Assembly: GCF_900100335.1 (NCBI RefSeq)
Contig: NZ_FNFE01000010.1
Coordinates: 1 to 64,000, forward strand
Length of the DNA stretch: 64,000 bases
Direction: 5' to 3'
DNA from: Natronorubrum texcoconense
Lineage (GTDB): Archaea; Halobacteriota; Halobacteria; Halobacteriales; Natrialbaceae
Of this stretch, positions 1-64,000 are shown one piece after another. The first letter of the stretch is position 1. Every line of letters begins with the position of its first letter. Under the pieces are notes generated by a model, which was given only the letters and a program-made list of their open reading frames with translations, ran no database searches and had not been told where the DNA came from. The position numbers were made by a program, and so were the translations under genes.

Positions 1-667
1 CGACCGTCTCGCCTACCGTCTCATCGACGGTTTCGCTCACCGTCTCCTCGACTGTTTCACCCACCGTCTCTTCGACCGTTTTCTCGACCGTCTCGTCGAC
101 CGTCTCGCTCACCGTCTCCTCGACGGTTTCACCCACAGTCTCTTCCACCGTTTTCTCGACAGTCTCGCCAACCGTCTCATCGACCGTCTCGCTCACGGTT
201 TGTTCGACAGTCTCGCCAACCGTCTCGTCGACCGTCTTCTCGAGCGTCTCGCCGACGGTCTTTTCGACAGTCTCGCCGACGGTCTTCTCAACCGTCTCTC
301 CAACCGTCTCGTCAACGGTTTGTTCGACCGTCTCACCGACAGTTTTCTCGACCGTTTCGTCGACCGTCTCGCCAACCGTCTTCTCGACGGACTCCTCGAC
401 GGCTCTGGTCATCCAGTCGGGATCGAACCGAGCCATCTTCCAGACCACGTGGACGACGTACGAGGCAAAGACCCCCAGCCCGAACGCCAGTCCGGTCTGG
501 CTATCGAGCACCATAATCAAGCCGATCGAGATAAAGATCAACGCACCATACGCGAAGTCAGTAATCGCGTCGACACGAGCCGGTCTCATCGGTGGTCGAT
601 AGCGATCTCTCTGCCGGTTAGCGTACTTTGCGACAACCCACTGGTGTTCGAGAGACGGCGCGTCCAT
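1..667 (-). CDS. Two-helix membrane protein with tandem four-residue (x-E/K/Q-T-V) repeats, 3' part outside the window
   Basis: The gene reads leftward from ATG at 667 and is still open at the window edge (222 codons seen). Residues 1-33 are basic and soluble; about 34-56 and 58-76 are two hydrophobic helices (ITDFAYGALIFISIGLIMVL, then a GLAFGLGVFASYVVHVVW segment). From residue 91 to the edge come 33 uninterrupted tetrapeptides of form [G/D/E/S]-[E/K/Q]-T-V. Val and Thr codons vary widely, so the protein pattern is held by selection or by old amplification, although a newer 24-residue (72 bp) higher-order duplication is also visible near the edge. No family is recognised. The tail should be exposed, rich in Glu, and either a long amphipathic helix or a beta-rich stalk. 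The function is unknown. Confidence 0.85.
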   Translation of the reverse strand, partial: MDAPSLEHQWVVAKYANRQRDRYRPPMRPARVDAITDFAYGALIFISIGLIMVLDSQTGLAFGLGVFASYVVHVVWKMARFDPDWMTRAVEESVEKTVGETVDETVEKTVGETVEQTVDETVGETVEKTVGETVEKTVGETLEKTVDETVGETVEQTVSETVDETVGETVEKTVEETVGETVEETVSETVDETVEKTVEETVGETVEETVSETVDETVGETV

Positions 668-880
668 CGACTCGAGGACATACGTATCGACATGTTATCT
701 TATCGTAGGAGGCCGGCGGGCGAAGTTCTTTGGCATTTCGTGCTAGACGAATGCCGCCAAAAACAGTGACCCACGACGCAAACGGACAGCGATCGCCGAG
801 TGGCGTCAGCCGGTCATCGACGTATCCTACATGAACCGAAATACACGCGCTTTTACGACTTGCCCCTGTGAGTACTACTT

Positions 881-2065
881 GTGACGGAAGTACTGCTCAT
901 CGTGGGGATCCTGGTCGCAATGTTCGTCGGGTATAACATCGGTGGGGCGACGACCGGTCCCGCGTTCGGCCCGGCCGTCGGTGCGAACGTCATCACGAAA
1001 CTGATGGCCGCCGCGCTGATGTCGGTTTTCTTCTTCATCGGCGCGATTACGATCGGTCCACAGGTCGTCGACACGCTGGGGACGGAGCTCGTTCATGACC
1101 CCGGAATCTTCACCATGCGATCGAACGTCGCCGTCCTCTTCTTTATCGGTGGCGCGCTGTTCGTCGGGAACTACGCCGGCGTTCCAGCATCGACATCGAT
1201 GACCGCCGTCGGGGCGATCGCCGCACTCGGCTTCGCAACCGGCGAACTCAATTTCGCAGTCCTCGGCGAAATCGTCGTCTGGTGGATCGTTGCGCCGATC
1301 ATCGGCTTCTGGGTCGCCGGGGTCGTCGGTCGGTACTTCTATCCGCAGATCAACGCGTGGGTCGCCATCGAAGAGAGCGACGGCGACCAACCGATGGTAT
1401 CGGTGAACCGCTCGGGACTCATTCCGCGGCTCCAGTTCGGTGAGAACGCCGATCGGCGGGAGATCACCGGCGCGCTGGTCGTCGTCGCCATCGGCTGTCT
1501 CATGGCCTTCTCCTCGGGAACGAGCAACATCGCGAACGCCATCGCCCCGATCTACGGCACCGGCGACGTGGACATGATTACGCTGATCCTGATCGGTTCG
1601 GTCGCGGTAACGATCGGCTGTTTCACGATCGCTCGTCGAACCCTCGACACGCTCGGCAACGACATCACGAACCTGCCGCTGACGGCCGCCATCGTCGTCG
1701 CCGTCATCAGTTCGGGGATCGTCATCGGGCTCTCGTGGATCGGGATTCCCGCCAGTTTCGTCGTCATCGCGACGATGAGCATCGTCGGCCTCGGCTGGGG
1801 ACGAGCCACCCGAACGACCAAACTCTCTGACGCTGCCCGCGGTGAGAAGGAAACCCGCGTCTCCGTCGGCGCGCTGACCGCCGAAGAGGAAGGCGAGCGA
1901 TCGCCGAAGATCGGTGAAGAGGAGCCGACGGACATCCCCAAGGCGTCCGACCTGTTCGATCCCTCGACGACGGCTCGAGTCATCCTCATGCAGAACGTCG
2001 TCCCCATCATCTCGACGGTCGGCGCCTTCCTCACGTTCCGGTTCGTCCCGATCTTCGGCTTCTGA
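881..2065 (+). CDS. Inorganic phosphate transporter, PiT family
   Basis: 394-residue integral membrane protein of the PiT (PHO4) family, which moves inorganic phosphate into the cell with a cation. Two inverted signature segments are visible: near residues 20-40 (GPAFGPAVGANVITK) and near 210-225 (SSGTSNIANAIAPI), matching the duplicated GANDxANA-type motif of the family. About ten hydrophobic helices surround a hydrophilic central loop, and a second charged loop lies at about residues 310-355. The start is GTG at 881; no better in-frame start lies upstream. It stands alone, and no phosphate regulator is next to it. Confidence 0.93.
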   Translation: MTEVLLIVGILVAMFVGYNIGGATTGPAFGPAVGANVITKLMAAALMSVFFFIGAITIGPQVVDTLGTELVHDPGIFTMRSNVAVLFFIGGALFVGNYAGVPASTSMTAVGAIAALGFATGELNFAVLGEIVVWWIVAPIIGFWVAGVVGRYFYPQINAWVAIEESDGDQPMVSVNRSGLIPRLQFGENADRREITGALVVVAIGCLMAFSSGTSNIANAIAPIYGTGDVDMITLILIGSVAVTIGCFTIARRTLDTLGNDITNLPLTAAIVVAVISSGIVIGLSWIGIPASFVVIATMSIVGLGWGRATRTTKLSDAARGEKETRVSVGALTAEEEGERSPKIGEEEPTDIPKASDLFDPSTTARVILMQNVVPIISTVGAFLTFRFVPIFGF

Positions 2066-2375
2066 ACCGCACTTCGGCATCGACTCGAGTTCCGGATCGA
2101 CCGGCCGTCGAACGCTCGAGATCTCGAACCGAGACGTCGAACGCACGTCCCCACAGTCGATCGACGCGTACTCACAACCGATCCTCGAGACGACTACGGT
2201 GTCACATCCGCTGTCGGCCACGATGGGGTTGTGATGTTTCGTTTTCTCCTCGCTTCCCCGACCCGTTATTCGACGGATGACGATATTCTTTGCTTCGAAT
2301 TGGTCAATTCCGATTGAAAGACAATTTAGGACTGAACAGCAAGCTATACCAGTGCGGGACGTGAACCGTGAAACG
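2066..2375. other. Intergenic stretch, 310 bp, promoter side of ferredoxin
   Basis: No supported gene. Reading frames across it are short continuations of shifted frames from the PiT gene. The segment just before 2376 is AT-richer than its surroundings (for example around 2315-2345) and should hold the ferredoxin promoter, but no single TATA box can be picked out with certainty. Confidence 0.5.
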
Positions 2376-2765
2376 ATGCCCACGGTAGAATACCTCAACT
2401 ACGAAGTGCTGGACGACCAGGGATGGGAGATGGACGACGACGACCTCTTCGACAAGGCCGCCGACGCCGGGTTCGACGAGGAGGACTACGGCTCCCTCGA
2501 CGTCGCCGAAGGTGAGTACATCCTCGAGGCCGCCGAGGCCCAGGGCTACGACTGGCCCTTCTCCTGCCGTGCAGGCGCCTGTGCGAACTGTGCGGCCATC
2601 GTCTACGAGGGCGAGATCGAGATGGACATGCAGCAGATCCTCTCGGACGAGGAAGTCGAGGACAAGAACGTCCGTCTGACCTGCATCGGCTCCGCAGAGA
2701 CCGACGAGGTGCAGATCGTCTACAACGCAAAGCACCTCGACTACCTGCAGAACCGCGTCATTTAA
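2376..2765 (+). CDS. fer: Halophilic-type 2Fe-2S ferredoxin
   Basis: 129-residue plant-type [2Fe-2S] ferredoxin, a soluble one-electron carrier that in haloarchaea serves 2-oxoacid:ferredoxin oxidoreductases. The cluster ligands are visible as CRAGACANC (Cys-x4-Cys-x2-Cys) and a distal Cys in RLTCIG. Before the core lies the Asp/Glu-rich halophilic insertion (residues about 10-40), a hallmark of haloarchaeal ferredoxins. The start ATG at 2376 gives the canonical [10 protein letters not shown] beginning and the usual length. A longer frame from 2277 adds 33 residues with no resemblance to the family and is rejected. Confidence 0.96.
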
Positions 2766-3056
2766 ACGACAACGCACAGTTCGACGGATGCACCCCAGTT
2801 CGGGGCCGCATTTTCATCAGTCGCCGCGAGAGCGACGGAGAGCCGCCGCTCTGAAACGGAGCCACGGCACCGTCGCTGCCGGCTGACCCGGGTCGAGAGC
2901 CACCACCGATACCGCATACGACAACAGTTTGATCCGCAGGGGCGATCGAAATCGACCGCTCGCTCGAGCGCTACCGCGGAGCCTAACGGGTAGCAACTCG
3001 CAACCAGTCCGAACTGAGCCGAAAGGATAACACTCCCCCGCTTCGCACGAAACCCT

Positions 3057-4088
3057 GTGACACTCGCTGGTGCCGTCGCGACGACCCCGGATCTCCTGCG
3101 GCTCGTCGCCGTTCCCGTCTTCGCCTGGGTCGCCGTTCGCGACATCAAGACCAGACGCGTCTCGAGCACCGTCTGGATCCCCCTCTCCCTCCTCGGCGCC
3201 GTTCTGCTGGTCTGGGACGGCTGGCTCGCCTGGAACGCCGGCGGCTACGCCTGGACCCACGAGTTCCTGCTTCCGGCCGCGGTGAGTATCGGCTTCGTCG
3301 TGCCTATCGCCTACCTGTTCTGGTGGTTCGGCGGCTTCGGCGGTGCCGACGCGAAGGCGTTGCTCGTGTTGGCGTTGTTGTTTCCGACCTTTCCGCAGTA
3401 CGCCGTGGGTTCGTCGACGTTCCCCCTGACGACCACGCCGATCGAAACGTTCTCGTTTACGATCCTGACGAACGCCGTCATCATCGGCGTCGCCATCCCG
3501 GTCATCCTCGCGCTCCGAAACGCCGCCGCCGGCCGGATCAACAGCGTGATGGTCATCGGTTGGCCCGTCTCGTGGGACAGCGTTCCCGACACCCACGGTC
3601 GACTCCTCGAGACCCCCGAGGGCCGCTCTCGAGGCGGCCTCGATCTCGACGCCCTGCGGATGTACCTCCGCTGGCGCGGGCTGACGTTGGCCGACGTCCG
3701 CGACGCTCCCGACCGCTATCGCGATCCGGCGACGCTTCCCGACGAGCCGAACCCGCCGACCGACGGCGCGGTGACGGCAGCGGTTCGAAGCGACGGTGGG
3801 ACGGCACTCGAGGACGACTCCGACGGCGACAGCCCCGAGACCAATACAGAAACGACACCCACCGCCATTCCCGAGTACGACGATCCGTGGGGTGCAGAGG
3901 CGTTCCTCGCGGACATCGACGGCACGGCCTACGGCACCTCGCCCGAGGAGTTGCGGGAGGGGCTCGAGGTGCTCGCTACGAAAGAGACGGTCTGGATCTC
4001 GCCGGGGACGCCGTTTCTCGTGCCGGTGTTTCTCGGACTGGCGATCGCGTTGGTCTACGGCGACCTGCTCGTCGGAACGCTCATTTGA
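3057..4088 (+). CDS. pibD: Archaeal type IV prepilin/prearchaellin peptidase (A24 family)
   Basis: 343-residue membrane aspartyl peptidase of the FlaK/PibD type, which cleaves class III signal peptides of pilins and archaellins on the cytoplasmic face. The two catalytic Asp are visible: D29 in VRDIKTRR after the first helix and D98 in the GGADAK motif, the archaeal form of GxGD. N-terminal helices are followed by a long hydrophilic, Asp-rich region (about 165-310) and one C-terminal helix, the layout of haloarchaeal PibD. The start is GTG at 3057. No pilin gene is next to it. Function is well supported; the symbol is inferred from family layout. Confidence 0.88.
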   Translation: MTLAGAVATTPDLLRLVAVPVFAWVAVRDIKTRRVSSTVWIPLSLLGAVLLVWDGWLAWNAGGYAWTHEFLLPAAVSIGFVVPIAYLFWWFGGFGGADAKALLVLALLFPTFPQYAVGSSTFPLTTTPIETFSFTILTNAVIIGVAIPVILALRNAAAGRINSVMVIGWPVSWDSVPDTHGRLLETPEGRSRGGLDLDALRMYLRWRGLTLADVRDAPDRYRDPATLPDEPNPPTDGAVTAAVRSDGGTALEDDSDGDSPETNTETTPTAIPEYDDPWGAEAFLADIDGTAYGTSPEELREGLEVLATKETVWISPGTPFLVPVFLGLAIALVYGDLLVGTLI

Positions 4089-4132
4089 GACGGGGCCGGA
4101 GAATCACAGTCCGGTCTCGTTGCCGAATCGAG

Positions 4133-4819
4133 TCAGTGAACGGCGGCTCTATCGTCGTGATACGCTTCGGCGTACGCGACGAAGTTCTCGAGGAGCCGGA
4201 GTCCGATCGGGCCGCTCTTTTCGGGGTGAAACTGCGTCCCCATCACGTTGCCCGCCTCGTTCGTCGCGATGGCCGCGGAGTCGAATCCGTAGTCACAGGA
4301 CGCGACGGTGTGGCTATCGACGGTCGATGCGTAGGAGTGGACGAAGTAGACGTACGCGCCGTCGTCGACGGATGCGACCGTTCGTCGCGTCGCCGACGCA
4401 GCGCCGTCGATACCCGCGACGATCGGATGCTCCCGCTCGATCGTGAGCTGATTCCAGCCCATGTGTGGCACTTTGACCGCGGTGGTCGGGAGGCGTTCGA
4501 CCCGCCCCGGAATGAGATCGAGCCCGTCGATCGTTTCGCCGTCCGGGACGCCCTCGGTACTCTCGGTAAACAGGAGCTGAAGTCCCACACAGATACCGAG
4601 AATCGGCGTATCCTCGGCCGCCTCGACGAGAACGTCGTGGAACGGTCTGGAGTTGCGAACGCACTCCCCGAACGCGCCCACGCCGGGAAGGACGAGCGCC
4701 TCGGCCGTGGCAATCTGCTGTGGATCGTCCGAGATCTCTACCGTGGCGTCGGCCTGCTCCAGACCGCGCCGGAGACTCCGGAGGTTACCAACCCCGTAGT
4801 CGATGATCGTTACCTTCAC
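4133..4819 (-). CDS. hisH: Imidazole glycerol phosphate synthase, glutaminase subunit HisH
   Basis: 228-residue class I glutamine amidotransferase that feeds ammonia to HisF in histidine synthesis. The nucleophile is C77 in GICVGLQLL, and the catalytic pair H198/E200 lies in TQFHPEKSG near the end. The N-terminus VTIIDYGVGNLRS is typical. The start is GTG at 4819 (VKVTIIDYG); an open frame extends further upstream through unrelated sequence on the same strand but has no family similarity. hisI lies 24 kb away, so histidine genes are scattered here. It converges with the prepilin peptidase gene, 44 bp apart. Confidence 0.95.
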   Translation of the reverse strand: MKVTIIDYGVGNLRSLRRGLEQADATVEISDDPQQIATAEALVLPGVGAFGECVRNSRPFHDVLVEAAEDTPILGICVGLQLLFTESTEGVPDGETIDGLDLIPGRVERLPTTAVKVPHMGWNQLTIEREHPIVAGIDGAASATRRTVASVDDGAYVYFVHSYASTVDSHTVASCDYGFDSAAIATNEAGNVMGTQFHPEKSGPIGLRLLENFVAYAEAYHDDRAAVH

Positions 4820-4895
4820 GACCCGAGTTCGAAGCGCACTCACAAATGGGTACGCTTCCGTGCCGATTTCGCGAACGGTCGAACGACGACGTCCG

Positions 4896-5126
4896 CTACG
4901 CGTACAAAAATCGTTCGTACAACGGCACCAGCGCCGTCCAGAAGACGACGAACGCAGCCCCGATTCCGACGAGAACGAGCCACGGGTCGCCCCGGCCGGT
5001 CGGCGGGCCGCTCGAGAGCAGCGCGAGCGTCCCCACGAACAGCAGGAGACAGACGACGACGCTGCCGAGTTCGAGGACCGTGGCGACGGGGTGGGCTCGG
5101 AACTGGGCGACGAGACCGGCGAGCAT
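4896..5126 (-). CDS. Small two-helix membrane protein, function unknown
   Basis: 76 residues with two clear hydrophobic helices (about 15-38 and 48-68) separated by a short Gly/Pro loop. It lies directly upstream of hisH on the same strand (76 bp gap) and downstream of the HIT gene, also on the same strand, so the three could be co-transcribed. The ATG is at 5126. The hydrophobic pattern and codon use support a real gene, but no named family is recognised. Confidence 0.7.
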   Translation of the reverse strand: MLAGLVAQFRAHPVATVLELGSVVVCLLLFVGTLALLSSGPPTGRGDPWLVLVGIGAAFVVFWTALVPLYERFLYA

Positions 5127-5219
5127 ACCCGAGGCTCACGCGCAAGTGAGAAAAGTGTCACGGCGCGTCGTCGCGCCAAGGGTCGGCCTCCAAAACCGCT
5201 GAATCGACGCCGAGAGTAC

Positions 5220-5639
5220 TCAGGCTCGAGACTCGATATCGGCCGCGATGTCGTCGAGTTCGTCGTCCGCGAGCTCCGGCCGGTCACCGGCAATGGCGTG
5301 TATCGGGCCGCCGCCGTCGCCCTCGAAGCGAGGGACGATGTGGCAGTGGACGTGGGGGACCTCCTGGCCGGCCTCTTCGCCGTTGTTGAACGCGACGGTG
5401 GACGCATCGGCGTCGACGCTCTCCTCGACGGCGGGGATCAGTCGGTGGATCGTCGCGTACAGATCCGTCGCGACGTCGTCCGGGATATCGTTCAGCCGTT
5501 CGTACTCGTCTTTCGGGATGACCAGCGTGTGGCCCGGGGCCAGCGGGTTGGCGTCCAGGAAGGCCATCGTCGTCTCGTCTTCGTACACGACTCGGGCGGG
5601 AATCTCTCCCTCCACGATCTGGCTGAAGATCGTACTCAT
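5220..5639 (-). CDS. HIT family nucleotide hydrolase/transferase
   Basis: 139-residue histidine-triad protein. The triad HVHCHIVP is at residues 96-102 with the catalytic His at the last position of HxHxH (H100). The N-terminal part (MSTIFSQIVEGEIPARVVYEDE) is the usual opening of the HINT/Fhit-like branch, which hydrolyses adenosine 5'-phosphoramidates or dinucleotide polyphosphates. The substrate cannot be read from sequence. It heads a leftward run with the small membrane protein and hisH. Confidence 0.93.
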   Translation of the reverse strand: MSTIFSQIVEGEIPARVVYEDETTMAFLDANPLAPGHTLVIPKDEYERLNDIPDDVATDLYATIHRLIPAVEESVDADASTVAFNNGEEAGQEVPHVHCHIVPRFEGDGGGPIHAIAGDRPELADDELDDIAADIESRA

Positions 5640-6047
5640 ACGCGAGTGTGTGTTGGCCCACTGTAAGAAGCTTACCCGCCCGAACGCTGCGAGACGGCGA
5701 AGGTGTGTGAAATCGAAACAGTACCGGATCGGCGATCGTCACGCCCGAGACACCGATTAAACTGGGATAAAGTCAGGAAAAGTGGGAGAGACGGTCACGG
5801 CCCTTCAATAGCGACGCCGGCCTCGAGTCGATTGCCCACCTGGGCGCGGTGTCGTATCGCACCTGTACCACGTCACGTATCCTGACCAACCACCACTTCC
5901 ACCACCGTCGCTTTTCTGTCGGTGGTGGGTTTCAACCGACGAGTAGCGTCGAGCATCGGCACGGTTCGCTCGAGCCACGTCGCGACTCGGCGACCGGCGC
6001 GGAGTCGAGACGGTTAACACGGTGCACTGAGTAGCCTCATCGAAGCG
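5640..6047. other. Intergenic stretch, 408 bp, with one hairpin
   Basis: No convincing gene in either direction. Short frames here are Arg/Ser-rich and lack codon signatures. The HIT promoter should lie just after 5639. The only clear structure is an inverted repeat at 5899-5928. Confidence 0.5.
5899..5928. repeat. Inverted repeat, 9 bp stem and 12 nt loop
   Basis: CCACCACCG at 5899-5907 pairs perfectly with CGGTGGTGG at 5920-5928 around a pyrimidine-rich loop. It lies between divergent genes (HIT leftward, small membrane protein rightward), so it is not placed as a terminator of either. It could be a protein binding site or an RNA hairpin. Confidence 0.5.
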
Positions 6048-6218
6048 ATGAGTGATTCAGGACCCGACGGGGGACTCGTTCGCGCACTGTTGCGCGCCGA
6101 GCAGCGACTCCACGAGACGGCACCGATCAAGGAGAGCCACAGCAAACTCCTCGTGAGATCGGTCTTCTGGTTTCTGCTCTTTTCAGGGGTTTATACCGTC
6201 GTTTCGTCGGTTCTGTAG
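6048..6218 (+). CDS. Small single-helix membrane protein (56 aa)
   Basis: Short frame from ATG 6048 to TAG 6218. The N-terminal half is charged (RALLRAEQRLHETAP) and residues 36-56 form one hydrophobic helix (FWFLLFSGVYTVVSS). Third positions are strongly G/C, as in neighbours. It resembles the many short tail-anchored proteins of haloarchaea in layout, but no family name can be assigned. Confidence 0.6.
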   Translation: MSDSGPDGGLVRALLRAEQRLHETAPIKESHSKLLVRSVFWFLLFSGVYTVVSSVL

Positions 6219-6270
6219 GTCGCTCGAGGCCGAAATCGTCGACTCGACCGGACAGCCAGGAGACGGCACT

Positions 6271-6339
6271 CAGCGACGGACGGTTACGCACCGGAAGCTA
6301 CGGACCGATGGGCCGGCAGCGACGGACGGTTACGCACCG
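6271..6339. repeat. Direct repeat of the udg 3' end (two 23 bp copies)
   Basis: A 23 bp sequence containing GACGGTTACGCACCG occurs at 6271-6293 and again at 6317-6339, offset by 46 bp. The second copy holds the last codons and stop of the uracil-DNA glycosylase gene. A short slippage or recombination duplication of the gene end is the simplest reading. Confidence 0.75.
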
Positions 6340-6989
6340 ACCGTCTTGCAGCAGTCGTCGAGCGTCTCCCGAATCGCCTCGAGATATTCCTCGGGTTCGT
6401 AGCCCAGCCGACCGATCCAGACATCCTGATACGATGGGTGAAGGATCGGGACGAGCTGCGTCTCGAGGCGATCACACCGAACGGGCGTCAGGACGCTATC
6501 GATGAAGCCGTCGATCTCGCGGTTCTCCGCCGCGAGCACTGACTTCGTCGCGTGTTTTCCGGTCGCGAGAACGACGTCGGGATCGACCGTCTCGACTTCG
6601 TTAACGAGGTGGCCCCGACAGTTCGTGCGCTCATCGTCGGTGGGTTCGCGGTTGGTCGTGGGGTCGTCGGGATCCGGTGGAAAACACTTCACCGCGTTCG
6701 TGTAGTACGCTTCGTCACCGTAGCCGATTTCAGCGAGCATGCGACGGATCCGTCGTCCCGAATGTCTCGAGGTGTAGGCCATTCCGGTCCAGTTACCGCC
6801 CTGCCAGCGGTCGGCGTCGGGGTTGCCCGCACCGGGGGCTTCGCCGACGACCAGGACGGTCGCGTCGAGCGGGCCGGTGCCCCACGAGATGCACTCGCGG
6901 TGCTTGGTGAGGGCCGGGCAGCGCTCGCAGCCGGGTTCGATAACGTTTCGCGTGGTCGGGTAGGCGGGATCTCGATCGGCGGCGGGCAC
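6330..6989 (-). CDS. udg: Uracil-DNA glycosylase, family 4 (iron-sulfur)
   Basis: 219-residue base-excision repair enzyme that removes uracil from DNA. Four Cys suitable for a 4Fe-4S cluster are visible: C21 and C24 (PGCERCPA), C102 (KCFPP) and C124 (TNCRGH). The catalytic motif 1 region is GEAPGAGN near 49-56, and the second active-site motif is HPSY near the C-terminus. The ATG is at 6989. Compared with bacterial family 4 enzymes there is a longer loop between GEAPG and the third Cys, seen also in other haloarchaeal proteins by recollection only. The stop region is duplicated just downstream. Confidence 0.9.
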   Translation of the reverse strand: MPAADRDPAYPTTRNVIEPGCERCPALTKHRECISWGTGPLDATVLVVGEAPGAGNPDADRWQGGNWTGMAYTSRHSGRRIRRMLAEIGYGDEAYYTNAVKCFPPDPDDPTTNREPTDDERTNCRGHLVNEVETVDPDVVLATGKHATKSVLAAENREIDGFIDSVLTPVRCDRLETQLVPILHPSYQDVWIGRLGYEPEEYLEAIRETLDDCCKTVGA

Positions 6990-7063
6990 ACTCGAGTCGA
7001 GGGTCCGGAGCGGTTATATCCCGACCGGTTCGGTAGGTCACGAGAGCCGACCGATTGGGAGGT

Positions 7064-7069
7064 TTATCA
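7064..7069 (+). promoter_or_regulatory. TATA-like box for the thiolase/DUF35 pair
   Basis: TTTATC sits 25-30 bp before the ATG at 7094, the spacing expected of a haloarchaeal promoter giving a nearly leaderless transcript. Confidence 0.5.
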
Positions 7070-7093
7070 CTGTGTTCGTGGCCAGTTGCACCG

Positions 7094-8272
7094 ATGTCAA
7101 CGAGTAAGCAACAGACAGAACGAGTTGCAGTCATCGGTGCCTCGATGACCCAGTTCGGCCAACGCGAGGGCTGGATCCTGGATCTCCTCGCCGAGGCCGG
7201 ACTCGAGTGTCTCGAGGATGCAGCGGTCGATGCGACGGACGTCGATCATCTGTACGTCTCGAACATGGCCAGCGGCGAGTTCGAAGGAATGACCGGCGTG
7301 ATGAACGCGCTGGTACACGACCTGGGCATGATGCCGGCGTACACTCAACGCGTCGATCAGACGAGTTCCAGCGGCGGCGCGGGGATCTACGCCGCCTGGC
7401 AATCGATCGCCAGCGGCGCCAGTGACATGACGCTGCTCGTCGGCGGCGAGAAGATGAGCCACCGGTCGACGCCCGAGACGACCGACATCATCGCCTCGGT
7501 TACCCACCCAGTCGAGTACAAGACGGGCGTGACGCTGCCCTCGTTTGCCGGACTCACGGCACGACACTACCTCGAGCGCTTCGATGCTCCCCGCGAAAGT
7601 CTCGGGAAGGTGGCCGCCAAGAACCACGAGAACGGCGTCGACAATCCGAACGCTCAGTTCCAGAAAGCCGTCGATCTCGAGACGATCCTCGAGTCGCCGA
7701 TCGTCGCCGACCCGCTGCGGCTGTACGACTTCTGTCCGATTTCGGACGGCTCGGCCGCGTTGCTGTTCTGTCCCGAAGACGTCGCCCGGGAGTACGCGGA
7801 CGAGTACGCCGTTATCGCGGGCGTCGACGGCGCGACGGACACACACGTCGTCCACGAGCGCGAGGATCCCACGGTCATGGACGGCGTCGTCGAGAGCGGA
7901 AAGGGAGCCTACGAGATGAGCGGCTACGAACCCGACGACATCGACGTCGCGGAACTCCACGACATGTTCACGATACTCGAGTTTCTGCAGATGGAAGGAC
8001 TCGGGTTCGCAGCGCAGGGCGAAGCCTGGGAGTTAGTCGAGGAGGGCTATACCGAGCGCGACACCGGCGAACTACCGGTCAACACGTCGGGTGGGCTCAA
8101 ATCGAAGGGGCACCCACTCGGTGCGAGCGGCGTCGCTCAGGGCGTCGAAATCTACGAACAACTCGTCGGTGAAGCCGGTCCGCGTCAGGTCGACGCTGAC
8201 GTCGGACTCGCCTGTAACGTCGGCGGCTTCGGCAACTGCGTTATCACGACCATCATGGAGGCGGCACGATGA
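7094..8272 (+). CDS. Thiolase-like protein lacking the usual nucleophilic cysteine
   Basis: 392 residues with the fold of the SCP2/archaeal acetyl-CoA acetyltransferase branch of thiolases. The C-terminal catalytic regions are present: GGLKSKGHPLGASG with its His, and CNVGGFGNC near the end. At the N-terminal active site, where relatives have a Cys-x-Ser-Gly-Gly motif, this protein reads TSSSGG (residues 90-95), so Ser91 takes the place of the acylated Cys. The start ATG at 7094 follows a TATA-like box. The next gene overlaps by 4 bp (ATGA) and encodes a DUF35-type partner, as is usual for archaeal thiolases. It may bind acyl-CoA or act as a scaffold rather than catalyse Claisen chemistry; this is inference. 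Confidence 0.85.
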   Translation: MSTSKQQTERVAVIGASMTQFGQREGWILDLLAEAGLECLEDAAVDATDVDHLYVSNMASGEFEGMTGVMNALVHDLGMMPAYTQRVDQTSSSGGAGIYAAWQSIASGASDMTLLVGGEKMSHRSTPETTDIIASVTHPVEYKTGVTLPSFAGLTARHYLERFDAPRESLGKVAAKNHENGVDNPNAQFQKAVDLETILESPIVADPLRLYDFCPISDGSAALLFCPEDVAREYADEYAVIAGVDGATDTHVVHEREDPTVMDGVVESGKGAYEMSGYEPDDIDVAELHDMFTILEFLQMEGLGFAAQGEAWELVEEGYTERDTGELPVNTSGGLKSKGHPLGASGVAQGVEIYEQLVGEAGPRQVDADVGLACNVGGFGNCVITTIMEAAR

Positions 8273-8628
8273 CGATGGACGCGACGCAGTACGAAGACGG
8301 ATCGATCAGCTATCCCGGCCATCCGCGCGGTCCCGACGGCGCGAAACCGGTGGGGACGATTGATCTGAGCGAGTACACGGCGGAAGTGATTACGTGGACG
8401 ACGAGCACGGCGACGCCGCCCGGCGTGCGCGAACCGAACACGCTCGCGATCCTCGAGTTCGATGTTGAGGGCGAGACGGTACGCGCAATCGGACAGGTGA
8501 CGACTGACGACGTCGAAACCGGCGACGAGGTCGAGCCAGTTCCCGTCGAGGAACTGCGCGAACCCGGGGCCGGCATCCGCGAACCCGAGAGCCAAGACTG
8601 GGACGGCTATCGGTTCGAACCGGTCTGA
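8269..8628 (+). CDS. DUF35-like OB-fold protein, partner of the thiolase homolog, without zinc ribbon
   Basis: 119 residues translationally coupled (ATGA overlap) to the thiolase-like gene. The central part (residues about 35-95, with PPGVREPNTLAILEFDVEGE and GQVTTDDVETGDEVEPV) fits the OB-fold half of DUF35 proteins, which bridge thiolase and HMG-CoA synthase in archaea. The N-terminal CxxC...CxxC rubredoxin-like zinc ribbon of that family is missing: the protein has no Cys at all. The pairing with a Cys-less thiolase suggests a divergent subfamily. Confidence 0.75.
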   Translation: MTMDATQYEDGSISYPGHPRGPDGAKPVGTIDLSEYTAEVITWTTSTATPPGVREPNTLAILEFDVEGETVRAIGQVTTDDVETGDEVEPVPVEELREPGAGIREPESQDWDGYRFEPV

Positions 8629-8852
8629 TCTGTCGCGAACACTCGTGAGCGACAGACGCAGACGTGAAGCCGGTTCGAATCAGGGAGGAGCGTCGCTCCG
8701 ACCGTGGTTCGAACCGGTATAGGATGAAACGGACGACGGAATCGGTCCCGTTACCCCTCTGACGGACCCGTTCGCGACGCTAGAACCGTTGGAAAACTCG
8801 CGACCCGTGCGAGGGGATAGGTTTACCTTCGTCGGGTGGCTCTCCACTGGCA

Positions 8853-9095
8853 ATGGGATCGGCAACCCCGGAACTCCTCGCAGAACTGCTCCCGCTGGTC
8901 GTCTACACCGTTCTCGCCGGCGTGTTGACGGCGGGCGGTATCGCCGCGGAATACGCGAGTCTCCAGTACCTCGGCTCGGGCGAGACGATGGTCGCGCTCT
9001 GGCTGGCCGCGATCGGCTGTGTGATGCTCTACGCGGGCGTCTACGGCATCGCCTATCAGAAAGTACTCGCACGGGTACTCGTCGCGAGACAGTAA
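8853..9095 (+). CDS. Small two-helix membrane protein, function unknown
   Basis: 80 residues, with two hydrophobic helices (about 11-32 and 45-66) and a short basic C-terminus. The ATG at 8853 lies about 30 bp after a GGTTTACC box. It lies upstream of ileS on the same strand, but ileS has its own TATA-like box, so co-transcription is uncertain. No family is recognised. Confidence 0.7.
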   Translation: MGSATPELLAELLPLVVYTVLAGVLTAGGIAAEYASLQYLGSGETMVALWLAAIGCVMLYAGVYGIAYQKVLARVLVARQ

Positions 9096-9157
9096 GACGC
9101 CCGCAGTCGTCCTCCAGCCCACCCGCGCCGACGCCGGCGTCCGCAATACCGATTCCC

Positions 9158-9165
9158 CTTTACTC
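9158..9165 (+). promoter_or_regulatory. TATA-like box for ileS
   Basis: CTTTACTC ends 22 bp before the ileS ATG at 9187, consistent with a short-leader haloarchaeal promoter. Confidence 0.45.
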
Positions 9166-9186
9166 TCGGAGTGAGATTGGACCCAC

Positions 9187-12100
9187 ATGAGCAGGTTCGG
9201 CGAGGTCGACGACCAGTACGATCCCCACGCCCTCGAGCAACGGGTGTTCGACTACTGGGACGACGTCGACGCCTACCAGCAGACGGTCGAGCACCGCGAG
9301 GACGGCGAATCGTTCTTCTTCGTCGACGGCCCGCCGTACACGTCGGGCTCGGCGCACATGGGAACCACCTGGAACAAGTCCCTGAAGGACGTCTACATCC
9401 GATTCATGCGGATGCAGGGGTACGACGTGACCGACCGCCCGGGCTACGACATGCACGGGCTCCCCATCGAGACGAAAGTCGAGGAGAAACTCGGTTTCGA
9501 GAACAAGAAGGACATCGAGGAGTTCGGCGAGGAGAACTTCATTCAGGAGTGTAAGGACTACGCCGACGAGCAACTCGAGGGACTTCAAGACGACTTCAAG
9601 TCCTTCGGCGTCTGGATGGACTGGGACAACCCCTATCGAACTGTGAGTCCCGAGTACATGGAGGCCGCCTGGTGGGGCTTTTCGAAGGCCGCCGAACGCG
9701 GACTCGTCGAGAAAGGCCACCGATCCATCTCGCAGTGTCCGCGCTGTGAGACCGCCATCGCGAACAACGAGGTCGAGTACGAGGACGTCGAGGACCCCTC
9801 GATCTACGTCAAATTCGACCTGACCGATCGCAAAGGCAAACTCGTCATCTGGACGACCACGCCGTGGACGGTCCCCGCGAACACGTTCACCGCCGTCGAC
9901 GAGGAGGGCGACTACGTCGGCGTCCGGGCCGAGAAGGACGGCGAGGAAGAACTGCTGTACCTCGCCGACGCCAAGCACGAAGAGGTCCTCAAGGAAGGGC
10001 GCTACGAGGAGTACGAGGTCGTCGAAGAGCTCACCGGCGAGGAGTTGATCGGCTGGTCGTACGAACATCCGCTCGCCGAGGAGGTTCCGGACCACGTCGA
10101 CGCCGACGGCGTTTTCGAGGTGTACGCCGCGGACTACGTCGACACCCACGGCGACGGCACCGGGCTCGTCCACTCCGCGCCCGGACACGGTGAGGTCGAC
10201 TTCGAGCGCGGCCGCGAACTCGGCTTCCCCATCTTCTGTCCCGTCGGCGGCGACGGCGTCTACACCGAGGAAGCGGGCAAGTACGAGGGCCAGTTCGTCA
10301 AGGAGGCCGATCCGGAGATCACGGCCGACCTCGAGGACAACGGCGCGCTCCTCGCGTCGGGGAGTGTCCACCACAGTTACGGCCACTGTTGGCGCTGTGA
10401 TACGGGTATCCTCCAGATCGTCACCGACCAGTGGTTCATCACGATCACGGACGTCAAAGACGAGTTGCTCGACAACATCGAGGACAGCGAGTGGTACCCC
10501 GGTTGGGCTCGCGACAACCGCTTCCGCGACTTCGTCGAGGAGGCCCCCGACTGGAACGTCTCCCGACAGCGCTACTGGGGCATCCCGCTGCCCGTCTGGA
10601 CCCCCGAGGATCGCGACGACGACGAGGATCGAATCGTCATCAGCGACCGCGAGGAGCTCGCCGAGCGCGTCGATCAGGAGATCGACCCCGAAGATGTCGA
10701 CCTCCACAAGGACACCGTCGACGACCTCACCATCACCGAGGACGGGACCACCTACACGCGCGTCCCCGACGTCTTCGACGTCTGGCTCGACTCCTCGGTC
10801 GCCTCGTGGGGCACCCTCGACTTCCCCTCCGACGACAGCCGGTTCGACGAACTCTGGCCCGCCGACTTCATCCTCGAGGCCCACGACCAGACGCGGGGCT
10901 GGTTCTGGTCCCAACTCGGGATGGGCACCGCCGCGATGGGCGAGGTGCCCTACGACAAGGTGCTCATGCACGGCCACGCCCTGGACGAGGACGGCCGCAA
11001 GATGTCCAAATCCGTCGGCAACGTCGTCGAACCCGACGAGGCCATCGAGCGCCACGGCTCCGACGCGATGCGGATGTTCCTGCTCTCGGCGAACCCGCAG
11101 GGCGACGACATGCGCTTCTCGTGGGACGAGATGGGCACGATGGAGAACCACCTCCGGACGCTCTGGAACGTGTTCCGGTTCCCGCTACCGTACATGCGCC
11201 TCGATGGATTCGATCCGGAGGAGGCGACGCTCGAGGACGTCGATTCGGACCTCGAGCTGATCGACGAGTGGATCCTCGCCCGCCTGCAGTCCACGAAAGC
11301 CGAGATGACCGAGCATCTCGAGGAGTTCCGTCAGGACCGCGCGCTCGAAGCGCTCATCGAGTTCGTCGTCGAGGACGTCTCGCGGTTCTACATTCAGGCC
11401 GTCCGCGAGCGGATGTGGGACGAGACGGACAGCGGGTCCAAAGACGCGGCGTACGCGACGATCTACCGCGTCCTCCGCGAGAGCGTCGCGCTCCTCGCAC
11501 CCTACGCACCGTTCGTCAGCGAGGAGATCTACGGCACGCTCACCGGCGACGCCGGCCACGACACCGTTCACATGGAAGACTGGCCCGCCGTCGAGGAGTA
11601 CTGGGCCGACGAACAGCTCGAGGAGGACGTCGCCATCCTCCGTGCGATCGAGGAAGCCGGCGCGAACGCGCGCCAGCAGGCCGGTCGCAAGCTCCGCTGG
11701 CCCGTCCCGCGAGTCGTCGTCGCGGCCGACGACGGACGCGTCGTCGAGGCCGTCGAGCGCCACACCGAACTGCTCGAGGATCGACTCAACGCCCGCGACA
11801 TCGAACTCGTCTCGCCCGACGACCGCTGGGGCGAACTGAACTACAGCGCCGAGGCCGACATGAGCGAACTCGGCCCGGCCTTCGGCGACCGCGCCGGGCA
11901 GGTCATGAACGCGCTCAACGAGGCTCGAATCGACGAGCCGGGGCTCGAGGCGATCGAAGCAGCTGTCGCGGAGGTGCTCGAGGACGACGAGGAGATCACC
12001 GAGGAGATGGTCTCGTTCGTCACCCAGACGCCCGACGGCGTCGCCGGCACCGCCTTCTCCCTCGACGGCGACGACCGCGGCGTCGCCTACGTCGACGCCT

Positions 12101-12399
12101 CGCTGACCGACGATATCGAGAGCGAGGGCTACGCCCGCGAGGTCATCCGCCGCGTCCAGGAGATGCGAAAGGACCTCGAGCTCGACGTCGAAGAACGGAT
12201 CGCGCTGGACCTCGAGATCGACGACGACCGCGTCGCCTCGCTGGTCGACGAGCGTACGGACCTCATCCGCGAAGAGGTCCGTGCGGACGAAATCGGGGCT
12301 CTCGAGGTCGACAACGGCAACCGAAAGGAGTGGGAGGTTGAAGGCGTGACGATGGAGATCGCGGTCGAGCCGTTGGCGGCCGCTGAGGCGTCGGACTAG
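9187..12399 (+). CDS. ileS: Isoleucyl-tRNA synthetase
   Basis: 1070-residue class I aminoacyl-tRNA synthetase charging tRNA-Ile. The HIGH-type motif is SAHMG (residues 55-59), and KMSKS is at 605-609. The CP1 editing domain lies between them, including a Cys-rich part around 178-185 (QCPRCETA) and WTTTPWTVPANT near 220, and the anticodon-binding alpha-helical domain follows KMSKS. The length fits the archaeal/eukaryotic-type enzyme. The last 15 residues (MEIAVEPLAAAEASD) are duplicated as a scrap 110 bp beyond the stop. Confidence 0.98.
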   Translation: MSRFGEVDDQYDPHALEQRVFDYWDDVDAYQQTVEHREDGESFFFVDGPPYTSGSAHMGTTWNKSLKDVYIRFMRMQGYDVTDRPGYDMHGLPIETKVEEKLGFENKKDIEEFGEENFIQECKDYADEQLEGLQDDFKSFGVWMDWDNPYRTVSPEYMEAAWWGFSKAAERGLVEKGHRSISQCPRCETAIANNEVEYEDVEDPSIYVKFDLTDRKGKLVIWTTTPWTVPANTFTAVDEEGDYVGVRAEKDGEEELLYLADAKHEEVLKEGRYEEYEVVEELTGEELIGWSYEHPLAEEVPDHVDADGVFEVYAADYVDTHGDGTGLVHSAPGHGEVDFERGRELGFPIFCPVGGDGVYTEEAGKYEGQFVKEADPEITADLEDNGALLASGSVHHSYGHCWRCDTGILQIVTDQWFITITDVKDELLDNIEDSEWYPGWARDNRFRDFVEEAPDWNVSRQRYWGIPLPVWTPEDRDDDEDRIVISDREELAERVDQEIDPEDVDLHKDTVDDLTITEDGTTYTRVPDVFDVWLDSSVASWGTLDFPSDDSRFDELWPADFILEAHDQTRGWFWSQLGMGTAAMGEVPYDKVLMHGHALDEDGRKMSKSVGNVVEPDEAIERHGSDAMRMFLLSANPQGDDMRFSWDEMGTMENHLRTLWNVFRFPLPYMRLDGFDPEEATLEDVDSDLELIDEWILARLQSTKAEMTEHLEEFRQDRALEALIEFVVEDVSRFYIQAVRERMWDETDSGSKDAAYATIYRVLRESVALLAPYAPFVSEEIYGTLTGDAGHDTVHMEDWPAVEEYWADEQLEEDVAILRAIEEAGANARQQAGRKLRWPVPRVVVAADDGRVVEAVERHTELLEDRLNARDIELVSPDDRWGELNYSAEADMSELGPAFGDRAGQVMNALNEARIDEPGLEAIEAAVAEVLEDDEEITEEMVSFVTQTPDGVAGTAFSLDGDDRGVAYVDASLTDDIESEGYAREVIRRVQEMRKDLELDVEERIALDLEIDDDRVASLVDERTDLIREEVRADEIGALEVDNGNRKEWEVEGVTMEIAVEPLAAAEASD

Positions 12400-12440
12400 C
12401 ACCGCAAATCCCCGAGCGGGAGGCGAAGCCGACCGTCCGG

Positions 12441-12462
12441 TCTTTTTTGGTCCAGATTTTTT
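12441..12462 (+). terminator. Double T-tract after ileS
   Basis: Two oligo-T runs (TCTTTTTTGG and GATTTTTTGC) lie 42-63 bp after the ileS stop, the usual form of an archaeal transcription terminator. No strong hairpin precedes them. Confidence 0.6.
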
Positions 12463-12511
12463 GCGTGAGAGGTGACGACCGGAGGGAGTCACCCGAACGG
12501 AAAAAAGGTGG

Positions 12512-12561
12512 ATGCCGAGATCGCGATCGAGCCGTTGGCGGCCGCTGAGGCGTCCGACTGA
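12512..12561 (+). pseudogene. Duplicated 3' scrap of ileS
   Basis: About 45 bp repeat the end of ileS (12355-12399) with few changes and still read AEIAIEPLAAAEASD followed by TGA, against MEIAVEPLAAAEASD and TAG in the intact gene. No start or upstream ileS sequence accompanies it. It looks like a remnant of a tandem duplication or of recombination with a related ileS. Confidence 0.8.
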
Positions 12562-12677
12562 GGTGGGTTGAACGACTCGACGCGTATCTCTCGAGTCTCC
12601 GTTCTGCAGTAATTCTCGTCGAAGGGACAGTATCTGCGCCACAAAAGTCTTAATCTCGGACTTGCCAGAGAGGGGTA

Positions 12678-14777
12678 GTGAACTCTCGGCTCGCCGTCTG
12701 TGTTATCGTTCTCCTCCTGATAGCGAGCCTCCCAGCCGGTATCGCCGGGGCGGGCGGATTTTCGTCCGCACCCGACACGTTCGGAGCCTCCGATCCGGCA
12801 ATCGCGAGCGGTGTGAGCGACGGGTCACCGGGTTCGATGGCCAACGAAGACGACGTGCTCCACCAGCGAACCGAACTGCGCCACCTCCCGGAACGACCGG
12901 GCGAGTTCGAAGTCGAGACAACCTTCGAACCGCCGGAGCCGCTGCGCGGGCTCGAGGTCGATCTCTCGGACGACGCAGTTGTCGCGTCCCTCGAGGGCTT
13001 CGAGGAGACCGGCGACGGGACGTACCGCTGGGACGAGGCGACCGGGGAGCCGTCGATCCGATACGAGATGCCGGCCGATCGAACGGGTACCGTCCGTCAC
13101 GACCACGACGATCGAGACGGCTACACGTTCGTCGACACAGGCGAGTGGGGTGTCGTTCAGGTCCCCTCGGTCGGGCTCTCCCTCCGAACGCCGCAATCAG
13201 TCACGTTGGGCATCGAGGAGACGGTCGCCGTCGACGGCGAGGGCGCGGCCGGCGACGATATCGCCTTCTTCGGCCCGGTCGAGGAGTACGAACGAACCGT
13301 CGACGGCGAGACGATCAGGCTGGTCGTCCCCGAAGCGGCCGACCTGGCGGAGACGCCCGACGACATCCTCGAGTCGATCGCGGCGGCCAGCGAGCGACTC
13401 GACGTCGGCTCGAGCAGCGACGAGGTGTTCGTCGTCGCGGTCCCGACCGACGTCGACTGGGGACCGCGGGGCGTCCAGTACGGCGACGCGGACGCGTGGG
13501 TCGCCGCCGACGCCGAACTCGACGTTGCAGCGAACGTCTGGCTCCACGAGTACGTCCACGTTCGCCAGGGGTTCGCCAGCGGCGAGACGACGGCCGACGC
13601 ACGGTGGCTCGTCGAAGCGCAAGCGGAGTACTACGCCGCCTTGCTGGGCTACGAGGAAGGGGCGATCCGCTTCGGCGAGTTCGGTGACCACCTGGAACGG
13701 GGCGAGCGCTCGCCGTACGCGGACGGCACGCTTAACGACCCCTCGAGCTGGGCCGATAGCGACACGGACTACGTGAAAGGGCCGCTGGTCTACGGCGAGA
13801 TCGATCGACAGCTCCGACTGGCGACCGACGGCGACCGGACGCTCGAGGACGTCTTCCGACAGTTGAACGCCCAAGACGGCGCGGTGAGCGAGGCCGACTT
13901 CCTGACGGCACTCGAGGACGCCGGCGGGAGCGAGGTCCGAAGCATCGCCGAGCGGTACACACAGACCGACGAAACGCCCGAGATGTGGAACCGCTGGGAC
14001 CACGGCGACGCGTTCGACCAGCCGTCAGCGACCGTCGAGTACCGACTCGGCTCGGAGCCGGTCGAGGTCGCGGGCCAGTCCTGGGAGCGCTGGGACTCGA
14101 GCGACCTGGACGGCGTGGAAACCCGCAACGACGCCGGCACCGACGGCGGAGACGTGATGGCCGTGCCGGCCGGCGAAACCGTCACCGTTCCGGTCGCGAT
14201 GGCGAATGTCGACGACCGGGCCGGCACCGCCGACGCGACCCTCGAGGCGAACGGCGAGATCGTCGCGATCGAACAGCGCTCCCTCGAGCCCGGCGAGCGG
14301 GCGACGACGCGCCTTTCGTGGGAGCCGACGTCACCCGGCGTCTACGACCTGCGCGTCGGGGACGACCGGCTGACGGTGTTCGTTCGCTCGAGTCCGAGCC
14401 TGACCGTCACCGACCTGCGGGTCGACCCCGATAGCGTCGATCCCGGCGAGACGGTGACGGCGACCGCGACGGTCACCGCGGGTGGCACACTTCCCGCCGC
14501 GGGGACGCTACCGTTCCAGAGCGCGAACGGAGTCGTGACTGCCGATCCGGTCGCGCTTGCGTCCGGTGAGACGGGAACCACGGCGGTCGACCTGACGTTC
14601 GACGACGACGGACGCTACGAGGTGACGGCCGGCGAGCAGTCGACGACGGTTACCGTCGGCGGCGGTCTCTCGACGGTCGTCTCGGCCGTCGATTCGATAG
14701 CTGGCTTCGGCAGCGTCGCCGGAATCGTCGCGCTGACCGTCGCGCTCACGATTGCGATGCTCGGTCGGCGGCGGTGA
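12678..14777 (+). CDS. Cell-surface gluzincin-like metalloprotease with CARDB-like region and CTERM-like anchor
   Basis: 699 residues. A signal peptide covers residues 1-24. A metalloprotease core carries HEYVH at 290-294 (zinc ligands H290 and H294, catalytic E291), followed by WLVEAQAEYYA, where E313 is the probable third ligand, as in M1-like enzymes. From about 500 to 665 come one or two Ig-like/CARDB-like beta domains (for example VDPDSVDPGETVTATATV). The end, AGFGSVAGIVALTVALTIAM followed by Gly and three Arg, resembles a PGF-CTERM sorting tail with Ala in place of Pro, suggesting anchoring by archaeosortase or simply a membrane helix. Start GTG 12678 is preceded by TCTTAATC about 25 bp upstream. 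The substrate is unknown. Confidence 0.8.
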   Translation: MNSRLAVCVIVLLLIASLPAGIAGAGGFSSAPDTFGASDPAIASGVSDGSPGSMANEDDVLHQRTELRHLPERPGEFEVETTFEPPEPLRGLEVDLSDDAVVASLEGFEETGDGTYRWDEATGEPSIRYEMPADRTGTVRHDHDDRDGYTFVDTGEWGVVQVPSVGLSLRTPQSVTLGIEETVAVDGEGAAGDDIAFFGPVEEYERTVDGETIRLVVPEAADLAETPDDILESIAAASERLDVGSSSDEVFVVAVPTDVDWGPRGVQYGDADAWVAADAELDVAANVWLHEYVHVRQGFASGETTADARWLVEAQAEYYAALLGYEEGAIRFGEFGDHLERGERSPYADGTLNDPSSWADSDTDYVKGPLVYGEIDRQLRLATDGDRTLEDVFRQLNAQDGAVSEADFLTALEDAGGSEVRSIAERYTQTDETPEMWNRWDHGDAFDQPSATVEYRLGSEPVEVAGQSWERWDSSDLDGVETRNDAGTDGGDVMAVPAGETVTVPVAMANVDDRAGTADATLEANGEIVAIEQRSLEPGERATTRLSWEPTSPGVYDLRVGDDRLTVFVRSSPSLTVTDLRVDPDSVDPGETVTATATVTAGGTLPAAGTLPFQSANGVVTADPVALASGETGTTAVDLTFDDDGRYEVTAGEQSTTVTVGGGLSTVVSAVDSIAGFGSVAGIVALTVALTIAMLGRRR

Positions 14778-14800
14778 GACCTCTCCCCGTCGAGCGGCTA

Positions 14801-14817
14801 TCGGCAAAAAAACCGTT
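14801..14817 (-). terminator. T-tract terminator of the H-NOX-like gene
   Basis: Read leftward, the stop codon is followed by AACGG, a run of seven T and GCCG, so a T-tract flanked by a short CGG/CCG stem lies at the gene end, between two convergent genes. Confidence 0.55.
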
Positions 14818-15357
14818 TTAGGGGCGTTCCACCAGGAACACGCACGCCCCCTCGCCGTCGTCGACGCAGCGCTGTTCCGTGACGGTCGCGTCGGCATCGA
14901 AGGACCGAGTGATCCCCTCGAGAATCCCGTGAGCCAGCCCGCAGTAGGTCGGCTCCCGATGGGTTCGATACGTCACGCGCACGCTACCGTCCCCGTCGCG
15001 GGTACCCGAAACCGACGGGAGCGCGGTGTCGTCGGTCGCCGCGTCGACGTCGTTGACGATCGTCTCGAGGCGCTCGAGGAGATCGAACAGGTCGTCCTCG
15101 CGCACGTGAGCGTTGAACGTCGACAGGAGTTCGGGCGCGAGCGTTCGGCCGAAGTCGCGTTCGATCTGGCGTCTGTTCTGGGTCGCCATCGACGCCAGCG
15201 TCGAGAGGATAGCGTCGATCTCGTGATCGTCGTAGGTCGAGACGGGGAGGTACAGCGCCGGCTCGAGGTCGGCGCGGCCGAGAATCGTCTCCCATGTCTC
15301 CTCGTCGGTTCGGTCGACGACGTACTCCTTGAGCGTCTTGTGAACGATTCCGTGCAT
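14818..15357 (-). CDS. H-NOX-like (heme NO-binding family) protein, apparently without the heme histidine
   Basis: 179 residues. The opening MHGIVHKTLKEYVVDRTDEE and the layout fit the HNOB/H-NOX sensor family, which binds heme and senses NO or O2. Of the family signatures, Y-x-(S/T)-x-R is visible as YRTHR (130-134), and the C-terminal half (YCGLAHGILEGITRSFDAD, then RCVDDGEGACVFLVE) matches the usual end. The proximal heme His normally sits in a LxxIH segment about 28 residues earlier; here that segment reads LETIV (97-101), so the ligand appears lost, unless H84 serves. The TAA stop is followed by a T-tract. The ATG is at 15357. Partner unknown: no kinase or cyclase is adjacent. Confidence 0.7.
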   Translation of the reverse strand: MHGIVHKTLKEYVVDRTDEETWETILGRADLEPALYLPVSTYDDHEIDAILSTLASMATQNRRQIERDFGRTLAPELLSTFNAHVREDDLFDLLERLETIVNDVDAATDDTALPSVSGTRDGDGSVRVTYRTHREPTYCGLAHGILEGITRSFDADATVTEQRCVDDGEGACVFLVERP

Positions 15358-15530
15358 CTGAGGTGGGTGGTAACTCGGTGGCTCGCGGTCGAGGGCGAAC
15401 CGCCCGCGACCTGTACGAATTCCGACTAGCTAAGTCACGGGATGGTATCTACTTAACAGTTATAGTACGGGTCGCAGGTGGGAGACTCTGCACACTACAT
15501 CGACGGCGGTTCGTCCCGTTTCGCGTCCGA

Positions 15531-15734
15531 CTACGACTCCTCCATCTCCACGTCCTCCAGCACGGCCGTATCGTCGCTCATGATGCGGAGTTTGCCGTCT
15601 CCGCACGTACAGCCGGACCCCTGTCCGGTCCCGATCGGTCGAATCTTTCCGTCGGGGCCGAGACGGACCGCGTGGGCAGTTCCGCAGTTATCACACACTG
15701 CCGCCGCCCGCTGGTTGTCGTCTTCCCCGGCCAT
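15531..15734 (-). CDS. Small zinc-ribbon-like protein (67 aa)
   Basis: The chosen ATG at 15734 gives a protein beginning MAGEDDNQRAAAVCDNCGTA. CDNC near residue 15 and CTC near residue 47 could bind one zinc ion, and the C-terminus is acidic. An upstream ATG at 15803 would add 23 residues not resembling the rest. The gene lies upstream of the H-NOX-like gene on the same strand, with a 173 bp gap holding AT-rich promoter-like sequence. The function is unknown. Confidence 0.7.
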   Translation of the reverse strand: MAGEDDNQRAAAVCDNCGTAHAVRLGPDGKIRPIGTGQGSGCTCGDGKLRIMSDDTAVLEDVEMEES

Positions 15735-15896
15735 CTCTACTGAACAGTGTGTGATGATACGGGTTAATGGGTATCCAACCGGAGAGAGAGTTACTCCTCG
15801 CACGATCTATTCGCGACTTGAACTCGAGCGCGTGAGTCGCCACGTGACGGACATGCACCACCGGTTTCCGGGTGTTCGTGGGTCAGGTGGAACCGA

Positions 15897-16751
15897 TTAC
15901 AGCTCCGCCGCGAGCGCCGGCGCGACCGAGACCGCACTCGCCCCCCGCTCGATCGTGTCGGTGCCGTAGATCGCCTCGACCCCCGCTCGAGAGAGCTTCG
16001 TCACGGCGTTTCGCGCGAGCAGCGGGTGGACGCAGGTGACGAACACGCGGCCGACGCCGCGGTTTCGGAGGACGCCGACGGCCTCGCTCATCGTCGATCC
16101 CGTCGCGATAATATCGTCGGTGACGACGACGTCGCGGCCGGCCACGTCGACGTCGCTGGGCGTGATTTCGACCTCCGTCCCGGAGTGGCGAGTCTTCTCG
16201 AAGTAGTCCGTCTCGCCGTCGCCGTAGGCGTCGCGGACCGTCTCGGCGAGGTCGATCGCGCCCGCGTCGGGAGAGAGAAAGACCGGGTCCTCGAGATCGG
16301 CTGGGAGGGGTTCGGCCAGTCGGCCGGCCGCGTCGACGGGCGTCGCCGTGGGCTCGAAGAACTCACAGACCGCTTTCTCGTGCGGGTTGACCGTAAGCAC
16401 GCGATCGGTGCCGGTCGAGACGGCGCGGGCGACCGCCCGCGCGGAGACGGGGTGGCCCGCCTCGAAGGCCGCGTCCTGCCGGCCGTAGCCCATGTAGGGC
16501 AGGACGGTGACGACCTCCTCGGCGCCGGCCTCGCGGACGGCGTCCTGCAGCTGCAGCAGTTCGAGGTGGGCGTCGCTCGAGACCGTCGAGGCGACGACGA
16601 TAGCGCGGTCGTCGTCGAAGTCGGGGACGCCGGCGAGCAGTTCGCCGTCCGGAAAGCGGTCGTACTCGACGGTGGCGAGCGGTTTCTCGAGTTCGCGTGC
16701 GAGGGCAGCGGCCAGCGTCTGCGACGCGGACCCGCTGACGATCGTGGTCAT
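15897..16751 (-). CDS. prs: Ribose-phosphate pyrophosphokinase
   Basis: 284-residue PRPP synthetase making 5-phosphoribosyl diphosphate from ribose 5-phosphate and ATP for purine, pyrimidine and histidine synthesis. The PRPP-binding loop is VVVTDDIIATGSTM near residue 208. VLPYMGYGRQDAAF (about 88-101) is the ATP-binding flexible-loop region, and NPHEK follows near 132. The length is typical of the short archaeal class III enzymes. The ATG at 16751 gives MTTIVSGSASQTLA; the longer open frame upstream is unrelated. Confidence 0.96.
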   Translation of the reverse strand: MTTIVSGSASQTLAAALARELEKPLATVEYDRFPDGELLAGVPDFDDDRAIVVASTVSSDAHLELLQLQDAVREAGAEEVVTVLPYMGYGRQDAAFEAGHPVSARAVARAVSTGTDRVLTVNPHEKAVCEFFEPTATPVDAAGRLAEPLPADLEDPVFLSPDAGAIDLAETVRDAYGDGETDYFEKTRHSGTEVEITPSDVDVAGRDVVVTDDIIATGSTMSEAVGVLRNRGVGRVFVTCVHPLLARNAVTKLSRAGVEAIYGTDTIERGASAVSVAPALAAEL

Positions 16752-16905
16752 ACTCGAGTGGACAGGACGGGGGCTAAACCCGTTTTCGTTCTCCCGCGGC
16801 ACGAGCGTTCGAACTCGGCGGCGTTCCCATCGCGACCGAAAACGGAAGACGGCTCGGCGGAACCGATGCGGCCGACCAGACGGCCAAGTGACGCTCAGCG
16901 GGGTG

Positions 16906-17442
16906 CTACGTGTCGACGTCCTCGCCGTTGTCGCCGTCGTCCTCGCGATCCTCGGCGCCGCCGCAGTCGCCATCGGTGGCGTTGCTCGAGTACGTCATGC
17001 TGTCGCCGCCCGTGATCCGGACGAAGATGCTGAGGCAGTCGGCAGCGTTCCAGTTCGACGGCGTGATGTCGACCGGTTCGCCCTCGTTGAGCCGGGCCGT
17101 GACGCGGAACTGGCCGGCGTCGGCCGCCCAGTCGCGTTCGATCGAGGCGGTCCGGCCGGCCTCGATCGTCTCCGTCTCCCAGACGGCGATTCCGTCGTCG
17201 AGCTGGACCAGCAGGTCGATCTGCTGGTCGCTATCCGAGAGGTTGTCGACGATGATCGCCCCGGAAACCGAATCCGAGGAGTCGGTCGAGCTGTCGGTCT
17301 CTTCCTCCTCGGGCGTCTCCTCGTCTTCAGTACTGTCGTCGTCCCCGTTCTCGTCATCGGCGCTGCCTGAGCAGCCGGCGATGGCCCCGGCGAGACCAAC
17401 CCCGGTCGCGCCCAGTAATCGGCGGCGTGATATCCCACTCAT
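16906..17442 (-). CDS. Tat-exported lipoprotein of unknown function
   Basis: 178 residues. The N-terminus SRRRLLGATGVGLAGAIAGC holds a twin-arginine motif and an AGC lipobox (Cys24), so the protein should be folded before export and lipid-anchored outside. A low-complexity Asp/Glu/Ser/Thr linker (about 25-60) is followed by a compact domain of about 100 residues with IIVDNLSDSDQQIDLLVQLD and GQFRVTARLNEGEP, which looks like a beta sandwich. The tail is again acidic. No known domain is recognised. Confidence 0.82.
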   Translation of the reverse strand: MSGISRRRLLGATGVGLAGAIAGCSGSADDENGDDDSTEDEETPEEEETDSSTDSSDSVSGAIIVDNLSDSDQQIDLLVQLDDGIAVWETETIEAGRTASIERDWAADAGQFRVTARLNEGEPVDITPSNWNAADCLSIFVRITGGDSMTYSSNATDGDCGGAEDREDDGDNGEDVDT

Positions 17443-17573
17443 ATTGGAAGGGGAAAGTATCGAAGATAGTTAAATCTCCGTCAGACGATCCGTTCGTCGA
17501 GAACGAGAGTTGGGAACGAGACCACCCTGAAGCCGGCGGGGGATCGCGGTTCGCCTCCGAGCGAGACGGGTCG

Positions 17574-18482
17574 TTACTCGTCTCGAGGAACGGCGAGTCC
17601 CGTCACGTCCCCGACACCGATCGTTTGCGAACGCCACGGGCCGCCACTATCGTCGGGCGTCGCCGAGAGAAACGTTCCCCGTTCCGTGACGGCGTAGACC
17701 GTCTCCCCGTAGCCGATACCGACGATCGATCTCCGAGAGCGATCGTACTCCCGCCACGTCTCCGCGTCGGCGCCGTAGGCGTAGACGGCGTCTCCCGAGA
17801 CGGCGTGAGCGCGCGTGAGACGACCCGGATCGGTGTGCGGATCCGCCGCGACGGTCTCGAACGATCCCTCGAGCGCCTCCATCCAGCCGTTCCCGAGTTT
17901 GTAGAGGCCGTCGGCGGTCGCAGCGAGCGGGACGCCAGCCGCGGAGACGTCCCGAACGTCCGAGAGGCCGGCGTGATCGAGTTCACCCTCGTGGACGCGG
18001 TAGACGCCGCTGTCGGTGCCGACGAGGTCGCCGTCGATCGCGCGAACCGTCGCGACGCCGTTGTGCTCGAGGAACTCCCACTCGCGGGGGTCCGAGTTCG
18101 CGTCGGCCCCGCCCGACAGCCGCGCCACGTCACCGTCGGGACTGGCGGCGATCAGGTCCGAACCGTGGGTGCCGACGGCGACGGCGGGGCCGAAGCCGGT
18201 GTCGACGAACGTCTCCTCGGACTCGTTCGCATCGGCTTCCGCTGCGCGGGCCTCCCGATCCCCGCGCTCGAGCCCGAGCACCTGCACGTCCTCGTCGGTC
18301 GCGATAGCAACGGTCTCGCCGGTCGCGGCGATGTCGCGAGCGGGAGTGCGGTCACAGAGCCCGAACTCGCCGACGGTGTCGCCGGCGACGCGGACGCGAA
18401 CGACGCCGATGGCACTCGCCACGTAGACCTCGAGCGCCCCCTCGCGGCCGCCGTAGACGCGTTTCTCCTCGATAGCATCCAT
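17574..18482 (-). CDS. Haloarchaeal beta-propeller-like protein (HVO_0234-like)
   Basis: 302 residues without signal peptide. Repeating blades are visible as short strands ending in phrases such as GDTVGEFG, GTHGSDLIAASPDGDVARL, GVYRVHEGELDHAG and AVSGDAVYAYG. The gene is divergent from glmM with only 81 bp between starts, a pairing recalled from haloarchaeal genomes where this family is named after HVO_0234. The role is unknown; a cytoplasmic scaffold or regulator is possible. Confidence 0.75.
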   Translation of the reverse strand: MDAIEEKRVYGGREGALEVYVASAIGVVRVRVAGDTVGEFGLCDRTPARDIAATGETVAIATDEDVQVLGLERGDREARAAEADANESEETFVDTGFGPAVAVGTHGSDLIAASPDGDVARLSGGADANSDPREWEFLEHNGVATVRAIDGDLVGTDSGVYRVHEGELDHAGLSDVRDVSAAGVPLAATADGLYKLGNGWMEALEGSFETVAADPHTDPGRLTRAHAVSGDAVYAYGADAETWREYDRSRRSIVGIGYGETVYAVTERGTFLSATPDDSGGPWRSQTIGVGDVTGLAVPRDE

Positions 18483-18563
18483 ACGTGGACGGTCGTGGCC
18501 GCGCGCCGAAAGCGTTCTGTCTGCTTCGGAATCCCTTTGGGGAGTCCGCCCCGACTAGGACCC

Positions 18564-19928
18564 ATGCAAGTATTCGGATCGAGCGGGACACGCGGCGTCG
18601 CCAACGAGGAGCTGACGCCCGCGTTCGTCCTCCGCGTCGCGAAAGCGGCGGGGACGGCCTGGGGAGCCGAGCGGGTTGCTATCGCGCGGGACACGCGCTA
18701 CACCGGGCGGATGCTGGCCGACGCGGCCGCGAGCGGACTCGCCAGCACGGGAACGGACGTCGATCGCCTCGGGGTGCTACCGACGCCGGGCGCACAGTTT
18801 TACGCCGAACGGGAGGGGGTCCCCGTCATCGTGATCACGGCTTCACACAACCCGCCGCAGTACAACGGCGTCAAACTCGTCGGCCGCGACGGGATCGAAC
18901 TCGTCGTCTCGGACTTAGAGGACATCGAACAGGTGTTGCTCGCCGAGTCGGCCACCGTCGCTCCCTGGGACGAGACAGGCCGCGTTCGCGAGATCGAGGG
19001 GATCACTCGAGAGTACGTCGAGGAACTGCTCGCCGCCTCCGACCGGGAGACTATCGCCGACGCCGAGTTGACGGTCGCGCTGGATCCCGGTCACGGCTCC
19101 GGGACTCTCACGAGCCCCGAGTTCTTCCGCGAACTCGGCTGCCGCGTCGTCACCGTCAACGGCCAGCCGGACGGCCACTTCCCCGGCCGCGATCCCGAAC
19201 CGGTGCCCGACAACTTAGAGGACCTCGGCCAACTCGTCCGGGCCACCGACGCCGACGTCGGCATCGCTCACGACGGCGACGCCGATCGCGCCATCTTCTT
19301 CGACGAGAACGGCGAGTACGTTTCGGGCGACGCCACGCTCGCCGCGCTCGCGGCGGCCGAACTCGAGGCCGGCGATACGACCGTCTCCGCGGTCAACGTC
19401 TCCCAGCGGCTGGTCGACGTCGTCAACGACGTCGGTGCCGATCTCGAGCTGACGCCCATCGGCTCGACGAACATCATCACCCGGATCGAGGAACTCGAGG
19501 AGAAGGGCAAGCGCGTCCCGATCGCGGGCGAGGGCAACGGCGGGATCTTCTTCCCCGCCTTCCGGCTCTCCCGGGACGGGGCGTTCACCGCGGCCCGGTT
19601 CCTCGAACTCGTCGCCGAGCGACCCGTCAGCGAGATCGTCGCGCCCTACGACGACTACGCGAACGTCCGCTACAACATCGAGTACGAGTCGACGGCCGAG
19701 CGCGACGCGATGATCGACGCCGCGGCGAACCACGCCCAGGCCTCCGACGCCGAACTCAACACGCGCGACGGCTACCGACTGGATCACGGCGACGCGTGGG
19801 TGCTCGCACGACCCTCGGGCACCGAACCGCTCGTTCGGATCTACGCCGAAGCCCGCGACAGCGATCGCGCGAACGAACTGGCAGAAGAGATGTACGAAAC
19901 GCTCGCCGACGCGAAAACCGACGCCTAA
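18564..19928 (+). CDS. glmM: Phosphoglucosamine mutase (phosphohexomutase family)
   Basis: 454 residues. The phosphoserine loop TASHNPPQYNG carries S94, the metal-binding loop is DGDADR near 235, the sugar-binding GEGNGG loop is near 321, and the phosphate-binding RPSGTEP loop is near 415. This gives all four sites of the alpha-D-phosphohexomutase family. In haloarchaea such proteins are annotated as GlmM, interconverting glucosamine 6- and 1-phosphate for UDP-GlcNAc; activity on mannose phosphates cannot be excluded. Start ATG 18564 gives MQVFGSSGTRG; a longer frame to 17427 overlaps the propeller gene and is rejected. Confidence 0.92.
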   Translation: MQVFGSSGTRGVANEELTPAFVLRVAKAAGTAWGAERVAIARDTRYTGRMLADAAASGLASTGTDVDRLGVLPTPGAQFYAEREGVPVIVITASHNPPQYNGVKLVGRDGIELVVSDLEDIEQVLLAESATVAPWDETGRVREIEGITREYVEELLAASDRETIADAELTVALDPGHGSGTLTSPEFFRELGCRVVTVNGQPDGHFPGRDPEPVPDNLEDLGQLVRATDADVGIAHDGDADRAIFFDENGEYVSGDATLAALAAAELEAGDTTVSAVNVSQRLVDVVNDVGADLELTPIGSTNIITRIEELEEKGKRVPIAGEGNGGIFFPAFRLSRDGAFTAARFLELVAERPVSEIVAPYDDYANVRYNIEYESTAERDAMIDAAANHAQASDAELNTRDGYRLDHGDAWVLARPSGTEPLVRIYAEARDSDRANELAEEMYETLADAKTDA

Positions 19929-20039
19929 TCGCTCGATTTCGACCGATCGCGACGCCTGTCCGTTCTCCGTCGAAACTGATGGTGAAGACTGACCGACGAT
20001 GGCGCTCGCAGTTCGGGAGAATCAGACCGACTCGAGTCG

Positions 20040-20549
20040 TCACGACCGAAACTGCTCCTCGTACCGGGCTCCGACTCGCTCCGTCGCGAGCAGGAGCTGG
20101 TGGGCGGCGACGAGCACCACGACGGTAACGACGATCAACGCCCCCTCGAGGAGCGTCGACAGCAGCCCGAGCGAGACGATCAGCGTCGTCGCACACGCCG
20201 GTGGATGGCGCGTATCGGTGAAGAGCATGCCGGCCACGGTCAGCATCGTCGCCAGCACGCTACTCGCAGCGAGTCGAAGGCCCTCGAACGTTCCGGGATC
20301 GGCGACGGTCGTCATGGTGACGCTGGCCCCGAACAGGTGGTACGCGAAGAGGCCGGCCGCGACACCGATCGCGTGGCCGCCGATCACCCGTCGCGGAGCG
20401 GTCGCGTCGCTGTCCTGAAACAGTGCAAGCACGAACGCGGACGGGCCGAGACTCGGAAAGAGCAGCGGGAGACCGGACAGCCACGCCATCGCGGCCGTCG
20501 TCGAGATGAGGAGGCCGGTGTGCAGCGTCGTCCCCACTCGATCGTCCAT
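20040..20549 (-). CDS. HPP family membrane protein
   Basis: 169 residues with four or five hydrophobic helices. The family signatures are visible: FPSLGPSAFVL near the first helices and DTRHPPACAT near residue 113, the His-Pro-Pro motif that names the family. Some HPP proteins have been linked to nitrite transport in plastids; here the substrate is unknown. It lies 108 bp downstream of a universal stress protein gene on the same strand, suggesting joint stress or anion-related expression. Confidence 0.9.
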   Translation of the reverse strand: MDDRVGTTLHTGLLISTTAAMAWLSGLPLLFPSLGPSAFVLALFQDSDATAPRRVIGGHAIGVAAGLFAYHLFGASVTMTTVADPGTFEGLRLAASSVLATMLTVAGMLFTDTRHPPACATTLIVSLGLLSTLLEGALIVVTVVVLVAAHQLLLATERVGARYEEQFRS

Positions 20550-20657
20550 AGCCGTCCCTACGTTTCTCGCACGAAAAACCCCGGTGATTCGACGGCTGTC
20601 AACTTCTCGAGCCGGGTTTGGATCGCATCTGGACGACCGTGCTATTCGGACCGACGG

Positions 20658-21080
20658 CTACGGCACGATCGTCACCGGCACCGACGACTGTCGTGTCACC
20701 GCCTCCGCGATGCTGCCGAGCAGCATTCGTGAGACGCCCGATCGGCCCTGACTCCCCATCACGATCTGATCGACGTCGTGCTCGCGGGCGTACTCGAGGA
20801 TCGCGTCGGCCGAGGTTCCCTCGATAACGGTCGTCTCGACCGTTCTGTCGTGTGCGGCCGCGATCGAGCGCACGTCCTCGAAGAAGTCAGGGTCCTCGTC
20901 GTCCACGCGCTTCTCGCCCCCGGTCGTCACCGGTGGCCGACCGCCTCCGTAGCCCGCCTCGAGGTCGTCGACCACGTGGAGCACCGTCACCTCGTCGTCC
21001 GGGAAGAGCGAGACGGCGTGTTCGAGGGCCGCTCGAGCCCGTTCGGAGTCGTCCATCGGAACGAGCAGGTGTCTGGTCAT
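20658..21080 (-). CDS. Universal stress protein
   Basis: 140-residue UspA-fold protein. The ATP-binding signature G-x2-G-x9-G-S is visible as GSQGRSGVSRMLLGS followed by IAEAVTRQSSVPV at the C-terminus, and the N-terminus MTRHLLVPMDDSERA is typical. The start ATG at 21080 is chosen over one 33 bp upstream because it gives the canonical beginning. Such proteins bind ATP and act as dimers; the precise partner is unknown. The HPP gene follows. Confidence 0.93.
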   Translation of the reverse strand: MTRHLLVPMDDSERARAALEHAVSLFPDDEVTVLHVVDDLEAGYGGGRPPVTTGGEKRVDDEDPDFFEDVRSIAAAHDRTVETTVIEGTSADAILEYAREHDVDQIVMGSQGRSGVSRMLLGSIAEAVTRQSSVPVTIVP

Positions 21081-21252
21081 ACTGGTCGTAGGACGGCCGT
21101 CGCCTTCAGTCATCGTCCCGGCTGCTCGACGGAGCTTGTGGAGTCGTTGGGTGAGACAGTCTCACCAGTAAGTATATTCGGTCTCGACGGCTACACTCTA
21201 CGTAGATGACCACGAGAACGGGCATCCATCCTCGTGAGGGACGTCGCCAGCG

Positions 21253-22227
21253 GTGAGGTCGACGACGCGAACGGCAGGAGTTGTACTGATCGTTCTGGGA
21301 GCGGTCGTGCTCGCGGGACCGACATTCGGGTTCACGACGGTCAGTTCGGATCGCGGTATCGACGTATCGACGGCCGACTCGTCCGCAGCGATGCTGTCGA
21401 TACAGCAGGAGGAGGTGGTAGTCGTCGACCAAAACGATCCGAGTGGAATTCTCACCATTACCAACAACGTCGACGAGAGCCTCGCACTCGAGGTCGACGT
21501 CGAGTTCGGCGAATCGGGACTCGTAGAAGCAGACGGATTCGCGACCGAACTCTCACCCGGGTCCCAGACCACGTACGCCGTTACGTGTGAACCCGGCACC
21601 GGTGCGGGTGAGACGACCGTCGACGTCACCGTCCACTCGGCGACCGGTGATCGGATCAGTATCGAGCAGGTGACCGAATCGTACGAAATCGAACGGGACT
21701 GTCCAGGGCAAGGGCCCCCTCCAGAACCCGGCAACGGTCTGTTCGAGATCAGTCACGAACACTGGCTCGACGACCGGGAGTTCATCTTCGAAATCGTTGG
21801 AGACGGCGTCTCGAGCGCCGACTGGGAGTTCGGCGACGGGACCACGGGCTCCGGACACTATATCCGCCACACGTACGAGGAAGCCGGGACGTACGACATC
21901 ACACTCACCGCAACAGTTAACGGCGAAACGCAGACGGTCACCGAGACGCTGCTCGTCAGTGACGAACCGGAAGAAGGCGACGACAAACCGCCCGCAGAGG
22001 ACGTCTACGATATTCGACAAGAAGCGTGGCTCGACGACGGCGAGTACATCTTCGAAATCGTCGGGAACGTCTGGAGCGTCGACTGGGAGTTCGGCGACGG
22101 AACCACGGGCTCCGGACACTACGTCCGTCACACGTACGAGGAAGCCGGAACGTACGACATCACGGTCGTTGCGACGATCGACGGGCAGCAATACACATAC
22201 ACCGACACGGTGGTCGTCAACGGCTGA
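21253..22227 (+). CDS. Exported protein with two PKD domains
   Basis: 324 residues starting at GTG 21253. A signal peptide (residues 1-26) precedes a beta-rich domain (about 50-155, with ILTITNNVDESLALEVDVEF), then two PKD domains near 175-240 and 255-323. Each PKD domain holds DWEFGDGTTGSGHY, HTYEEAGTYDI and a preceding WLDD(R/G)E segment. The two domains are nearly identical at DNA level over about 80 bp, so the duplication is recent or kept uniform by gene conversion. There is no membrane anchor at the end; it is probably released or held to the S-layer. The function is unknown; PKD domains usually mediate contacts on the cell surface. Confidence 0.85.
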   Translation: MRSTTRTAGVVLIVLGAVVLAGPTFGFTTVSSDRGIDVSTADSSAAMLSIQQEEVVVVDQNDPSGILTITNNVDESLALEVDVEFGESGLVEADGFATELSPGSQTTYAVTCEPGTGAGETTVDVTVHSATGDRISIEQVTESYEIERDCPGQGPPPEPGNGLFEISHEHWLDDREFIFEIVGDGVSSADWEFGDGTTGSGHYIRHTYEEAGTYDITLTATVNGETQTVTETLLVSDEPEEGDDKPPAEDVYDIRQEAWLDDGEYIFEIVGNVWSVDWEFGDGTTGSGHYVRHTYEEAGTYDITVVATIDGQQYTYTDTVVVNG

Positions 22228-22283
22228 GTCGAACTATCGATGCGGGTCGCGCCGCCCCGAGATCGACGATGCACCCAGTCGGT

Positions 22284-23627
22284 TCAATCGGGACGGCGGA
22301 GACTATCGACCGCCCCTTCACCCGGCTGTCGGTTCTTCGACTCCTGGTTCTCCTCGGGCAGCGTGAAGCGAAACGTCGATCCCACGCCCGGTTCGGACTC
22401 CACCCAGATCTCGCCGCCGACGGACTCACTTCGTTCGTCCGTCGAGTCCGGTCTCACACTGTTCGCTCGGACGCCGTGGCGCTCGACGATCCGCTTGCAC
22501 ACCGCCAGCCCGATACCCGAGCCGCTCTGTTCGTCGATCGAGTGGAGCCGTTGAAAGATGTTGAAGATGCGGTCACGATCGTCGGGGTCGATACCGACTC
22601 CCTCGTCGCGGACGGCGATCGTCCACTCCGTCCCCGCGGTCCCCGGGGCCGTACCGTCCTCTCGCGACGGTTCGGCCGAAACGTGAATTCGCGGCGGTTC
22701 GTCGCCGCTGTAGTCGATCGCGTTCGAGAGGAGATTCTGGAACACCTGTCGCAACTGATTCTCGTCGCCGTCGACGGTGGGTAACGGTTCGCGGGTGAGT
22801 TCGGCGTCGTGCTCCTCGATTTTGAACTGCAAATCGGTGCAGACGTCGTCGAGTACAGCGTCGAGGTCGACGGGTTCGAACTGCTCGCCCTCCGTTTCGA
22901 CCCGCGAGTACTCGAGCAGGCCGTCGATCATCGCACGCATCCGGTCGGCGCCGTCGACGGCATACTCGATGAACTCCTCGGCGTCCTCGTCGAGGTCGTC
23001 ACCGTACCGGCGCTCGAGGAGTTCGAGGTAGCTCGTCACCATGCGAAGCGGCTCCTGTAAGTCGTGGGAAACGGCGTACGCGAACTCCTCTAAGCGCTCG
23101 TTCGAGGATTCGAGCTCCGAGACCGCCTCCTCGAGACGCTGTTCCGTCTGCCGCAGTCGCTCGTTCTGTCGCTCGAGTTCGTACTTCTGCTCCAGTTCGG
23201 CGTTTTTTCGCTCGAGCGCTTTCGCCTGCGTGAGGGTGCGTGCGTTCTGAACGCCGGCCAGGAGTCCGGTGACCGACCCGATCGACAGCAGGATCAGGTG
23301 CGTCCCGACCGTCAGATCGAGGTCGATACCGGGGTGGAGTTCACGCAGGCCGACGGCGAGCGTTATCGCGGCGACGCCGCCGGCGGTCCACGCGGCGATC
23401 CGAGAATAGAGTTCGGGCGGAATCGTCGTGGTCGGCAACCAGACGCCGACGTACACCATCACGGCTCCAGGGAACCCGATCAGAACCGCGTCGATGACGA
23501 CCTCCAACAGAGCCACTTCCGGCCGGTCCCCGTTGATGACGAGCGTATACAGTATCGACCCGCCTGCACTAGCGAGAATGAGGACGCCCAGTACGGTGAA
23601 GAGGCGGTTCCAGTAACTCATCGCCAC
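22284..23627 (-). CDS. Membrane histidine kinase with an insertion in the ATPase domain
   Basis: 447 residues. About four N-terminal helices (5-130) carry no recognisable input domain. A coiled coil (135-175) leads to HisKA with the phospho-acceptor in AVSHDLQEPLRM, then HATPase_c with NLLSNAIDYS (N box), DEGVGID (G1) and GSGIGLAVCK (G2). Between VERHG and GEIWVESEPG, normally contiguous, lie about 18 extra polar residues. The catalytic half closely resembles the neighbouring seven-PAS kinase, so the two are tandem paralogs. No response regulator is adjacent, which is common in haloarchaea. The start may be ATG 23627 or 23621. Confidence 0.92.
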   Translation of the reverse strand: MAMSYWNRLFTVLGVLILASAGGSILYTLVINGDRPEVALLEVVIDAVLIGFPGAVMVYVGVWLPTTTIPPELYSRIAAWTAGGVAAITLAVGLRELHPGIDLDLTVGTHLILLSIGSVTGLLAGVQNARTLTQAKALERKNAELEQKYELERQNERLRQTEQRLEEAVSELESSNERLEEFAYAVSHDLQEPLRMVTSYLELLERRYGDDLDEDAEEFIEYAVDGADRMRAMIDGLLEYSRVETEGEQFEPVDLDAVLDDVCTDLQFKIEEHDAELTREPLPTVDGDENQLRQVFQNLLSNAIDYSGDEPPRIHVSAEPSREDGTAPGTAGTEWTIAVRDEGVGIDPDDRDRIFNIFQRLHSIDEQSGSGIGLAVCKRIVERHGVRANSVRPDSTDERSESVGGEIWVESEPGVGSTFRFTLPEENQESKNRQPGEGAVDSLRRPD

Positions 23628-23769
23628 CCGATAGGATATCGCTGTACATTAACAGAGTGGTGTCAACTTAGGACTACTTTTCGGACAGTCAGCCGCGCCG
23701 ATCGATTCCGATCCAGAGTAACCGATGAGAGCCCGGAACCCGCTTTGGGGCCTCGAACGAGCGTAGCCG

Positions 23770-26700
23770 TCACTCGAACCGGCGATCCACCGCCGGTAGC
23801 GACACGGAGAACGTCGAGCCCTCGCCGGGCGTCGAGTCGACTCGGATCTCCCCGCCGTGGCGCTCGAGGATTCGCTGACAGAGCGCCAGTCCGATCCCCG
23901 TTCCCGGGTGTTCGTCGCGACTGTGCAAGCGCTGGAACACCTCGAAGATGCGGTGGGTCTCCGCGGGATCCATGCCGATCCCGTCGTCGCTGACCGAAAC
24001 GGTCCACATCCCTCCGTTGCGTTCGCTCTCGATTCGGACCCGCGGCTCGTCGTCGCTGTACTCGAGCGCGTTCGAGAGGAGGTTCTGGAACACCTGCCGA
24101 AGCTGGTTGGCGTCGCCACGAACTCGCGGCAGCGACTCGACCGTGATCTCGGCGCGTTCCTCGTCGATCCGCAGCTGGAGGTCCTCGAGTGCGTCCGCGA
24201 CGACGGTCTCGAGGTCGATCGGCTCGAGCGGATCGCCCTGCGTATCGACGCGTGAGTAGGCGAGTAGGCCGTCGATCATCTCGCGCATCCGGTCGGCGCC
24301 GTCGATCGCGAAGGCGAGAAACTCCTCGCCGTCGTCGTCGAGGTCGTCGCCGTACCGGCGCTCGACGAGCTGGAGGTAGCTCGAGACCATCCGTAACGGT
24401 TCCTGGAGGTCGTGGCTGGCGGCGTAGGCGAACTGTTCGAGCCGTTCGTTCGACGTCTCGAGTTTCGAGACCGTCTCCTCGAGTTTTCGCTGGTACTCCC
24501 GGCGTTCGGTGATCTCCGTCTGGGTGACGACACCGCGACTGATCTCGCCGTTCGCGTCGCGGACCGGCATCCCGTGGATCATGACGATCCGTTCCTCGCC
24601 GTCGGCGGCCTCGATCTCGAAGATATCAGGATCCGTGACGACCTCTCCCTCGAGGACGCGAGACATCGTCCACTCCCCGGGTTCGACCGACTCACCCGTC
24701 TCGGCCCACCGTGCGGTGTACTGCTCGTACTCCTCGACCGACGCCGCATCGAAGACGTCTCCGCCCCAGATCTCCTTGGCAGCGTCGTTAGCCTCGACGA
24801 GTTGGCCGTCGGCGTTCGCGACCACGACGCCGACGGGGAGGAGTTCGAACAGCGTCTGGAGCTGTTTCTGGCTCTTCTCGAGGGCAATTTCGGCGCGTTT
24901 TCGGTCCGTAATATCCGTGATCGCGCCGGGGAACGTCTCGGGAGTTCCCGTCTCGTCGGTCTCGACGTAGCCGCGAGCGACGACCCACCGGAGTTTCCCG
25001 TCGGCGTTCCAGACGCGGTACTCCTCCTCGTACTCGCCACAGGAGGCGACGGCGTCGGTGATCGCCGTTTCGACGCGCTCGCGATCCGCCTCGTGGACCG
25101 ACGAGATGATCCGCTCGAGGGGAACGCCCTCCCGAGCGGCGTCGGGATCGAGGCCGAACGTGCGGGCGAACGACGCGCCGGTGACGAACCGATCCGTCTG
25201 AATCTGCCACTCCCAGGTGCCGACTGCGCCGGCCTCGGTCGCCGCCTCGAGCTGGGCTTTCGCGTCCTCGAGGTAGCGCTCGTAGGCTTTCTGTTCCGTG
25301 ATATCCTGCGACATCGTCATTCCGGCAAAGACGTCGCCCCGCTCGTCCGTGATCGGAATCGCTCGCACGCGCCACTCGCGGTCCGCGTACTCCATCTCGG
25401 CCGCGGCTTCCTCTCCCTCGAGTGCGGCCCGAAAGATCGGCTCGAGCGCGTCGGCGGTGTCGTCGGGCCAGGCGTCTACGACGGTTTTCCCCTCGATATC
25501 GTCGGGTTCGACGGGGATACGATCGAACCCCTGTCCCGCAGCCAACGTGTACCGGAGATCGTGGTCGAACAGGGTCACGAGACCGCCGGGGAAGTAGTCG
25601 ACCAACGTCCGATAGCGCTGTTCGGACTCCTCGAGAATCCGTTCGCGCTCCTTGCGCTCGGTGATGTCGCGGGTGACGCCGACGCGAACGTCTTCGTCCT
25701 CGAGAAGGGCGAATCGGCTCTCGACCGTGAGTTCCTCGCCCGTCGCCGTTCGGATCGTTTCTTCGAAGGTCGGGTTCGCGTCGGTCTCGTCCGTAGTCGA
25801 TCGTTCCACTTCGACCGCGTCGAACTCGTCGCCGAAGACGACGGACGCGTGCGCGCCGAGCAGCCGGTCTCGGGAGAAGCCGGTCATCGCGAGGAAGCCG
25901 TCGTTGACCAGCGTGAACGTCCGGTCCGCGTCGAGCGCGTACACGCCGTCGTCGATCGTCTCGACGAGGGTCTCGTAGCGGTCGCGCTCTCGCTCGCGCA
26001 CCTTCTGCTCTGAGACGTCGCGGAAGTAGATCGAAAGCCCCGTTTCGGAGGGGTAGACGTAGTCTTTGAACCAGGTGTCGAGCGCCGGATAGTACTCCGT
26101 GATGGAGGTCGACTCCTGGCTCTCCATCGCCTCACGGTAACACGTTTCGAACGGCGATCCGATCAGCTCCGGGAAGACGTCCCAGAGCGTCTCGCCGAGG
26201 AGATTCGCCCGTTCGATCCCGAGAATCTCTTCCCCTCGATCGTTGACGTGGGTGAATATCCAGTCCTCGTCGAGCGCGATGAGTCCGTCCGTGATCCGAC
26301 CGTACACTTCGCTCAACTCCGCCGAAAGCTCGTCCGTGCGGCGCTCGAGTCGGCGTTCGCGCTCTTTGAGATCGGTGACGTCCTCGGCGGAGGCGACGAC
26401 GCGGTCGATCTCGCCGTCCTCGGATCGCAACGGCGCGGTGCTCGTCGAGAGCCACCGGTCGTCGCCGCCGGGCCGTTCGATTCGAAGCACGCGATCGGAG
26501 ACCGGTTCGCCCGTTGCCAGCGTCTGTGCGAACGGGTAGTCGTCGACCGAGAGTCGGGTTCCGGCTTCGTCGTAGACGACGCTGTCCGACGGCTCGTACG
26601 TGGCGGCCGTCTCCTGTGAGACGTCGAGAATCTCTCTGAGCCGTTCGTTCATCCGAGTGATCTCGCCGTCGGTGTCGAGCACCTGAATGCCGACGGGACT

Positions 26701-27150
26701 GGTCTCGAGGATCCGATCCGTCAGGTTGCGTTCGCGCTGGAGTTTCCGTTCGCGTTCGCGACGGTCGGTCATATCCCGCGTGACCTTCGCGTAGCCCTGG
26801 AGCGATCCGTCGTCGTCTCTGACAGTGGTGATGCGGACGTTCGCCCAGAACTCCGTCCCGTCTTTTCTGCGGCGCCACCCCTCGTCTTCGGTCGACCCCG
26901 AGTCGGCAGCGGCGTCGAGGTTCCTCGCTGGAACTCCCGCGTCCCGATCCGCGTCGGTGTAGAACCGCGAGAAGTGTTCGCCCAGAATCTCCTCGCGCTC
27001 GTAGCCTTTGATCTGTCTGGCCCCCTCGTTCCACGTGACGACGTAGCCCTCGGGATCGAGCATGAAAATCGCGTACTCCTCGACAGCGTCGACGAGCGAG
27101 CGGAACTGCTGCTCGCTCTCCTGGAGTTGCTGATCCCGACGTTCGGTCAT
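23770..27150 (-). CDS. Soluble histidine kinase with seven PAS domains
   Basis: 1126 residues without membrane helices. Seven PAS/PAC modules can be traced by recurring DITERK-type ends: roughly 10-130, 140-260, 275-390, 395-505, 515-625, 635-750 and 760-880. HisKA follows with the acceptor in AASHDLQEPLRM, then HATPase_c with NLLSNALEYS, DDGIGMD and GTGIGLALCQ. It is probably cytoplasmic and senses redox, light or small ligands through some of the PAS domains; no cofactor can be named. It lies 142 bp upstream of the membrane kinase on the same strand, and their HisKA/HATPase parts are near copies. Confidence 0.93.
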   Translation of the reverse strand: MTERRDQQLQESEQQFRSLVDAVEEYAIFMLDPEGYVVTWNEGARQIKGYEREEILGEHFSRFYTDADRDAGVPARNLDAAADSGSTEDEGWRRRKDGTEFWANVRITTVRDDDGSLQGYAKVTRDMTDRRERERKLQRERNLTDRILETSPVGIQVLDTDGEITRMNERLREILDVSQETAATYEPSDSVVYDEAGTRLSVDDYPFAQTLATGEPVSDRVLRIERPGGDDRWLSTSTAPLRSEDGEIDRVVASAEDVTDLKERERRLERRTDELSAELSEVYGRITDGLIALDEDWIFTHVNDRGEEILGIERANLLGETLWDVFPELIGSPFETCYREAMESQESTSITEYYPALDTWFKDYVYPSETGLSIYFRDVSEQKVRERERDRYETLVETIDDGVYALDADRTFTLVNDGFLAMTGFSRDRLLGAHASVVFGDEFDAVEVERSTTDETDANPTFEETIRTATGEELTVESRFALLEDEDVRVGVTRDITERKERERILEESEQRYRTLVDYFPGGLVTLFDHDLRYTLAAGQGFDRIPVEPDDIEGKTVVDAWPDDTADALEPIFRAALEGEEAAAEMEYADREWRVRAIPITDERGDVFAGMTMSQDITEQKAYERYLEDAKAQLEAATEAGAVGTWEWQIQTDRFVTGASFARTFGLDPDAAREGVPLERIISSVHEADRERVETAITDAVASCGEYEEEYRVWNADGKLRWVVARGYVETDETGTPETFPGAITDITDRKRAEIALEKSQKQLQTLFELLPVGVVVANADGQLVEANDAAKEIWGGDVFDAASVEEYEQYTARWAETGESVEPGEWTMSRVLEGEVVTDPDIFEIEAADGEERIVMIHGMPVRDANGEISRGVVTQTEITERREYQRKLEETVSKLETSNERLEQFAYAASHDLQEPLRMVSSYLQLVERRYGDDLDDDGEEFLAFAIDGADRMREMIDGLLAYSRVDTQGDPLEPIDLETVVADALEDLQLRIDEERAEITVESLPRVRGDANQLRQVFQNLLSNALEYSDDEPRVRIESERNGGMWTVSVSDDGIGMDPAETHRIFEVFQRLHSRDEHPGTGIGLALCQRILERHGGEIRVDSTPGEGSTFSVSLPAVDRRFE

Positions 27151-27251
27151 GTATAGTACAGACGGCAGGGAAAGAAAAAGCCTCGCTCGTCTTCGCTACC
27201 GCGGTCCGGAACGTCCCAAACAGCTTCGCGACGATCGTCTCGAGTTCGTCC

Positions 27252-28421
27252 CTAGACGGGATCGTCGATCTCGAGCGTCGCTTCGAGCCGTTCCCGTTCA
27301 GTGCGCAGGGCCTCGAGTTCGTCCGCGACGCGGCCGTCGGCCAGCCGCTCGCGTTCGGCCGGGCTGAGCTGGGCGACCGCCTGGGCCGCCGTCTGCAGCC
27401 GGTCGTAATCGAACGCGGGATCGGTCGTGAGTCGACGGATCGAGCGGAGGTTCGCGACGCACTCCTCGTCCGCGACGCGGGCGACGAACGGGCGCATTTC
27501 GCGCGTCCGTCGCCGGAGGACCCCCGCCTCGTCCGGCGGCCACTCGATCGTCAGCGGCTCGGCGTCGATCCCGTCGAGGAACGTCTGCTGGGTCGCGACC
27601 CGCCGCTTGAGTTCGTCCGCGCTCGCGACGTAGTGGTCGAGTTTCGAGTGCGAGTAGTTCGCGTACTCGAGCAGTTCGGGGATCGTGTACTCGCCGGCCG
27701 GATCGTCTCGAACGTAGGCCGCCAGATCGTCCGGCGGCTGCTGGTAGTCGACGAAGGGGTACCAGCGACTCCGATCGAGCAGGGCGAACACGTCGCGGGC
27801 CGACGCCTCGAGTCGGAACGCCTGAAACGCCGCGTCGATCGCCTCGTTGTAGCTCTCGATCGGCTCGCGAAGCTCCTCGACTGGTGCCTCGAGATCCGCG
27901 TTCGCGAGTTCGAGCAGTCGCTCGTGATCCGCGATCTCGTCGTCGAGTCGTCGGTAGCGTTTCCCGGCCGCCGTCCGCGCGTCGTCGATCGCCTCGCGGG
28001 CGGCCTCGCGTTCTTCGAGCAGGTCGGCGTACTGGGCCGCCGGCTCTAAGGCGTCGTGTGCCCGCTCGAAATCCGACTCGCTGAGTCGCCGCTTGTCGAT
28101 CGCGTCGAGGGCCGCCTCGAACGCCTCTCGGCCCTTCAGATCGTCGGGGAGACTCGTGACCAGCGAGTCGAACTTCCCCTCTAACTGGACGTAGGCCTGG
28201 AAGTTCTCTCGGCCGGTACCCGTCGCCCGATCGACGTAGTTCTCGAGGAGATCCGTCGCGTCCCGATACGCCTCGGCCGCGTCGGTGACGGCCTCGCCGC
28301 CGTGGTCCTCGATTCGCGCTTCGGCCCGCTCGAAGCGTTCGCGGGCCGCCTCGAGCGCCTCGAGCGGCGTCTGTTCGTCTGGGCTCGCATCCGCGCCGGA
28401 GTGGTGGACGCGTTCGCTCAT
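27252..28421 (-). CDS. Haloarchaeal coiled-coil protein of unknown function, cotranscribed with hisI
   Basis: 389 residues, almost wholly helical and charged, with long heptad-like runs (about 20-190 and 330-385) and a more globular middle containing RSRWYPFVDYQQPPDDLAAYV and EYTIPELLEYANYSHSKLDHYV. There are no membrane helices or enzyme motifs. The ATG at 28421 lies 6 bp after the hisI stop, so the two are translated from one message. It is recalled as a haloarchaea-only DUF (possibly DUF7118); the role is not known and the link to histidine synthesis may be only positional. Confidence 0.82.
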   Translation of the reverse strand: MSERVHHSGADASPDEQTPLEALEAARERFERAEARIEDHGGEAVTDAAEAYRDATDLLENYVDRATGTGRENFQAYVQLEGKFDSLVTSLPDDLKGREAFEAALDAIDKRRLSESDFERAHDALEPAAQYADLLEEREAAREAIDDARTAAGKRYRRLDDEIADHERLLELANADLEAPVEELREPIESYNEAIDAAFQAFRLEASARDVFALLDRSRWYPFVDYQQPPDDLAAYVRDDPAGEYTIPELLEYANYSHSKLDHYVASADELKRRVATQQTFLDGIDAEPLTIEWPPDEAGVLRRRTREMRPFVARVADEECVANLRSIRRLTTDPAFDYDRLQTAAQAVAQLSPAERERLADGRVADELEALRTERERLEATLEIDDPV

Positions 28422-28427
28422 GGGCGA

Positions 28428-28799
28428 TTAGTCGTCGTAGACGGCGTCGGGATCGAACACTCGTTCGCCGACGTTCTCGCCCTCGACCGTGCGGTAGAAG
28501 CACGACCGGTGGCCGGTGTGGCAGGCGCCGCCCTCCTGGTCGACCAGGTAGAGCAACGTGTCGGCGTCGCAGTCGACGCGGACCTCGTCGACGGCCTGGG
28601 TGTGGCCGCTCGTCTTCCCCTTCTGCCACAACTCGTCACGGCTCCGGGAGTAGTAGTGGGCCATCCCGGTCTCACGCGTGCGCTCGAGCGCCTCGGGGGA
28701 GACGTAGGCCAGCATCAGCACCTCGCCCGTCTCGGCGTCCTGTGCGACGGCGGGGACGAGTCCGTCCTCGCCGAAGTCGACCGCAACGTCGTCGTCCAT
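28428..28799 (-). CDS. hisI: Phosphoribosyl-AMP cyclohydrolase HisI
   Basis: 123 residues, the full single-domain enzyme that opens the adenine ring of PR-AMP in step 3 of histidine synthesis. The metal-binding signatures are visible: [15 protein letters not shown] with its Asp residues, and Cys in [13 protein letters not shown]. The early [11 protein letters not shown] segment is also diagnostic. It heads an operon with the coiled-coil gene 6 bp downstream. The ATG is at 28799. Confidence 0.96.
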
Positions 28800-28933
28800 A
28801 GACGAGGGATGGTTTGGGAGGCCGATAGGTCTTTTGTCACCGTGTCACGTCTCGGCCGTCGCCCTCGGCTCATCGACATCCTCGCCGGGTTGGAACGCGA
28901 CCGTCTCGAGTCGCGGACGGGTTCGAAAAATCG

Positions 28934-29224
28934 TCAGTTCGCCTGTCGCTTCTCGCTCCGGTCGTCGTCCTCGGACGGCAGCGCGAACAGGATCACGACG
29001 AGCGCCAACGCGACGAGCCAGAGTCCGAGAGCGAGCGGCCCGGCATCCGACGGCACGACGATCAGCCCGGACAGCACCTCGAGCCCGATCGTCAACAGGA
29101 GCAGGCCGAAGATCGAGATGACGGCGAGACCGAGCCCCTTGCGCAGCATCCACCGACCCTCCGCTGCGTCGGCGGTGGAACTCGGAGTCGATCGGGGTTC
29201 GGATGGGTGGGATGCGAGTGACAT
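28934..29224 (-). CDS. Small two-helix membrane protein
   Basis: 96 residues from ATG 29224. A soluble Ser/Pro-rich N-terminus of about 25 residues is followed by helices at about 28-52 and 60-82 and a charged tail. A longer open frame upstream overlaps the divergent small zinc-finger gene and is rejected. No family is recognised. Confidence 0.68.
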   Translation of the reverse strand: MSLASHPSEPRSTPSSTADAAEGRWMLRKGLGLAVISIFGLLLLTIGLEVLSGLIVVPSDAGPLALGLWLVALALVVILFALPSEDDDRSEKRQAN

Positions 29225-29393
29225 TGGGTTCGCCTCTCCGAGAACTACGCTCCCGATGGGGATAACCTCGCGTGCTGTGGATCGGACCTGTCGAGAGCCC
29301 AGCGGACGGTCGCAGTCTCGAGACCGGTGCGTCCCGTTCGGGCTTGCAAACGTCAGCGCACCCGATATTGGCCTCGAGACCGGAGCGTCGGCG

Positions 29394-29522
29394 ATGGGTT
29401 CCAACACGCAGATCGATCAGCCGGTCAGATGCCGCGCCTGCGGAACGACGAACGATCACTACTACACCTACTGCCGGAACTGTCTCCAGACGCTGCCCGC
29501 GAAGCCCGACGCGAAACGGTGA
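29394..29522 (+). CDS. Tiny zinc-finger protein (42 aa)
   Basis: ATG 29394 to TGA 29522. CRACGTTNDHYYTYCRNC gives a CxxC-x10-CxxC zinc ribbon spanning residues 13-30, with a short Pro/Lys tail. Such one-finger proteins are common in haloarchaea and some affect motility, biofilm or stress, but nothing here points to a particular role. It is divergent from the two-helix membrane protein gene. Confidence 0.7.
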   Translation: MGSNTQIDQPVRCRACGTTNDHYYTYCRNCLQTLPAKPDAKR

Positions 29523-29598
29523 CCGCGAGGCCTCCGTCGCGAATACCGAGACGATACGCGCTCGATTCCGTGGACAGCCATCGCTCGCCGTGTATCGA

Positions 29599-29769
29599 TT
29601 ACACATCGGTCACGCGGCGGAACAGGTAGACGACCGCGATTGCGGTAAACAGATACCCGACCATCCGTCCGACGAACGGAATGAGCAGCAAGAGGACGAC
29701 CGTGACGAGTGCAAAAACGACGACGAGTTCGACCGTTTCGGCGGCGGGGAGTGGGATCGAGCCGAGCAT
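29599..29769 (-). CDS. Small two-helix membrane protein (56 aa)
   Basis: Frame from ATG 29769 to TAA 29599. It starts MLGSIPLPAAETVELVVVFA, followed by ALVTVVLLLLIPF and, after GRM, a second helix VGYLFTAIAVVYLF, ending RRVTDV. It is strongly hydrophobic with G/C third positions. No family is recognised. It lies convergent to the tiny zinc-finger gene. Confidence 0.65.
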   Translation of the reverse strand: MLGSIPLPAAETVELVVVFALVTVVLLLLIPFVGRMVGYLFTAIAVVYLFRRVTDV

Positions 29770-29874
29770 TCGGTCGCATCGTCACGCCCGACATACATTA
29801 TTGTGGCAGAAATTCACTCTCGGAGATAAGACATCGCTCGGCCCGTTACGGAATCGACAGCGACCGAACCGTTC

Positions 29875-31461
29875 CTACGCCTGTCCGTTCAGCGTGATGT
29901 AGTTGATGCCGATGATCCGGTCGTCTTCCTCGAGTTCCTCCTTCGCTTCGTCGGGGACCTGACTGTCGACGTTGTACACCGTCAGCGCCTCGCCGCCGAT
30001 GGTCTCGCGGGCGTTGAACATGCCGGCGATGTTGACGTCGTGTTTGCCCATCACGGAGCCGATGAGGCCGATGACGCCGGGTTCGTCGGTGTTGCGCGTG
30101 ACGACCATCTTTCCGTGGGGGATGGCGTCGACGCGGTAGCCGTCGACGCGGACAATTCGCGGGTCGTCGCCCGCGAAGAGGGTACCGTCGACCGAGACCT
30201 CGTCGTCGTCGTTGCCGACGGTCACCGAGATCAGGCTCTGGAAGTCCGCGGCCTGCCGCGTTTTCGATTCCGTCACGTCGACGCCGCGGTCCTTCGCGAT
30301 CTGCGGTGCGTTGACGGCGTTGACCTGCCACTCGAGCGGTTCGAAGACGCCTTTCAGGGCGCTGGCGGTGACGAACTCGACGTCCTCGTCGGCGATGTCG
30401 CCCTCGTAGGAGATTTCGATGTCCTCGATGCGGCCCTCGAGGAGTTGGGCGGCGACCTTGCCGGCCGTCTCGGCGATATCGATGTACGGCTCGAGGCGGG
30501 GGAACGCGGCTTCGTCGATCGACGGCGCGTTGAGCGCGTTCGCGACGGGGTCCCCGACGAGTGCGGCGCTGACCTGCTCGGCCGTCGAGGTCGCGACGTT
30601 CTCCTGGGCGGCCTCGGTCGACGCGCCGAGGTGGGGCGTGACGATGATGTCCTCGTGCTCGAGCAGCGGCGAGTCCGCCGAGAGCGGTTCCTCGGCGAAA
30701 ACGTCCAGCGCCGCGCCGGCGAGCGTGCCGTCCTCGACTTTCGCTGCGAGAGCGTCCTCCTGAATGATGCCGCCGCGGCCGACGTTGACGATGTAGCCGC
30801 CCTCGAGCAAGTCGAGTTCGTCCTCGCCGATCATCCCCTCCGTCTCGGGGGTCAGCGGCGTGTGGATCGTCAGGAAGTCGGCGCGCTCGAGGCACGGTTC
30901 GAAGTCGACGAGTTCGGCGCCGAGACGGTCGGCGCGCTCCTCGGAGATGTAGGGATCGAAGGCGACGATGTCCATGCCCAGCGAGTCGAGTTTCTTGGCG
31001 ACCTCCTGGCCGACGCGGCCGAGGCCGACGACGCCGAGCGTCTTCGTGTCGAGTTCGGCGCCGAGATACTCGCTTTTCGCCCACTCGCCGTTCTTCAGGC
31101 GGATGTGGGCCTGCGGGATCGAGCGCGCGGCCGCGAACGTCATCGCGACGGTGTGTTCGGAAGCCGCGCGAACGTTCCCCTCGGGAGCGTTGGCGACGAT
31201 AACGCCTTCGTCCGTCGCAGCCTCGATATCGATGTTGTCGACGCCGATGCCGGCGCGGCCGACGATGACGAGTTCCTCGGCCGCCTCGAGGACCTCGTCG
31301 GTGACTTCGGTGCCCGAGCGGACGATCAGTCCGTGGGCGTCCGACACCGCCTCGAGGAGGGCCGCACCCTCGAGTTCGTAGCCTGTCTCGACCTCGTGGC
31401 CGGCATCTCTGAGTACGTCCAGACCCGCATCAGCGATCGGATCCGTGACGAGAACCTTCAT
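29875..31461 (-). CDS. serA: D-3-phosphoglycerate dehydrogenase
   Basis: 528 residues, first enzyme of serine synthesis (3-phosphoglycerate to 3-phosphohydroxypyruvate, NAD-dependent). The substrate domain starts MKVLVTDPIADAG. The Rossmann motif is GVVGLGRVGQEVAKK near 146. The active-site Arg/Glu/His region includes VNVGRGGIIQED and VTPHLGASTEAAQEN. An allosteric-substrate-binding domain and a C-terminal ACT domain (about 455-528, KMVVTRNTDEPGVIGLIGSV) follow, as in the long bacterial-type enzymes that are serine-inhibited. The start ATG 31461 is canonical. serB is 2 kb away. Confidence 0.96.
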   Translation of the reverse strand: MKVLVTDPIADAGLDVLRDAGHEVETGYELEGAALLEAVSDAHGLIVRSGTEVTDEVLEAAEELVIVGRAGIGVDNIDIEAATDEGVIVANAPEGNVRAASEHTVAMTFAAARSIPQAHIRLKNGEWAKSEYLGAELDTKTLGVVGLGRVGQEVAKKLDSLGMDIVAFDPYISEERADRLGAELVDFEPCLERADFLTIHTPLTPETEGMIGEDELDLLEGGYIVNVGRGGIIQEDALAAKVEDGTLAGAALDVFAEEPLSADSPLLEHEDIIVTPHLGASTEAAQENVATSTAEQVSAALVGDPVANALNAPSIDEAAFPRLEPYIDIAETAGKVAAQLLEGRIEDIEISYEGDIADEDVEFVTASALKGVFEPLEWQVNAVNAPQIAKDRGVDVTESKTRQAADFQSLISVTVGNDDDEVSVDGTLFAGDDPRIVRVDGYRVDAIPHGKMVVTRNTDEPGVIGLIGSVMGKHDVNIAGMFNARETIGGEALTVYNVDSQVPDEAKEELEEDDRIIGINYITLNGQA

Positions 31462-31665
31462 GCGCGAGACAATCGTGTGGAGCAGGTAAACCCTTCCGTT
31501 GTTGGGAAGCGTGGCAAAAATTGTCCGCAGTGGGCTCACGGCCGATTCGAGGTGCGTCAGTAGTTGCCACGGCCTTCTCCCGTCGGTCCCCCACACGCGA
31601 TCCGCTCGATCCGTCCCTCGAGCGAGGTCCTGGCCGTCCTGGCTTACGACGGTCCGACGATCCGG

Positions 31666-31953
31666 CTACCGACATGCCAGCTTCCACAGCCCCGCCGGCA
31701 CGAGCATGAGAAACGGCGCGTACACCAGCGCGTCGAGACGAGCGTCCATGGAGACGCCGGGCGCGACGAGAAACGCGGCAGCCAAGAGAACGATACCGAT
31801 GGCGAGGAGGACGGCACCGGCCGCGAGCGGACGGTTAACCGGCTCGAGATCGGTCGTCGCGACCGGGAGTTCGAAGACGTCGACCAGCCGTTCGGGGTCG
31901 GCGACCGGGCCGAGGCGGCGCTCGGTCTCCGTCGATCGGATCCCGGTGGTCAC
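31666..31953 (-). CDS. Small two-helix membrane protein
   Basis: 95 residues if the GTG at 31953 is used; an ATG at 32031 would give 121 residues with an Arg-rich, unlikely start. The soluble part (ERRLGPVADPERLVDVFELP) precedes two helices at about 45-65 and 75-93. It lies next to serA on the same strand with a 204 bp gap. The function is unknown. Confidence 0.6.
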   Translation of the reverse strand: MTTGIRSTETERRLGPVADPERLVDVFELPVATTDLEPVNRPLAAGAVLLAIGIVLLAAAFLVAPGVSMDARLDALVYAPFLMLVPAGLWKLACR

Positions 31954-32055
31954 TAACGGAGGTAGCCCGCGATCAGCGCCGCCCGGACGACGCGTTCGGA
32001 GTGCTCCTCGAGCCGCCGAAAGCTGGATCACGGGACGGCGAGTCGACGAATCGGT

Positions 32056-33546
32056 TCAGTTCTCCAACGTGTTCTGCCGCGGCAGCGAGATCGTCACGCG
32101 ACTCCCGTTCGCCGAACGGGAGTCGTACGCTAGCGAGCCGCCGTAATCGTCGAGGATCAACTCGGCGAGCCACAGACCCAGCCCGCTGCCGTGGTCGGTC
32201 TGAGTCACCGGCTCCTCGTTGAAGATACCGGTCTGTTCCGTTTCGGGAATTCCGGGACCGTCGTCGGTAACGGAAACGTCGACCGTCTCGGCGTCGGCGG
32301 TGACGCCGAGTTTCGCGACCGGGTGTCGCTGATCGGCGTGTTCGATCGCGTTCTCGATGACCTCGCGAAACACGGTCGCCAGCCGCTCGTCGGCGGTAAC
32401 CAGCAGGTCGCCGTCGTCGGGGCGGACGATCGTGCTCTCGGGGTAGGTGTCACGGAGTTCGTCGACGACCGCGGACAGCACCGGTTGCAGGGCGACGGGA
32501 TACTGTCGCGTGTGGCGCTCGAGCGTCGAGTCGGCTAGCTTCTTGGCGGTCTCGGTCGTGTCGATCAGTTCGGCGGCGGTCGCAGCGATCTCGGCCGCGT
32601 ACGTCCGGAATTCGTCGTCGTCGACGTCCGACGCGAGCATCTCCGCGTAGCCGCTGATGACGTTGAGATCGTTGCGGAGGTTGTGCCGAAGCAGCCGGTG
32701 GAGGACGTGTAAGTGTTGTTCCCGGGTTCTGTGACCGGTGATATCCCGGCCCTCGGGGAGCAGCCAGCGGATCTCGCCGCGATGGTCCGTCACCGGACGG
32801 ACGGAGAAGTCGATGATTGCCGTTCGGTCGCCCCCCTGGACGCGAACCTCCTCCCGAAAGAACTCCCCCTCCCTGGCGCACTCGACACCGTCACGGGCGA
32901 TACGGCGCGCCCGGTCGGTCGACCGAAACCAGAACGAGTCCCAAAGCGGCGTTCCCACGAGGTCGTCGCGCTCGAGTCCGGTCGCGGAGAGCGTCGTCTC
33001 GTTGACCTCGAGCAGCGTTCCCTCGCGGTCGAGCAAGCCGGTGAACTGGTAGGTGTTGTTGAAGACGGCCTCGAACCGCCGTTCCCGAAGTTTCCGTTCG
33101 GAGATGTCCCGGAAGAGCCCGGTGAACAGCCGCGGATCCTCGCTTCGTGGATGCTCCCAGAGGCTGATCGACACAGGGACCTCGTGTCCGTCCTTGTGTA
33201 CCGCCGGGAGTTCGACGCCGTCCCAGTCGATGTGTTTGTCGCCGGTTCGGATGTACGCCTCTAGTCCGGCGACGTGGGCCTGCTGGAGTCGCTCCGGAAT
33301 CACGGTCAGCTTCGACTTGCCGACGAGTTCCTCGGGCGCGTAGCCGAGAACGTCTTCGATCGCCGGGTTCGCGAACACGATCGTGTGATCCTCGGCGATC
33401 GTGAGCACCCCCTCAGTGGTGTTTGCCACTAACTGACGGAAAAAAGAGCCCTCGTCGTGCGTCGCGAGGGGGTCCGGCAACGAATCAACGGTCCCGTCGC
33501 CACTCGATCCGGACCGGTCCCCCGCCCACTCGTCCGGATTTGACAC
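32056..33546 (-). CDS. PAS-domain histidine kinase
   Basis: 496 residues from GTG 33546; the open frame continues upstream across serB on the other strand and is not used. PAS 1 (about 35-155, TEGVLTIAEDHTIVFANPAI) and PAS 2 (about 160-285) lead to a HisKA-like helix with the acceptor in LLRHNLRNDLNVISGYAEML, the haloarchaeal RHNLRN type. HATPase_c follows with NAIEHAD, DDGPGIP and GSGLGLWLAEL. It is cytoplasmic. The phosphotransfer helix differs from that of the two kinases at 22-27 kb, so it belongs to another subfamily. Confidence 0.92.
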   Translation of the reverse strand: MSNPDEWAGDRSGSSGDGTVDSLPDPLATHDEGSFFRQLVANTTEGVLTIAEDHTIVFANPAIEDVLGYAPEELVGKSKLTVIPERLQQAHVAGLEAYIRTGDKHIDWDGVELPAVHKDGHEVPVSISLWEHPRSEDPRLFTGLFRDISERKLRERRFEAVFNNTYQFTGLLDREGTLLEVNETTLSATGLERDDLVGTPLWDSFWFRSTDRARRIARDGVECAREGEFFREEVRVQGGDRTAIIDFSVRPVTDHRGEIRWLLPEGRDITGHRTREQHLHVLHRLLRHNLRNDLNVISGYAEMLASDVDDDEFRTYAAEIAATAAELIDTTETAKKLADSTLERHTRQYPVALQPVLSAVVDELRDTYPESTIVRPDDGDLLVTADERLATVFREVIENAIEHADQRHPVAKLGVTADAETVDVSVTDDGPGIPETEQTGIFNEEPVTQTDHGSGLGLWLAELILDDYGGSLAYDSRSANGSRVTISLPRQNTLEN

Positions 33547-33652
33547 AGCAGTGAGGAATAGTCGAGACAGTAAATACTCTGTGGGTCTCGAAGCTGCTGC
33601 ATCGTCGGTATCCACTCGTAACGGATCGCGTGCGCGACGAAACCTGAACTGG

Positions 33653-33658
33653 TTTATC
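33653..33658 (+). promoter_or_regulatory. TATA-like box for serB
   Basis: TTTATC lies 24-29 bp before the serB ATG, compatible with a leaderless or very short-leader transcript. Confidence 0.5.
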
Positions 33659-33681
33659 CGGGGCCGCACAACCGGCGGACG

Positions 33682-34332
33682 ATGACAGTCGTCGCTTTCG
33701 ACTTCGACGGGACGCTTTCCGACTCCGAGATGACCGTACTGCTCGGCGACCGGTGCGGGGTCGCCGACGACATGGCCGAAATCACCGAGGCCTCGATGAA
33801 CGATGAGATCGACTACGCCGAAAGCCTGCGCAAGCGCGCGGCCCTGCTCGAGGGCCTTCCCGCTGACGACGCCCAGGCCGCCTTCGACGAGGTCGAACTC
33901 CGTGAGGGCGCGGCGGACCTGATCGCCGAACTGAACGAGGCCGGCGTCACGACCGCGATTCTGACGGGCGGGTTTGAACGCGGCGTCGCAACCGCACTCG
34001 AGCGCGAGGGCGTCTCGGTCGACCACATCGTCTCGAACCATCTGCCGATGAACGACGCGGAAACGGAACTAACCGGCGACGTAACGGGCTCGCTGATCGA
34101 GGGGACTAAAGACACCGCGCTCGAGAACCTCGCGAGCGACGTCGGCGCCGGCCTCGACGACTGCGTCGCGATCGGCGACGGCGCGAACGACCTGCCGATG
34201 CTGAAGGTTGCGGGCCTCGCGATCGGCTTCGAGCCGAAACCGGCCGTCGAACCCCACTGCGACGTCGTGGTCACCTCGATGGCCGAGGCCCGCGACGAAC
34301 TGGTCGCGGACGGCGTGCTCGAGGAGCGCTAA
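33682..34332 (+). CDS. serB: Phosphoserine phosphatase (HAD family)
   Basis: 216 residues. HAD motif I is DFDGTLSDS (nucleophile D7, acid D9), motif II is TGG near 95 (AILTGGFERG), the motif III Lys is near 140, and motif IV is GDGANDLPML near 172-181. The arrangement and cap region (YAESLRKRAALLEG) fit SerB, the last step of serine synthesis. With serA nearby, two of the three steps are in the window; the aminotransferase at 47.7 kb is a candidate for the middle step. Confidence 0.93.
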   Translation: MTVVAFDFDGTLSDSEMTVLLGDRCGVADDMAEITEASMNDEIDYAESLRKRAALLEGLPADDAQAAFDEVELREGAADLIAELNEAGVTTAILTGGFERGVATALEREGVSVDHIVSNHLPMNDAETELTGDVTGSLIEGTKDTALENLASDVGAGLDDCVAIGDGANDLPMLKVAGLAIGFEPKPAVEPHCDVVVTSMAEARDELVADGVLEER

Positions 34333-34397
34333 CAGTAGTTGATAATACGGTTTGTTTATTCAGAATCGGCTGTGAATTCGCGGACTGTATAGAGCGT

Positions 34398-34982
34398 CTA
34401 CTTATCGTGTCTTGTTTGCTGATACTGTCCTTGAGTGACGGTGTAGCGGTGATGGTCTGCGATTTCGTCACCGATTGGCGTCCAATTTCGTAGGACACCA
34501 TCGTATTGCCCTCCAACGGTATTGATGAACTTCTCGACGGCCCGCTTCGACCGCTCATTTCCTTCCTCATAGCCAATAGCCACCAGTTCGAGGTCAAGTT
34601 GGTCGAATGCGAGTTCAGTTAGTGCCGTTGCACACTCGCCTGCATACCCCTGTCCCCAGTACGGCTTGGCGAGAATGAACCCAATATTTCCCGTTTGACG
34701 TTCCCACTCGATTGATAGCACGGCGTAGCCAGCGAGGTTATTGTCGGAAGTATATACAGCATATTGTGCGGTCTCGGCCTCCTCCCACGCGGTTTCTGCC
34801 TTGATCAATTGGTCGCGGGCTTCCTTCACCGACGCGTACGGCTCCTGGGGAACGTACTCAAATACGTCTGCAACACCGTCACTTTCCTCCCCAAAGAGGT
34901 CATACAAGTCGAATACATCTACATACTCCTCGCGCAATGGGTTCAGGGTGAGAGAGTCCGTTTCGATGGTTTCGGGAAACAT
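34398..34982 (-). CDS. GNAT acetyltransferase, RimJ/RimL type, AT-richer than its surroundings
   Basis: 194 residues. The N-terminus ETDSLTLNPLREEYVDVFDL and the acetyl-CoA loop region YWGQGYAGECATALTELAFDQL, with GNERSKRAVEKF following, are typical of the RimJ/RimL branch, which acetylates protein N-termini, or small amines in related enzymes. Base composition and codon choice (many A/T third positions) differ plainly from neighbours over about 34340-35100, suggesting acquisition from outside. A TATA-like AATATTTTAG lies 20-30 bp upstream of ATG 34982. The substrate is unknown. Confidence 0.87.
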   Translation of the reverse strand: MFPETIETDSLTLNPLREEYVDVFDLYDLFGEESDGVADVFEYVPQEPYASVKEARDQLIKAETAWEEAETAQYAVYTSDNNLAGYAVLSIEWERQTGNIGFILAKPYWGQGYAGECATALTELAFDQLDLELVAIGYEEGNERSKRAVEKFINTVGGQYDGVLRNWTPIGDEIADHHRYTVTQGQYQQTRHDK

Positions 34983-35200
34983 GAGAGAGACTATGAGACA
35001 GATTACTAAAATATTTGGAACGATAGATACGCATGTGTAGTGACCAAACGCCCCGATTCAGTTTCAGGTTCGATTCAAAATAAAGAAATCGCGCTACTAT
35101 CTACTGCTAACGCGAGCGCGACAACGACGTGGCGCAGCGAGGTGGGCAGTTGGGATATGCCAACGGGACGTTGATACCGCCGTACCACGTTGGGATTCGT

Positions 35201-35962
35201 ATGCGCGAATTCGCTTTTACGATCACCTACGATCGGGGTGCGGACCACCTGATGGACGCCTTTATCGACCATCCGGGACTCTACGCGCGGACCGTTTCGT
35301 GTCACGCGACCGCGGAGACGATGTGGCGACTCGACGAGGTGACGGGGCCGCACGACGCGCTTTCCGTCTACGATGACCGATTGGCGAATCTCACCCGCTG
35401 CTCGAGCGTGCGCGGGATGGGCGGCTGTCCGATCGACTGGACCTACGAAACCCTCGCCGAGCGGCCTACACGTCGGCTCATCTACTCCCGACAATCGGAG
35501 GGCAACGGCTGCCGATCGGTCCCCTACCTCGCCGCAACACACCTCGAGGACGGCGTCCTCTGTCGGGCCGAACAGCACGGTCACGAGTACAAGTGGCGCA
35601 TTCTCGCCGAAGACGACGCCGCCGTTCGTCCCATCTACGACGAACTCGAGGGCAACCTGCGCGAAGGGCTCAGCCTCGAGTTCGAACGCGTCAGCGGCGC
35701 ACGCGAGTGGCCAGACGAGAGTGCAACGCAGGCGGAGTTGCCCTACAAACAGCGCGAGGCCCTCGAGTTGGCCGTCGAGTACGGCTACTACGACAGTCCG
35801 CGACGCCACTCGATTCAGGAGATCGCCGAGATCGAGGCGATTCCGACCTCGACGCTGCAGTACCGACTGACTCAGGCCGAATCCTGGCTCGCGACGACGT
35901 TCGTCTCGAGCGAGACGGGCGACCCGATCGTGCAGGCGATGCAGCTGACGGCCGGCGATTGA
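35201..35962 (+). CDS. Bat-like HTH transcriptional regulator
   Basis: 253 residues. The C-terminal HTH_10 (bacterio-opsin activator) domain is visible from about residue 180: LPYKQREALELAVEYGYYDSPRRHS, then IQEIAEIEAIPTSTLQYRLTQAE. The N-terminal half (8-170) is a beta-rich sensor-like domain with several Cys (TVSCHAT, TRCSS, GGCPIDW, GNGCRS, VLCRAE), five in all, which may bind metal or sense redox state. Start ATG 35201 (MREFAFTITYD) is chosen over 35129 on similarity of beginning. Targets are unknown. Confidence 0.87.
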   Translation: MREFAFTITYDRGADHLMDAFIDHPGLYARTVSCHATAETMWRLDEVTGPHDALSVYDDRLANLTRCSSVRGMGGCPIDWTYETLAERPTRRLIYSRQSEGNGCRSVPYLAATHLEDGVLCRAEQHGHEYKWRILAEDDAAVRPIYDELEGNLREGLSLEFERVSGAREWPDESATQAELPYKQREALELAVEYGYYDSPRRHSIQEIAEIEAIPTSTLQYRLTQAESWLATTFVSSETGDPIVQAMQLTAGD

Positions 35963-36014
35963 TCGGTGAGATTGGACACTAATTCAGCCAACCTTTTGCT
36001 CTGCGCTCCCTCGC

Positions 36015-36112
36015 TGCCGCTCGGTCGCTCGGCAAAACGTTGATGAAAAGCACTCCTCCCTCCCCTACAGGTCGGTCGTCGGCCCGCTCGCTCACTTCGT
36101 TCGCTCGCGGTG
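36015..36112 (-). repeat. Dispersed structured repeat, copy A
   Basis: Read leftward, the copy runs from CACCGCGAGCGAACGAAGTG through GAGCGGGCCGACGACCGA and GGAGGAGTGCTTTTCATC to GTTTTGCCGAGCGAC. The same ordered blocks occur on the other strand at 50490-50655 with only point changes and an internal insertion. It lies between two convergent genes. It is noncoding and of unknown origin. Confidence 0.8.
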
Positions 36113-36239
36113 AGCGCACAGTCCTTCACCTGTACTGATCGATTAAAAGATTGCAATCCGGACAACCACCTGTGCAAGCGTGCTCTGTATTCGCACTACG
36201 TCTGAAAACTGTCACTGAGTACTGGTTTGACAGAATCAG

Positions 36240-36614
36240 CTACTCACTACTCGAGAGGACAAACACCGTCCAGGCAAGCGCCAGCACGCCGTAGACCAGA
36301 TCAGCGCCGTACGCGGGTGGGACGAACGCAATCCAGAGCGCGCCACCAACAACGACACCAAGCAGTCCTGCCACGAGCGAGTAGCCCGACAACCGAGGGT
36401 GAAAGAAACCGCGTCCACTGTCAGTTGAATTTCTCCAGAACAGCACGCCCGAGCCGATGCCTGCGATCACGAGGACTGGCGTCACCCACGTGAACGTCGG
36501 TACGACGACTCCGGACTGCGTTCCGCCGAGCAGCAATACGGCAGAGAGGACAGCGAGGGCGAGCGCCTCGAGTGCGAATCGAACGGGAGACGAGCGGGCA
36601 GCGTACGCGGTCAT
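36240..36614 (-). CDS. Four-helix membrane protein of unknown function
   Basis: 124 residues with four hydrophobic helices (about 14-32, 40-60, 78-98, 103-120). The start ATG 36614 is favoured by a TATA-like AAAAATACAA about 25-30 bp upstream; an ATG at 36743 would add a hydrophilic stretch overlapping the start region of the amidohydrolase. It is divergent from that gene. No family is recognised. Confidence 0.75.
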   Translation of the reverse strand: MTAYAARSSPVRFALEALALAVLSAVLLLGGTQSGVVVPTFTWVTPVLVIAGIGSGVLFWRNSTDSGRGFFHPRLSGYSLVAGLLGVVVGGALWIAFVPPAYGADLVYGVLALAWTVFVLSSSE

Positions 36615-36769
36615 CGTCGACACATGTAAATGAGTTGTATTTTTCACATAATCGTTTCGGTCGTCGGACCGGATAGAATTCGGTCGCTCGAGGGGTCTGT
36701 CACGAACCCGCCACGAGTTGGAATATACCGAACGAAATTCCAACTCCGATCGGACGGTACAATCGGGTG

Positions 36770-38284
36770 ATGAACGCAGACGACAACGGAACCGACTCGA
36801 GCGTCTCGCGCCGGAACTACCTCGGACTCAGCGGCGGCGCACTGGCAGCGCTTTCCTTCGTCGGTCTCGGCAGCGCACACGAGGGCAAGCCCGGTCGCGG
36901 ACGCGGCCGTGGACAGGGACCGGGCCACGGCGGCCTCGAGAACGGACGCCTCCTGATCGAAAACGGCACGATCGTCACCGTCGACGAGGAGTACGGCATT
37001 CTCGAGAACGCGGATCTGCTGGTTGAAGACGGCCGAATCGAGGAGATCGGGCACGACGTTCAGGCTCCGAACGCGGAGACTATCGACGCGAGCAACGCCA
37101 TCGTCTTCCCCGGCTTCGTCAACGCTCACCACCACACCTGGCAGGCGGGCGTCCGCGGCGTCGCCGGCGACTGGTCGTTCATGGAGTATCTCGAGACGAT
37201 GCTCGGCGAGATCAGCAGCCACTACACGCCCAACGACGTCTACCTGGGCAACCTCTTCGGCGCACTCGAGCAACTGAACGCGGGGACGACGACGGTGATG
37301 GACTGGTTCCACGTCGCCAACTCGCCCGGCCACACGAACCGAGCGATCGACGGACTCGAGGACGCGGGCATCCGCGCCGTCTTCGCCCACGGAACGCCCG
37401 GCGACGACAACGAGACGTGGTGGGACGAGAGCACGGAGCCCCACCCGGACGATATCCGTCGAGTACACGACGAGCGATTCGCCGACAGCGACGAGGACGA
37501 CCTGCTCACGCTCGCGATGGGGATTCGCGGCCCCGACTACTCGAGCGACGAGGTCGTCACCCACGACATCGAACTCGCGCGCGAACTCGACATCCCGGCC
37601 TCGATGCACATCGGCTCGCTCGGTCCGGGCGGCGTCGAAACGCTCGCGGAACTCGACCTCCTGGGCGACGATCTGAACTACGTCCACGGCAACCGCTTGA
37701 CTGACGAGGAGTTCGAACGCATCGGCGACTCCGGCGGCTCCGTCTCGATCACGCCGGAAGTCGAGATGCAGATGGGAATGGGGATGCCGCCGCTCCGAGA
37801 AACGCTCGAGGGCGGCGCGATTCCCTCGATCGGCGTCGACATCGTCTCGAACGTCAGCGGCGACATGTTCACCCAGACCCGAACCGCGCTCCAGACCCAG
37901 CGCGCACTCGACAACCAGCCGACCGTCGAGGCCGGCGAACAGGTCGTGGAGCTCTCGCTCACCGCCCACGACGCCCTCGAGTTCGCGACGATCGAGGGCG
38001 CACGCGCACTCGGCCTCGAAGACGAGGTCGGCTCGCTAACGCCCGGAAAACGCGCGGATATCGCCATGATTCGAACGGACGACATCAACACGGTGCCATC
38101 GCACAACCCGGTCGAAACGATCGTCTTCCAGTCCGGCGTCGAGAACGTCGATACCGTCCTCGTCGACGGGGACATCGTCAAACGCGACGGCGACCTCTAC
38201 AACCAGACCGGTCGCCGACACCAGCACCAGCTCGTCCAGTCCGGTCGCCGCGTCCTCGAGCAAAGCGGTCTCCTCGAGGAATAA
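36770..38284 (+). CDS. Tat-exported amidohydrolase
   Basis: 504 residues from ATG 36770 (a GTG lies one codon earlier). The N-terminus SRRNYLGLSGGALAALSFVG is a Tat signal, followed by a Gly/Arg linker (GKPGRGRGRGQGPGHGG). The amidohydrolase barrel starts near 55: the metal pair in NAHHHTWQ near 117-124, His in ASMHIGS near 283, His in YVHGNRL near 304, and Asp in IGVDIVSN near 355. It is closest in pattern to the chlorohydrolase/guanine-deaminase-like branch. The HxxE catalytic Glu common in deaminases is not obvious after SMH. Export of such an enzyme is uncommon; the substrate is unknown. A hairpin terminator follows. Confidence 0.87.
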   Translation: MNADDNGTDSSVSRRNYLGLSGGALAALSFVGLGSAHEGKPGRGRGRGQGPGHGGLENGRLLIENGTIVTVDEEYGILENADLLVEDGRIEEIGHDVQAPNAETIDASNAIVFPGFVNAHHHTWQAGVRGVAGDWSFMEYLETMLGEISSHYTPNDVYLGNLFGALEQLNAGTTTVMDWFHVANSPGHTNRAIDGLEDAGIRAVFAHGTPGDDNETWWDESTEPHPDDIRRVHDERFADSDEDDLLTLAMGIRGPDYSSDEVVTHDIELARELDIPASMHIGSLGPGGVETLAELDLLGDDLNYVHGNRLTDEEFERIGDSGGSVSITPEVEMQMGMGMPPLRETLEGGAIPSIGVDIVSNVSGDMFTQTRTALQTQRALDNQPTVEAGEQVVELSLTAHDALEFATIEGARALGLEDEVGSLTPGKRADIAMIRTDDINTVPSHNPVETIVFQSGVENVDTVLVDGDIVKRDGDLYNQTGRRHQHQLVQSGRRVLEQSGLLEE

Positions 38285-38303
38285 GTAGCCACTGACAGTC
38301 GGT

Positions 38304-38340
38304 GCACACCCAATCGCACGACAGCCGTGCGATTGGTGTG
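38304..38340 (+). terminator. Strong hairpin after the amidohydrolase gene
   Basis: CACACCCAATCGCACG at 38305-38320, loop ACAGC, and CGTGCGATTGGTGTG at 38326-38340 pair over 15 bp with one bulged base. The stem ends 56 bp after the stop codon and is followed by TAAACAGG rather than a T-run, so it may stabilise the 3' end or be a protein site instead of a classical terminator. Confidence 0.65.
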
Positions 38341-38562
38341 TAAACAGGTTCAGTTGGTACTGTAACGGACGCCCACCAGACGCGCCGAACGATCAGACCG
38401 TGGGCACGGGATCTGTCCGGCGCGTCGGAGACAGCACCCTCCGGACCGACCGTTCGAGACGCCGGCTTCCGTCGCATTCGAATCAACTGGTCGATCGTCG
38501 AACTGGTCGCACACAGCGAATATACTGCCGCAGAACCGATTTCGAGACCGAGAACGTTATTA

Positions 38563-38576
38563 ACTCGACGTCGAGT
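38563..38576 (+). promoter_or_regulatory. Perfect 14 bp palindrome (operator candidate) with TATA-like box
   Basis: ACTCGACGTCGAGT is self-complementary and lies 11-24 bp before ATG 38587, directly after a TATA-like GTTATTAAC at 38556-38564. A dimeric repressor bound here would block transcription start. Confidence 0.55.
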
Positions 38577-38586
38577 AACTAGTTCC

Positions 38587-38958
38587 ATGATGTGGCAAGA
38601 CCTAATCTTCATGATCGGCAGCGGCCTTTCGATCGTCTTTCTCGCGCCGACGCTGCGCGACGCGACGGCCCGCGTCCCGCTCGGCACGAGCCTGCCGTCG
38701 ATGGGAATCGGATTCGTCTACGGGGCGACGTTCTTCACCCTCGGCATGACCTTCTCCGCCGCCGGCTCGCTCGCGGCGGGGACGATGTGGGCCCTGATCG
38801 CGATGATACGGTCGCCGACCGGGATGGGCATCTCGGCGCGGTTTTTCCGCCTCGAGAGTCCCGCCTTGCTCGCGGCCGACCTTCGGCGCTGGATCGCCCA
38901 ACAGCGCGCCGAGCACTCGCGAGCCGAGCAGTTCGTCTCGTCCGACTACGGCTACTAA
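38587..38958 (+). CDS. Membrane protein of unknown function (123 aa)
   Basis: Three hydrophobic helices (about 5-22, 37-60 and 60-78) are followed by an amphipathic basic C-terminal half (ARFFRLESPALLAADLRRWI, then QQRAEHSRAEQF). The start is ATG 38587, with a promoter and palindrome immediately upstream. Codon use is typical of the window. No family is recognised. Confidence 0.75.
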   Translation: MMWQDLIFMIGSGLSIVFLAPTLRDATARVPLGTSLPSMGIGFVYGATFFTLGMTFSAAGSLAAGTMWALIAMIRSPTGMGISARFFRLESPALLAADLRRWIAQQRAEHSRAEQFVSSDYGY

Positions 38959-39070
38959 CTGCGTCTCGCTACGACACGCGGTTTCGACGCCGATTCAGCC
39001 GCTATTACTGATACACGACGGCTCCAACTGAGTCGGGGCTTCGGGATACAAGTCATCTTGGATGAAAATC

Positions 39071-39091
39071 TTATCAGAAAGGATAAATAAT
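39071..39091 (+). promoter_or_regulatory. AT-rich promoter of the four-helix gene
   Basis: TTATC, six bases, GATAA form a small inverted repeat, and GATAAATAATAG provides a TATA-like element 21-30 bp before ATG 39112. Confidence 0.45.
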
Positions 39092-39111
39092 AGACATGAG
39101 TGTCGTCGACC

Positions 39112-39720
39112 ATGTCAGATTCGAACATCGAAGCAGAGGGAAACCCCACAGGCGACGCAGACAGCCCCGGTCAGGGACAGCCCGTACAGCCGGCCGCAGA
39201 CGAGGAGTCGGTCACCGACCTGCTCACGGAGCCGCTCACGCAGGCGTACGTCAAGGCGATCGTCGCGCTCTATGCGCTCCTGGGTGCCGGAATGGGACTG
39301 ATGGTCATCGCCGCCGACGTCATCGATCAAGATTTCCTCGACATTTCCGGCGCCAGCAACCTCAACGTTTCCGGTAGCGCCACGCTCGTCGATGCCGGAT
39401 TCGCCGAAATTCCGATTGTCGGTGCACCGTACATCGCGGCGGTGCTCGCACTGCTCGTTGGGGGTTATCTCGCTGTTCGAATGACGGCCGAGGACAGGCA
39501 AGTGATGATCACGGGTGCCGCAGGTGCCGTTGCAGGTACGTTCGTTCTGTGGACCCTCTCCTCGTTCCTCGCGGCATCGCAAGTCGACAACGCCAGCATC
39601 GACATCGGTGGACTGCTCGTCAACGGGATCTTCCTCGGCCTCTTCGTCGGCACGATCGCCGCGGGAACCGTCTACATTGTGCGCAACCTCGTTCCCGACG
39701 TCGAATCGCCGGCCGTCTGA
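39112..39720 (+). CDS. Four-helix membrane protein, paralog of the gene at 53739
   Basis: 202 residues. A polar N-terminus (1-45) is followed by four helices near 47-68, 103-124, 133-155 and 167-193. Shared with the paralog, in order, are IP(I/L)(V/M)G(A/T)PY before helix 2, a charged turn, the (T/V)(F/V)(V/F)(L/W)(W/T)L stretch of helix 3, and the exact block DIGGLLVN leading into helix 4. Helix 4 is Gly-rich. No known transporter signature is seen. The start ATG 39112 is chosen over GTG 39100, as it fits the promoter. It is a haloarchaeal family of unknown role. Confidence 0.8.
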   Translation: MSDSNIEAEGNPTGDADSPGQGQPVQPAADEESVTDLLTEPLTQAYVKAIVALYALLGAGMGLMVIAADVIDQDFLDISGASNLNVSGSATLVDAGFAEIPIVGAPYIAAVLALLVGGYLAVRMTAEDRQVMITGAAGAVAGTFVLWTLSSFLAASQVDNASIDIGGLLVNGIFLGLFVGTIAAGTVYIVRNLVPDVESPAV

Positions 39721-39816
39721 TCGGTTCGACTACCGGGTAACGAAGATTGCATCGAACGAGGAACGACGGGACGGGCGATTGCACCGCCTACAACGATTTT
39801 CGAGACCGCGTTAGAC

Positions 39817-41022
39817 TCACTCCGAAAAGAGACTCGTGTGGACCGGCGCGAACGATTCCGGCTCTTCGGGCTCCGACTCGGTGTCGGTGATCGTCCGTCC
39901 GGCGAGTCCGGCCTCGAGCAACTCCGAGAGCGGCGGACCAACTTTTTCGGGTTCGACGAGGAAGGCGTCGTGGCCGTGGTCGGACTCGACGACGTGGTGG
40001 GCGACGTCGACGTCGGCTTCGCGACAGGCGTCGGCCAACGCTTCGGACTGCTCGACGGTGAAGTGCCAGTCGCCGGTAAACGAGAGCAAGAGCAGTTCGC
40101 CCTCGAAGGCGGCCAGCGCGTCGGCGTCGGACTCGTACCCCGCCGAGAGATCGAAGTCGTCCATCGCCCGCGTCATGTAGAGGTAGCTGTTCGCGTCGAA
40201 CCGATCGGTGAACTTGTCTGCCTGATAGTCGAGATAGGACTCGACCTCCCGATACGGGAAGAAGGCCGCCGCGGGATCCGGCGGCGTCTCGCGGACGGCC
40301 TCCCGGCCCGCCGACCGGCGGCCGAACTTCCGGGACATCGAGGCCTTCGAGAGGTACATGATGTGACCGATCTGGCGCGCTCGAGCCAGTCCGTCGTCGG
40401 GTCCCGGCCCGTCGTAGTAGTGGCCGCCGTTCCAGTTCGGATCGCTGGTGATCGCCCGACGGGCGACCGTGTCGAGCGCGAGACACTGCGGGTCGAGTCT
40501 GGCCGCCGTGGCGACGCCGGCGGCGCGCTCGACGTCGTCGGGGTAGCGCCGCAGCCAGTCGAGGACGTTCATGCCGCCGACGCTGCCGCCGACGACCGCG
40601 TGGAGGCGGCCGACGCCGAGTTCGTCCAGCAGTTGCCGTTGGGCGCGGGTCCAGTCGCCGACCGTGACGGGCGGGAAGTCGGTACCGTAGGGTTCGCCCG
40701 TCTCGGGGTTCTCGCTCGAGGGGCCGGTCGTGCCGTAACACGATCCCGGCGCGTTCGCACAGACGACGTAGTACTCGCTGGTGTCGATCGCCTTCCCGGG
40801 ACCGACGACGTCGCCCCACCAGGCGCGGGCCTGTCCCGCCGTGTCGCCGCCGGCGTCGGGCCGGCGGGCGACGTGGGAACTGCCGGTCAGCGCGTGACAG
40901 ACGAGCACCGCATTGTCGCCGGTGAACTCGCCGTACGTCTCGTAGGCCACCTCGAGGGACGGAATCGTCTCGCCCGAGAGGAACTGGAACTCGCCGAGGT
41001 CGATGGTGTTCTTGGTCGTCAT
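39817..41022 (-). CDS. metX: Homoserine O-acetyltransferase
   Basis: 401-residue alpha/beta hydrolase that acetylates homoserine with acetyl-CoA. The nucleophile S147 lies in [14 protein letters not shown]. The oxyanion region CHALTGSSH is near 42-50, [17 protein letters not shown] near 90-105 is characteristic of MetX, and the catalytic His follows in [11 protein letters not shown] near the end. It lies 12 bp downstream of metY, in one operon that makes homocysteine from homoserine. Acetyl rather than succinyl specificity is inferred from family. Confidence 0.94.
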
Positions 41023-41034
41023 CGGTATCTGGGT

Positions 41035-42372
41035 TCAGTCGCCACCTGCGTCGGCCGCCGCTCGGGTCGCCGCGTCGATGGCCTGTTCGAGGTCGGCCAG
41101 GATGTCTTCGGGATCCTCGATCCCGACGGACATTCGGACGAGGTCGTTCGTTACGCCCGCCTCTTCCCGTTCTTCGGGCGTCAACTGGCCGTGCGTCGTG
41201 CTCGCCGGGTGGATCACGAGCGTCTTCGCGTCGCCGATGTTCGCGAGGAACTGGGCGACCTCGACGTTCTCGCAGAAGGCCTTGCCCGCATCGTATCCGC
41301 CCTCGAGTCCGAAGGCGACCATCCCGCCGAAATCCGCGAGATACCGCGAGGCGTTGTCGTGGGTCGGGTGGTCCTCGAGACCCGGCTGGGTAACCCAGGC
41401 GACGTCCTCGTGGTCCACCAGGTAGTCCGCGACGATGGACGCGTTCTCGCAGTGTTTCGCGACGCGCAAGGGCAGCGACTCGAGTCCCTGTAGCGTCTGC
41501 CAGGCGTCGAAGGGGGATTGCTGGTTGCCGAGGCTTCGGAGGGAACGGAATCGTACCGTCTCGGCGAAGGGGGCGTCGGGGAAGTCCCGCGAGAAGTCTA
41601 CGTCGTGGTAGGCGTGGTTCGGGCCGGCGACCTCGTCGTAGCCGTGCTCGCCCCACGGGAACGTGCCGCCGTCGACGAGGATGCCGCCGACAGTCGTCCC
41701 AGAGCCGTGGAGCCACTTGGTCGTCGACTCCCAGACGATGTCGGCGCCGTGCTCCAAGGGACGACAGAGCGCCGGCGTCGCGAAGGTGTTGTCCACGACG
41801 AGCGGGACGCCGTTGTCGTGGGCGATTTCGGCGACGCGCTCGAAGTCCGGCGTCACGAGCGAGGGGTTGCCGATCGTCTCGACGTGGACGAAGGCGGTGT
41901 CCTCGTCGATCGCTTCCTCGTAGGCGTCGTACTCGAGGGTCGGAACGAACGTCGTCTCGATGTTTCGCCGAGAGGCGGTCTTCGAGAAGTAAGCCGTCGT
42001 CCCGCCGTAGGTGTCTGTCGAACAGACCACGTTGTCGCCCGCCTCCGCGAGGACGAGCACCGCGGAGTCCAGCGCGGCCATCCCGCTGGCCGTCGCGACC
42101 GCGCCCGCACCGCCCTCGAGCGAGGCGAGGCGGTCCTCGAGGGTCGTGACGGTGGGGTTGGCGATGCGAGAGTAGATGTAGCCCTCGGCCTCGAGGGCGT
42201 AGAGGTCGGCGGCGGCGTCGGCGTCGTCGAAGACGTAGGAGGTGGTCTGGTAGATCGGCGGAGCCATCGCGCCCGTCTCGGGGTCGGGCGATTGGCCGGC
42301 GTGTACGCTACGTGTCCCGAGACCGCGCTCGGGACAGGGTCGCTCAGTCCCGTCGCTCGCGTCGTCGCTCAT
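41035..42372 (-). CDS. metY: O-acetylhomoserine sulfhydrylase (PLP enzyme)
   Basis: 445-residue Cys/Met-metabolism PLP enzyme. K219 in STTKWLHGSGTTVGG binds PLP; ASGMAA and DNTFATP are the usual neighbours of the cofactor; YSRIANPTVTTLEDRLASLEG near 67-87 is typical. Together with metX, 12 bp downstream, it converts O-acetylhomoserine and sulfide to homocysteine; cystathionine gamma-synthase activity cannot be excluded from sequence. The promoter overlaps a perfect palindrome just before the ATG. Confidence 0.93.
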   Translation of the reverse strand: MSDDASDGTERPCPERGLGTRSVHAGQSPDPETGAMAPPIYQTTSYVFDDADAAADLYALEAEGYIYSRIANPTVTTLEDRLASLEGGAGAVATASGMAALDSAVLVLAEAGDNVVCSTDTYGGTTAYFSKTASRRNIETTFVPTLEYDAYEEAIDEDTAFVHVETIGNPSLVTPDFERVAEIAHDNGVPLVVDNTFATPALCRPLEHGADIVWESTTKWLHGSGTTVGGILVDGGTFPWGEHGYDEVAGPNHAYHDVDFSRDFPDAPFAETVRFRSLRSLGNQQSPFDAWQTLQGLESLPLRVAKHCENASIVADYLVDHEDVAWVTQPGLEDHPTHDNASRYLADFGGMVAFGLEGGYDAGKAFCENVEVAQFLANIGDAKTLVIHPASTTHGQLTPEEREEAGVTNDLVRMSVGIEDPEDILADLEQAIDAATRAAADAGGD

Positions 42373-42375
42373 GTT

Positions 42376-42389
42376 TAGTATGCATACTA
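42376..42389 (-). promoter_or_regulatory. Perfect 14 bp palindrome at the metY-metX promoter
   Basis: TAGTATGCATACTA is exactly self-complementary, ends 3 bp before the metY ATG (42372) and sits just downstream of a TATA-like GCATAAGAAC at about 42395-42404 on the leftward strand. Because the transcript should be nearly leaderless, the palindrome covers the start of transcription and is a strong operator candidate. Confidence 0.65.
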
Positions 42390-42573
42390 CTGCACGTTCT
42401 TATGCGTCTCAGTAACGGCAAAAACCGCAGCCGATTCGGTGGGATTGACACGCAGAGTGGGGATAGATTCGACGGCCGCCGCCCGTTTGCCGCGCGAGCG
42501 ATTCGCTTCGGCAGGTCGGTCGCCGATCGGTTATATCACCGCTCGCGGAGTACGTCGGCGGGAGGAGATTCCG

Positions 42574-43092
42574 ATGTCGTCATTACCCGTGCTACTAAAA
42601 ACGGCGGTGTTCACCGTCGTCGTTCCGGGAACCGTCGTCGAAGGCATTCCCCGAGTGCTCGCTCGATACGATCGCGAGTCGCCGACGCTCGACTCCCGCG
42701 GAGCTAGGGTCGTCGGAGCCGTCTCGTTCGTCGCCGGCGCGTTGCTGTACCTTCACACCGCGTTGCGGTTCTCGAGCGAGGGCAACGGAACGCCCGCCCC
42801 GAGGGACGAACCGGACGAACTCGTCACCGGCGGCGTCTATCGCTACTCGCGAAATCCGATGTACGTCGGCGTACTGTTGCTCATCGTTGGACAGGCCGTC
42901 CGGTACAAGTCGATTCACGTGCTGTGGTGGGGAGTCGTCTGCTGGCTCGGCTTTCACCGACGGATCGTCGAGTTCGAAGAACCACACCTGCGCAAGAAAC
43001 ACGGCGAGACCTACGAGGCGTACTGTGAACGCGTACCTCGATGGCTTCCGACCGGACGGTCGCAGGCGGAAACTAACTTGCAGACCGGGTAA
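42574..43092 (+). CDS. Isoprenylcysteine-carboxyl-methyltransferase-like membrane protein
   Basis: 172 residues with about four helices. The family signatures are GVYRYSRNPMYVGVLLLIVG (SAM-binding region of ICMT/PEMT-type methyltransferases) and EEPHLRKKHGETYEAYCERV, followed by PRWLP. The ATG at 42574 has an unusually good Shine-Dalgarno (GGAGGAG) 7 bp upstream, which decides the start over 42439. Such proteins methylate lipids or protein carboxyls; the substrate is not known in haloarchaea. Confidence 0.88.
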   Translation: MSSLPVLLKTAVFTVVVPGTVVEGIPRVLARYDRESPTLDSRGARVVGAVSFVAGALLYLHTALRFSSEGNGTPAPRDEPDELVTGGVYRYSRNPMYVGVLLLIVGQAVRYKSIHVLWWGVVCWLGFHRRIVEFEEPHLRKKHGETYEAYCERVPRWLPTGRSQAETNLQTG

Positions 43093-43218
43093 ACCGGCCG
43101 CAATCACGCCGCACGACGTCCCGAACGAACCGCGGGGTGCTCGAGCGGTCGACCACTCGTCGTGACCGCTACCGTTGCAAGCCCAACCACTACGCCAGCG
43201 TACGGCGGAGCCACGACC

Positions 43219-43557
43219 GTGCAGACAGTTTTCCACCTCATCGCGGCCGAACCGGACCAGCAACGGACGGCGCTTACCATCGCCGAAAACCTCACGAAGG
43301 ACGACTCCGTCGACGTGGACGACGTCGCCGTCGTCGCACAGGCCGACGGAATCGAGCCCCTGACCGCGGGCGGCGAGGGCAGCGAGACGGTCGAGTCGAT
43401 GCTCGAGCGCGGAATTTCGTTCAAGGCCTGTAGCAACACGCTCGATCTGAAGGACCTCACGGAGTCGGATCTCGTCGACGGCGTCGAGACCGTCTCCTCC
43501 GGCGGCGGCGAACTGACGCGGCTGCAGGACGACGGCTACGCTTACATCCGTCCGTAG
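43219..43557 (+). CDS. DsrE/DsrF-like small protein
   Basis: 112 residues from GTG 43219 (MQTVFHLIAAEPDQQRTALT), the usual opening of DsrE-like proteins; a GTG at 43162 would add 19 low-complexity residues. A Rossmann-like alpha/beta pattern is visible, and the single Cys in GISFKACSNTLD sits where DsrE proteins carry the sulfur-trafficking Cys. It may relay sulfane sulfur or act in redox control. No sulfur-oxidation cluster is nearby, so the role is open. Confidence 0.82.
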   Translation: MQTVFHLIAAEPDQQRTALTIAENLTKDDSVDVDDVAVVAQADGIEPLTAGGEGSETVESMLERGISFKACSNTLDLKDLTESDLVDGVETVSSGGGELTRLQDDGYAYIRP

Positions 43558-43586
43558 GTCGATTCATCGCCCCCTTGTGGACTCCC

Positions 43587-44243
43587 TCACTCGTGTTCGA
43601 GACGCTCGAGCAGCGTGCGAACCGCACCCGACTCGGTCTCGAACCCGTGTACCTGCGGGTAGACCGCGACGCCGATCACAAAGTCGTCGCCGTGGGAGAC
43701 GGGTTCGGTGAGTTGCACGTAGACGTCGATCGTGGTCGCGGCGGGGATCAGCCTCGCTGCGGCAGTGTACCGGACGAGTGTCGTCTCCGTTCCCAGTATC
43801 GACACCGACGACTCGTCGACGCGGTCGACGTCCTCGAGTTCGTCGTAGCGGTCCTGCATCATCTCCACGAGTTCGTCCGTCGAGAACTCGCCGACGGGGT
43901 TGAACGTCCGCCCGAGAAAGGACACCTGCGGCGTCGTCAGGACGGAGACGACCGCCGCCTGCACGCGCGACAAGCCCGGGAGACCCAGCGAGAGCGACCG
44001 ATCGTACTCGGCGTACCAGTTGGTCACCGAGATCGAACGCTTGAAACCGAACCGACTGATGGTTCGCTCGACGACGACCTCCTCGACGGCGTGTTCGCTG
44101 TATCCCGTCTCCTCGAGTGCCGACGGGGAGACGACCGCTGGCATCGACGAGAGGGAGTCCTCGAGCGCACCGGAACAGCCGGCGAGCGCTCCTGCACCGG
44201 CGGTCGCTCCCGCAACGAGCACGTCCCGGCGTGTGACTGTCAT
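43587..44243 (-). CDS. Tat lipoprotein, DUF6517-like
   Basis: 218 residues. TRRDVLVAGATAGAGALAGC is a twin-arginine signal with AGC lipobox (Cys23). The mature part opens PSALEETGYSEHAVEEVVVE and holds a long beta-rich domain with SRFGFKRSISVTNWYAEYDR and TFNPVGEFSTDELVEMMQDR, matching recollection of the haloarchaeal DUF6517 family. It is anchored outside the cell; the function is unknown. It is convergent with the DsrE-like gene (29 bp gap). Confidence 0.8.
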   Translation of the reverse strand: MTVTRRDVLVAGATAGAGALAGCSGALEDSLSSMPAVVSPSALEETGYSEHAVEEVVVERTISRFGFKRSISVTNWYAEYDRSLSLGLPGLSRVQAAVVSVLTTPQVSFLGRTFNPVGEFSTDELVEMMQDRYDELEDVDRVDESSVSILGTETTLVRYTAAARLIPAATTIDVYVQLTEPVSHGDDFVIGVAVYPQVHGFETESGAVRTLLERLEHE

Positions 44244-44466
44244 CGACTCATTCAGGTCAGCACCGAACGAAAGCGTATCGGTTCTCGGCGAACGCTATCG
44301 GAGGAGCGATTCGACAGTATTGTCGTCGCGAAAACGGATCGGGAGAGCCGTGCAGGGCGACGTGCTCGAACCCGAAGGCGGCGATACGCACGAACCCGCA
44401 AGCGGCGACGTATTCGCTCCATCCGAGACGAACGACTTCATAGTCCCGTAGTATCAAGGGTGAGGC

Positions 44467-45690
44467 GTGCACTCGAGTGACCGTGACCGGGTCGTCCTCG
44501 CTACCGTCGTCTTCGCCGTGCTGTTCTCGCAGTTGTTGCTCTACCCGGGCGTCGGCACGCTCGTCGAGGTGCTGGGGGCCGACGAGACGACGTCGGCGTT
44601 CGCGGCGACCGAACTCGACGCGAGCATGTGGTTTCTCGTCGCGGAGTTCGCCGCGTACGTCGCCTTCGTCGGCGTCTGGGGCCTCGCGAGCGACGTGACG
44701 GGGCGACGAACGCCGTTCATCGTCGCCGGGGCGCTGGCGGGGGCCGTCGGCTACGCCGCGCTGGCCGCCGTTCCCGCGATCGGATCGATCCCGTTCGAGG
44801 GCGTTCTCGCCCTGCGAGTCTTCCAGGGCGCGATGACGATCGGGGCGTTCTCGCTGACGATGACCATGCTGATGGATCTCGAGGGCGGCCACGGCCGAAA
44901 CATGGGCGCGGCCGGAATCGCGATCGGACTCGGCGCGGCCCTCGGCGCGCCGATCGGCGGTCAGCTCACCGAACTCGACCCGCTCGCGCCGCTGCTGGGC
45001 GCCGCCGTCTTGCTCGTCTGCGTCGGCGCGCTCGTCACCCGCGTCGACGATCGCACGCCGGATAGTCGGCGAACCGCTCGAGCGCTCCTCGAGGGCGTTC
45101 GAACGCGACCGACGCTCTCGATCCCCTACGCCTTTGGCTTCGTCGACCGACTGACGGCGGGCTTTTTCGCGCTGGTCGGGACGCTCTACTTCCAGGAGGC
45201 GTTCGGCATCGGTCCCGCCGTGACCGGACTCTTGCTGGCCTGCTTTTTCGCACCGTTCGCGCTGCTGCAGTACCCCATGGGCGCGCTCTCGGATCGCATC
45301 GGCCGGACGGTCCCGATCGTCGTCGGCTCGCTGTGTTACGGGCTCGGCATCCTCGCGGTCGGCGCCGCCCCGTCGGTCGCGACGGTCGCCGTCGCGATGG
45401 TCGCCGTCGGCGTTCTCGGCGCGCTGGTTTCGCCGGCCACGATGGCGCTCGTCACCGATATCGCCGCCGAGAGCGAACGTGGGGTCGCGATGGCCGGCTT
45501 CAACATCGCCGGCAGTCTGGGCTTTCTCGGCGGCTTTCTGATCGGCGGTACCGTCGCGAGCACCTACGGCTACGATCTCGCCTTCCTCGTCGTCGGCAGC
45601 CTCGAGATCGTGATCGCACTGATCGCCGTCCCGGTGTTCCTCCGCTGGTCGCTCGGGCGCAACGACCACCTCGATCACGGTCGTATCTGA
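44467..45690 (+). CDS. MFS transporter
   Basis: 407 residues with twelve hydrophobic helices. The family motif A is visible after helix 2 as GLASDVTGRRTPF and repeated after helix 8 as MGALSDRIGRTVPI. The N-half contains RVFQGAMTIGAFSLTMT. The start is GTG 44467, preceded by TTCATAGTCC near -30. It most resembles drug/H+ antiporter-like MFS proteins; the substrate is unknown. Confidence 0.9.
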   Translation: MHSSDRDRVVLATVVFAVLFSQLLLYPGVGTLVEVLGADETTSAFAATELDASMWFLVAEFAAYVAFVGVWGLASDVTGRRTPFIVAGALAGAVGYAALAAVPAIGSIPFEGVLALRVFQGAMTIGAFSLTMTMLMDLEGGHGRNMGAAGIAIGLGAALGAPIGGQLTELDPLAPLLGAAVLLVCVGALVTRVDDRTPDSRRTARALLEGVRTRPTLSIPYAFGFVDRLTAGFFALVGTLYFQEAFGIGPAVTGLLLACFFAPFALLQYPMGALSDRIGRTVPIVVGSLCYGLGILAVGAAPSVATVAVAMVAVGVLGALVSPATMALVTDIAAESERGVAMAGFNIAGSLGFLGGFLIGGTVASTYGYDLAFLVVGSLEIVIALIAVPVFLRWSLGRNDHLDHGRI

Positions 45691-45786
45691 TCGCCGTTAC
45701 GTTCTTTCCGATCAGTCGCTGGCCGAGAACTACCAGGAGGATCACTGGTATGTAACCGCATGACAGCGTCACGATAGAGGGTATCA

Positions 45787-45794
45787 ATTTTTAT
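45787..45794 (+). promoter_or_regulatory. TATA-like box of the single-domain cupredoxin gene
   Basis: TTTTTATG lies 25-32 bp before ATG 45819. A closely similar TTTTATGAAG is placed the same way before the two-domain paralog at 46655. Confidence 0.55.
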
Positions 45795-45818
45795 GTGCTC
45801 AACCCTAACCTTCGGTTG

Positions 45819-46382
45819 ATGACGCGAGACAACGCAATTTCACGGCGAACCGCGCTGAAGCTCACCGGTGCGGCCGCAGCGACCGCGCTGGTCGCCGGCT
45901 GTGGTGACGACGACGACGATGACAACGGGAACGGCAACGGCGACGATGGCTTCGAGATCGAGCCCGGCACGGAGATCACCTTCGACGGCCAGCAGAGCGG
46001 CTGGGAAGGACTCTCACCGGACGAGATCGACGGCGAAGTGAACCCGACGCTCATCCTCCAGGAGGGTGAAACGTACGATATCGGCTGGACCGAAGGCGAC
46101 GGCATCGCACACAACATCGAGATCTGGGACGAAAACGACGACCTCGTCGAGGACTACGAGACCGACCAGGTCGAAGAGCCCGACGACGACCAGATGCTCG
46201 AGATCGAAGTCACCGACGAGATGGCCTACTACGTCTGCGAACCGCACGACGGTTCGATGCGCGGCGAGATCGTCGTCGAGGAGGGTGACGGCGGAAACGG
46301 TGACGACGAGAACGGTGAAGACGAAAACGGTGAGGACGAGAACGGAAACGGCGACGACAACGGCAACGGCGACGACGAGTAA
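45819..46382 (+). CDS. Cupredoxin (halocyanin-like) Tat lipoprotein, one domain
   Basis: 187 residues. SRRTALKLTGAAAATALVAGC is a Tat signal ending in a lipobox Cys. After an Asp/Asn/Gly linker comes one type-1 copper domain (about 43-145): likely ligands are His in GIAHNIEIWD, then Cys, His and Met in YYVCEPHDGSM. A C-terminal acidic Asn/Gly/Asp tail of about 35 residues ends the protein. It should be a small electron carrier on the outer face of the membrane. Start ATG 45819 fits the TATA box; 45795 is rejected. The next gene is a two-domain paralog. Confidence 0.87.
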   Translation: MTRDNAISRRTALKLTGAAAATALVAGCGDDDDDDNGNGNGDDGFEIEPGTEITFDGQQSGWEGLSPDEIDGEVNPTLILQEGETYDIGWTEGDGIAHNIEIWDENDDLVEDYETDQVEEPDDDQMLEIEVTDEMAYYVCEPHDGSMRGEIVVEEGDGGNGDDENGEDENGEDENGNGDDNGNGDDE

Positions 46383-46654
46383 CGACGGCGTGACTCGCGC
46401 CGCGTTCCGACGGCGTCAAACCGTTGCATCACCCGGTATTTGTCTCGACTTTTTCGGCTCTGCGGGTCGCTTTTTTGCGCAACTGACGGCGAGACTACAG
46501 TCCGCGATAGCCTGACAACCAGCCGATCGAGAGACGACAACGCGGCGGGGTGAGGGCTGCAGCAGTCGAACCGGTGGCGACTCACCGGTCAGTCTCTCCG
46601 CTGCCGCCTCGAGTGAACGGTTGGTTTTATGAAGTTTGTCGGGAAGGAGTACAC

Positions 46655-47620
46655 ATGCCAACTGCCGATTTGGTTACACGTCGGACGCTGCTTTACGCCG
46701 TCGGTGCTGGGGCCGGGGCCGGAACGCTCGCGGGCTGTGTCGACCAGGCGGAGACCGACGAGACCGGCACTACGGACGACGATGATGACGGCGATACCGA
46801 CGACGGGTCGACCGACGACGCCGACCCCGGAGCGGAACCCGACGCCGACGAGAGCAACGCTGACGACGAGACGACCGACTCCACACTCGAGCCCGGGACG
46901 CAGATTCGATTCGACGGCCAGACCAGTGGCTGGGTCGGTCTCGGACCCTCGACGATCGAAAACGAAGAGAACCCGACGCTCACCCTCGAGGTTGGCGAGA
47001 CGTACGAGATCGGGTGGACTCGTGGCAACGGACAGGCCCACAACATCGAGCTCCGGGATCGGAACGACGAGGTCGTCGACGACTATCGGACCGATCTGAC
47101 CGACGCCGAGGAGCCCGACGACCAGCGACTCGAGTTCGAAGCGAGCGAGGAACTGGCGTACTACGTCTGTGACCCCCACGCCGCCTCGATGCGCGGCGAA
47201 ATTCGGATCGACGGAACCGAGCCGTCCGCGGACGATCGCGGCCGTCACGATGACGACAGCGACGGCGGGACCGAAACCGGCGACGCATTCAGTATCGATC
47301 CCGGGACGACCATCGTCTTCGACGGCCAGACGGCCGCCTGGGAGGGGCTCGAGCCGGCGGTGATCGGCGGCGAAGAAAACCCGACGCTTGCCCTCGAGGA
47401 AGGCGAAACCTACCGGATCGGCTGGGAGGGAAGCGACGGCCTCCACCATAACATCGAGCTGTGGGATCGAGACGACGAGGTCGTCGACGACTACCGAACC
47501 GACGTCACGGACGAGCCCGGCGACGACCAGTTTCTCGAGTTCGAAGCGAGCGATGAACTGGCGTACTACGTCTGTGCGCCCCACGCCGCGTCGATGCGCG
47601 GCGAGATTCTGCTCGAGTGA
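46655..47620 (+). CDS. Cupredoxin Tat lipoprotein with two copper domains
   Basis: 321 residues. The signal is TRRTLLYAVGAGAGAGTLAGC (RR, lipobox). An acidic linker (about 25-70) leads to domain 1 (about 74-190: His in GQAHNIELRD; YYVCDPHAASM) and domain 2 (about 210-321: His in GLHHNIELWD; YYVCAPHAASM). Both keep the Cys, His and Met of a type-1 site. The domains resemble each other and the single-domain neighbour upstream, so three copies arose by local duplication. Two copper centres in one chain suggest electron relay at the surface. The gene has its own TATA-like box and a GGAAGGAG Shine-Dalgarno. Confidence 0.86.
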   Translation: MPTADLVTRRTLLYAVGAGAGAGTLAGCVDQAETDETGTTDDDDDGDTDDGSTDDADPGAEPDADESNADDETTDSTLEPGTQIRFDGQTSGWVGLGPSTIENEENPTLTLEVGETYEIGWTRGNGQAHNIELRDRNDEVVDDYRTDLTDAEEPDDQRLEFEASEELAYYVCDPHAASMRGEIRIDGTEPSADDRGRHDDDSDGGTETGDAFSIDPGTTIVFDGQTAAWEGLEPAVIGGEENPTLALEEGETYRIGWEGSDGLHHNIELWDRDDEVVDDYRTDVTDEPGDDQFLEFEASDELAYYVCAPHAASMRGEILLE

Positions 47621-47717
47621 TCGATAGCGGAAAGATGCGGCGAGAACTGCCGAGTGACTGCGGCATCAAAAGTACCATACCGTCTCGCGACCCAGTAGCT
47701 CGTATCAGGTGGCTTTC

Positions 47718-48830
47718 GTGACCGAAAAACGCGAGTACAAAGACGAGTACCCCGACAAGACGCTGTATATTCCGGGTCCGACCGAGGTCCGCGAGGACGT
47801 CGTCGAGGCGATGTGCGAGCCGATGTTCGGCCATCGCATGGACCGAATGACGGACCTCTATACGACCATCGTCGAGGACACGAAGGAGTTCCTCGGCACC
47901 GAGAACGAGGTCGTCATCCTCACGGGTTCGGGAACCGAGTTCTGGGAGGCGTCGACGCTGAACCTCGTCGACGAGAACATCCTCGTTCCGACCTGTGGCA
48001 GCTTCAGCGAACGCCACGCCAACGTCGCCGAGCGACTTGGCAAAAACGTCGACCGCCTCGAGTACGAGTGGGGGCGGGCGATCAAGCCCGAGGACATCCG
48101 CGAGGAACTCGAGACGAGCGACAAACACTACGACGTGGTCGCGACCGTGATGAACGAGAGTTCGACGGGCGTCCGCAACCCCATCGAAGAGATCGGCGAC
48201 GTCGTCGCGGAGTACCCGGACACGTACTTCGTCGTCGACGCGGTCTCCGCGCTCGGCGGCGATTACGTCGATATCGACGAACACAACATCGACGTCATCT
48301 TCGCCTCGAGTCAGAAGGCGTTCGCCATGCCGCCCGGACTCGCGATCTGTGTCGTCAGCGACGAGGCCTACGAGCGCGAACTGCAGAAGGAGTCCGCGTC
48401 GTGGTACGGCGGCTTCCAGCGCACGATCGACTACTACGACCGAAAGGGCCAGACCCACTCCACGCCGGCGATTCCGATCATGCTGGCGTACCACAAACAG
48501 ATGAAGTACATGCTGGAGGAGGGCCACGAGGGCCGCAGCGAGCGGCACCGCGAGATGGCCGAGTACGTCCGCGAGTGGGCCGACGAACACTTCGACATGT
48601 TCCCCGAGGAGGGCTACGAGTCCCAGACGGTGGCCTGTATCGAGAACACCCAGGGGATCGACGTCGCCGAAACCATCGAGACCGTCGACGAGGAGTACGG
48701 GATGGTCTTTTCGAACGGCTACGGCTCACAGCTCGGCGAGAAAACGTTCCGCATCGGCCACATGGGCGAACACGACCTCGAGTCGATCAAGGAGTTGACC
48801 GACGCCATCGAGGACGTCGCCGGACTGTAG
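47718..48830 (+). CDS. Class V aminotransferase (alanine-glyoxylate family), possible phosphoserine aminotransferase
   Basis: 370 residues from GTG 47718 (MTEKREYKDEYPDKTLYIPG); GTG 47709 is an alternative three codons upstream. The PLP Lys is K200 in ASSQKAFAMPPG, and the substrate-phosphate/PLP region GSGTEFWEAST is near 71-80. DAVSALGGDYVDID is typical of the small class V group that includes the Methanocaldococcus enzyme MJ0959, which transaminates phosphoserine. With serA and serB in the window and no classical serC, this gene is a candidate for that step; alanine/serine-glyoxylate transamination is equally compatible. Confidence 0.88.
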   Translation: MTEKREYKDEYPDKTLYIPGPTEVREDVVEAMCEPMFGHRMDRMTDLYTTIVEDTKEFLGTENEVVILTGSGTEFWEASTLNLVDENILVPTCGSFSERHANVAERLGKNVDRLEYEWGRAIKPEDIREELETSDKHYDVVATVMNESSTGVRNPIEEIGDVVAEYPDTYFVVDAVSALGGDYVDIDEHNIDVIFASSQKAFAMPPGLAICVVSDEAYERELQKESASWYGGFQRTIDYYDRKGQTHSTPAIPIMLAYHKQMKYMLEEGHEGRSERHREMAEYVREWADEHFDMFPEEGYESQTVACIENTQGIDVAETIETVDEEYGMVFSNGYGSQLGEKTFRIGHMGEHDLESIKELTDAIEDVAGL

Positions 48831-48906
48831 TCGACGGTCCAAGCATGTAGCACACCGGTCAGAAAAGCGTTTTTCGTCGGTCACTCCGGTCGTACCGCAA
48901 CGACGG

Positions 48907-50265
48907 CTACGAAAACAGCCGCCGGAGCCAATCGAAGAAGCTCGCGAGCAGGTCCGCTAGCCGCTCGACCACGGACCGGAGTCCGTCGAAGAACCCGCCG
49001 GCCCGATCCGTGTCCTGACTGCCACCGTCGGTCGCGCGCTCGTCGCCGACCGCCGCGCGGGCGTCCACGAGCCCGTCGCCCTCCGCACACGTTCCGAGCA
49101 CTTCTTCGGCCGATTCGGCGAGGATCTCCCTGACCGACTCGTTCGGTCCCGGGCCGGACTCCTCGCGGGTCTCCCAGACCAGCGCCGCGACGCCGGTGAC
49201 GAACGGGCAGGCGACGCTCGTTCCGCTCGCCTGCGCGTACTGGTTGTCGACGGTGGTCGAATTGACGTCCGTCCCTGGCGCCAGTAGATCGACGGCCGAA
49301 CCGACGCTGCTGTAGGACGCTAACGTGTCGTTCTCGTTCATCGCGGTCACCGCGACGACGTCGTCGTGCATCGCCGGATGAGTCATCGTCTCCTCGTCAC
49401 AGGAGTCACCGCCGTTGTTCCCTTCGTTACCGGCCGCACAGAGCAGGAGGTGTCCCGCCGAATGTGCGGCGTCGATCGCGTCGTCCAGCGTGGAACTCGA
49501 TTCTTCGCCGCCGAGGCTCATCGAGATCAGTTCGATATCGTTCGACATGCACCAGTCGATCCCGGCGATCAGTTCGCTGTACCGACCGGAGCCGTCGTCG
49601 CCGAGCACCTTCACCGCGTACAGGTTCGCCTCGGGGGCCACGCCCACGACGCCGAGGTCATTGTCCGACGCGCCCGCGACGCCGGCGACGTGCGTCCCGT
49701 GGCCGTGGCGGTCCTCGTAGTCGGTCGATACCCCGTCGCTGGTGAAGTTCCGTCCGCCGGCGACCGACAGGCTGCAGTGGTCCGACGCGATGCCCGTGTC
49801 GAGAATCCCCACGTCGACGCCCGACCCGTCCGGATCGACCTCGTTGGCACCGATGCGCTCGACGCCCCAGGACGGTCGTTGGTCGGGGTGGGTCGAACAG
49901 TCGGAGCCGTCCGGCGGATTCAGAATGTCCGAGAGGGAGGGCGACCAATCCGAGGGGATCTCCGTCTCGTCGTCCTCTTCGACGAACGAGACGCGACGGT
50001 CGCCGCGCAGCTCGTCTAAGCTGTTCGACGGCACCTCCGCGACCACGAACTCGAAGTTGTCGTACTCGAGGAGCGGCGTCCCGCCGATGGCCTCGACCAC
50101 GCCGAACAACTCACCCAGTAGTCCGTCTCGCGGGTGAACGAACACCCTCCGAGTAGCGGATGCTGAGGAGGACGCAGACGCCGACGCAGATCCCGAGAGT
50201 CCGATCAGTCCCGCGGAGACGCCGACTCCGACACCCTGCAGGAGCTGACGTCGACTGAGAGTCAT
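48907..50265 (-). CDS. Tat-exported subtilisin-like protease (halolysin-like)
   Basis: 452 residues. SRRQLLQGVGVGVSAGLIGL is a Tat signal. A propeptide-like domain (about 40-100, inhibitor I9-type VHPRDGLL and FVVAEVPSNSLDEL) precedes the S8 domain with D156 (GILDTGIAS), H189 (HGHGTHVAG) and S350 (ASGTSVACP); the oxyanion Asn is in AAGNEGNN near 280. After about 375 a linker and a short C-terminal hydrophobic/aromatic segment (LLASFFDWLRRLFS) follow, possibly membrane-associating. Like other halolysins it should be exported folded and auto-processed. Confidence 0.93.
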   Translation of the reverse strand: MTLSRRQLLQGVGVGVSAGLIGLSGSASASASSSASATRRVFVHPRDGLLGELFGVVEAIGGTPLLEYDNFEFVVAEVPSNSLDELRGDRRVSFVEEDDETEIPSDWSPSLSDILNPPDGSDCSTHPDQRPSWGVERIGANEVDPDGSGVDVGILDTGIASDHCSLSVAGGRNFTSDGVSTDYEDRHGHGTHVAGVAGASDNDLGVVGVAPEANLYAVKVLGDDGSGRYSELIAGIDWCMSNDIELISMSLGGEESSSTLDDAIDAAHSAGHLLLCAAGNEGNNGGDSCDEETMTHPAMHDDVVAVTAMNENDTLASYSSVGSAVDLLAPGTDVNSTTVDNQYAQASGTSVACPFVTGVAALVWETREESGPGPNESVREILAESAEEVLGTCAEGDGLVDARAAVGDERATDGGSQDTDRAGGFFDGLRSVVERLADLLASFFDWLRRLFS

Positions 50266-50489
50266 GCATACGTGAATGTAAATCGGAGAGATAAGCTTTC
50301 TGTACGATGCTGGTAGTTATGTCGAACGAGGCGAAGTCGATGGCCGTGAGTCCGCTCCGAGTGCTGCGAGGAGCGGACGAACCGGGGGAGGGCAGGCTGC
50401 TGCGCAGAGAATTTGCGGTACAGCCGGTGAGACATCCACCATTTCACTGTCGGCGAGTGAGCGGTTCGGAGAACCCGAACGATGCCGTT

Positions 50490-50655
50490 CACCGCGAACG
50501 AACGTAGTGAGTGAGCGGGCCGACGACTGATGTGAGTGAGCGAAGCGAACGAACCGAAGGAGGAGTGCTTTTGATCGAAACTGAGCGGAGCAAAGCTCCG
50601 CGATGTCCAAAAGAGCGCGAGCGCTCTTTTGAAGATTTTACCGAGTGACAGCGGC
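50490..50655 (+). repeat. Dispersed structured repeat, copy B
   Basis: It begins CACCGCGAACGAACGTAGTG and carries GAGCGGGCCGACGACTGA, then GGAGGAGTGCTTTTGATC (ending 50576), and resumes ATTTTACCGAGTGAC at about 50635. These blocks match copy A (36015-36112, other strand) in order. Between the last two blocks copy B has two perfect hairpins not present in copy A. Confidence 0.8.
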
Positions 50656-50687
50656 TGTGCGACAGCTACGCTGTCGTCAGGCCGCAA
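50585..50687. repeat. Cluster of three perfect hairpins
   Basis: GCGGAGC-AAA-GCTCCGC at 50585-50601; CAAAAGAGCGC-GA-GCGCTCTTTTG at 50608-50631; and GACAGC-TAC-GCTGTC at 50661-50675 enclosed by an outer GCGGC/GCCGC pair. They lie directly downstream of the aIF1A stop and could shape its 3' end or form a small RNA. Confidence 0.7.
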
Positions 50688-50709
50688 GAACGCAGCGTAA
50701 AATTTCGTT

Positions 50710-51000
50710 TTACTGGATATGACCTTCCCGCCGGAGCTGGTCGGCCTCGCTCTTCTCGTAGCGCCAGGTGATGTCGGCCTTCTCGTCCTGCCAGTCCCAC
50801 GGCTCGACGAGGACGACGTCGTCCTCGCGGATCCAGATGCGCTTTTGCATCTTGCCGGGGATCCGCGCAGTGCGTTCCTGACCGTCGGCACACCGTACTT
50901 TCACCCGATTCGCCCCGAGCATGTTGGTGACGGTCGCGAACACCTCGTCGTCCTCCGGCATCCGGAGATTCTTCCGACCGCCCTCACCGTCGTCGCTCAT
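50710..51000 (-). CDS. eif1A: Translation initiation factor aIF1A
   Basis: 96 residues, the archaeal homolog of eIF1A that binds the ribosomal A site during start selection. The OB-fold sequence [20 protein letters not shown], followed by [20 protein letters not shown] and [15 protein letters not shown], is diagnostic. Its basic N-terminus is reduced and the protein is acidic overall, as in halophiles. The ATG is at 51000. Structured repeat DNA follows its stop. Confidence 0.96.
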
Positions 51001-51126
51001 ACGTCGTCGTTCGGAGCCGAGCGGTTTAATGTTTTATCGATTTTGCGAGGGCGTCTGCGCGCCGGCAGTGACTCTCGAGGCCGGAAAACCACGCCGTTTA
51101 TTTTCCTCCGCTCGGCACTCCTGCGT

Positions 51127-51306
51127 ATGTTGCAGAATCTCGGACCGCTGGGAATCGTCGGTCTCGTTATCATGCTCGCCGGAATCGGACTCATCGCCTA
51201 CGAAAGTCTCCTGATCGCCGCCGGAATGGCGATGGTCCTCGCTGGGCTCGGACTGGTCGTCAAGGCGCTGATCTCGGGAATGCTCCAGAGCTTCGGGATG
51301 TTCTAA
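51127..51306 (+). CDS. Small two-helix membrane protein (59 aa)
   Basis: ATG 51127 to TAA 51306. Almost the whole chain is hydrophobic: helix 1 in GIVGLVIMLAGIGLIAYESL and helix 2 in LIAAGMAMVLAGLGLVVKAL. It ends MLQSFGMF. It is recalled as a conserved haloarchaeal short protein (possibly DUF7470) often near aIF1A; the role is unknown. Confidence 0.72.
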   Translation: MLQNLGPLGIVGLVIMLAGIGLIAYESLLIAAGMAMVLAGLGLVVKALISGMLQSFGMF

Positions 51307-51385
51307 TAAACGAGACGCGAAAACGAGAGCCGACGCTGCGATTGCGCTCCGAACTATTTTGTCGGTTCGCTGCCTCCACAATGGC

Positions 51386-51640
51386 ATGGGATACACGCTC
51401 CACTACTACGATCTGGTGTTGGTCTGTATCGCCGCGAGCCTCGGCCTCGGAGCGGGAATCGGCTACGCGACGCCGGTCGCGATCGAGCTCTCGATCGCCG
51501 CGCTGGGGGTCGTCGCGATCGGCTTCATCGCCCACGCGCTGTTCGTCAACGGGCCGGTCGACGAACCCGAGGATCTGACAGACGAGGTCGCGGTCGAAGA
51601 GGTGCCGCGGGTGCTCTCACCGGTCAACACGGCGGACTGA
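51386..51640 (+). CDS. Small two-helix membrane protein (84 aa)
   Basis: From ATG 51386 (MGYTLHYYDLVLVCIAASLG): two helices at about 8-28 and 33-53, then a soluble acidic tail with EEVPRVLSPVNTAD. An ATG 5 bp upstream is out of frame. It lies 79 bp after the previous small membrane gene on the same strand. No family is recognised. Confidence 0.7.
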   Translation: MGYTLHYYDLVLVCIAASLGLGAGIGYATPVAIELSIAALGVVAIGFIAHALFVNGPVDEPEDLTDEVAVEEVPRVLSPVNTAD

Positions 51641-51670
51641 GCGGTGAGCTGAGAGACCACGGCTGCGATA

Positions 51671-53644
51671 TCAGACTTCGTTGTCTCCGGCTCGGTGTTC
51701 GCTGATGAGTTGGTCGACCATCGACGCCTTGCGGTCGCGCTCGCGTTCTTCGGCTCGCTCGTGCCAGTCGTCGATGACCGCCTCGACGTCGTCCTCGCGG
51801 GCGACGGCCAGTTCGTCGACCTCCTGCATGGCGACGTCGTCGGCCGGGCCGACCGGAATCTCCTCGTCGAAGAGGATCTCGTCGGCGATTTCGGAGAGCC
51901 CGCCCTGCTTCAGGACGACTCTCGGCTCGAAGCCCGCGAGGAGGTCGGCCGTCGACTTCCCGGCCCCGCTCGCGTCCCGCACGAAGACGACGTCACCAGC
52001 GGCGATGCCGTACTGCTCGTCGGCCTCGCGGATCGCCCCCTTCGTGAACTTCTCGATCACCTTGACGGGAACCAACCCCTCCTTCTTCGCCGAGACGTCA
52101 CTGAAGTTCGAGTGATCGAGCTTCCAGAGCGCCTTCATCCGTTCGACTTTGCCCTCCAAGTCCTCGACCGCCTCGCGGGCCTCGTCGCGCTCGCGTTCGA
52201 GACGGTTCGCCTTCCGCTCGAGCCGATTCACCTCCCGGTCCTTCCGAACCTGCGTGCGCTCCTCCCGGCGGGCGAGGCTGAGCTTCGATTCGAGTTCGTC
52301 GATCCGATCGTCGCGGTCTTCGATACGGCCCTCGAGCGTCCCCACGTGTGACTGGAGCCGGTCGACCTGTCGCTCGAGATCCTTGATCCGTCGTTCCTCC
52401 TCGGTGAGTTCGCGGGGTTCGTGTTCCGCGGACTCCTCCTCGGGTTCCTCGTCGTCGTCGAGATCCCGGAGGACCGCCTCGACGCTCTCCTCGCCCGCGA
52501 CGACGCGGGCGGTCACCTCGCCGCGGTCGAGCCCCGGCGGGAGTTTCTCGGCGATGCGCTCGAACTGATCCTCGTGGGCGTCGACGGCGTACAGCGCGGC
52601 GGCCATCGCGTCGCGCTGGTGGTCGTCGTCGTACGGCTCCTCGCGCGTTCGATGCTGCTTCTCGTCGATCGGCAGATCGCTCGTCGGCGTCCAGCCCGCG
52701 GCGTCGAAGCTCCGGCGGAACTTCTCGACGGTTTCGGGCATCGGCGTCACGTCCGCCGCGACGATGATCGGCCGGCCGCGTTCGACGATCCACTCGATTA
52801 CGTCGGCGGTGTCGCTGGTCCGGGAACTCCAGACGTCCAGCACCTCGCCCTCGAGCGAGACGATTGCCGCCGCGGTCGTCGTGCCGGGATCGATCCCGAC
52901 GACGACGTGGTCCCGGCGTTTGACGAGCGGCTGAAACTCGATGCCGTCCCGCCGTTCGCGTTCGATTTCGACGCGGACGTCGCCTGAACGATTGCGCGAG
53001 ACGGGGATGTCCTGCGGCCGGGCCTGGACGGTGAAGACGGCGTTCGCGAAGCCGCCGTAGGCCTCGCGGGCGTCTCGCTCGTACTCGAGGTTTTCGTCCT
53101 CGAGTGCGGATTCGACCTCGCGGGCTCGTTTCCTGACCGAGCCGTGAATGCGGCGGGTGTAGCGGTCTTCGCTCCAGCCCCCGCTGCCGGTCGAGCGGCC
53201 CCTCGAGACCTTGACTTCCGTGGTATCCGTAAAGGCCGACACTTCGTGGCCGACGTTGTGGGCGGCCAGTCGGGCCGCAGCCTCGGCTTCCTGCATCGGA
53301 TCCTTCCCGTAGGGGATGCCGTGGCGTTTCGCGACCCGGGAGAGCGGTTCGGGCTGTTCGGCGCCCGTCACCTGCACCAGCTTGGTTCCGGACGGAAGCG
53401 AGCCCAGAAAGTGGATGAGCTGATCCTTGTCGGCCGCCAGCTCGTACATGTTGTCCGTCGCGATGATCGCCGGCTCCTCGTCTTCGATCAGTCGCCTGAG
53501 CTTGCGGTGGGAGACGACGTCCCTGGTAACGTCCTCGCCGTCGTAGACGACGAGCGCGTAGGAGGGGGCGTCGCCCCGCACGTCACCGCTTTGGATATCG
53601 ACGCCGAAGACGACCGCATCGAGGGCACTCGTTCGCGTACTCAC
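51671..53644 (-). CDS. DUF460 protein: RuvC/RNase H-fold nuclease-like domain with coiled coil
   Basis: 657 residues. An N-terminal domain (about 10-140, VVFGVDIQSGDVRG) is followed by an RNase H/RuvC-like domain from about 240 with VVVGIDPGTTTAAAIVSLEG, VAADVTPMP and DDDHQRDAMAAALYA, which keep the acidic residues of that fold. A long coiled coil (about 405-510) and a C-terminal domain (about 525-657, NFSDVSAKKEGLVPVKVIEK and FVRDASGAGKSTADLL) complete it. It is the archaeal COG2433/DUF460 family, predicted to be a nuclease acting on nucleic acid; activity has not been assigned here. The AGKST string is not a proper Walker A. Confidence 0.9.
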   Translation of the reverse strand: MSTRTSALDAVVFGVDIQSGDVRGDAPSYALVVYDGEDVTRDVVSHRKLRRLIEDEEPAIIATDNMYELAADKDQLIHFLGSLPSGTKLVQVTGAEQPEPLSRVAKRHGIPYGKDPMQEAEAAARLAAHNVGHEVSAFTDTTEVKVSRGRSTGSGGWSEDRYTRRIHGSVRKRAREVESALEDENLEYERDAREAYGGFANAVFTVQARPQDIPVSRNRSGDVRVEIERERRDGIEFQPLVKRRDHVVVGIDPGTTTAAAIVSLEGEVLDVWSSRTSDTADVIEWIVERGRPIIVAADVTPMPETVEKFRRSFDAAGWTPTSDLPIDEKQHRTREEPYDDDHQRDAMAAALYAVDAHEDQFERIAEKLPPGLDRGEVTARVVAGEESVEAVLRDLDDDEEPEEESAEHEPRELTEEERRIKDLERQVDRLQSHVGTLEGRIEDRDDRIDELESKLSLARREERTQVRKDREVNRLERKANRLERERDEAREAVEDLEGKVERMKALWKLDHSNFSDVSAKKEGLVPVKVIEKFTKGAIREADEQYGIAAGDVVFVRDASGAGKSTADLLAGFEPRVVLKQGGLSEIADEILFDEEIPVGPADDVAMQEVDELAVAREDDVEAVIDDWHERAEERERDRKASMVDQLISEHRAGDNEV

Positions 53645-53738
53645 GGCCGGCCTTAGGGGCGAGTCGGTGATAAATCCGGCGCGGGTTCGTGCCGGCTAGC
53701 GACCAAACCGCTAAGGAGCAAGCGGTCACGACAGTCGT

Positions 53739-54506
53739 ATGGACAATCGGGATAACCAGACAGAAGGCGACGAGCGGATCGATCGAGACGGTGGAACGTC
53801 GAAACGGGGCGACGAACCGGAACGCGGACGGCGGGACGATCAGGGCGGAGCGTCAGTCATCGATCTCGCACAGCAGCCGATCGTCGCGGCGTGGACGACG
53901 TACCTAACGTTGCTGCTCGCACTGGTCGCCGTCGGTTACGGCCTGTTCGGCATCCTCACCGACGCAGTCGACGAGGACATCGCCGAGGCGGAAGACGGCA
54001 TCGCAGGCTTCGACGCTGCGTTCGAAGCGGCGTTTTCGATCCCGCTCATGGGCACTCCGTATCTGGCGATCCTCCTCGCCGCCTTCGTCGGCGCATTTCT
54101 CGGCTGGCGACTCGAGCGCGATCGATCGACGGCCTACGTGGCGGCCGGTCTCGCCACCGGCGTCGCGACGGTGGTCTTCTGGACCCTGGCGGCGCTGTTC
54201 GGGACGATCCCGCTCGCGGTCTCGGTCGATATCGGCGGCTTGCTCGTCAACGCGCTCCTCGCCGGCATCAGCGCCGGACTCGTCGCCGCGGGTGGCGTCT
54301 GGGCGACGCGCACGCGAGCGCCGGTGACCCTTGCAATAGAGGAGCCATCTCGCAATGCGGCAGGCGGGACCCGAGGGCGTCGCACCGACCGGGAGACTCC
54401 CGAGACTCGAGCGTTCGACGACGATCGAGAGAGCCGGGACGCTCGAGACAGACGGAGTGATCCCGACAACGCCAGTGCTCGAGACGCCCGAAACGAACGC
54501 GAGTAG
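53739..54506 (+). CDS. Four-helix membrane protein with long charged tails, paralog of the gene at 39112
   Basis: 255 residues. A hydrophilic N-terminus (about 1-45), four helices near 48-70, 103-123, 130-152 and 160-185, and a C-terminal tail of about 65 residues very rich in Arg/Asp. Between helices it shares IP(L)MGTPYLAILLAA and VSVDIGGLLVN with the other copy. The tails are not shared. No transporter motif is seen. A pentapeptide lipoprotein gene follows on the same strand 100 bp later. Confidence 0.78.
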   Translation: MDNRDNQTEGDERIDRDGGTSKRGDEPERGRRDDQGGASVIDLAQQPIVAAWTTYLTLLLALVAVGYGLFGILTDAVDEDIAEAEDGIAGFDAAFEAAFSIPLMGTPYLAILLAAFVGAFLGWRLERDRSTAYVAAGLATGVATVVFWTLAALFGTIPLAVSVDIGGLLVNALLAGISAGLVAAGGVWATRTRAPVTLAIEEPSRNAAGGTRGRRTDRETPETRAFDDDRESRDARDRRSDPDNASARDARNERE

Positions 54507-54606
54507 GGACTCGAACGCGGTCGGTCGTGCGAGACGACCGGACCACAAAAGATTTGACAGCTGCTTATCCTTCTTCGATGAACGACACGATCCGGTCGAC
54601 GAGAGT

Positions 54607-55428
54607 ATGTCAGACAGAATCACCACCGAAGACCCGAACTCGAGGCCGTCCAGACGCCAGCTACTCCAGCGCATGGGTGCCGTCACTGCCGGCAGCACCG
54701 CCGTCGGGCTATCTGGCTGTCTCGCGGGACTCGGTATCGGCGCGGAGGAGTGTAACGGTCACACGATCGAGTCCGAAGCCGATCTCGAGGGTGCGGATCT
54801 GTCGGGCTGTGATCTGTCGAGTGCCGACCTCTCGAAGGCGACGCTGACGAACGCGAACCTCCGCGATGCGGATCTCAGGGAGGCGAATCTCTTTCTCGCG
54901 AATTTCGAGGGTGCGGATCTCACGGGAGCCGACCTCAGAGACGCGACGGTCTTGATCGGCGCGCTCACGAAGGCGAACATCACCGGCGTGAACCTCTCCG
55001 GTCTCGATCTCTCGAGCGCGACGCTCTCCGGCGAGGAGCTCGCCGACGTGAGCCTCGTCGACGCCGATCTCACGGGAGCCGACCTCTCGGAGGCGAATCT
55101 CGCCGGGGCCGACCTGTCGGGTGCGACGGGAGTCGATGCGGACCTCGAGGACGCCGACCTCTCCGAGGCGAACCTGTCCGGTGCGGATCTGACCGATGCA
55201 ACCCTCCCGAATGCCGACCTCTCCGACGCGGACCTCTCCGATGTGAATCTGACGGACGCCATCTTCCCGACCGTCGATCTCTCGGGCGCGGACCTCACGG
55301 GAGCCGACCTGACGAGTTCGTACCCGGTCGGTGCGGATCTCACTGACGCCGACCTCACCGGCGCAACGTGGCTCGACGGCACCGAGTGCGAGAACGCGGA
55401 CTGTGGCGGCTATGTCGACCGGCTCTGA
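54607..55428 (+). CDS. Tat lipoprotein made of pentapeptide repeats
   Basis: 273 residues from ATG 54607. SRRQLLQRMGAVTAGSTAVG precedes an SGC lipobox. From about residue 55 nearly the whole chain is A(D/N)Lxx pentapeptides (ADLSG, ADLTG, ANLSE and so on), roughly forty units, which should fold as a right-handed quadrilateral beta helix. The end has two Cys (ECENADC). Externally anchored pentapeptide proteins are unusual: many known members are cytoplasmic, such as the DNA-gyrase mimics. The role is unknown. Longer upstream frames overlap the preceding gene and are rejected. Confidence 0.87.
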   Translation: MSDRITTEDPNSRPSRRQLLQRMGAVTAGSTAVGLSGCLAGLGIGAEECNGHTIESEADLEGADLSGCDLSSADLSKATLTNANLRDADLREANLFLANFEGADLTGADLRDATVLIGALTKANITGVNLSGLDLSSATLSGEELADVSLVDADLTGADLSEANLAGADLSGATGVDADLEDADLSEANLSGADLTDATLPNADLSDADLSDVNLTDAIFPTVDLSGADLTGADLTSSYPVGADLTDADLTGATWLDGTECENADCGGYVDRL

Positions 55429-55594
55429 CCGATACCGGTGGCCTCCAAACGGAGTGAGAGCCCCTCTCGAGGGGATATTCGCCACTCGAGATCCGCAGTC
55501 GACGAGTGGGGAGCAGCGACGAGCGATGACCGAAATCGAACCGCCCTCGAAATGACGGCCCAACCCATTTTACCGTCTCGCGCGACGTCTACGT

Positions 55595-55792
55595 ATGCGC
55601 GGCACGTACCGATGCGACTCCTGCAACGCCCACTTCAAAGCGTCCCGAAAGCAGTGCAGCGTGTGCGGGACGGCCGGCATCGAGACGGATCGCGATCGGT
55701 GTCCGAGCTGCGGGGTGAGTTTCGACGACTCAAGCTATCAGCAGTGCCAGCGGTGCGGATCGGACGAAGTCGAACGAATCGAAGCGGGATAG
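55595..55792 (+). CDS. Small protein with zinc ribbons (65 aa)
   Basis: Four CxxC pairs are visible in order (CDSC, CSVC, CPSC, CQRC), enough for two zinc ribbons across the full length (MRGTYRCDSCNAHFKASRKQ onward). ATG 55595. It is probably a nucleic-acid or protein-binding adaptor. It is convergent with the DUF389 gene, 12 bp apart. Confidence 0.78.
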   Translation: MRGTYRCDSCNAHFKASRKQCSVCGTAGIETDRDRCPSCGVSFDDSSYQQCQRCGSDEVERIEAG

Positions 55793-55804
55793 TCGGAAAC
55801 CGGC

Positions 55805-57160
55805 TTACGTCGCGGGAGTCGCGTCGTCGGTCTCAGTAGGCCCTTCGATCTCGGCTCCGCCGGTCGTCACGAACCGAACCTGCACCTCGGTCTCGCCGGC
55901 CGTGTGCGCGTTGATCCGTTCGTCGAGGCGCTCGATCACCTCGGCGTCGTAGACGCCGGGTGGCCCGCCGACCTCGATGATCACGGCGTCGATCTGGTGG
56001 GTGGCGTCGAGCGACGCGTCGAGCGGGAACCCGTCCTGGTGGACTTCGACCTCGACGTCGAGCAGGTGCATCTCGTCGTACGCGGCGAGCACGTCCTCGG
56101 TCTCCTCGGTGGCCGTCCCCTCGAACTCCGAGACCTGGTAGGACGAGTAGGTGATCCCCGTCAGAAACAGCGAGAGGACGAGGATGACGCAGACGAAGAT
56201 GGCGGCCTGTTTGACGAACTGCCAGTTGGCCGTCGGAACCTCGAACCCGCTGCCGGGGCGGTAGCCGATGTATCGGAGCGTCAGGAGCCCCGCGAGGTTG
56301 ACCCCGAGGAGATTCACCAACACGAGCACCGTCGACCCGAGCGCGGCGACGGGCAAGCCGTAAGCGAGGGCGATGCCGGCGGCGGCCATCGGCGGGACCA
56401 GCGCCGCGGCGATCATCACGCCGACGATCGCGATCGAAAAGCCGGTCGCGAGGCTGAGGATTCCCGCGGCACCGGCCCCGAGCGCGACGGGCAACAGGAG
56501 CAGTTCCGGGGCGATTCGTTCGGCGACCTCGTCGATCTCGGTGATCTCGGCGCCGGGCGGGACGAGGAACATCGCCTGAAACAGCCACGCGACGATGGCA
56601 GCAGCGATGATACCGCCGAAGACGCCGGTGAACTGGTAGCGCATGCCCGTAAAAAACACCTCGCGATCGTTGACGACCGTGCCGATGGACGCGCTCAGCG
56701 CCGGGCCGATCAGCGGCGCGATGACCATCGAGCCGACGACGACCGCCGGCGAGTCGAGCATGAGTCCGACGGTCGCGACGATCGCACTGATCAGCGTCAT
56801 CGCCATGAACACGCTGAACGTCGGCGTCAGCTCGTCCGCCCTGGTCAGTAGCTCCTGTCGGGAGATCTGTTCTTCCTCGACGGTTTCGGTAGAATGCTCC
56901 TCCTGAAGCTGCTCGAAGTTGCGAGAGATCACCGTTTCGGCGTCCACGACGACCGTGTAGGACTCCTCGTCGATCCCCGCCTCCTGGAGCGAATCGAGGA
57001 TCGGTTCGACGGCGTTCGTCGGCACCGGAAACGACACCACGGCGTCGTACTCGCGACTGCTGCTCTCGTCGGTAACGACGTAGTCGATCCCTTCCTCGTC
57101 TAACAGGTCGAGTATCGTCTCCCGACTCCCGATCGGGATCGTGACCTGAATGTGACGCAT
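55805..57160 (-). CDS. DUF389 membrane protein (TIGR00341-like)
   Basis: 451 residues. An N-terminal soluble domain (1-110, MRHIQVTIPIGSRETILDLL) with an ACT-like alternation precedes the DUF389 membrane core (about 115-350): VGSMVIAPLIGPALSASIGT and AAALVPPMAAAGIALAYG are the paired Pro-rich signatures of the family, in roughly eight helices. A C-terminal soluble domain (about 365-451) ends it. The activity of DUF389 proteins is unknown. Start ATG 57160. Confidence 0.9.
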   Translation of the reverse strand: MRHIQVTIPIGSRETILDLLDEEGIDYVVTDESSSREYDAVVSFPVPTNAVEPILDSLQEAGIDEESYTVVVDAETVISRNFEQLQEEHSTETVEEEQISRQELLTRADELTPTFSVFMAMTLISAIVATVGLMLDSPAVVVGSMVIAPLIGPALSASIGTVVNDREVFFTGMRYQFTGVFGGIIAAAIVAWLFQAMFLVPPGAEITEIDEVAERIAPELLLLPVALGAGAAGILSLATGFSIAIVGVMIAAALVPPMAAAGIALAYGLPVAALGSTVLVLVNLLGVNLAGLLTLRYIGYRPGSGFEVPTANWQFVKQAAIFVCVILVLSLFLTGITYSSYQVSEFEGTATEETEDVLAAYDEMHLLDVEVEVHQDGFPLDASLDATHQIDAVIIEVGGPPGVYDAEVIERLDERINAHTAGETEVQVRFVTTGGAEIEGPTETDDATPAT

Positions 57161-57273
57161 TTCGTAGGCCTAGTCGCTCGGCGCGAAAATCCCTGGGTCG
57201 GAAACTGCATGGCTTCAATGTGGGACGGCGGACTCCGCGGCGGTGCTGTCGCTTCGGTCGACTGACTGCACAC

Positions 57274-58200
57274 TCACGCGTCCGGATACGAAATCTCGAG
57301 TTCGTCGCCGTCCTCCGGGAGGAACACCTCGCCGTCGAACACCTCGCGGGCCTGCTCGAGGTGGTCCCCGACGTGGCCCGCGTACCGGGAGGAGAGATGC
57401 ATCAGGGCGAGCCGGTCCGCCCCCGCTCGATTCGCGATTTCGGCGGCCTGTCGGGCCGTCGAGTGAGCCGTCTTCGCGGCCCGGTCGGCCCGGTCGTCGG
57501 CGAACGTCGCGTCGTGGATCAACAGGTCGGGCTCGTCCGCGACCTCGATCGTCGCCGTCGTCGGTCGCGTGTCGCCGGTGTAGACGATCGAGCGACCGGG
57601 GCGAGGCTCGCCGACGACCTGGTCGGGGTCGACGACGGTGCCGTCCTCGAGTTCGACGGACTCGCCGGCGTGGAGCTTCGAGAACTTCGGCCCGACCGGA
57701 ACGCCCAATTCCTCGGCGCGGTCGCGGTCGAAGCGGCCCTTGCGGTCGTCCTCAACGAGGGCGTAGCCGACCGACCGGGCGTCGTGGTCGGTCTCGAACG
57801 CGCGGACCTCGTACTCGTCGGCGCGGTAGGCGACGTCGCCGTCGCCCACCTCGTTGATCCGCACCGGGAACGAGGGTCGGTTGCCGAGCGCGTTCACCAG
57901 CGACTTCAGCTGACGGCGCGTGCCGTGGGGCGCGTGAATCGCCAGCGGCTCCTCGCGGTCGTTGAACGCCATCGTCTGGAGCAGGCCGGGAATCCCGAGG
58001 ACGTGATCACCGTGGAGGTGCGTGACGAACAGCTGCGAGATCGAGAATCCGGTGCCGAATCGCATCAGTTGGCGCTGGGTTCCCTCGCCGGCGTCGAACA
58101 GCAACTGCTCGCCCTCGCGAGCGACGAAGATACCGCTCGGGTTTCGCTCCGTCGTCGGAATCGCCCCGGCCGTCCCCAGAAACGTCACGCGCAGTGGCAT
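57274..58200 (-). CDS. rnz: Ribonuclease Z (tRNA 3' processing)
   Basis: 308-residue metallo-beta-lactamase-fold endonuclease that removes 3' trailers from tRNA precursors. The zinc motif THLHGDHVLGIPG carries H61, H63, D65 and H66; further ligands are in ALMHLSSRYAG-type C-terminal His and TGDTRPT. The start ATG 58200 gives MPLRVTFLGTAGAIPT; an upstream ATG at 58284 adds an unrelated segment. The length is that of the short RNase Z form. Confidence 0.95.
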   Translation of the reverse strand: MPLRVTFLGTAGAIPTTERNPSGIFVAREGEQLLFDAGEGTQRQLMRFGTGFSISQLFVTHLHGDHVLGIPGLLQTMAFNDREEPLAIHAPHGTRRQLKSLVNALGNRPSFPVRINEVGDGDVAYRADEYEVRAFETDHDARSVGYALVEDDRKGRFDRDRAEELGVPVGPKFSKLHAGESVELEDGTVVDPDQVVGEPRPGRSIVYTGDTRPTTATIEVADEPDLLIHDATFADDRADRAAKTAHSTARQAAEIANRAGADRLALMHLSSRYAGHVGDHLEQAREVFDGEVFLPEDGDELEISYPDA

Positions 58201-58400
58201 CGATTGCTGTTCGGTCCGGCAGGAGTATACGGGCTTCGGATCGTATCGATATCGAACTGCGCGACTGTTTTCAACGAGTTGCAATTACCGAAACGAGCGA
58301 ATCACCTCGACGTTTTACATCGATGGACCGTGAAACGACTCGTAATGGCGACCGAGTTCGACCGGGAATCGTTCCGCGACAGCCACTACAGGAAGCCCCT

Positions 58401-59522
58401 ATGAGCGCCAAATCGACACTGGGAACCATCAAACGCGTCGGCGCGATCCTGATCGCGATCGCGATCGTACTCGCCGCGGGAATCGTCGTCGGGCAGGCCC
58501 CCGCCATCTTCGGCGTCGAGGACGACCCCGAAGCATCGATCGAGTTCGAAGACCAGCAAGGCGACGGCGAAAGCGTCGTGATCGGTGAAGTCACCCTCTC
58601 GGACGGTGGTTTCGTCGTTCTCACCGACGGCGGTGACGAGCCGCTCGCCGTCTCCGACTACCTCGAGTCGGGCACGCACGAGAACGTGACGATCGAGCGC
58701 GCGGAGGACGCCGAGGAGGACCTCGTCGGCCAGCTCACCGCGACGGTTCATCAGGATACGACCGGCGACGGCTACGCCTACGAGGAGACCGAGGGCCAAG
58801 AGGATCGACCCTACCTCGAGGACGGCTTCCCCGTCTCGGACACGGCGTCGGTGACGACGACCGTGGACGACGACGCGCTGTCGGACTCGTTCACCGTCGA
58901 CTCGATCGACGCCCCCGCCGCGGCGACCACGAACGAGACGATCGAGATCACCGCCGAGATCACCAACCCGACGGAGCTCCAGACCCAACAGAACGTCGAG
59001 TTCCGCCTCGGCGGCACCGTCCTCGAGCAACAGGTGCTCGAACTGGACGGCGACGAGACCCGCGAGGTGACCTTCCAGATCGACACGGTCGGCGCGCCAC
59101 CGGGTGAGCAGCCGATCGGTGTCTACACCGACGCCGACGGCGCCGTCACGACCATCGCCCTCGAGTTCCACACCGATCCCGCGGTCGAGGTGGTTGACGC
59201 GAGCGAGGAGAACGTCACGACCGACGTCGCGATCCCCGTCGACGGCTTCGTCGGCATCGAAGCCGAGGACGGCGGTCTCATCGGGACGAGCGACGAACTC
59301 GACCCCGGCGAACACAGCAACGTCACGGTCGAGTTCGACGAGGACGTCGAGGTCGACGACGACGAGGAGCTCACCGCAGCCCTCTACGAGGGCGAACCGG
59401 ACGACGACGAGCCGACGCCGTTCGAGGACGAGGACGGCGAGCCCGTCGAAACGACGTTCACGATCGCGGACGTCGCCGAACAGGAGGACGCCGAGGACGA
59501 AGAGAGCGAGACCGACGCGTAG
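58401..59522 (+). CDS. Exported membrane-anchored protein with two DUF7282-like domains
   Basis: 373 residues from ATG 58401. One N-terminal helix (9-32) serves as signal or anchor. The first beta domain (about 55-165) contains VVIGEVTLSDGGFVVLTDGG and LESGTHENVTIE. A CARDB-like linker domain (about 175-255) has ITAEITNPTELQTQQNVEFR. The second copy (about 270-365) has VDGFVGIEAEDGGLIGTSDE and LDPGEHSNVTVEFD. This matches recollection of the haloarchaeal DUF7282 surface domain. The tail is acidic. It is divergent from rnz; the role is unknown. Confidence 0.8.
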   Translation: MSAKSTLGTIKRVGAILIAIAIVLAAGIVVGQAPAIFGVEDDPEASIEFEDQQGDGESVVIGEVTLSDGGFVVLTDGGDEPLAVSDYLESGTHENVTIERAEDAEEDLVGQLTATVHQDTTGDGYAYEETEGQEDRPYLEDGFPVSDTASVTTTVDDDALSDSFTVDSIDAPAAATTNETIEITAEITNPTELQTQQNVEFRLGGTVLEQQVLELDGDETREVTFQIDTVGAPPGEQPIGVYTDADGAVTTIALEFHTDPAVEVVDASEENVTTDVAIPVDGFVGIEAEDGGLIGTSDELDPGEHSNVTVEFDEDVEVDDDEELTAALYEGEPDDDEPTPFEDEDGEPVETTFTIADVAEQEDAEDEESETDA

Positions 59523-59655
59523 CGCACGACAATGCGATACCGTCGGCTGCAACTGTACGAGCATTCAACGAGACGATCCGTCGAATGCACCGCACGGCTT
59601 GCAGCCGACAGTACAACCGACCGATTCTTACCCGCCCCGTCCCTACCGACTGGCG

Positions 59656-60660
59656 ATGGACGCGCCGCTGTGGACCGACACCCACGCCCCCGAGCTGGCC
59701 GAGTTGCCACAGGACGACGCTCGAGAGTACCTCGAGCGCGCCGTCGACGAGCCGATCAACCTCCTCCTACAGGGCCCGCCCGGCAGCGGGAAGACGGCGG
59801 CGGCGCGCGCACTCGCCCGCGAAGCGCACGCGGACCCGGACAACGACCTCATCGAGATCAACGTCGCCGACTTCTTCGGCCGGACGAAAACCGAGATCAA
59901 GAACGATCCCCGCTTCGAGCAGTTCCTCGTCGGCCGCTCCTCGCTGTCCAAACGGGACATGATCAACCACGTCCTCAAGGAGTCGGCGAGCTACGCCTCC
60001 GTTTCCGGCGAGTACAAGACGATCCTGCTGGACAACGCCGAAGACGTCCGCGAGGACTTCCAGCAGGCGCTGCGTCGGATCATGGAGCAACACCACCGGA
60101 CGACGCAGTTTATCATCGCGACCCGCCAGCCCACGAAGCTCATCCCGCCGATCCGCTCGCGGTGTTTTCCCGTCTCCTTCCGAGCGCCCTCGAGTCCCGA
60201 GATCGTGACGGTGCTCGAGCGAATCGTCGAACGGGAGGGCGTCGAGTACGAGTCGGACGGACTCGAGTTCGTCGCGGGCTACGCGAACGGCAACCTCCGG
60301 CAGGCCATTCTGGCCGCCCAGACGACCGTCGAGGACGAGGGCGAGCTGACGATGCAGGCGGCCTACGAGACGATCGGCGAGGTCGGGCTCGAGGACGAGA
60401 TCGAGGCGATGCTCGACGACGCCGAAGCGGGGGCGTTCACGGACGCCCGCAAGGCGCTGGACGATCTGCTCGTCGACGAGGGGCTCGACGGCGAGGAGGT
60501 CATCGACTCGATTCTCGGCGTCGCTCGCAAACGGTATCAGGGCGAGAAACTGGCCCGGATACACCGACTGGCGGCCGACATCGAGTTCGAAATGCACGAG
60601 GGCTCGAGCGATCGAATTCACGTCTCGCATCTGTTGGCCGAGCTGGGACGGAACGCCTGA
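59656..60660 (+). CDS. rfcC: Replication factor C small-subunit-like AAA+ ATPase with altered Walker B
   Basis: 334 residues. Walker A is GPPGSGKT (40-47). The Walker B region reads KTILLDNAEDV, where most RFC small subunits have Asp-Glu-Ala-Asp, so the catalytic Glu is Asn. Sensor 1 is FIIATRQPTKLIPPI, and the arginine finger Arg lies in RSRC, with lid and collar domains after about 210. It is recalled as the third RFC small subunit of haloarchaea (RfcC); it may sit in the clamp loader without hydrolysing ATP itself. Start ATG 59656; longer frames overlap the preceding gene. Confidence 0.85.
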   Translation: MDAPLWTDTHAPELAELPQDDAREYLERAVDEPINLLLQGPPGSGKTAAARALAREAHADPDNDLIEINVADFFGRTKTEIKNDPRFEQFLVGRSSLSKRDMINHVLKESASYASVSGEYKTILLDNAEDVREDFQQALRRIMEQHHRTTQFIIATRQPTKLIPPIRSRCFPVSFRAPSSPEIVTVLERIVEREGVEYESDGLEFVAGYANGNLRQAILAAQTTVEDEGELTMQAAYETIGEVGLEDEIEAMLDDAEAGAFTDARKALDDLLVDEGLDGEEVIDSILGVARKRYQGEKLARIHRLAADIEFEMHEGSSDRIHVSHLLAELGRNA

Positions 60661-60835
60661 GCGACCGTACCCTCGTCGTAACGAGTGTCGGATCGGCGAC
60701 CGCAGCTCGACGACACGTAAGATCACAGCGGGAAATTAGCGGGGTTGAAACCACGCAAATCGGTCGGAATCCGTACGCTGCAACGGTTTATTTATCGTAT
60801 AGTAATCAACAACAGCGTGCTACGATCGGATACGG

Positions 60836-61228
60836 ATGAACGACTCGTTCGACACGCTGTACGGGGCGCTGAACCGACTCGACGAGGTAACCGATCCGAT
60901 CTACCTCGACGAGGAGGAAGAGGAGCACTTCGACGCGTGTCTGTACGCACTGGACAAGATGGCTGAAGCAGCCATGGAAGCGGACGCGCTCGGCGAAGCA
61001 CACCGGCACCAACAACTCCGACTCGAGATGGCGGACGCACGGCAACGGGGTGAAACCGTGGAGATTCGACGCTCCGATGCGCTCCGACTATCGGTCGCGC
61101 TCCGCCGGTACCGCGAACGACTTCGCGACCGCGGGTACGTAGTCAGCGGCGCGGTCCTCGAACGAACCGTGCACGTCATCGACGAGAAACTCGAGGAGAC
61201 GACCACCGGGACGACGAACGAGCGTTGA
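60836..61228 (+). CDS. Acidic helical protein of unknown function (130 aa)
   Basis: Soluble, mainly helical. Acidic N-terminal half (DEVTDPIYLDEEEEEHFDAC) and more basic middle (VALRRYRERLRDRGYVVSGA). There is one Cys and no known motif. An AT-rich promoter region with TTTATTTATCG precedes ATG 60836. The gene stands alone between the RFC-like and thioesterase genes. Confidence 0.72.
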   Translation: MNDSFDTLYGALNRLDEVTDPIYLDEEEEEHFDACLYALDKMAEAAMEADALGEAHRHQQLRLEMADARQRGETVEIRRSDALRLSVALRRYRERLRDRGYVVSGAVLERTVHVIDEKLEETTTGTTNER

Positions 61229-61380
61229 CGGATCGTTCGACCGTACCGGTGCATCCAACGGAAGGAGTCGAGTGACAGACACGAATCAGCGGAGAGAGTC
61301 GAGTCAGCGACGGAAGTTCCCAGAGTGAGACGTGCGGTTCAGTGCGTGTTTTCTTCACCCCCTCGTGCGAAGAGGGTCGT

Positions 61381-61824
61381 ATGCCGACCGTCCTCGAGAC
61401 GCACATCCAGAACCGATTCCGCGTCCAGCCGAACCACGCGAACAACAACGACACGCTCCACGGCGGCAACCTCATGAAATGGTTAGACGAGGTCGGGGCG
61501 ATGTCGGCGATGCGCTTCGCCGGCGAGACCTGCGTCACCGCCCGCGTCAACGAACTCGACTTCGAGCGACCGATCGGGATCGGCGACACCGCGCTGGTCG
61601 AGGCCTTCGTCTACGACGTGGGTCGGACGAGTGTCCACGTCGGCTTGCGGGCGTGGCGCGAGGAGCCGAGAAGCGGCGAGACCGAACGGACGACCGAATC
61701 CTCGTTCACCTTCGTCGCCATCGACGAAGACGGCTCCACGGTCCCCGTACCGGAGCTTCGGGTCGACTCCGAACGAGGCCGGGAGCTCCGGGAGCGAATG
61801 CTCGACGTCGAAGACGGTACGTAG
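61381..61824 (+). CDS. Acyl-CoA thioesterase (hotdog fold)
   Basis: 147 residues. The hotdog signature HANNNDTLHGGNLMKWLDEV near 20-39 places it in the YciA/BACH-like acyl-CoA thioesterase branch, which hydrolyses acyl-CoA to free acid and CoA; the Asn and Asp residues of that segment are the catalytic candidates. Start ATG 61381 fits the family; an ATG 39 bp upstream adds a non-family segment. Chain-length preference cannot be read. Confidence 0.9.
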   Translation: MPTVLETHIQNRFRVQPNHANNNDTLHGGNLMKWLDEVGAMSAMRFAGETCVTARVNELDFERPIGIGDTALVEAFVYDVGRTSVHVGLRAWREEPRSGETERTTESSFTFVAIDEDGSTVPVPELRVDSERGRELRERMLDVEDGT

Positions 61825-61851
61825 TACGACGGGACAGTCGAAAGGCTGCGA

Positions 61852-63261
61852 TCAGTCCCGCGCTACCGACTCCTCGTCCGCCTCCGTCGGTTCCTCGTCC
61901 CCGTTTTCGTCTTCCGGCTCGGGCGGCTGCTCGAGTTTCCGCAGTCGCGCCATCATGATACGGGTGTTCTCGACGTCCTCAACGGTGATGCGAACGCCGT
62001 CGTAGGTGATCTCCTCGCCCTCCTCGACGAGTCGGCCCGCGCGGTTGAAGATGAAGCCGGCGATGGTCTCGAACTCCTCGCCCTCCGGCAGATCGATGTC
62101 GAGAGCCTCGTTGACGTCCTCGATGTTGACCTCCCCGCGGACGATGACGGTCCGCTCGTCGACCTCCTCGATCGGCTCGTCCTCGCCCGTTTTGAGGATT
62201 TCGCCGACGATCTCCTCGATCATGTCCTCGACGGTCACCAGCCCCTCGGTGGTGCCGAACTCGTCGATGACGATCGCCATGTGCATCCGGTTTTCGCGCA
62301 TCTCCGTCAGCAGTTCGTCGACGTTCTTCGATTCGGGAACGTGGAGCGTCGGCTGGATGAGATCGTCGAGTTCCAGATCCTCGGCCTCGGTCTCGCCGTA
62401 GTTGAGATCGCGCACGAGGTCGCGGATGTGGACGACGCCCTGTACGTTGTCGAGACTGCCTTCGTAGACCGGGATGCGCGCGTGGCCGCTCTGGATACAG
62501 GTCTCGATGGCCTCGTCGATGCTCGCGTCTTTCGGAACCGCCGTCATGTCGAGTCGCGGCGTCATGACCTCCTTGACGATGGTGTTGTTGAAGCGGAAAA
62601 TCCGCGTGAGCATCTCGTGTTCTTCCTCCGCTAAGACCCCCTCGCGCTCGCCCGACTCGATCATCTCCTGGATCTCGTCGCGGGTGACGTAGGGTGACTC
62701 GATTGCGCCCGTCGACCCCGTCAGCTTGTTCACCTGTCGAGTGAGGTAATCGAAGAGGATGATGAGCGGAAACAGCAGATACTCCGTGGCTTTCAGCGGC
62801 TTGGAGATGCGAATCGCCCACGATTCGGTGTTCTCGACCGCGTAGGATTTGGGCACGCTCTCACCGAACAGCAAGACGAGGGCGGTGATCCCGAAGGTGG
62901 CCAGCAACACGCCGACCAGGCCGCCGAAGTAGATGGAGAGGATCGCCGTCGCGATCGAGGACATCGCGATGTTGACGATGTTGTTGCCGACGAGAATCGT
63001 CACGAGGAGTCGGTGTGGATCGTCCTTGAGGGCCTTGACGAGCTCCGCTCCCGGAACCTCGTCTTCGACCATTCCCTCGAGGCGGTGTTTCGGCAGGTTG
63101 AACATCGCGATCTCCGAAGAGGAGAAAAATCCCGAAAGCAGGATGAGGACAACGACAGCGAGCGTGCCGAGAATCGCCACGGTCGACTGTTCGAACGCGA
63201 GATCCACGATGGGTACGTCGTAGGCAGCAAACACGACCTCGAGCAGCGGAGACAACGCCAT
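61852..63261 (-). CDS. CNNM/CorC-type membrane protein with CBS pair
   Basis: 469 residues. The CNNM transmembrane domain spans about 28-200 with SGFFSSSEIAMFNLPKHRLE and GNNIVNIAMSSIATAIL. Two CBS domains follow (about 225-345; VMTPRLDMTAVPKDASIDEA and MAIVIDEFGTTEGLVTVEDM), then a CorC/HlyC domain (about 365-440; FETIAGFIFNRAGRLVEEGE). Such proteins are linked to magnesium or cobalt transport; older databases call them hemolysins. Acidic C-terminal tail. Start ATG 63261. Confidence 0.93.
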   Translation of the reverse strand: MALSPLLEVVFAAYDVPIVDLAFEQSTVAILGTLAVVVLILLSGFFSSSEIAMFNLPKHRLEGMVEDEVPGAELVKALKDDPHRLLVTILVGNNIVNIAMSSIATAILSIYFGGLVGVLLATFGITALVLLFGESVPKSYAVENTESWAIRISKPLKATEYLLFPLIILFDYLTRQVNKLTGSTGAIESPYVTRDEIQEMIESGEREGVLAEEEHEMLTRIFRFNNTIVKEVMTPRLDMTAVPKDASIDEAIETCIQSGHARIPVYEGSLDNVQGVVHIRDLVRDLNYGETEAEDLELDDLIQPTLHVPESKNVDELLTEMRENRMHMAIVIDEFGTTEGLVTVEDMIEEIVGEILKTGEDEPIEEVDERTVIVRGEVNIEDVNEALDIDLPEGEEFETIAGFIFNRAGRLVEEGEEITYDGVRITVEDVENTRIMMARLRKLEQPPEPEDENGDEEPTEADEESVARD

Positions 63262-63362
63262 TGATGTCGTTCATAATAGCTGGATCGGTTAACCGTTTAC
63301 CATTTATGGCCTGGTTCGCCGGCGACGACACGTTTACCCACTCGTTTCCCCAACGAACGGCT

Positions 63363-63641
63363 ATGGGAGCAGCCACCAGTGCAGACGGCGAGGCGCCGAT
63401 CACGTTCTACCGCCTGCAGGCGTGTCCGTACTGTGAACGCGTCGCTCGACTGCTCGAGGCGTACGATCTCGACTACCGCTCGCGGTTCGTCGAACCGCTC
63501 CACTCGCGGCGAGACGTCGTCAAGCGCGTCGCCGGTGTCCGCACCGTCCCCGTCGTGGTCGACGAGACCACCGGCGTGACGATGGCAGAGAGCGCGAACA
63601 TCGTCGACTACCTCGAGTCGACCTACGGAGGCGAGAACTAA
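63363..63641 (+). CDS. Glutaredoxin-like / GST N-terminal-domain protein
   Basis: 92 residues from ATG 63363. Redox motif CPYC in YRLQACPYCERVARLLEAYD near 20-26, cis-Pro in GVRTVPVVVDE near 60-63, and MAESANIVDYLE near the end are the glutaredoxin signatures. The stop TAA overlaps the next ATG by one base (TAATG), so it is translationally coupled to a redoxin-fold protein, suggesting a shared thiol-redox function. The upstream frame to 63261 is rejected. Confidence 0.88.
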   Translation: MGAATSADGEAPITFYRLQACPYCERVARLLEAYDLDYRSRFVEPLHSRRDVVKRVAGVRTVPVVVDETTGVTMAESANIVDYLESTYGGEN

Positions 63642-64000
63642 TGCCGGACTTCGACGTCGTCGATCTCGGACCAACGGATCACCTCGAGCCGGGTGACGAA
63701 GCGCCTGCGTTCACGCGACCGCTGGTGACCGACGAGTTCTGGGAGGACCGGACGCTCTCCGAACTCGCCGGCGAGGGCGGCCGAACGATCGTCGTCTTCA
63801 CGCCCATGATCGGCTCGTTCGTCGCCAAGTACGTCTGGGACGAACTCGACGAGCGCGAATGGGTCGACCGCGCGGATCGTGTCGTCGGCGTCACCGCCTC
63901 GACACCGTACGCCGTCTCGCGGTTCCTCGACGAGAACGAGTTGCCGGTCGGCATCTTCGCCGATCCGGCCAACGAGATCGCTGCATCCTACGGGATCGCC
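63641..64000 (+). CDS. Redoxin-fold (peroxiredoxin-like) protein, cut by the right edge
   Basis: 120 residues seen, open at the edge. The layout matches AhpC/TSA-like thioredoxin fold: LEPGDEAPAFTRPLVTDEFW, then TIVVFTPMIGSFVAKYVWDE, and DRVVGVTASTPYAVSRFLDE, followed by FADPANEIAASYGIA. Where peroxiredoxins carry the peroxidatic Cys (PxxxxxxC after the VVF strand), only TPMIGSFVAKY is found, without Cys, so the visible part is not a standard peroxidase. It is coupled to the glutaredoxin-like gene. Confidence 0.82.
   Translation, partial: MPDFDVVDLGPTDHLEPGDEAPAFTRPLVTDEFWEDRTLSELAGEGGRTIVVFTPMIGSFVAKYVWDELDEREWVDRADRVVGVTASTPYAVSRFLDENELPVGIFADPANEIAASYGIA

Follow-up and report, generated by a model that had tools for sequence, protein, structure and literature searches.

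A haloarchaeal membrane protein family with a tail of four-residue repeats, a candidate accessory of PiT-type phosphate permeases

A gene encoding a membrane hairpin followed by a long tail of tetrapeptide repeats was found at the edge of the window (the whole 64,000-nt stretch of DNA analysed, contig C11:1-64000 of genome G000). It belongs to a widespread and unannotated haloarchaeal family with an unusual repeat. On balance, the repeat protein probably serves the PiT-type (PHO4, SLC20-like) phosphate permeases of haloarchaea as an accessory protein. This reading was the best supported because of the linkage to PiT genes, 13 loci with overlapping reading frames, a sister family that also lies beside PiT, the conserved hairpin and the register kept in the tail, whereas a role in the outer layer of the cell is unlikely.

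The minus-strand frame from 667 to 2 was open up to the window edge, which is also the contig end, and coded for 222 aa with 33 tetrads from residue 91. At its start, contig C10 carried this repeat too, pointing outward, and the gene ran on there in frame for 81 further residues before a stop; a stop or frameshift just outside the window was looked for and was absent. The first 28 bases of C10 were identical to the last 28 of the window gene, and this exact 28-mer occurred once in each piece. Furthermore, genome G003 of the same genus possessed an intact version of the gene, with 265 aa and 40 tetrads, and the two genomes agreed in the order of the flanking genes (PiT, repeat gene, UspA, PiT). 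Because of the unique overlap and this intact gene in the same order, the join of C11 and C10 is judged to be sound. The joined gene contained 43 unbroken tetrads in one register, followed by AEMQEQVKSVEERVDRRPREDEVEELVEKSTAEKETDEAED and the stop, and its end after the tetrads was short, charged and heptad-like. Since the contigs break within the repeat, 43 units may be a minimum for the G000 assembly, a collapse of the repeat at the break being conceivable. ATG 589 corresponds to the M(N/R)PxRVDA at which the homologs begin, and the 590-667 stretch is interrupted in G003 by an indel and a TAA; for both reasons the start is most likely ATG 589 and not ATG 667, and the protein most likely has 277 aa. 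The first-pass annotation of a membrane protein with 33 or more repeats was therefore right about the repeats, but probably began the protein too early, at 667. Several draft assemblies stop inside the repeat gene (window positions 1-28 and the ends of L129, L131, L153 and L161); thus the gene splits contigs, and unit counts from drafts are unreliable.

Table 1. Features of the repeat-tail gene and its divergent neighbour (window positions unless a contig is named)
Feature	Position	Strand	Size or basis
Repeat-tail gene, likely coding part	1..589	-	196 codons from ATG 589; open frame, homolog starts, broken upstream stretch in G003
Repeat-tail gene, remainder	contig C10:1-273 (locus L008)		277 aa joined; 28-nt unique overlap
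In-frame stretch upstream of ATG 589, probably non-coding	590..667	-	no conservation; G003 has an indel and a TAA
Transmembrane helix 1, residues 3-27 of the 277-aa protein	509..583	-	AlphaFold2 helix 3-27, hydropathy
Transmembrane helix 2, residues 30-54	428..502	-	AlphaFold2 helix 30-54, hydropathy
Near-invariant WKMARFDPDWM, residues 50-60, probable inner membrane face	410..442	-	invariant residues in 49 homologs
Tetrad array, 33 units in window, 43 joined	1..397	-	
72-bp higher-order unit, copy 1 (EKTVEETVGETVEETVSETVDETV)	86..157	-	
72-bp higher-order unit, copy 2, 65/72 identical	14..85	-	
28-nt exact overlap with start of contig C10, unique in both	1..28	-	
PiT-family phosphate permease (PF01384), divergent neighbour	881..2065	+	Pfam 132.5 bits vs cut-off 33.7

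The neighbourhood of the gene was compared among the family members. A PiT gene was located within 600 bp of 94 of the 151 members, a count inflated by shared descent, and the arrangements were divergent (52), gene-then-PiT (26), convergent (13) and PiT-then-gene (3). A genome carries no more than about 3-7 PiT genes, so adjacency would be expected by chance at well below one percent. Moreover, in at least 13 loci, including those of Halorussus, Halosimplex, Halorientalis and Haloarchaeobius, the stop of the gene overlapped the start of PiT by 1-4 nt, with differing outer neighbours; such an overlap means translational coupling. The conserved gene linkage expected of a PiT accessory was thus found, both within 600 bp and in the overlap loci. 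In bacteria and archaea, Pit permeases are known to have partners of the PhoU-like or DUF47 type, and the window family shares with these accessory proteins a gene that adjoins or overlaps that of the permease. They are soluble helical bundles, whereas the window protein combines a membrane hairpin with a repeat tail, and no PhoU-like or DUF47 family was among the Pfam matches of the N-terminal domain or of the whole protein. All 25 Halorubrum members and those of several other genera were without a nearby PiT. In addition, many haloarchaea with a PiT of the same clade had no member of the repeat-tail family; therefore, the repeat protein cannot be essential for transport and would be an optional partner.

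A different explanation is that the PiT neighbourhood is incidental and that the protein is a general membrane-linked cytoplasmic scaffold or stress protein, one that organises membrane domains, for example, or binds a soluble partner such as UspA. UspA was a neighbour in 62 of 141 loci, the VDRRPREDE end found in many tails went with UspA in the locus (63/19 vs 3/65), and the Halorubrum copies are located elsewhere. However, the UspA association tracks one clade and is confounded by descent, while chance would hardly account for the stop/start overlaps with PiT in other families or for the presence of PiT next to the sister family. We regard a scaffold or stress protein as possible, though rather unlikely.

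The sister family (L210-L235; e.g. L223:1501-1770) was reached via a weak match in G071. Its hairpin, GRQTQFYID..YG...WE.MS.YE, was homologous to that of the repeat-tail family (hhalign probability 95.8, E 7e-9) and had no match in Pfam. The sister tails, such as EERVAEEVEDRV, kept the four-residue spacing of V without TV. The sister loci are short (about 3 kb), and in 14 of the 26 a PiT gene was present at a distance of up to about 1.5 kb, often directly upstream. Two diverged versions of one architecture beside PiT are the strongest argument for a shared function.

Of 100 relatives, 75 possessed the N-terminal domain; when only the 82 good genomes were counted, the figure was 68. Across the phylum the domain was present in 59 of 393 genomes, every match being in the window's own order. 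The GTDB species set gave 200 confirmed stretches, and the 80 loci that were kept all had haloarchaeal names; in the genomes sampled, the family was accordingly found only in haloarchaea. Where annotated, its members are called hypothetical. A search of Pfam and NCBIfam with the N-terminal domain (90 residues) gave no match, and the matches listed for the full protein were driven by the repeat. Solved structures searched with the A3 profile gave no match at E 0.01, and the literature searched contained nothing about tetrapeptide repeats of haloarchaea or about the repeat protein. When a four-tetrad DNA pattern was searched in 61 genomes, only one short stretch, in G034, was outside the family gene among the matches listed. 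The protein is apparently not viral or defence related, because PHROGs, PADLOC and IMG/VR gave no convincing relative. As for conservation, 16 positions were invariant in 49 diverse members, mostly inside WKMARFDPDWM (W50, K51, M52, R54, D56, P57, W59 and M60), which exceeds the needs of a plain membrane anchor. The N-terminal 62 codons of G000 and G003 had 6 synonymous and 0 nonsynonymous differences. In five loci (L045, L067, L071, L107 and L151), two oppositely directed family copies flanked a PiT/UspA cluster; the second copy was clearly shorter and preceded PiT in four of the five.

Two known profiles resembled the tail. CdrL is a haloarchaeal cell-division regulator (Pfam CdrL_M PF24252; PMC7439475), and the window tetrad tail scored 33.2 bits against the CdrL_M cut-off of 27. 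CdrL binds DNA and has a ribbon-helix-helix domain as well as a zinc-ribbon end, whereas the window protein has a membrane hairpin. The identity was rejected: the match covered profile positions 1-30 of 77, wholly inside the tetrads, the C-terminal piece scored 20.5 against the cut-off of 27, and the N-terminal 90 residues formed a transmembrane hairpin without a Pfam match or a ribbon-helix-helix. CdrL_M scored plain ETV tetrads above its cut-off, and automatic annotation may mislabel repeat proteins. DUF445 (PF04286) was also rejected, at 18.6 bits against a curated cut-off of 33.8; its weak matches to the tail were recurrent but all below the cut-off, a helical low-complexity resemblance only.

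The two transmembrane helices named in the first-pass annotation were recovered by both AlphaFold2 and hydropathy. Conserved Arg/Lys residues occurred at the N-terminus and immediately after helix 2 (WKMARF), and the hairpin loop was short and without Lys/Arg in the window protein. The positive-inside rule is established for membrane protein topology, and owing to this placement of Arg/Lys both ends, and hence the tail, would be cytoplasmic. It had initially been proposed that the repeats form an outer-layer stalk, raft or ion-binding brush, and long acidic repeats are indeed common on haloarchaeal surfaces. The idea was not supported, since the positive-inside rule places both ends inside, the start of the window protein had no signal peptide-like sequence and the gene context was that of transport; an extracellular location is very unlikely.

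The register of the tetrads was strict. Among the 33 tetrads of the window, V was last in all but one GETL, and T preceded it in all but EESV. The second codon positions of columns 2-4 were invariant across 42 units, whereas the third positions showed 0.9-1.9 bits of variation, and 31 of the 43 12-mers in the array were distinct. Therefore, the tetrad array did not arise by chance. These values agreed with the earlier claims that the codons vary under a selected protein register and that the exact four-residue period is unusual; the frame was also kept in about 150 homologs. By direct reading, bases 157-86 and 85-14 specified the same 24 residues with 65 of 72 bases identical, as had been noted for a 72-bp higher-order copy near the edge, and a third copy was present on contig C10. 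That units are still being gained or lost was confirmed by the difference of three between G000 (43) and G003 (40).

Tail length varied across the family (quartiles 120-203 aa, maximum 286), and the longest unbroken tetrad run per member was 24 units in the median and 56 at most. Hydrophobic-to-hydrophobic steps were exactly four residues in 4592 of 4949 cases (93%) and three in 312. The median period was 3.94 residues across 150 family tails, and it was exactly 4.0 over the 43 units of the window protein. Some members swapped part of the array for 15-residue 4-3-4-4 units, and many finished in a heptad-like stretch with VDRRPREDE, this short end being present in 82 of 151 members. In three members (L080, L089 and L095) the array came after the VDRRPREDE module and not before it, so the arrays may have expanded more than once. 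For a tetrad with G at position 1, the probability of G in the next tetrad was 0.015, compared with a base of 0.27, and three units on it was 0.286. Because the rate three units on was at base level, the family-wide avoidance of adjacent GETV-GETV points to a constraint against GxxxG and not to simple octad copying.

The tail tolerates large length changes in four-residue steps, as would be expected of a spacer, brush or clustering element but less so of a surface for precise binding. Another possibility is that only the hairpin is functional and that the tail is a mostly neutral, slippage-prone acidic spacer (an entropic brush) of no defined structure. The hugely variable length, the three units between G000 and G003, the strong acidity (76 D+E vs 16 K+R) and the low AlphaFold2 confidence in pure tetrads fit this explanation. 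It is nevertheless unlikely, as the four-residue hydrophobic register was kept despite free synonymous change, the sister family had the same spacing with other residues, and the avoidance of GETVGETV would not be expected from plain slippage.

The AlphaFold2 model of the window protein (mean pLDDT 55) consisted of the hairpin and a long, briefly interrupted helix, with low pLDDT values of about 38-57 in the tail. For L122, the hairpin was followed by a single continuous helix, 58-212 (mean pLDDT 62), and pLDDT was 68-79 in the first part of the tail, with 4-3 spacings, compared with 52-55 in the pure tetrads. The composition, in which the strong beta formers T and V are abundant, would be the one point in favour of a beta-solenoid or another beta fold that places four residues on each face. 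This is highly improbable, since the models of the two members had no strands, members replaced tetrads in place by 4-3-4-4 and heptad segments typical of helices, and the sister tails were made of typical helix formers. Helix and strand could not be told apart by the salt-bridge statistics for K at position 2, which were too weak.

The periodicity of coiled coils is limited to 3.33 to about 3.9 residues per turn; the most extreme example is 3.8, and 4.0 is listed as inaccessible (Hartmann et al. 2016, PMC4786415). By simple arithmetic, the hydrophobic face of a tetrad on an ideal helix rotates 40 degrees per unit and comes full circle per 36 residues. The hydrophobic period of the tetrad tails fell outside 3.33-3.9. 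Because 4.0 exceeds the accessible range, the tail, although helical in prediction, is outside the definition of a known coiled coil. Compared with the right-handed hendecad (11/3), pentadecad (15/4) and YadA 19/5 coiled coils (PMC4786415), some homologs were similar in their 15-residue 4-3-4-4 units and heptad-like C-terminal stretch, whereas the tetrad arrays, at 4.0 residues per turn, were above both the limit of ~3.9 and the record of 3.8. We put forward only tentatively, as an unlikely model, that the tails assemble into a stable alpha-helical structure whose hydrophobic residues recur at exactly every fourth position, a superhelical architecture beyond the documented coiled-coil range that haloarchaea would use as a cytoplasmic rod on a phosphate permease.

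If the protein is a PiT accessory, the hairpin and the WKM...DPDWM segment would sit adjacent to the permease at the inner face, and the tail would extend into the cytoplasm as an alpha-helical rod; at 1.5 A per residue, 43 tetrads would reach about 26 nm. Such a rod might cluster several permeases, join a permease to a soluble partner or gate permease activity, and VDRRPREDE could be the partner-binding end. The family and its divergent sister family hold a 4.0 spacing excluded by theory, over up to 56 consecutive units, and one solved tail would extend the accessible range of coiled coils or reveal another use of such sequences. For the haloarchaea, the analysis also points to a candidate partner of PiT phosphate permeases that is widespread and unannotated.
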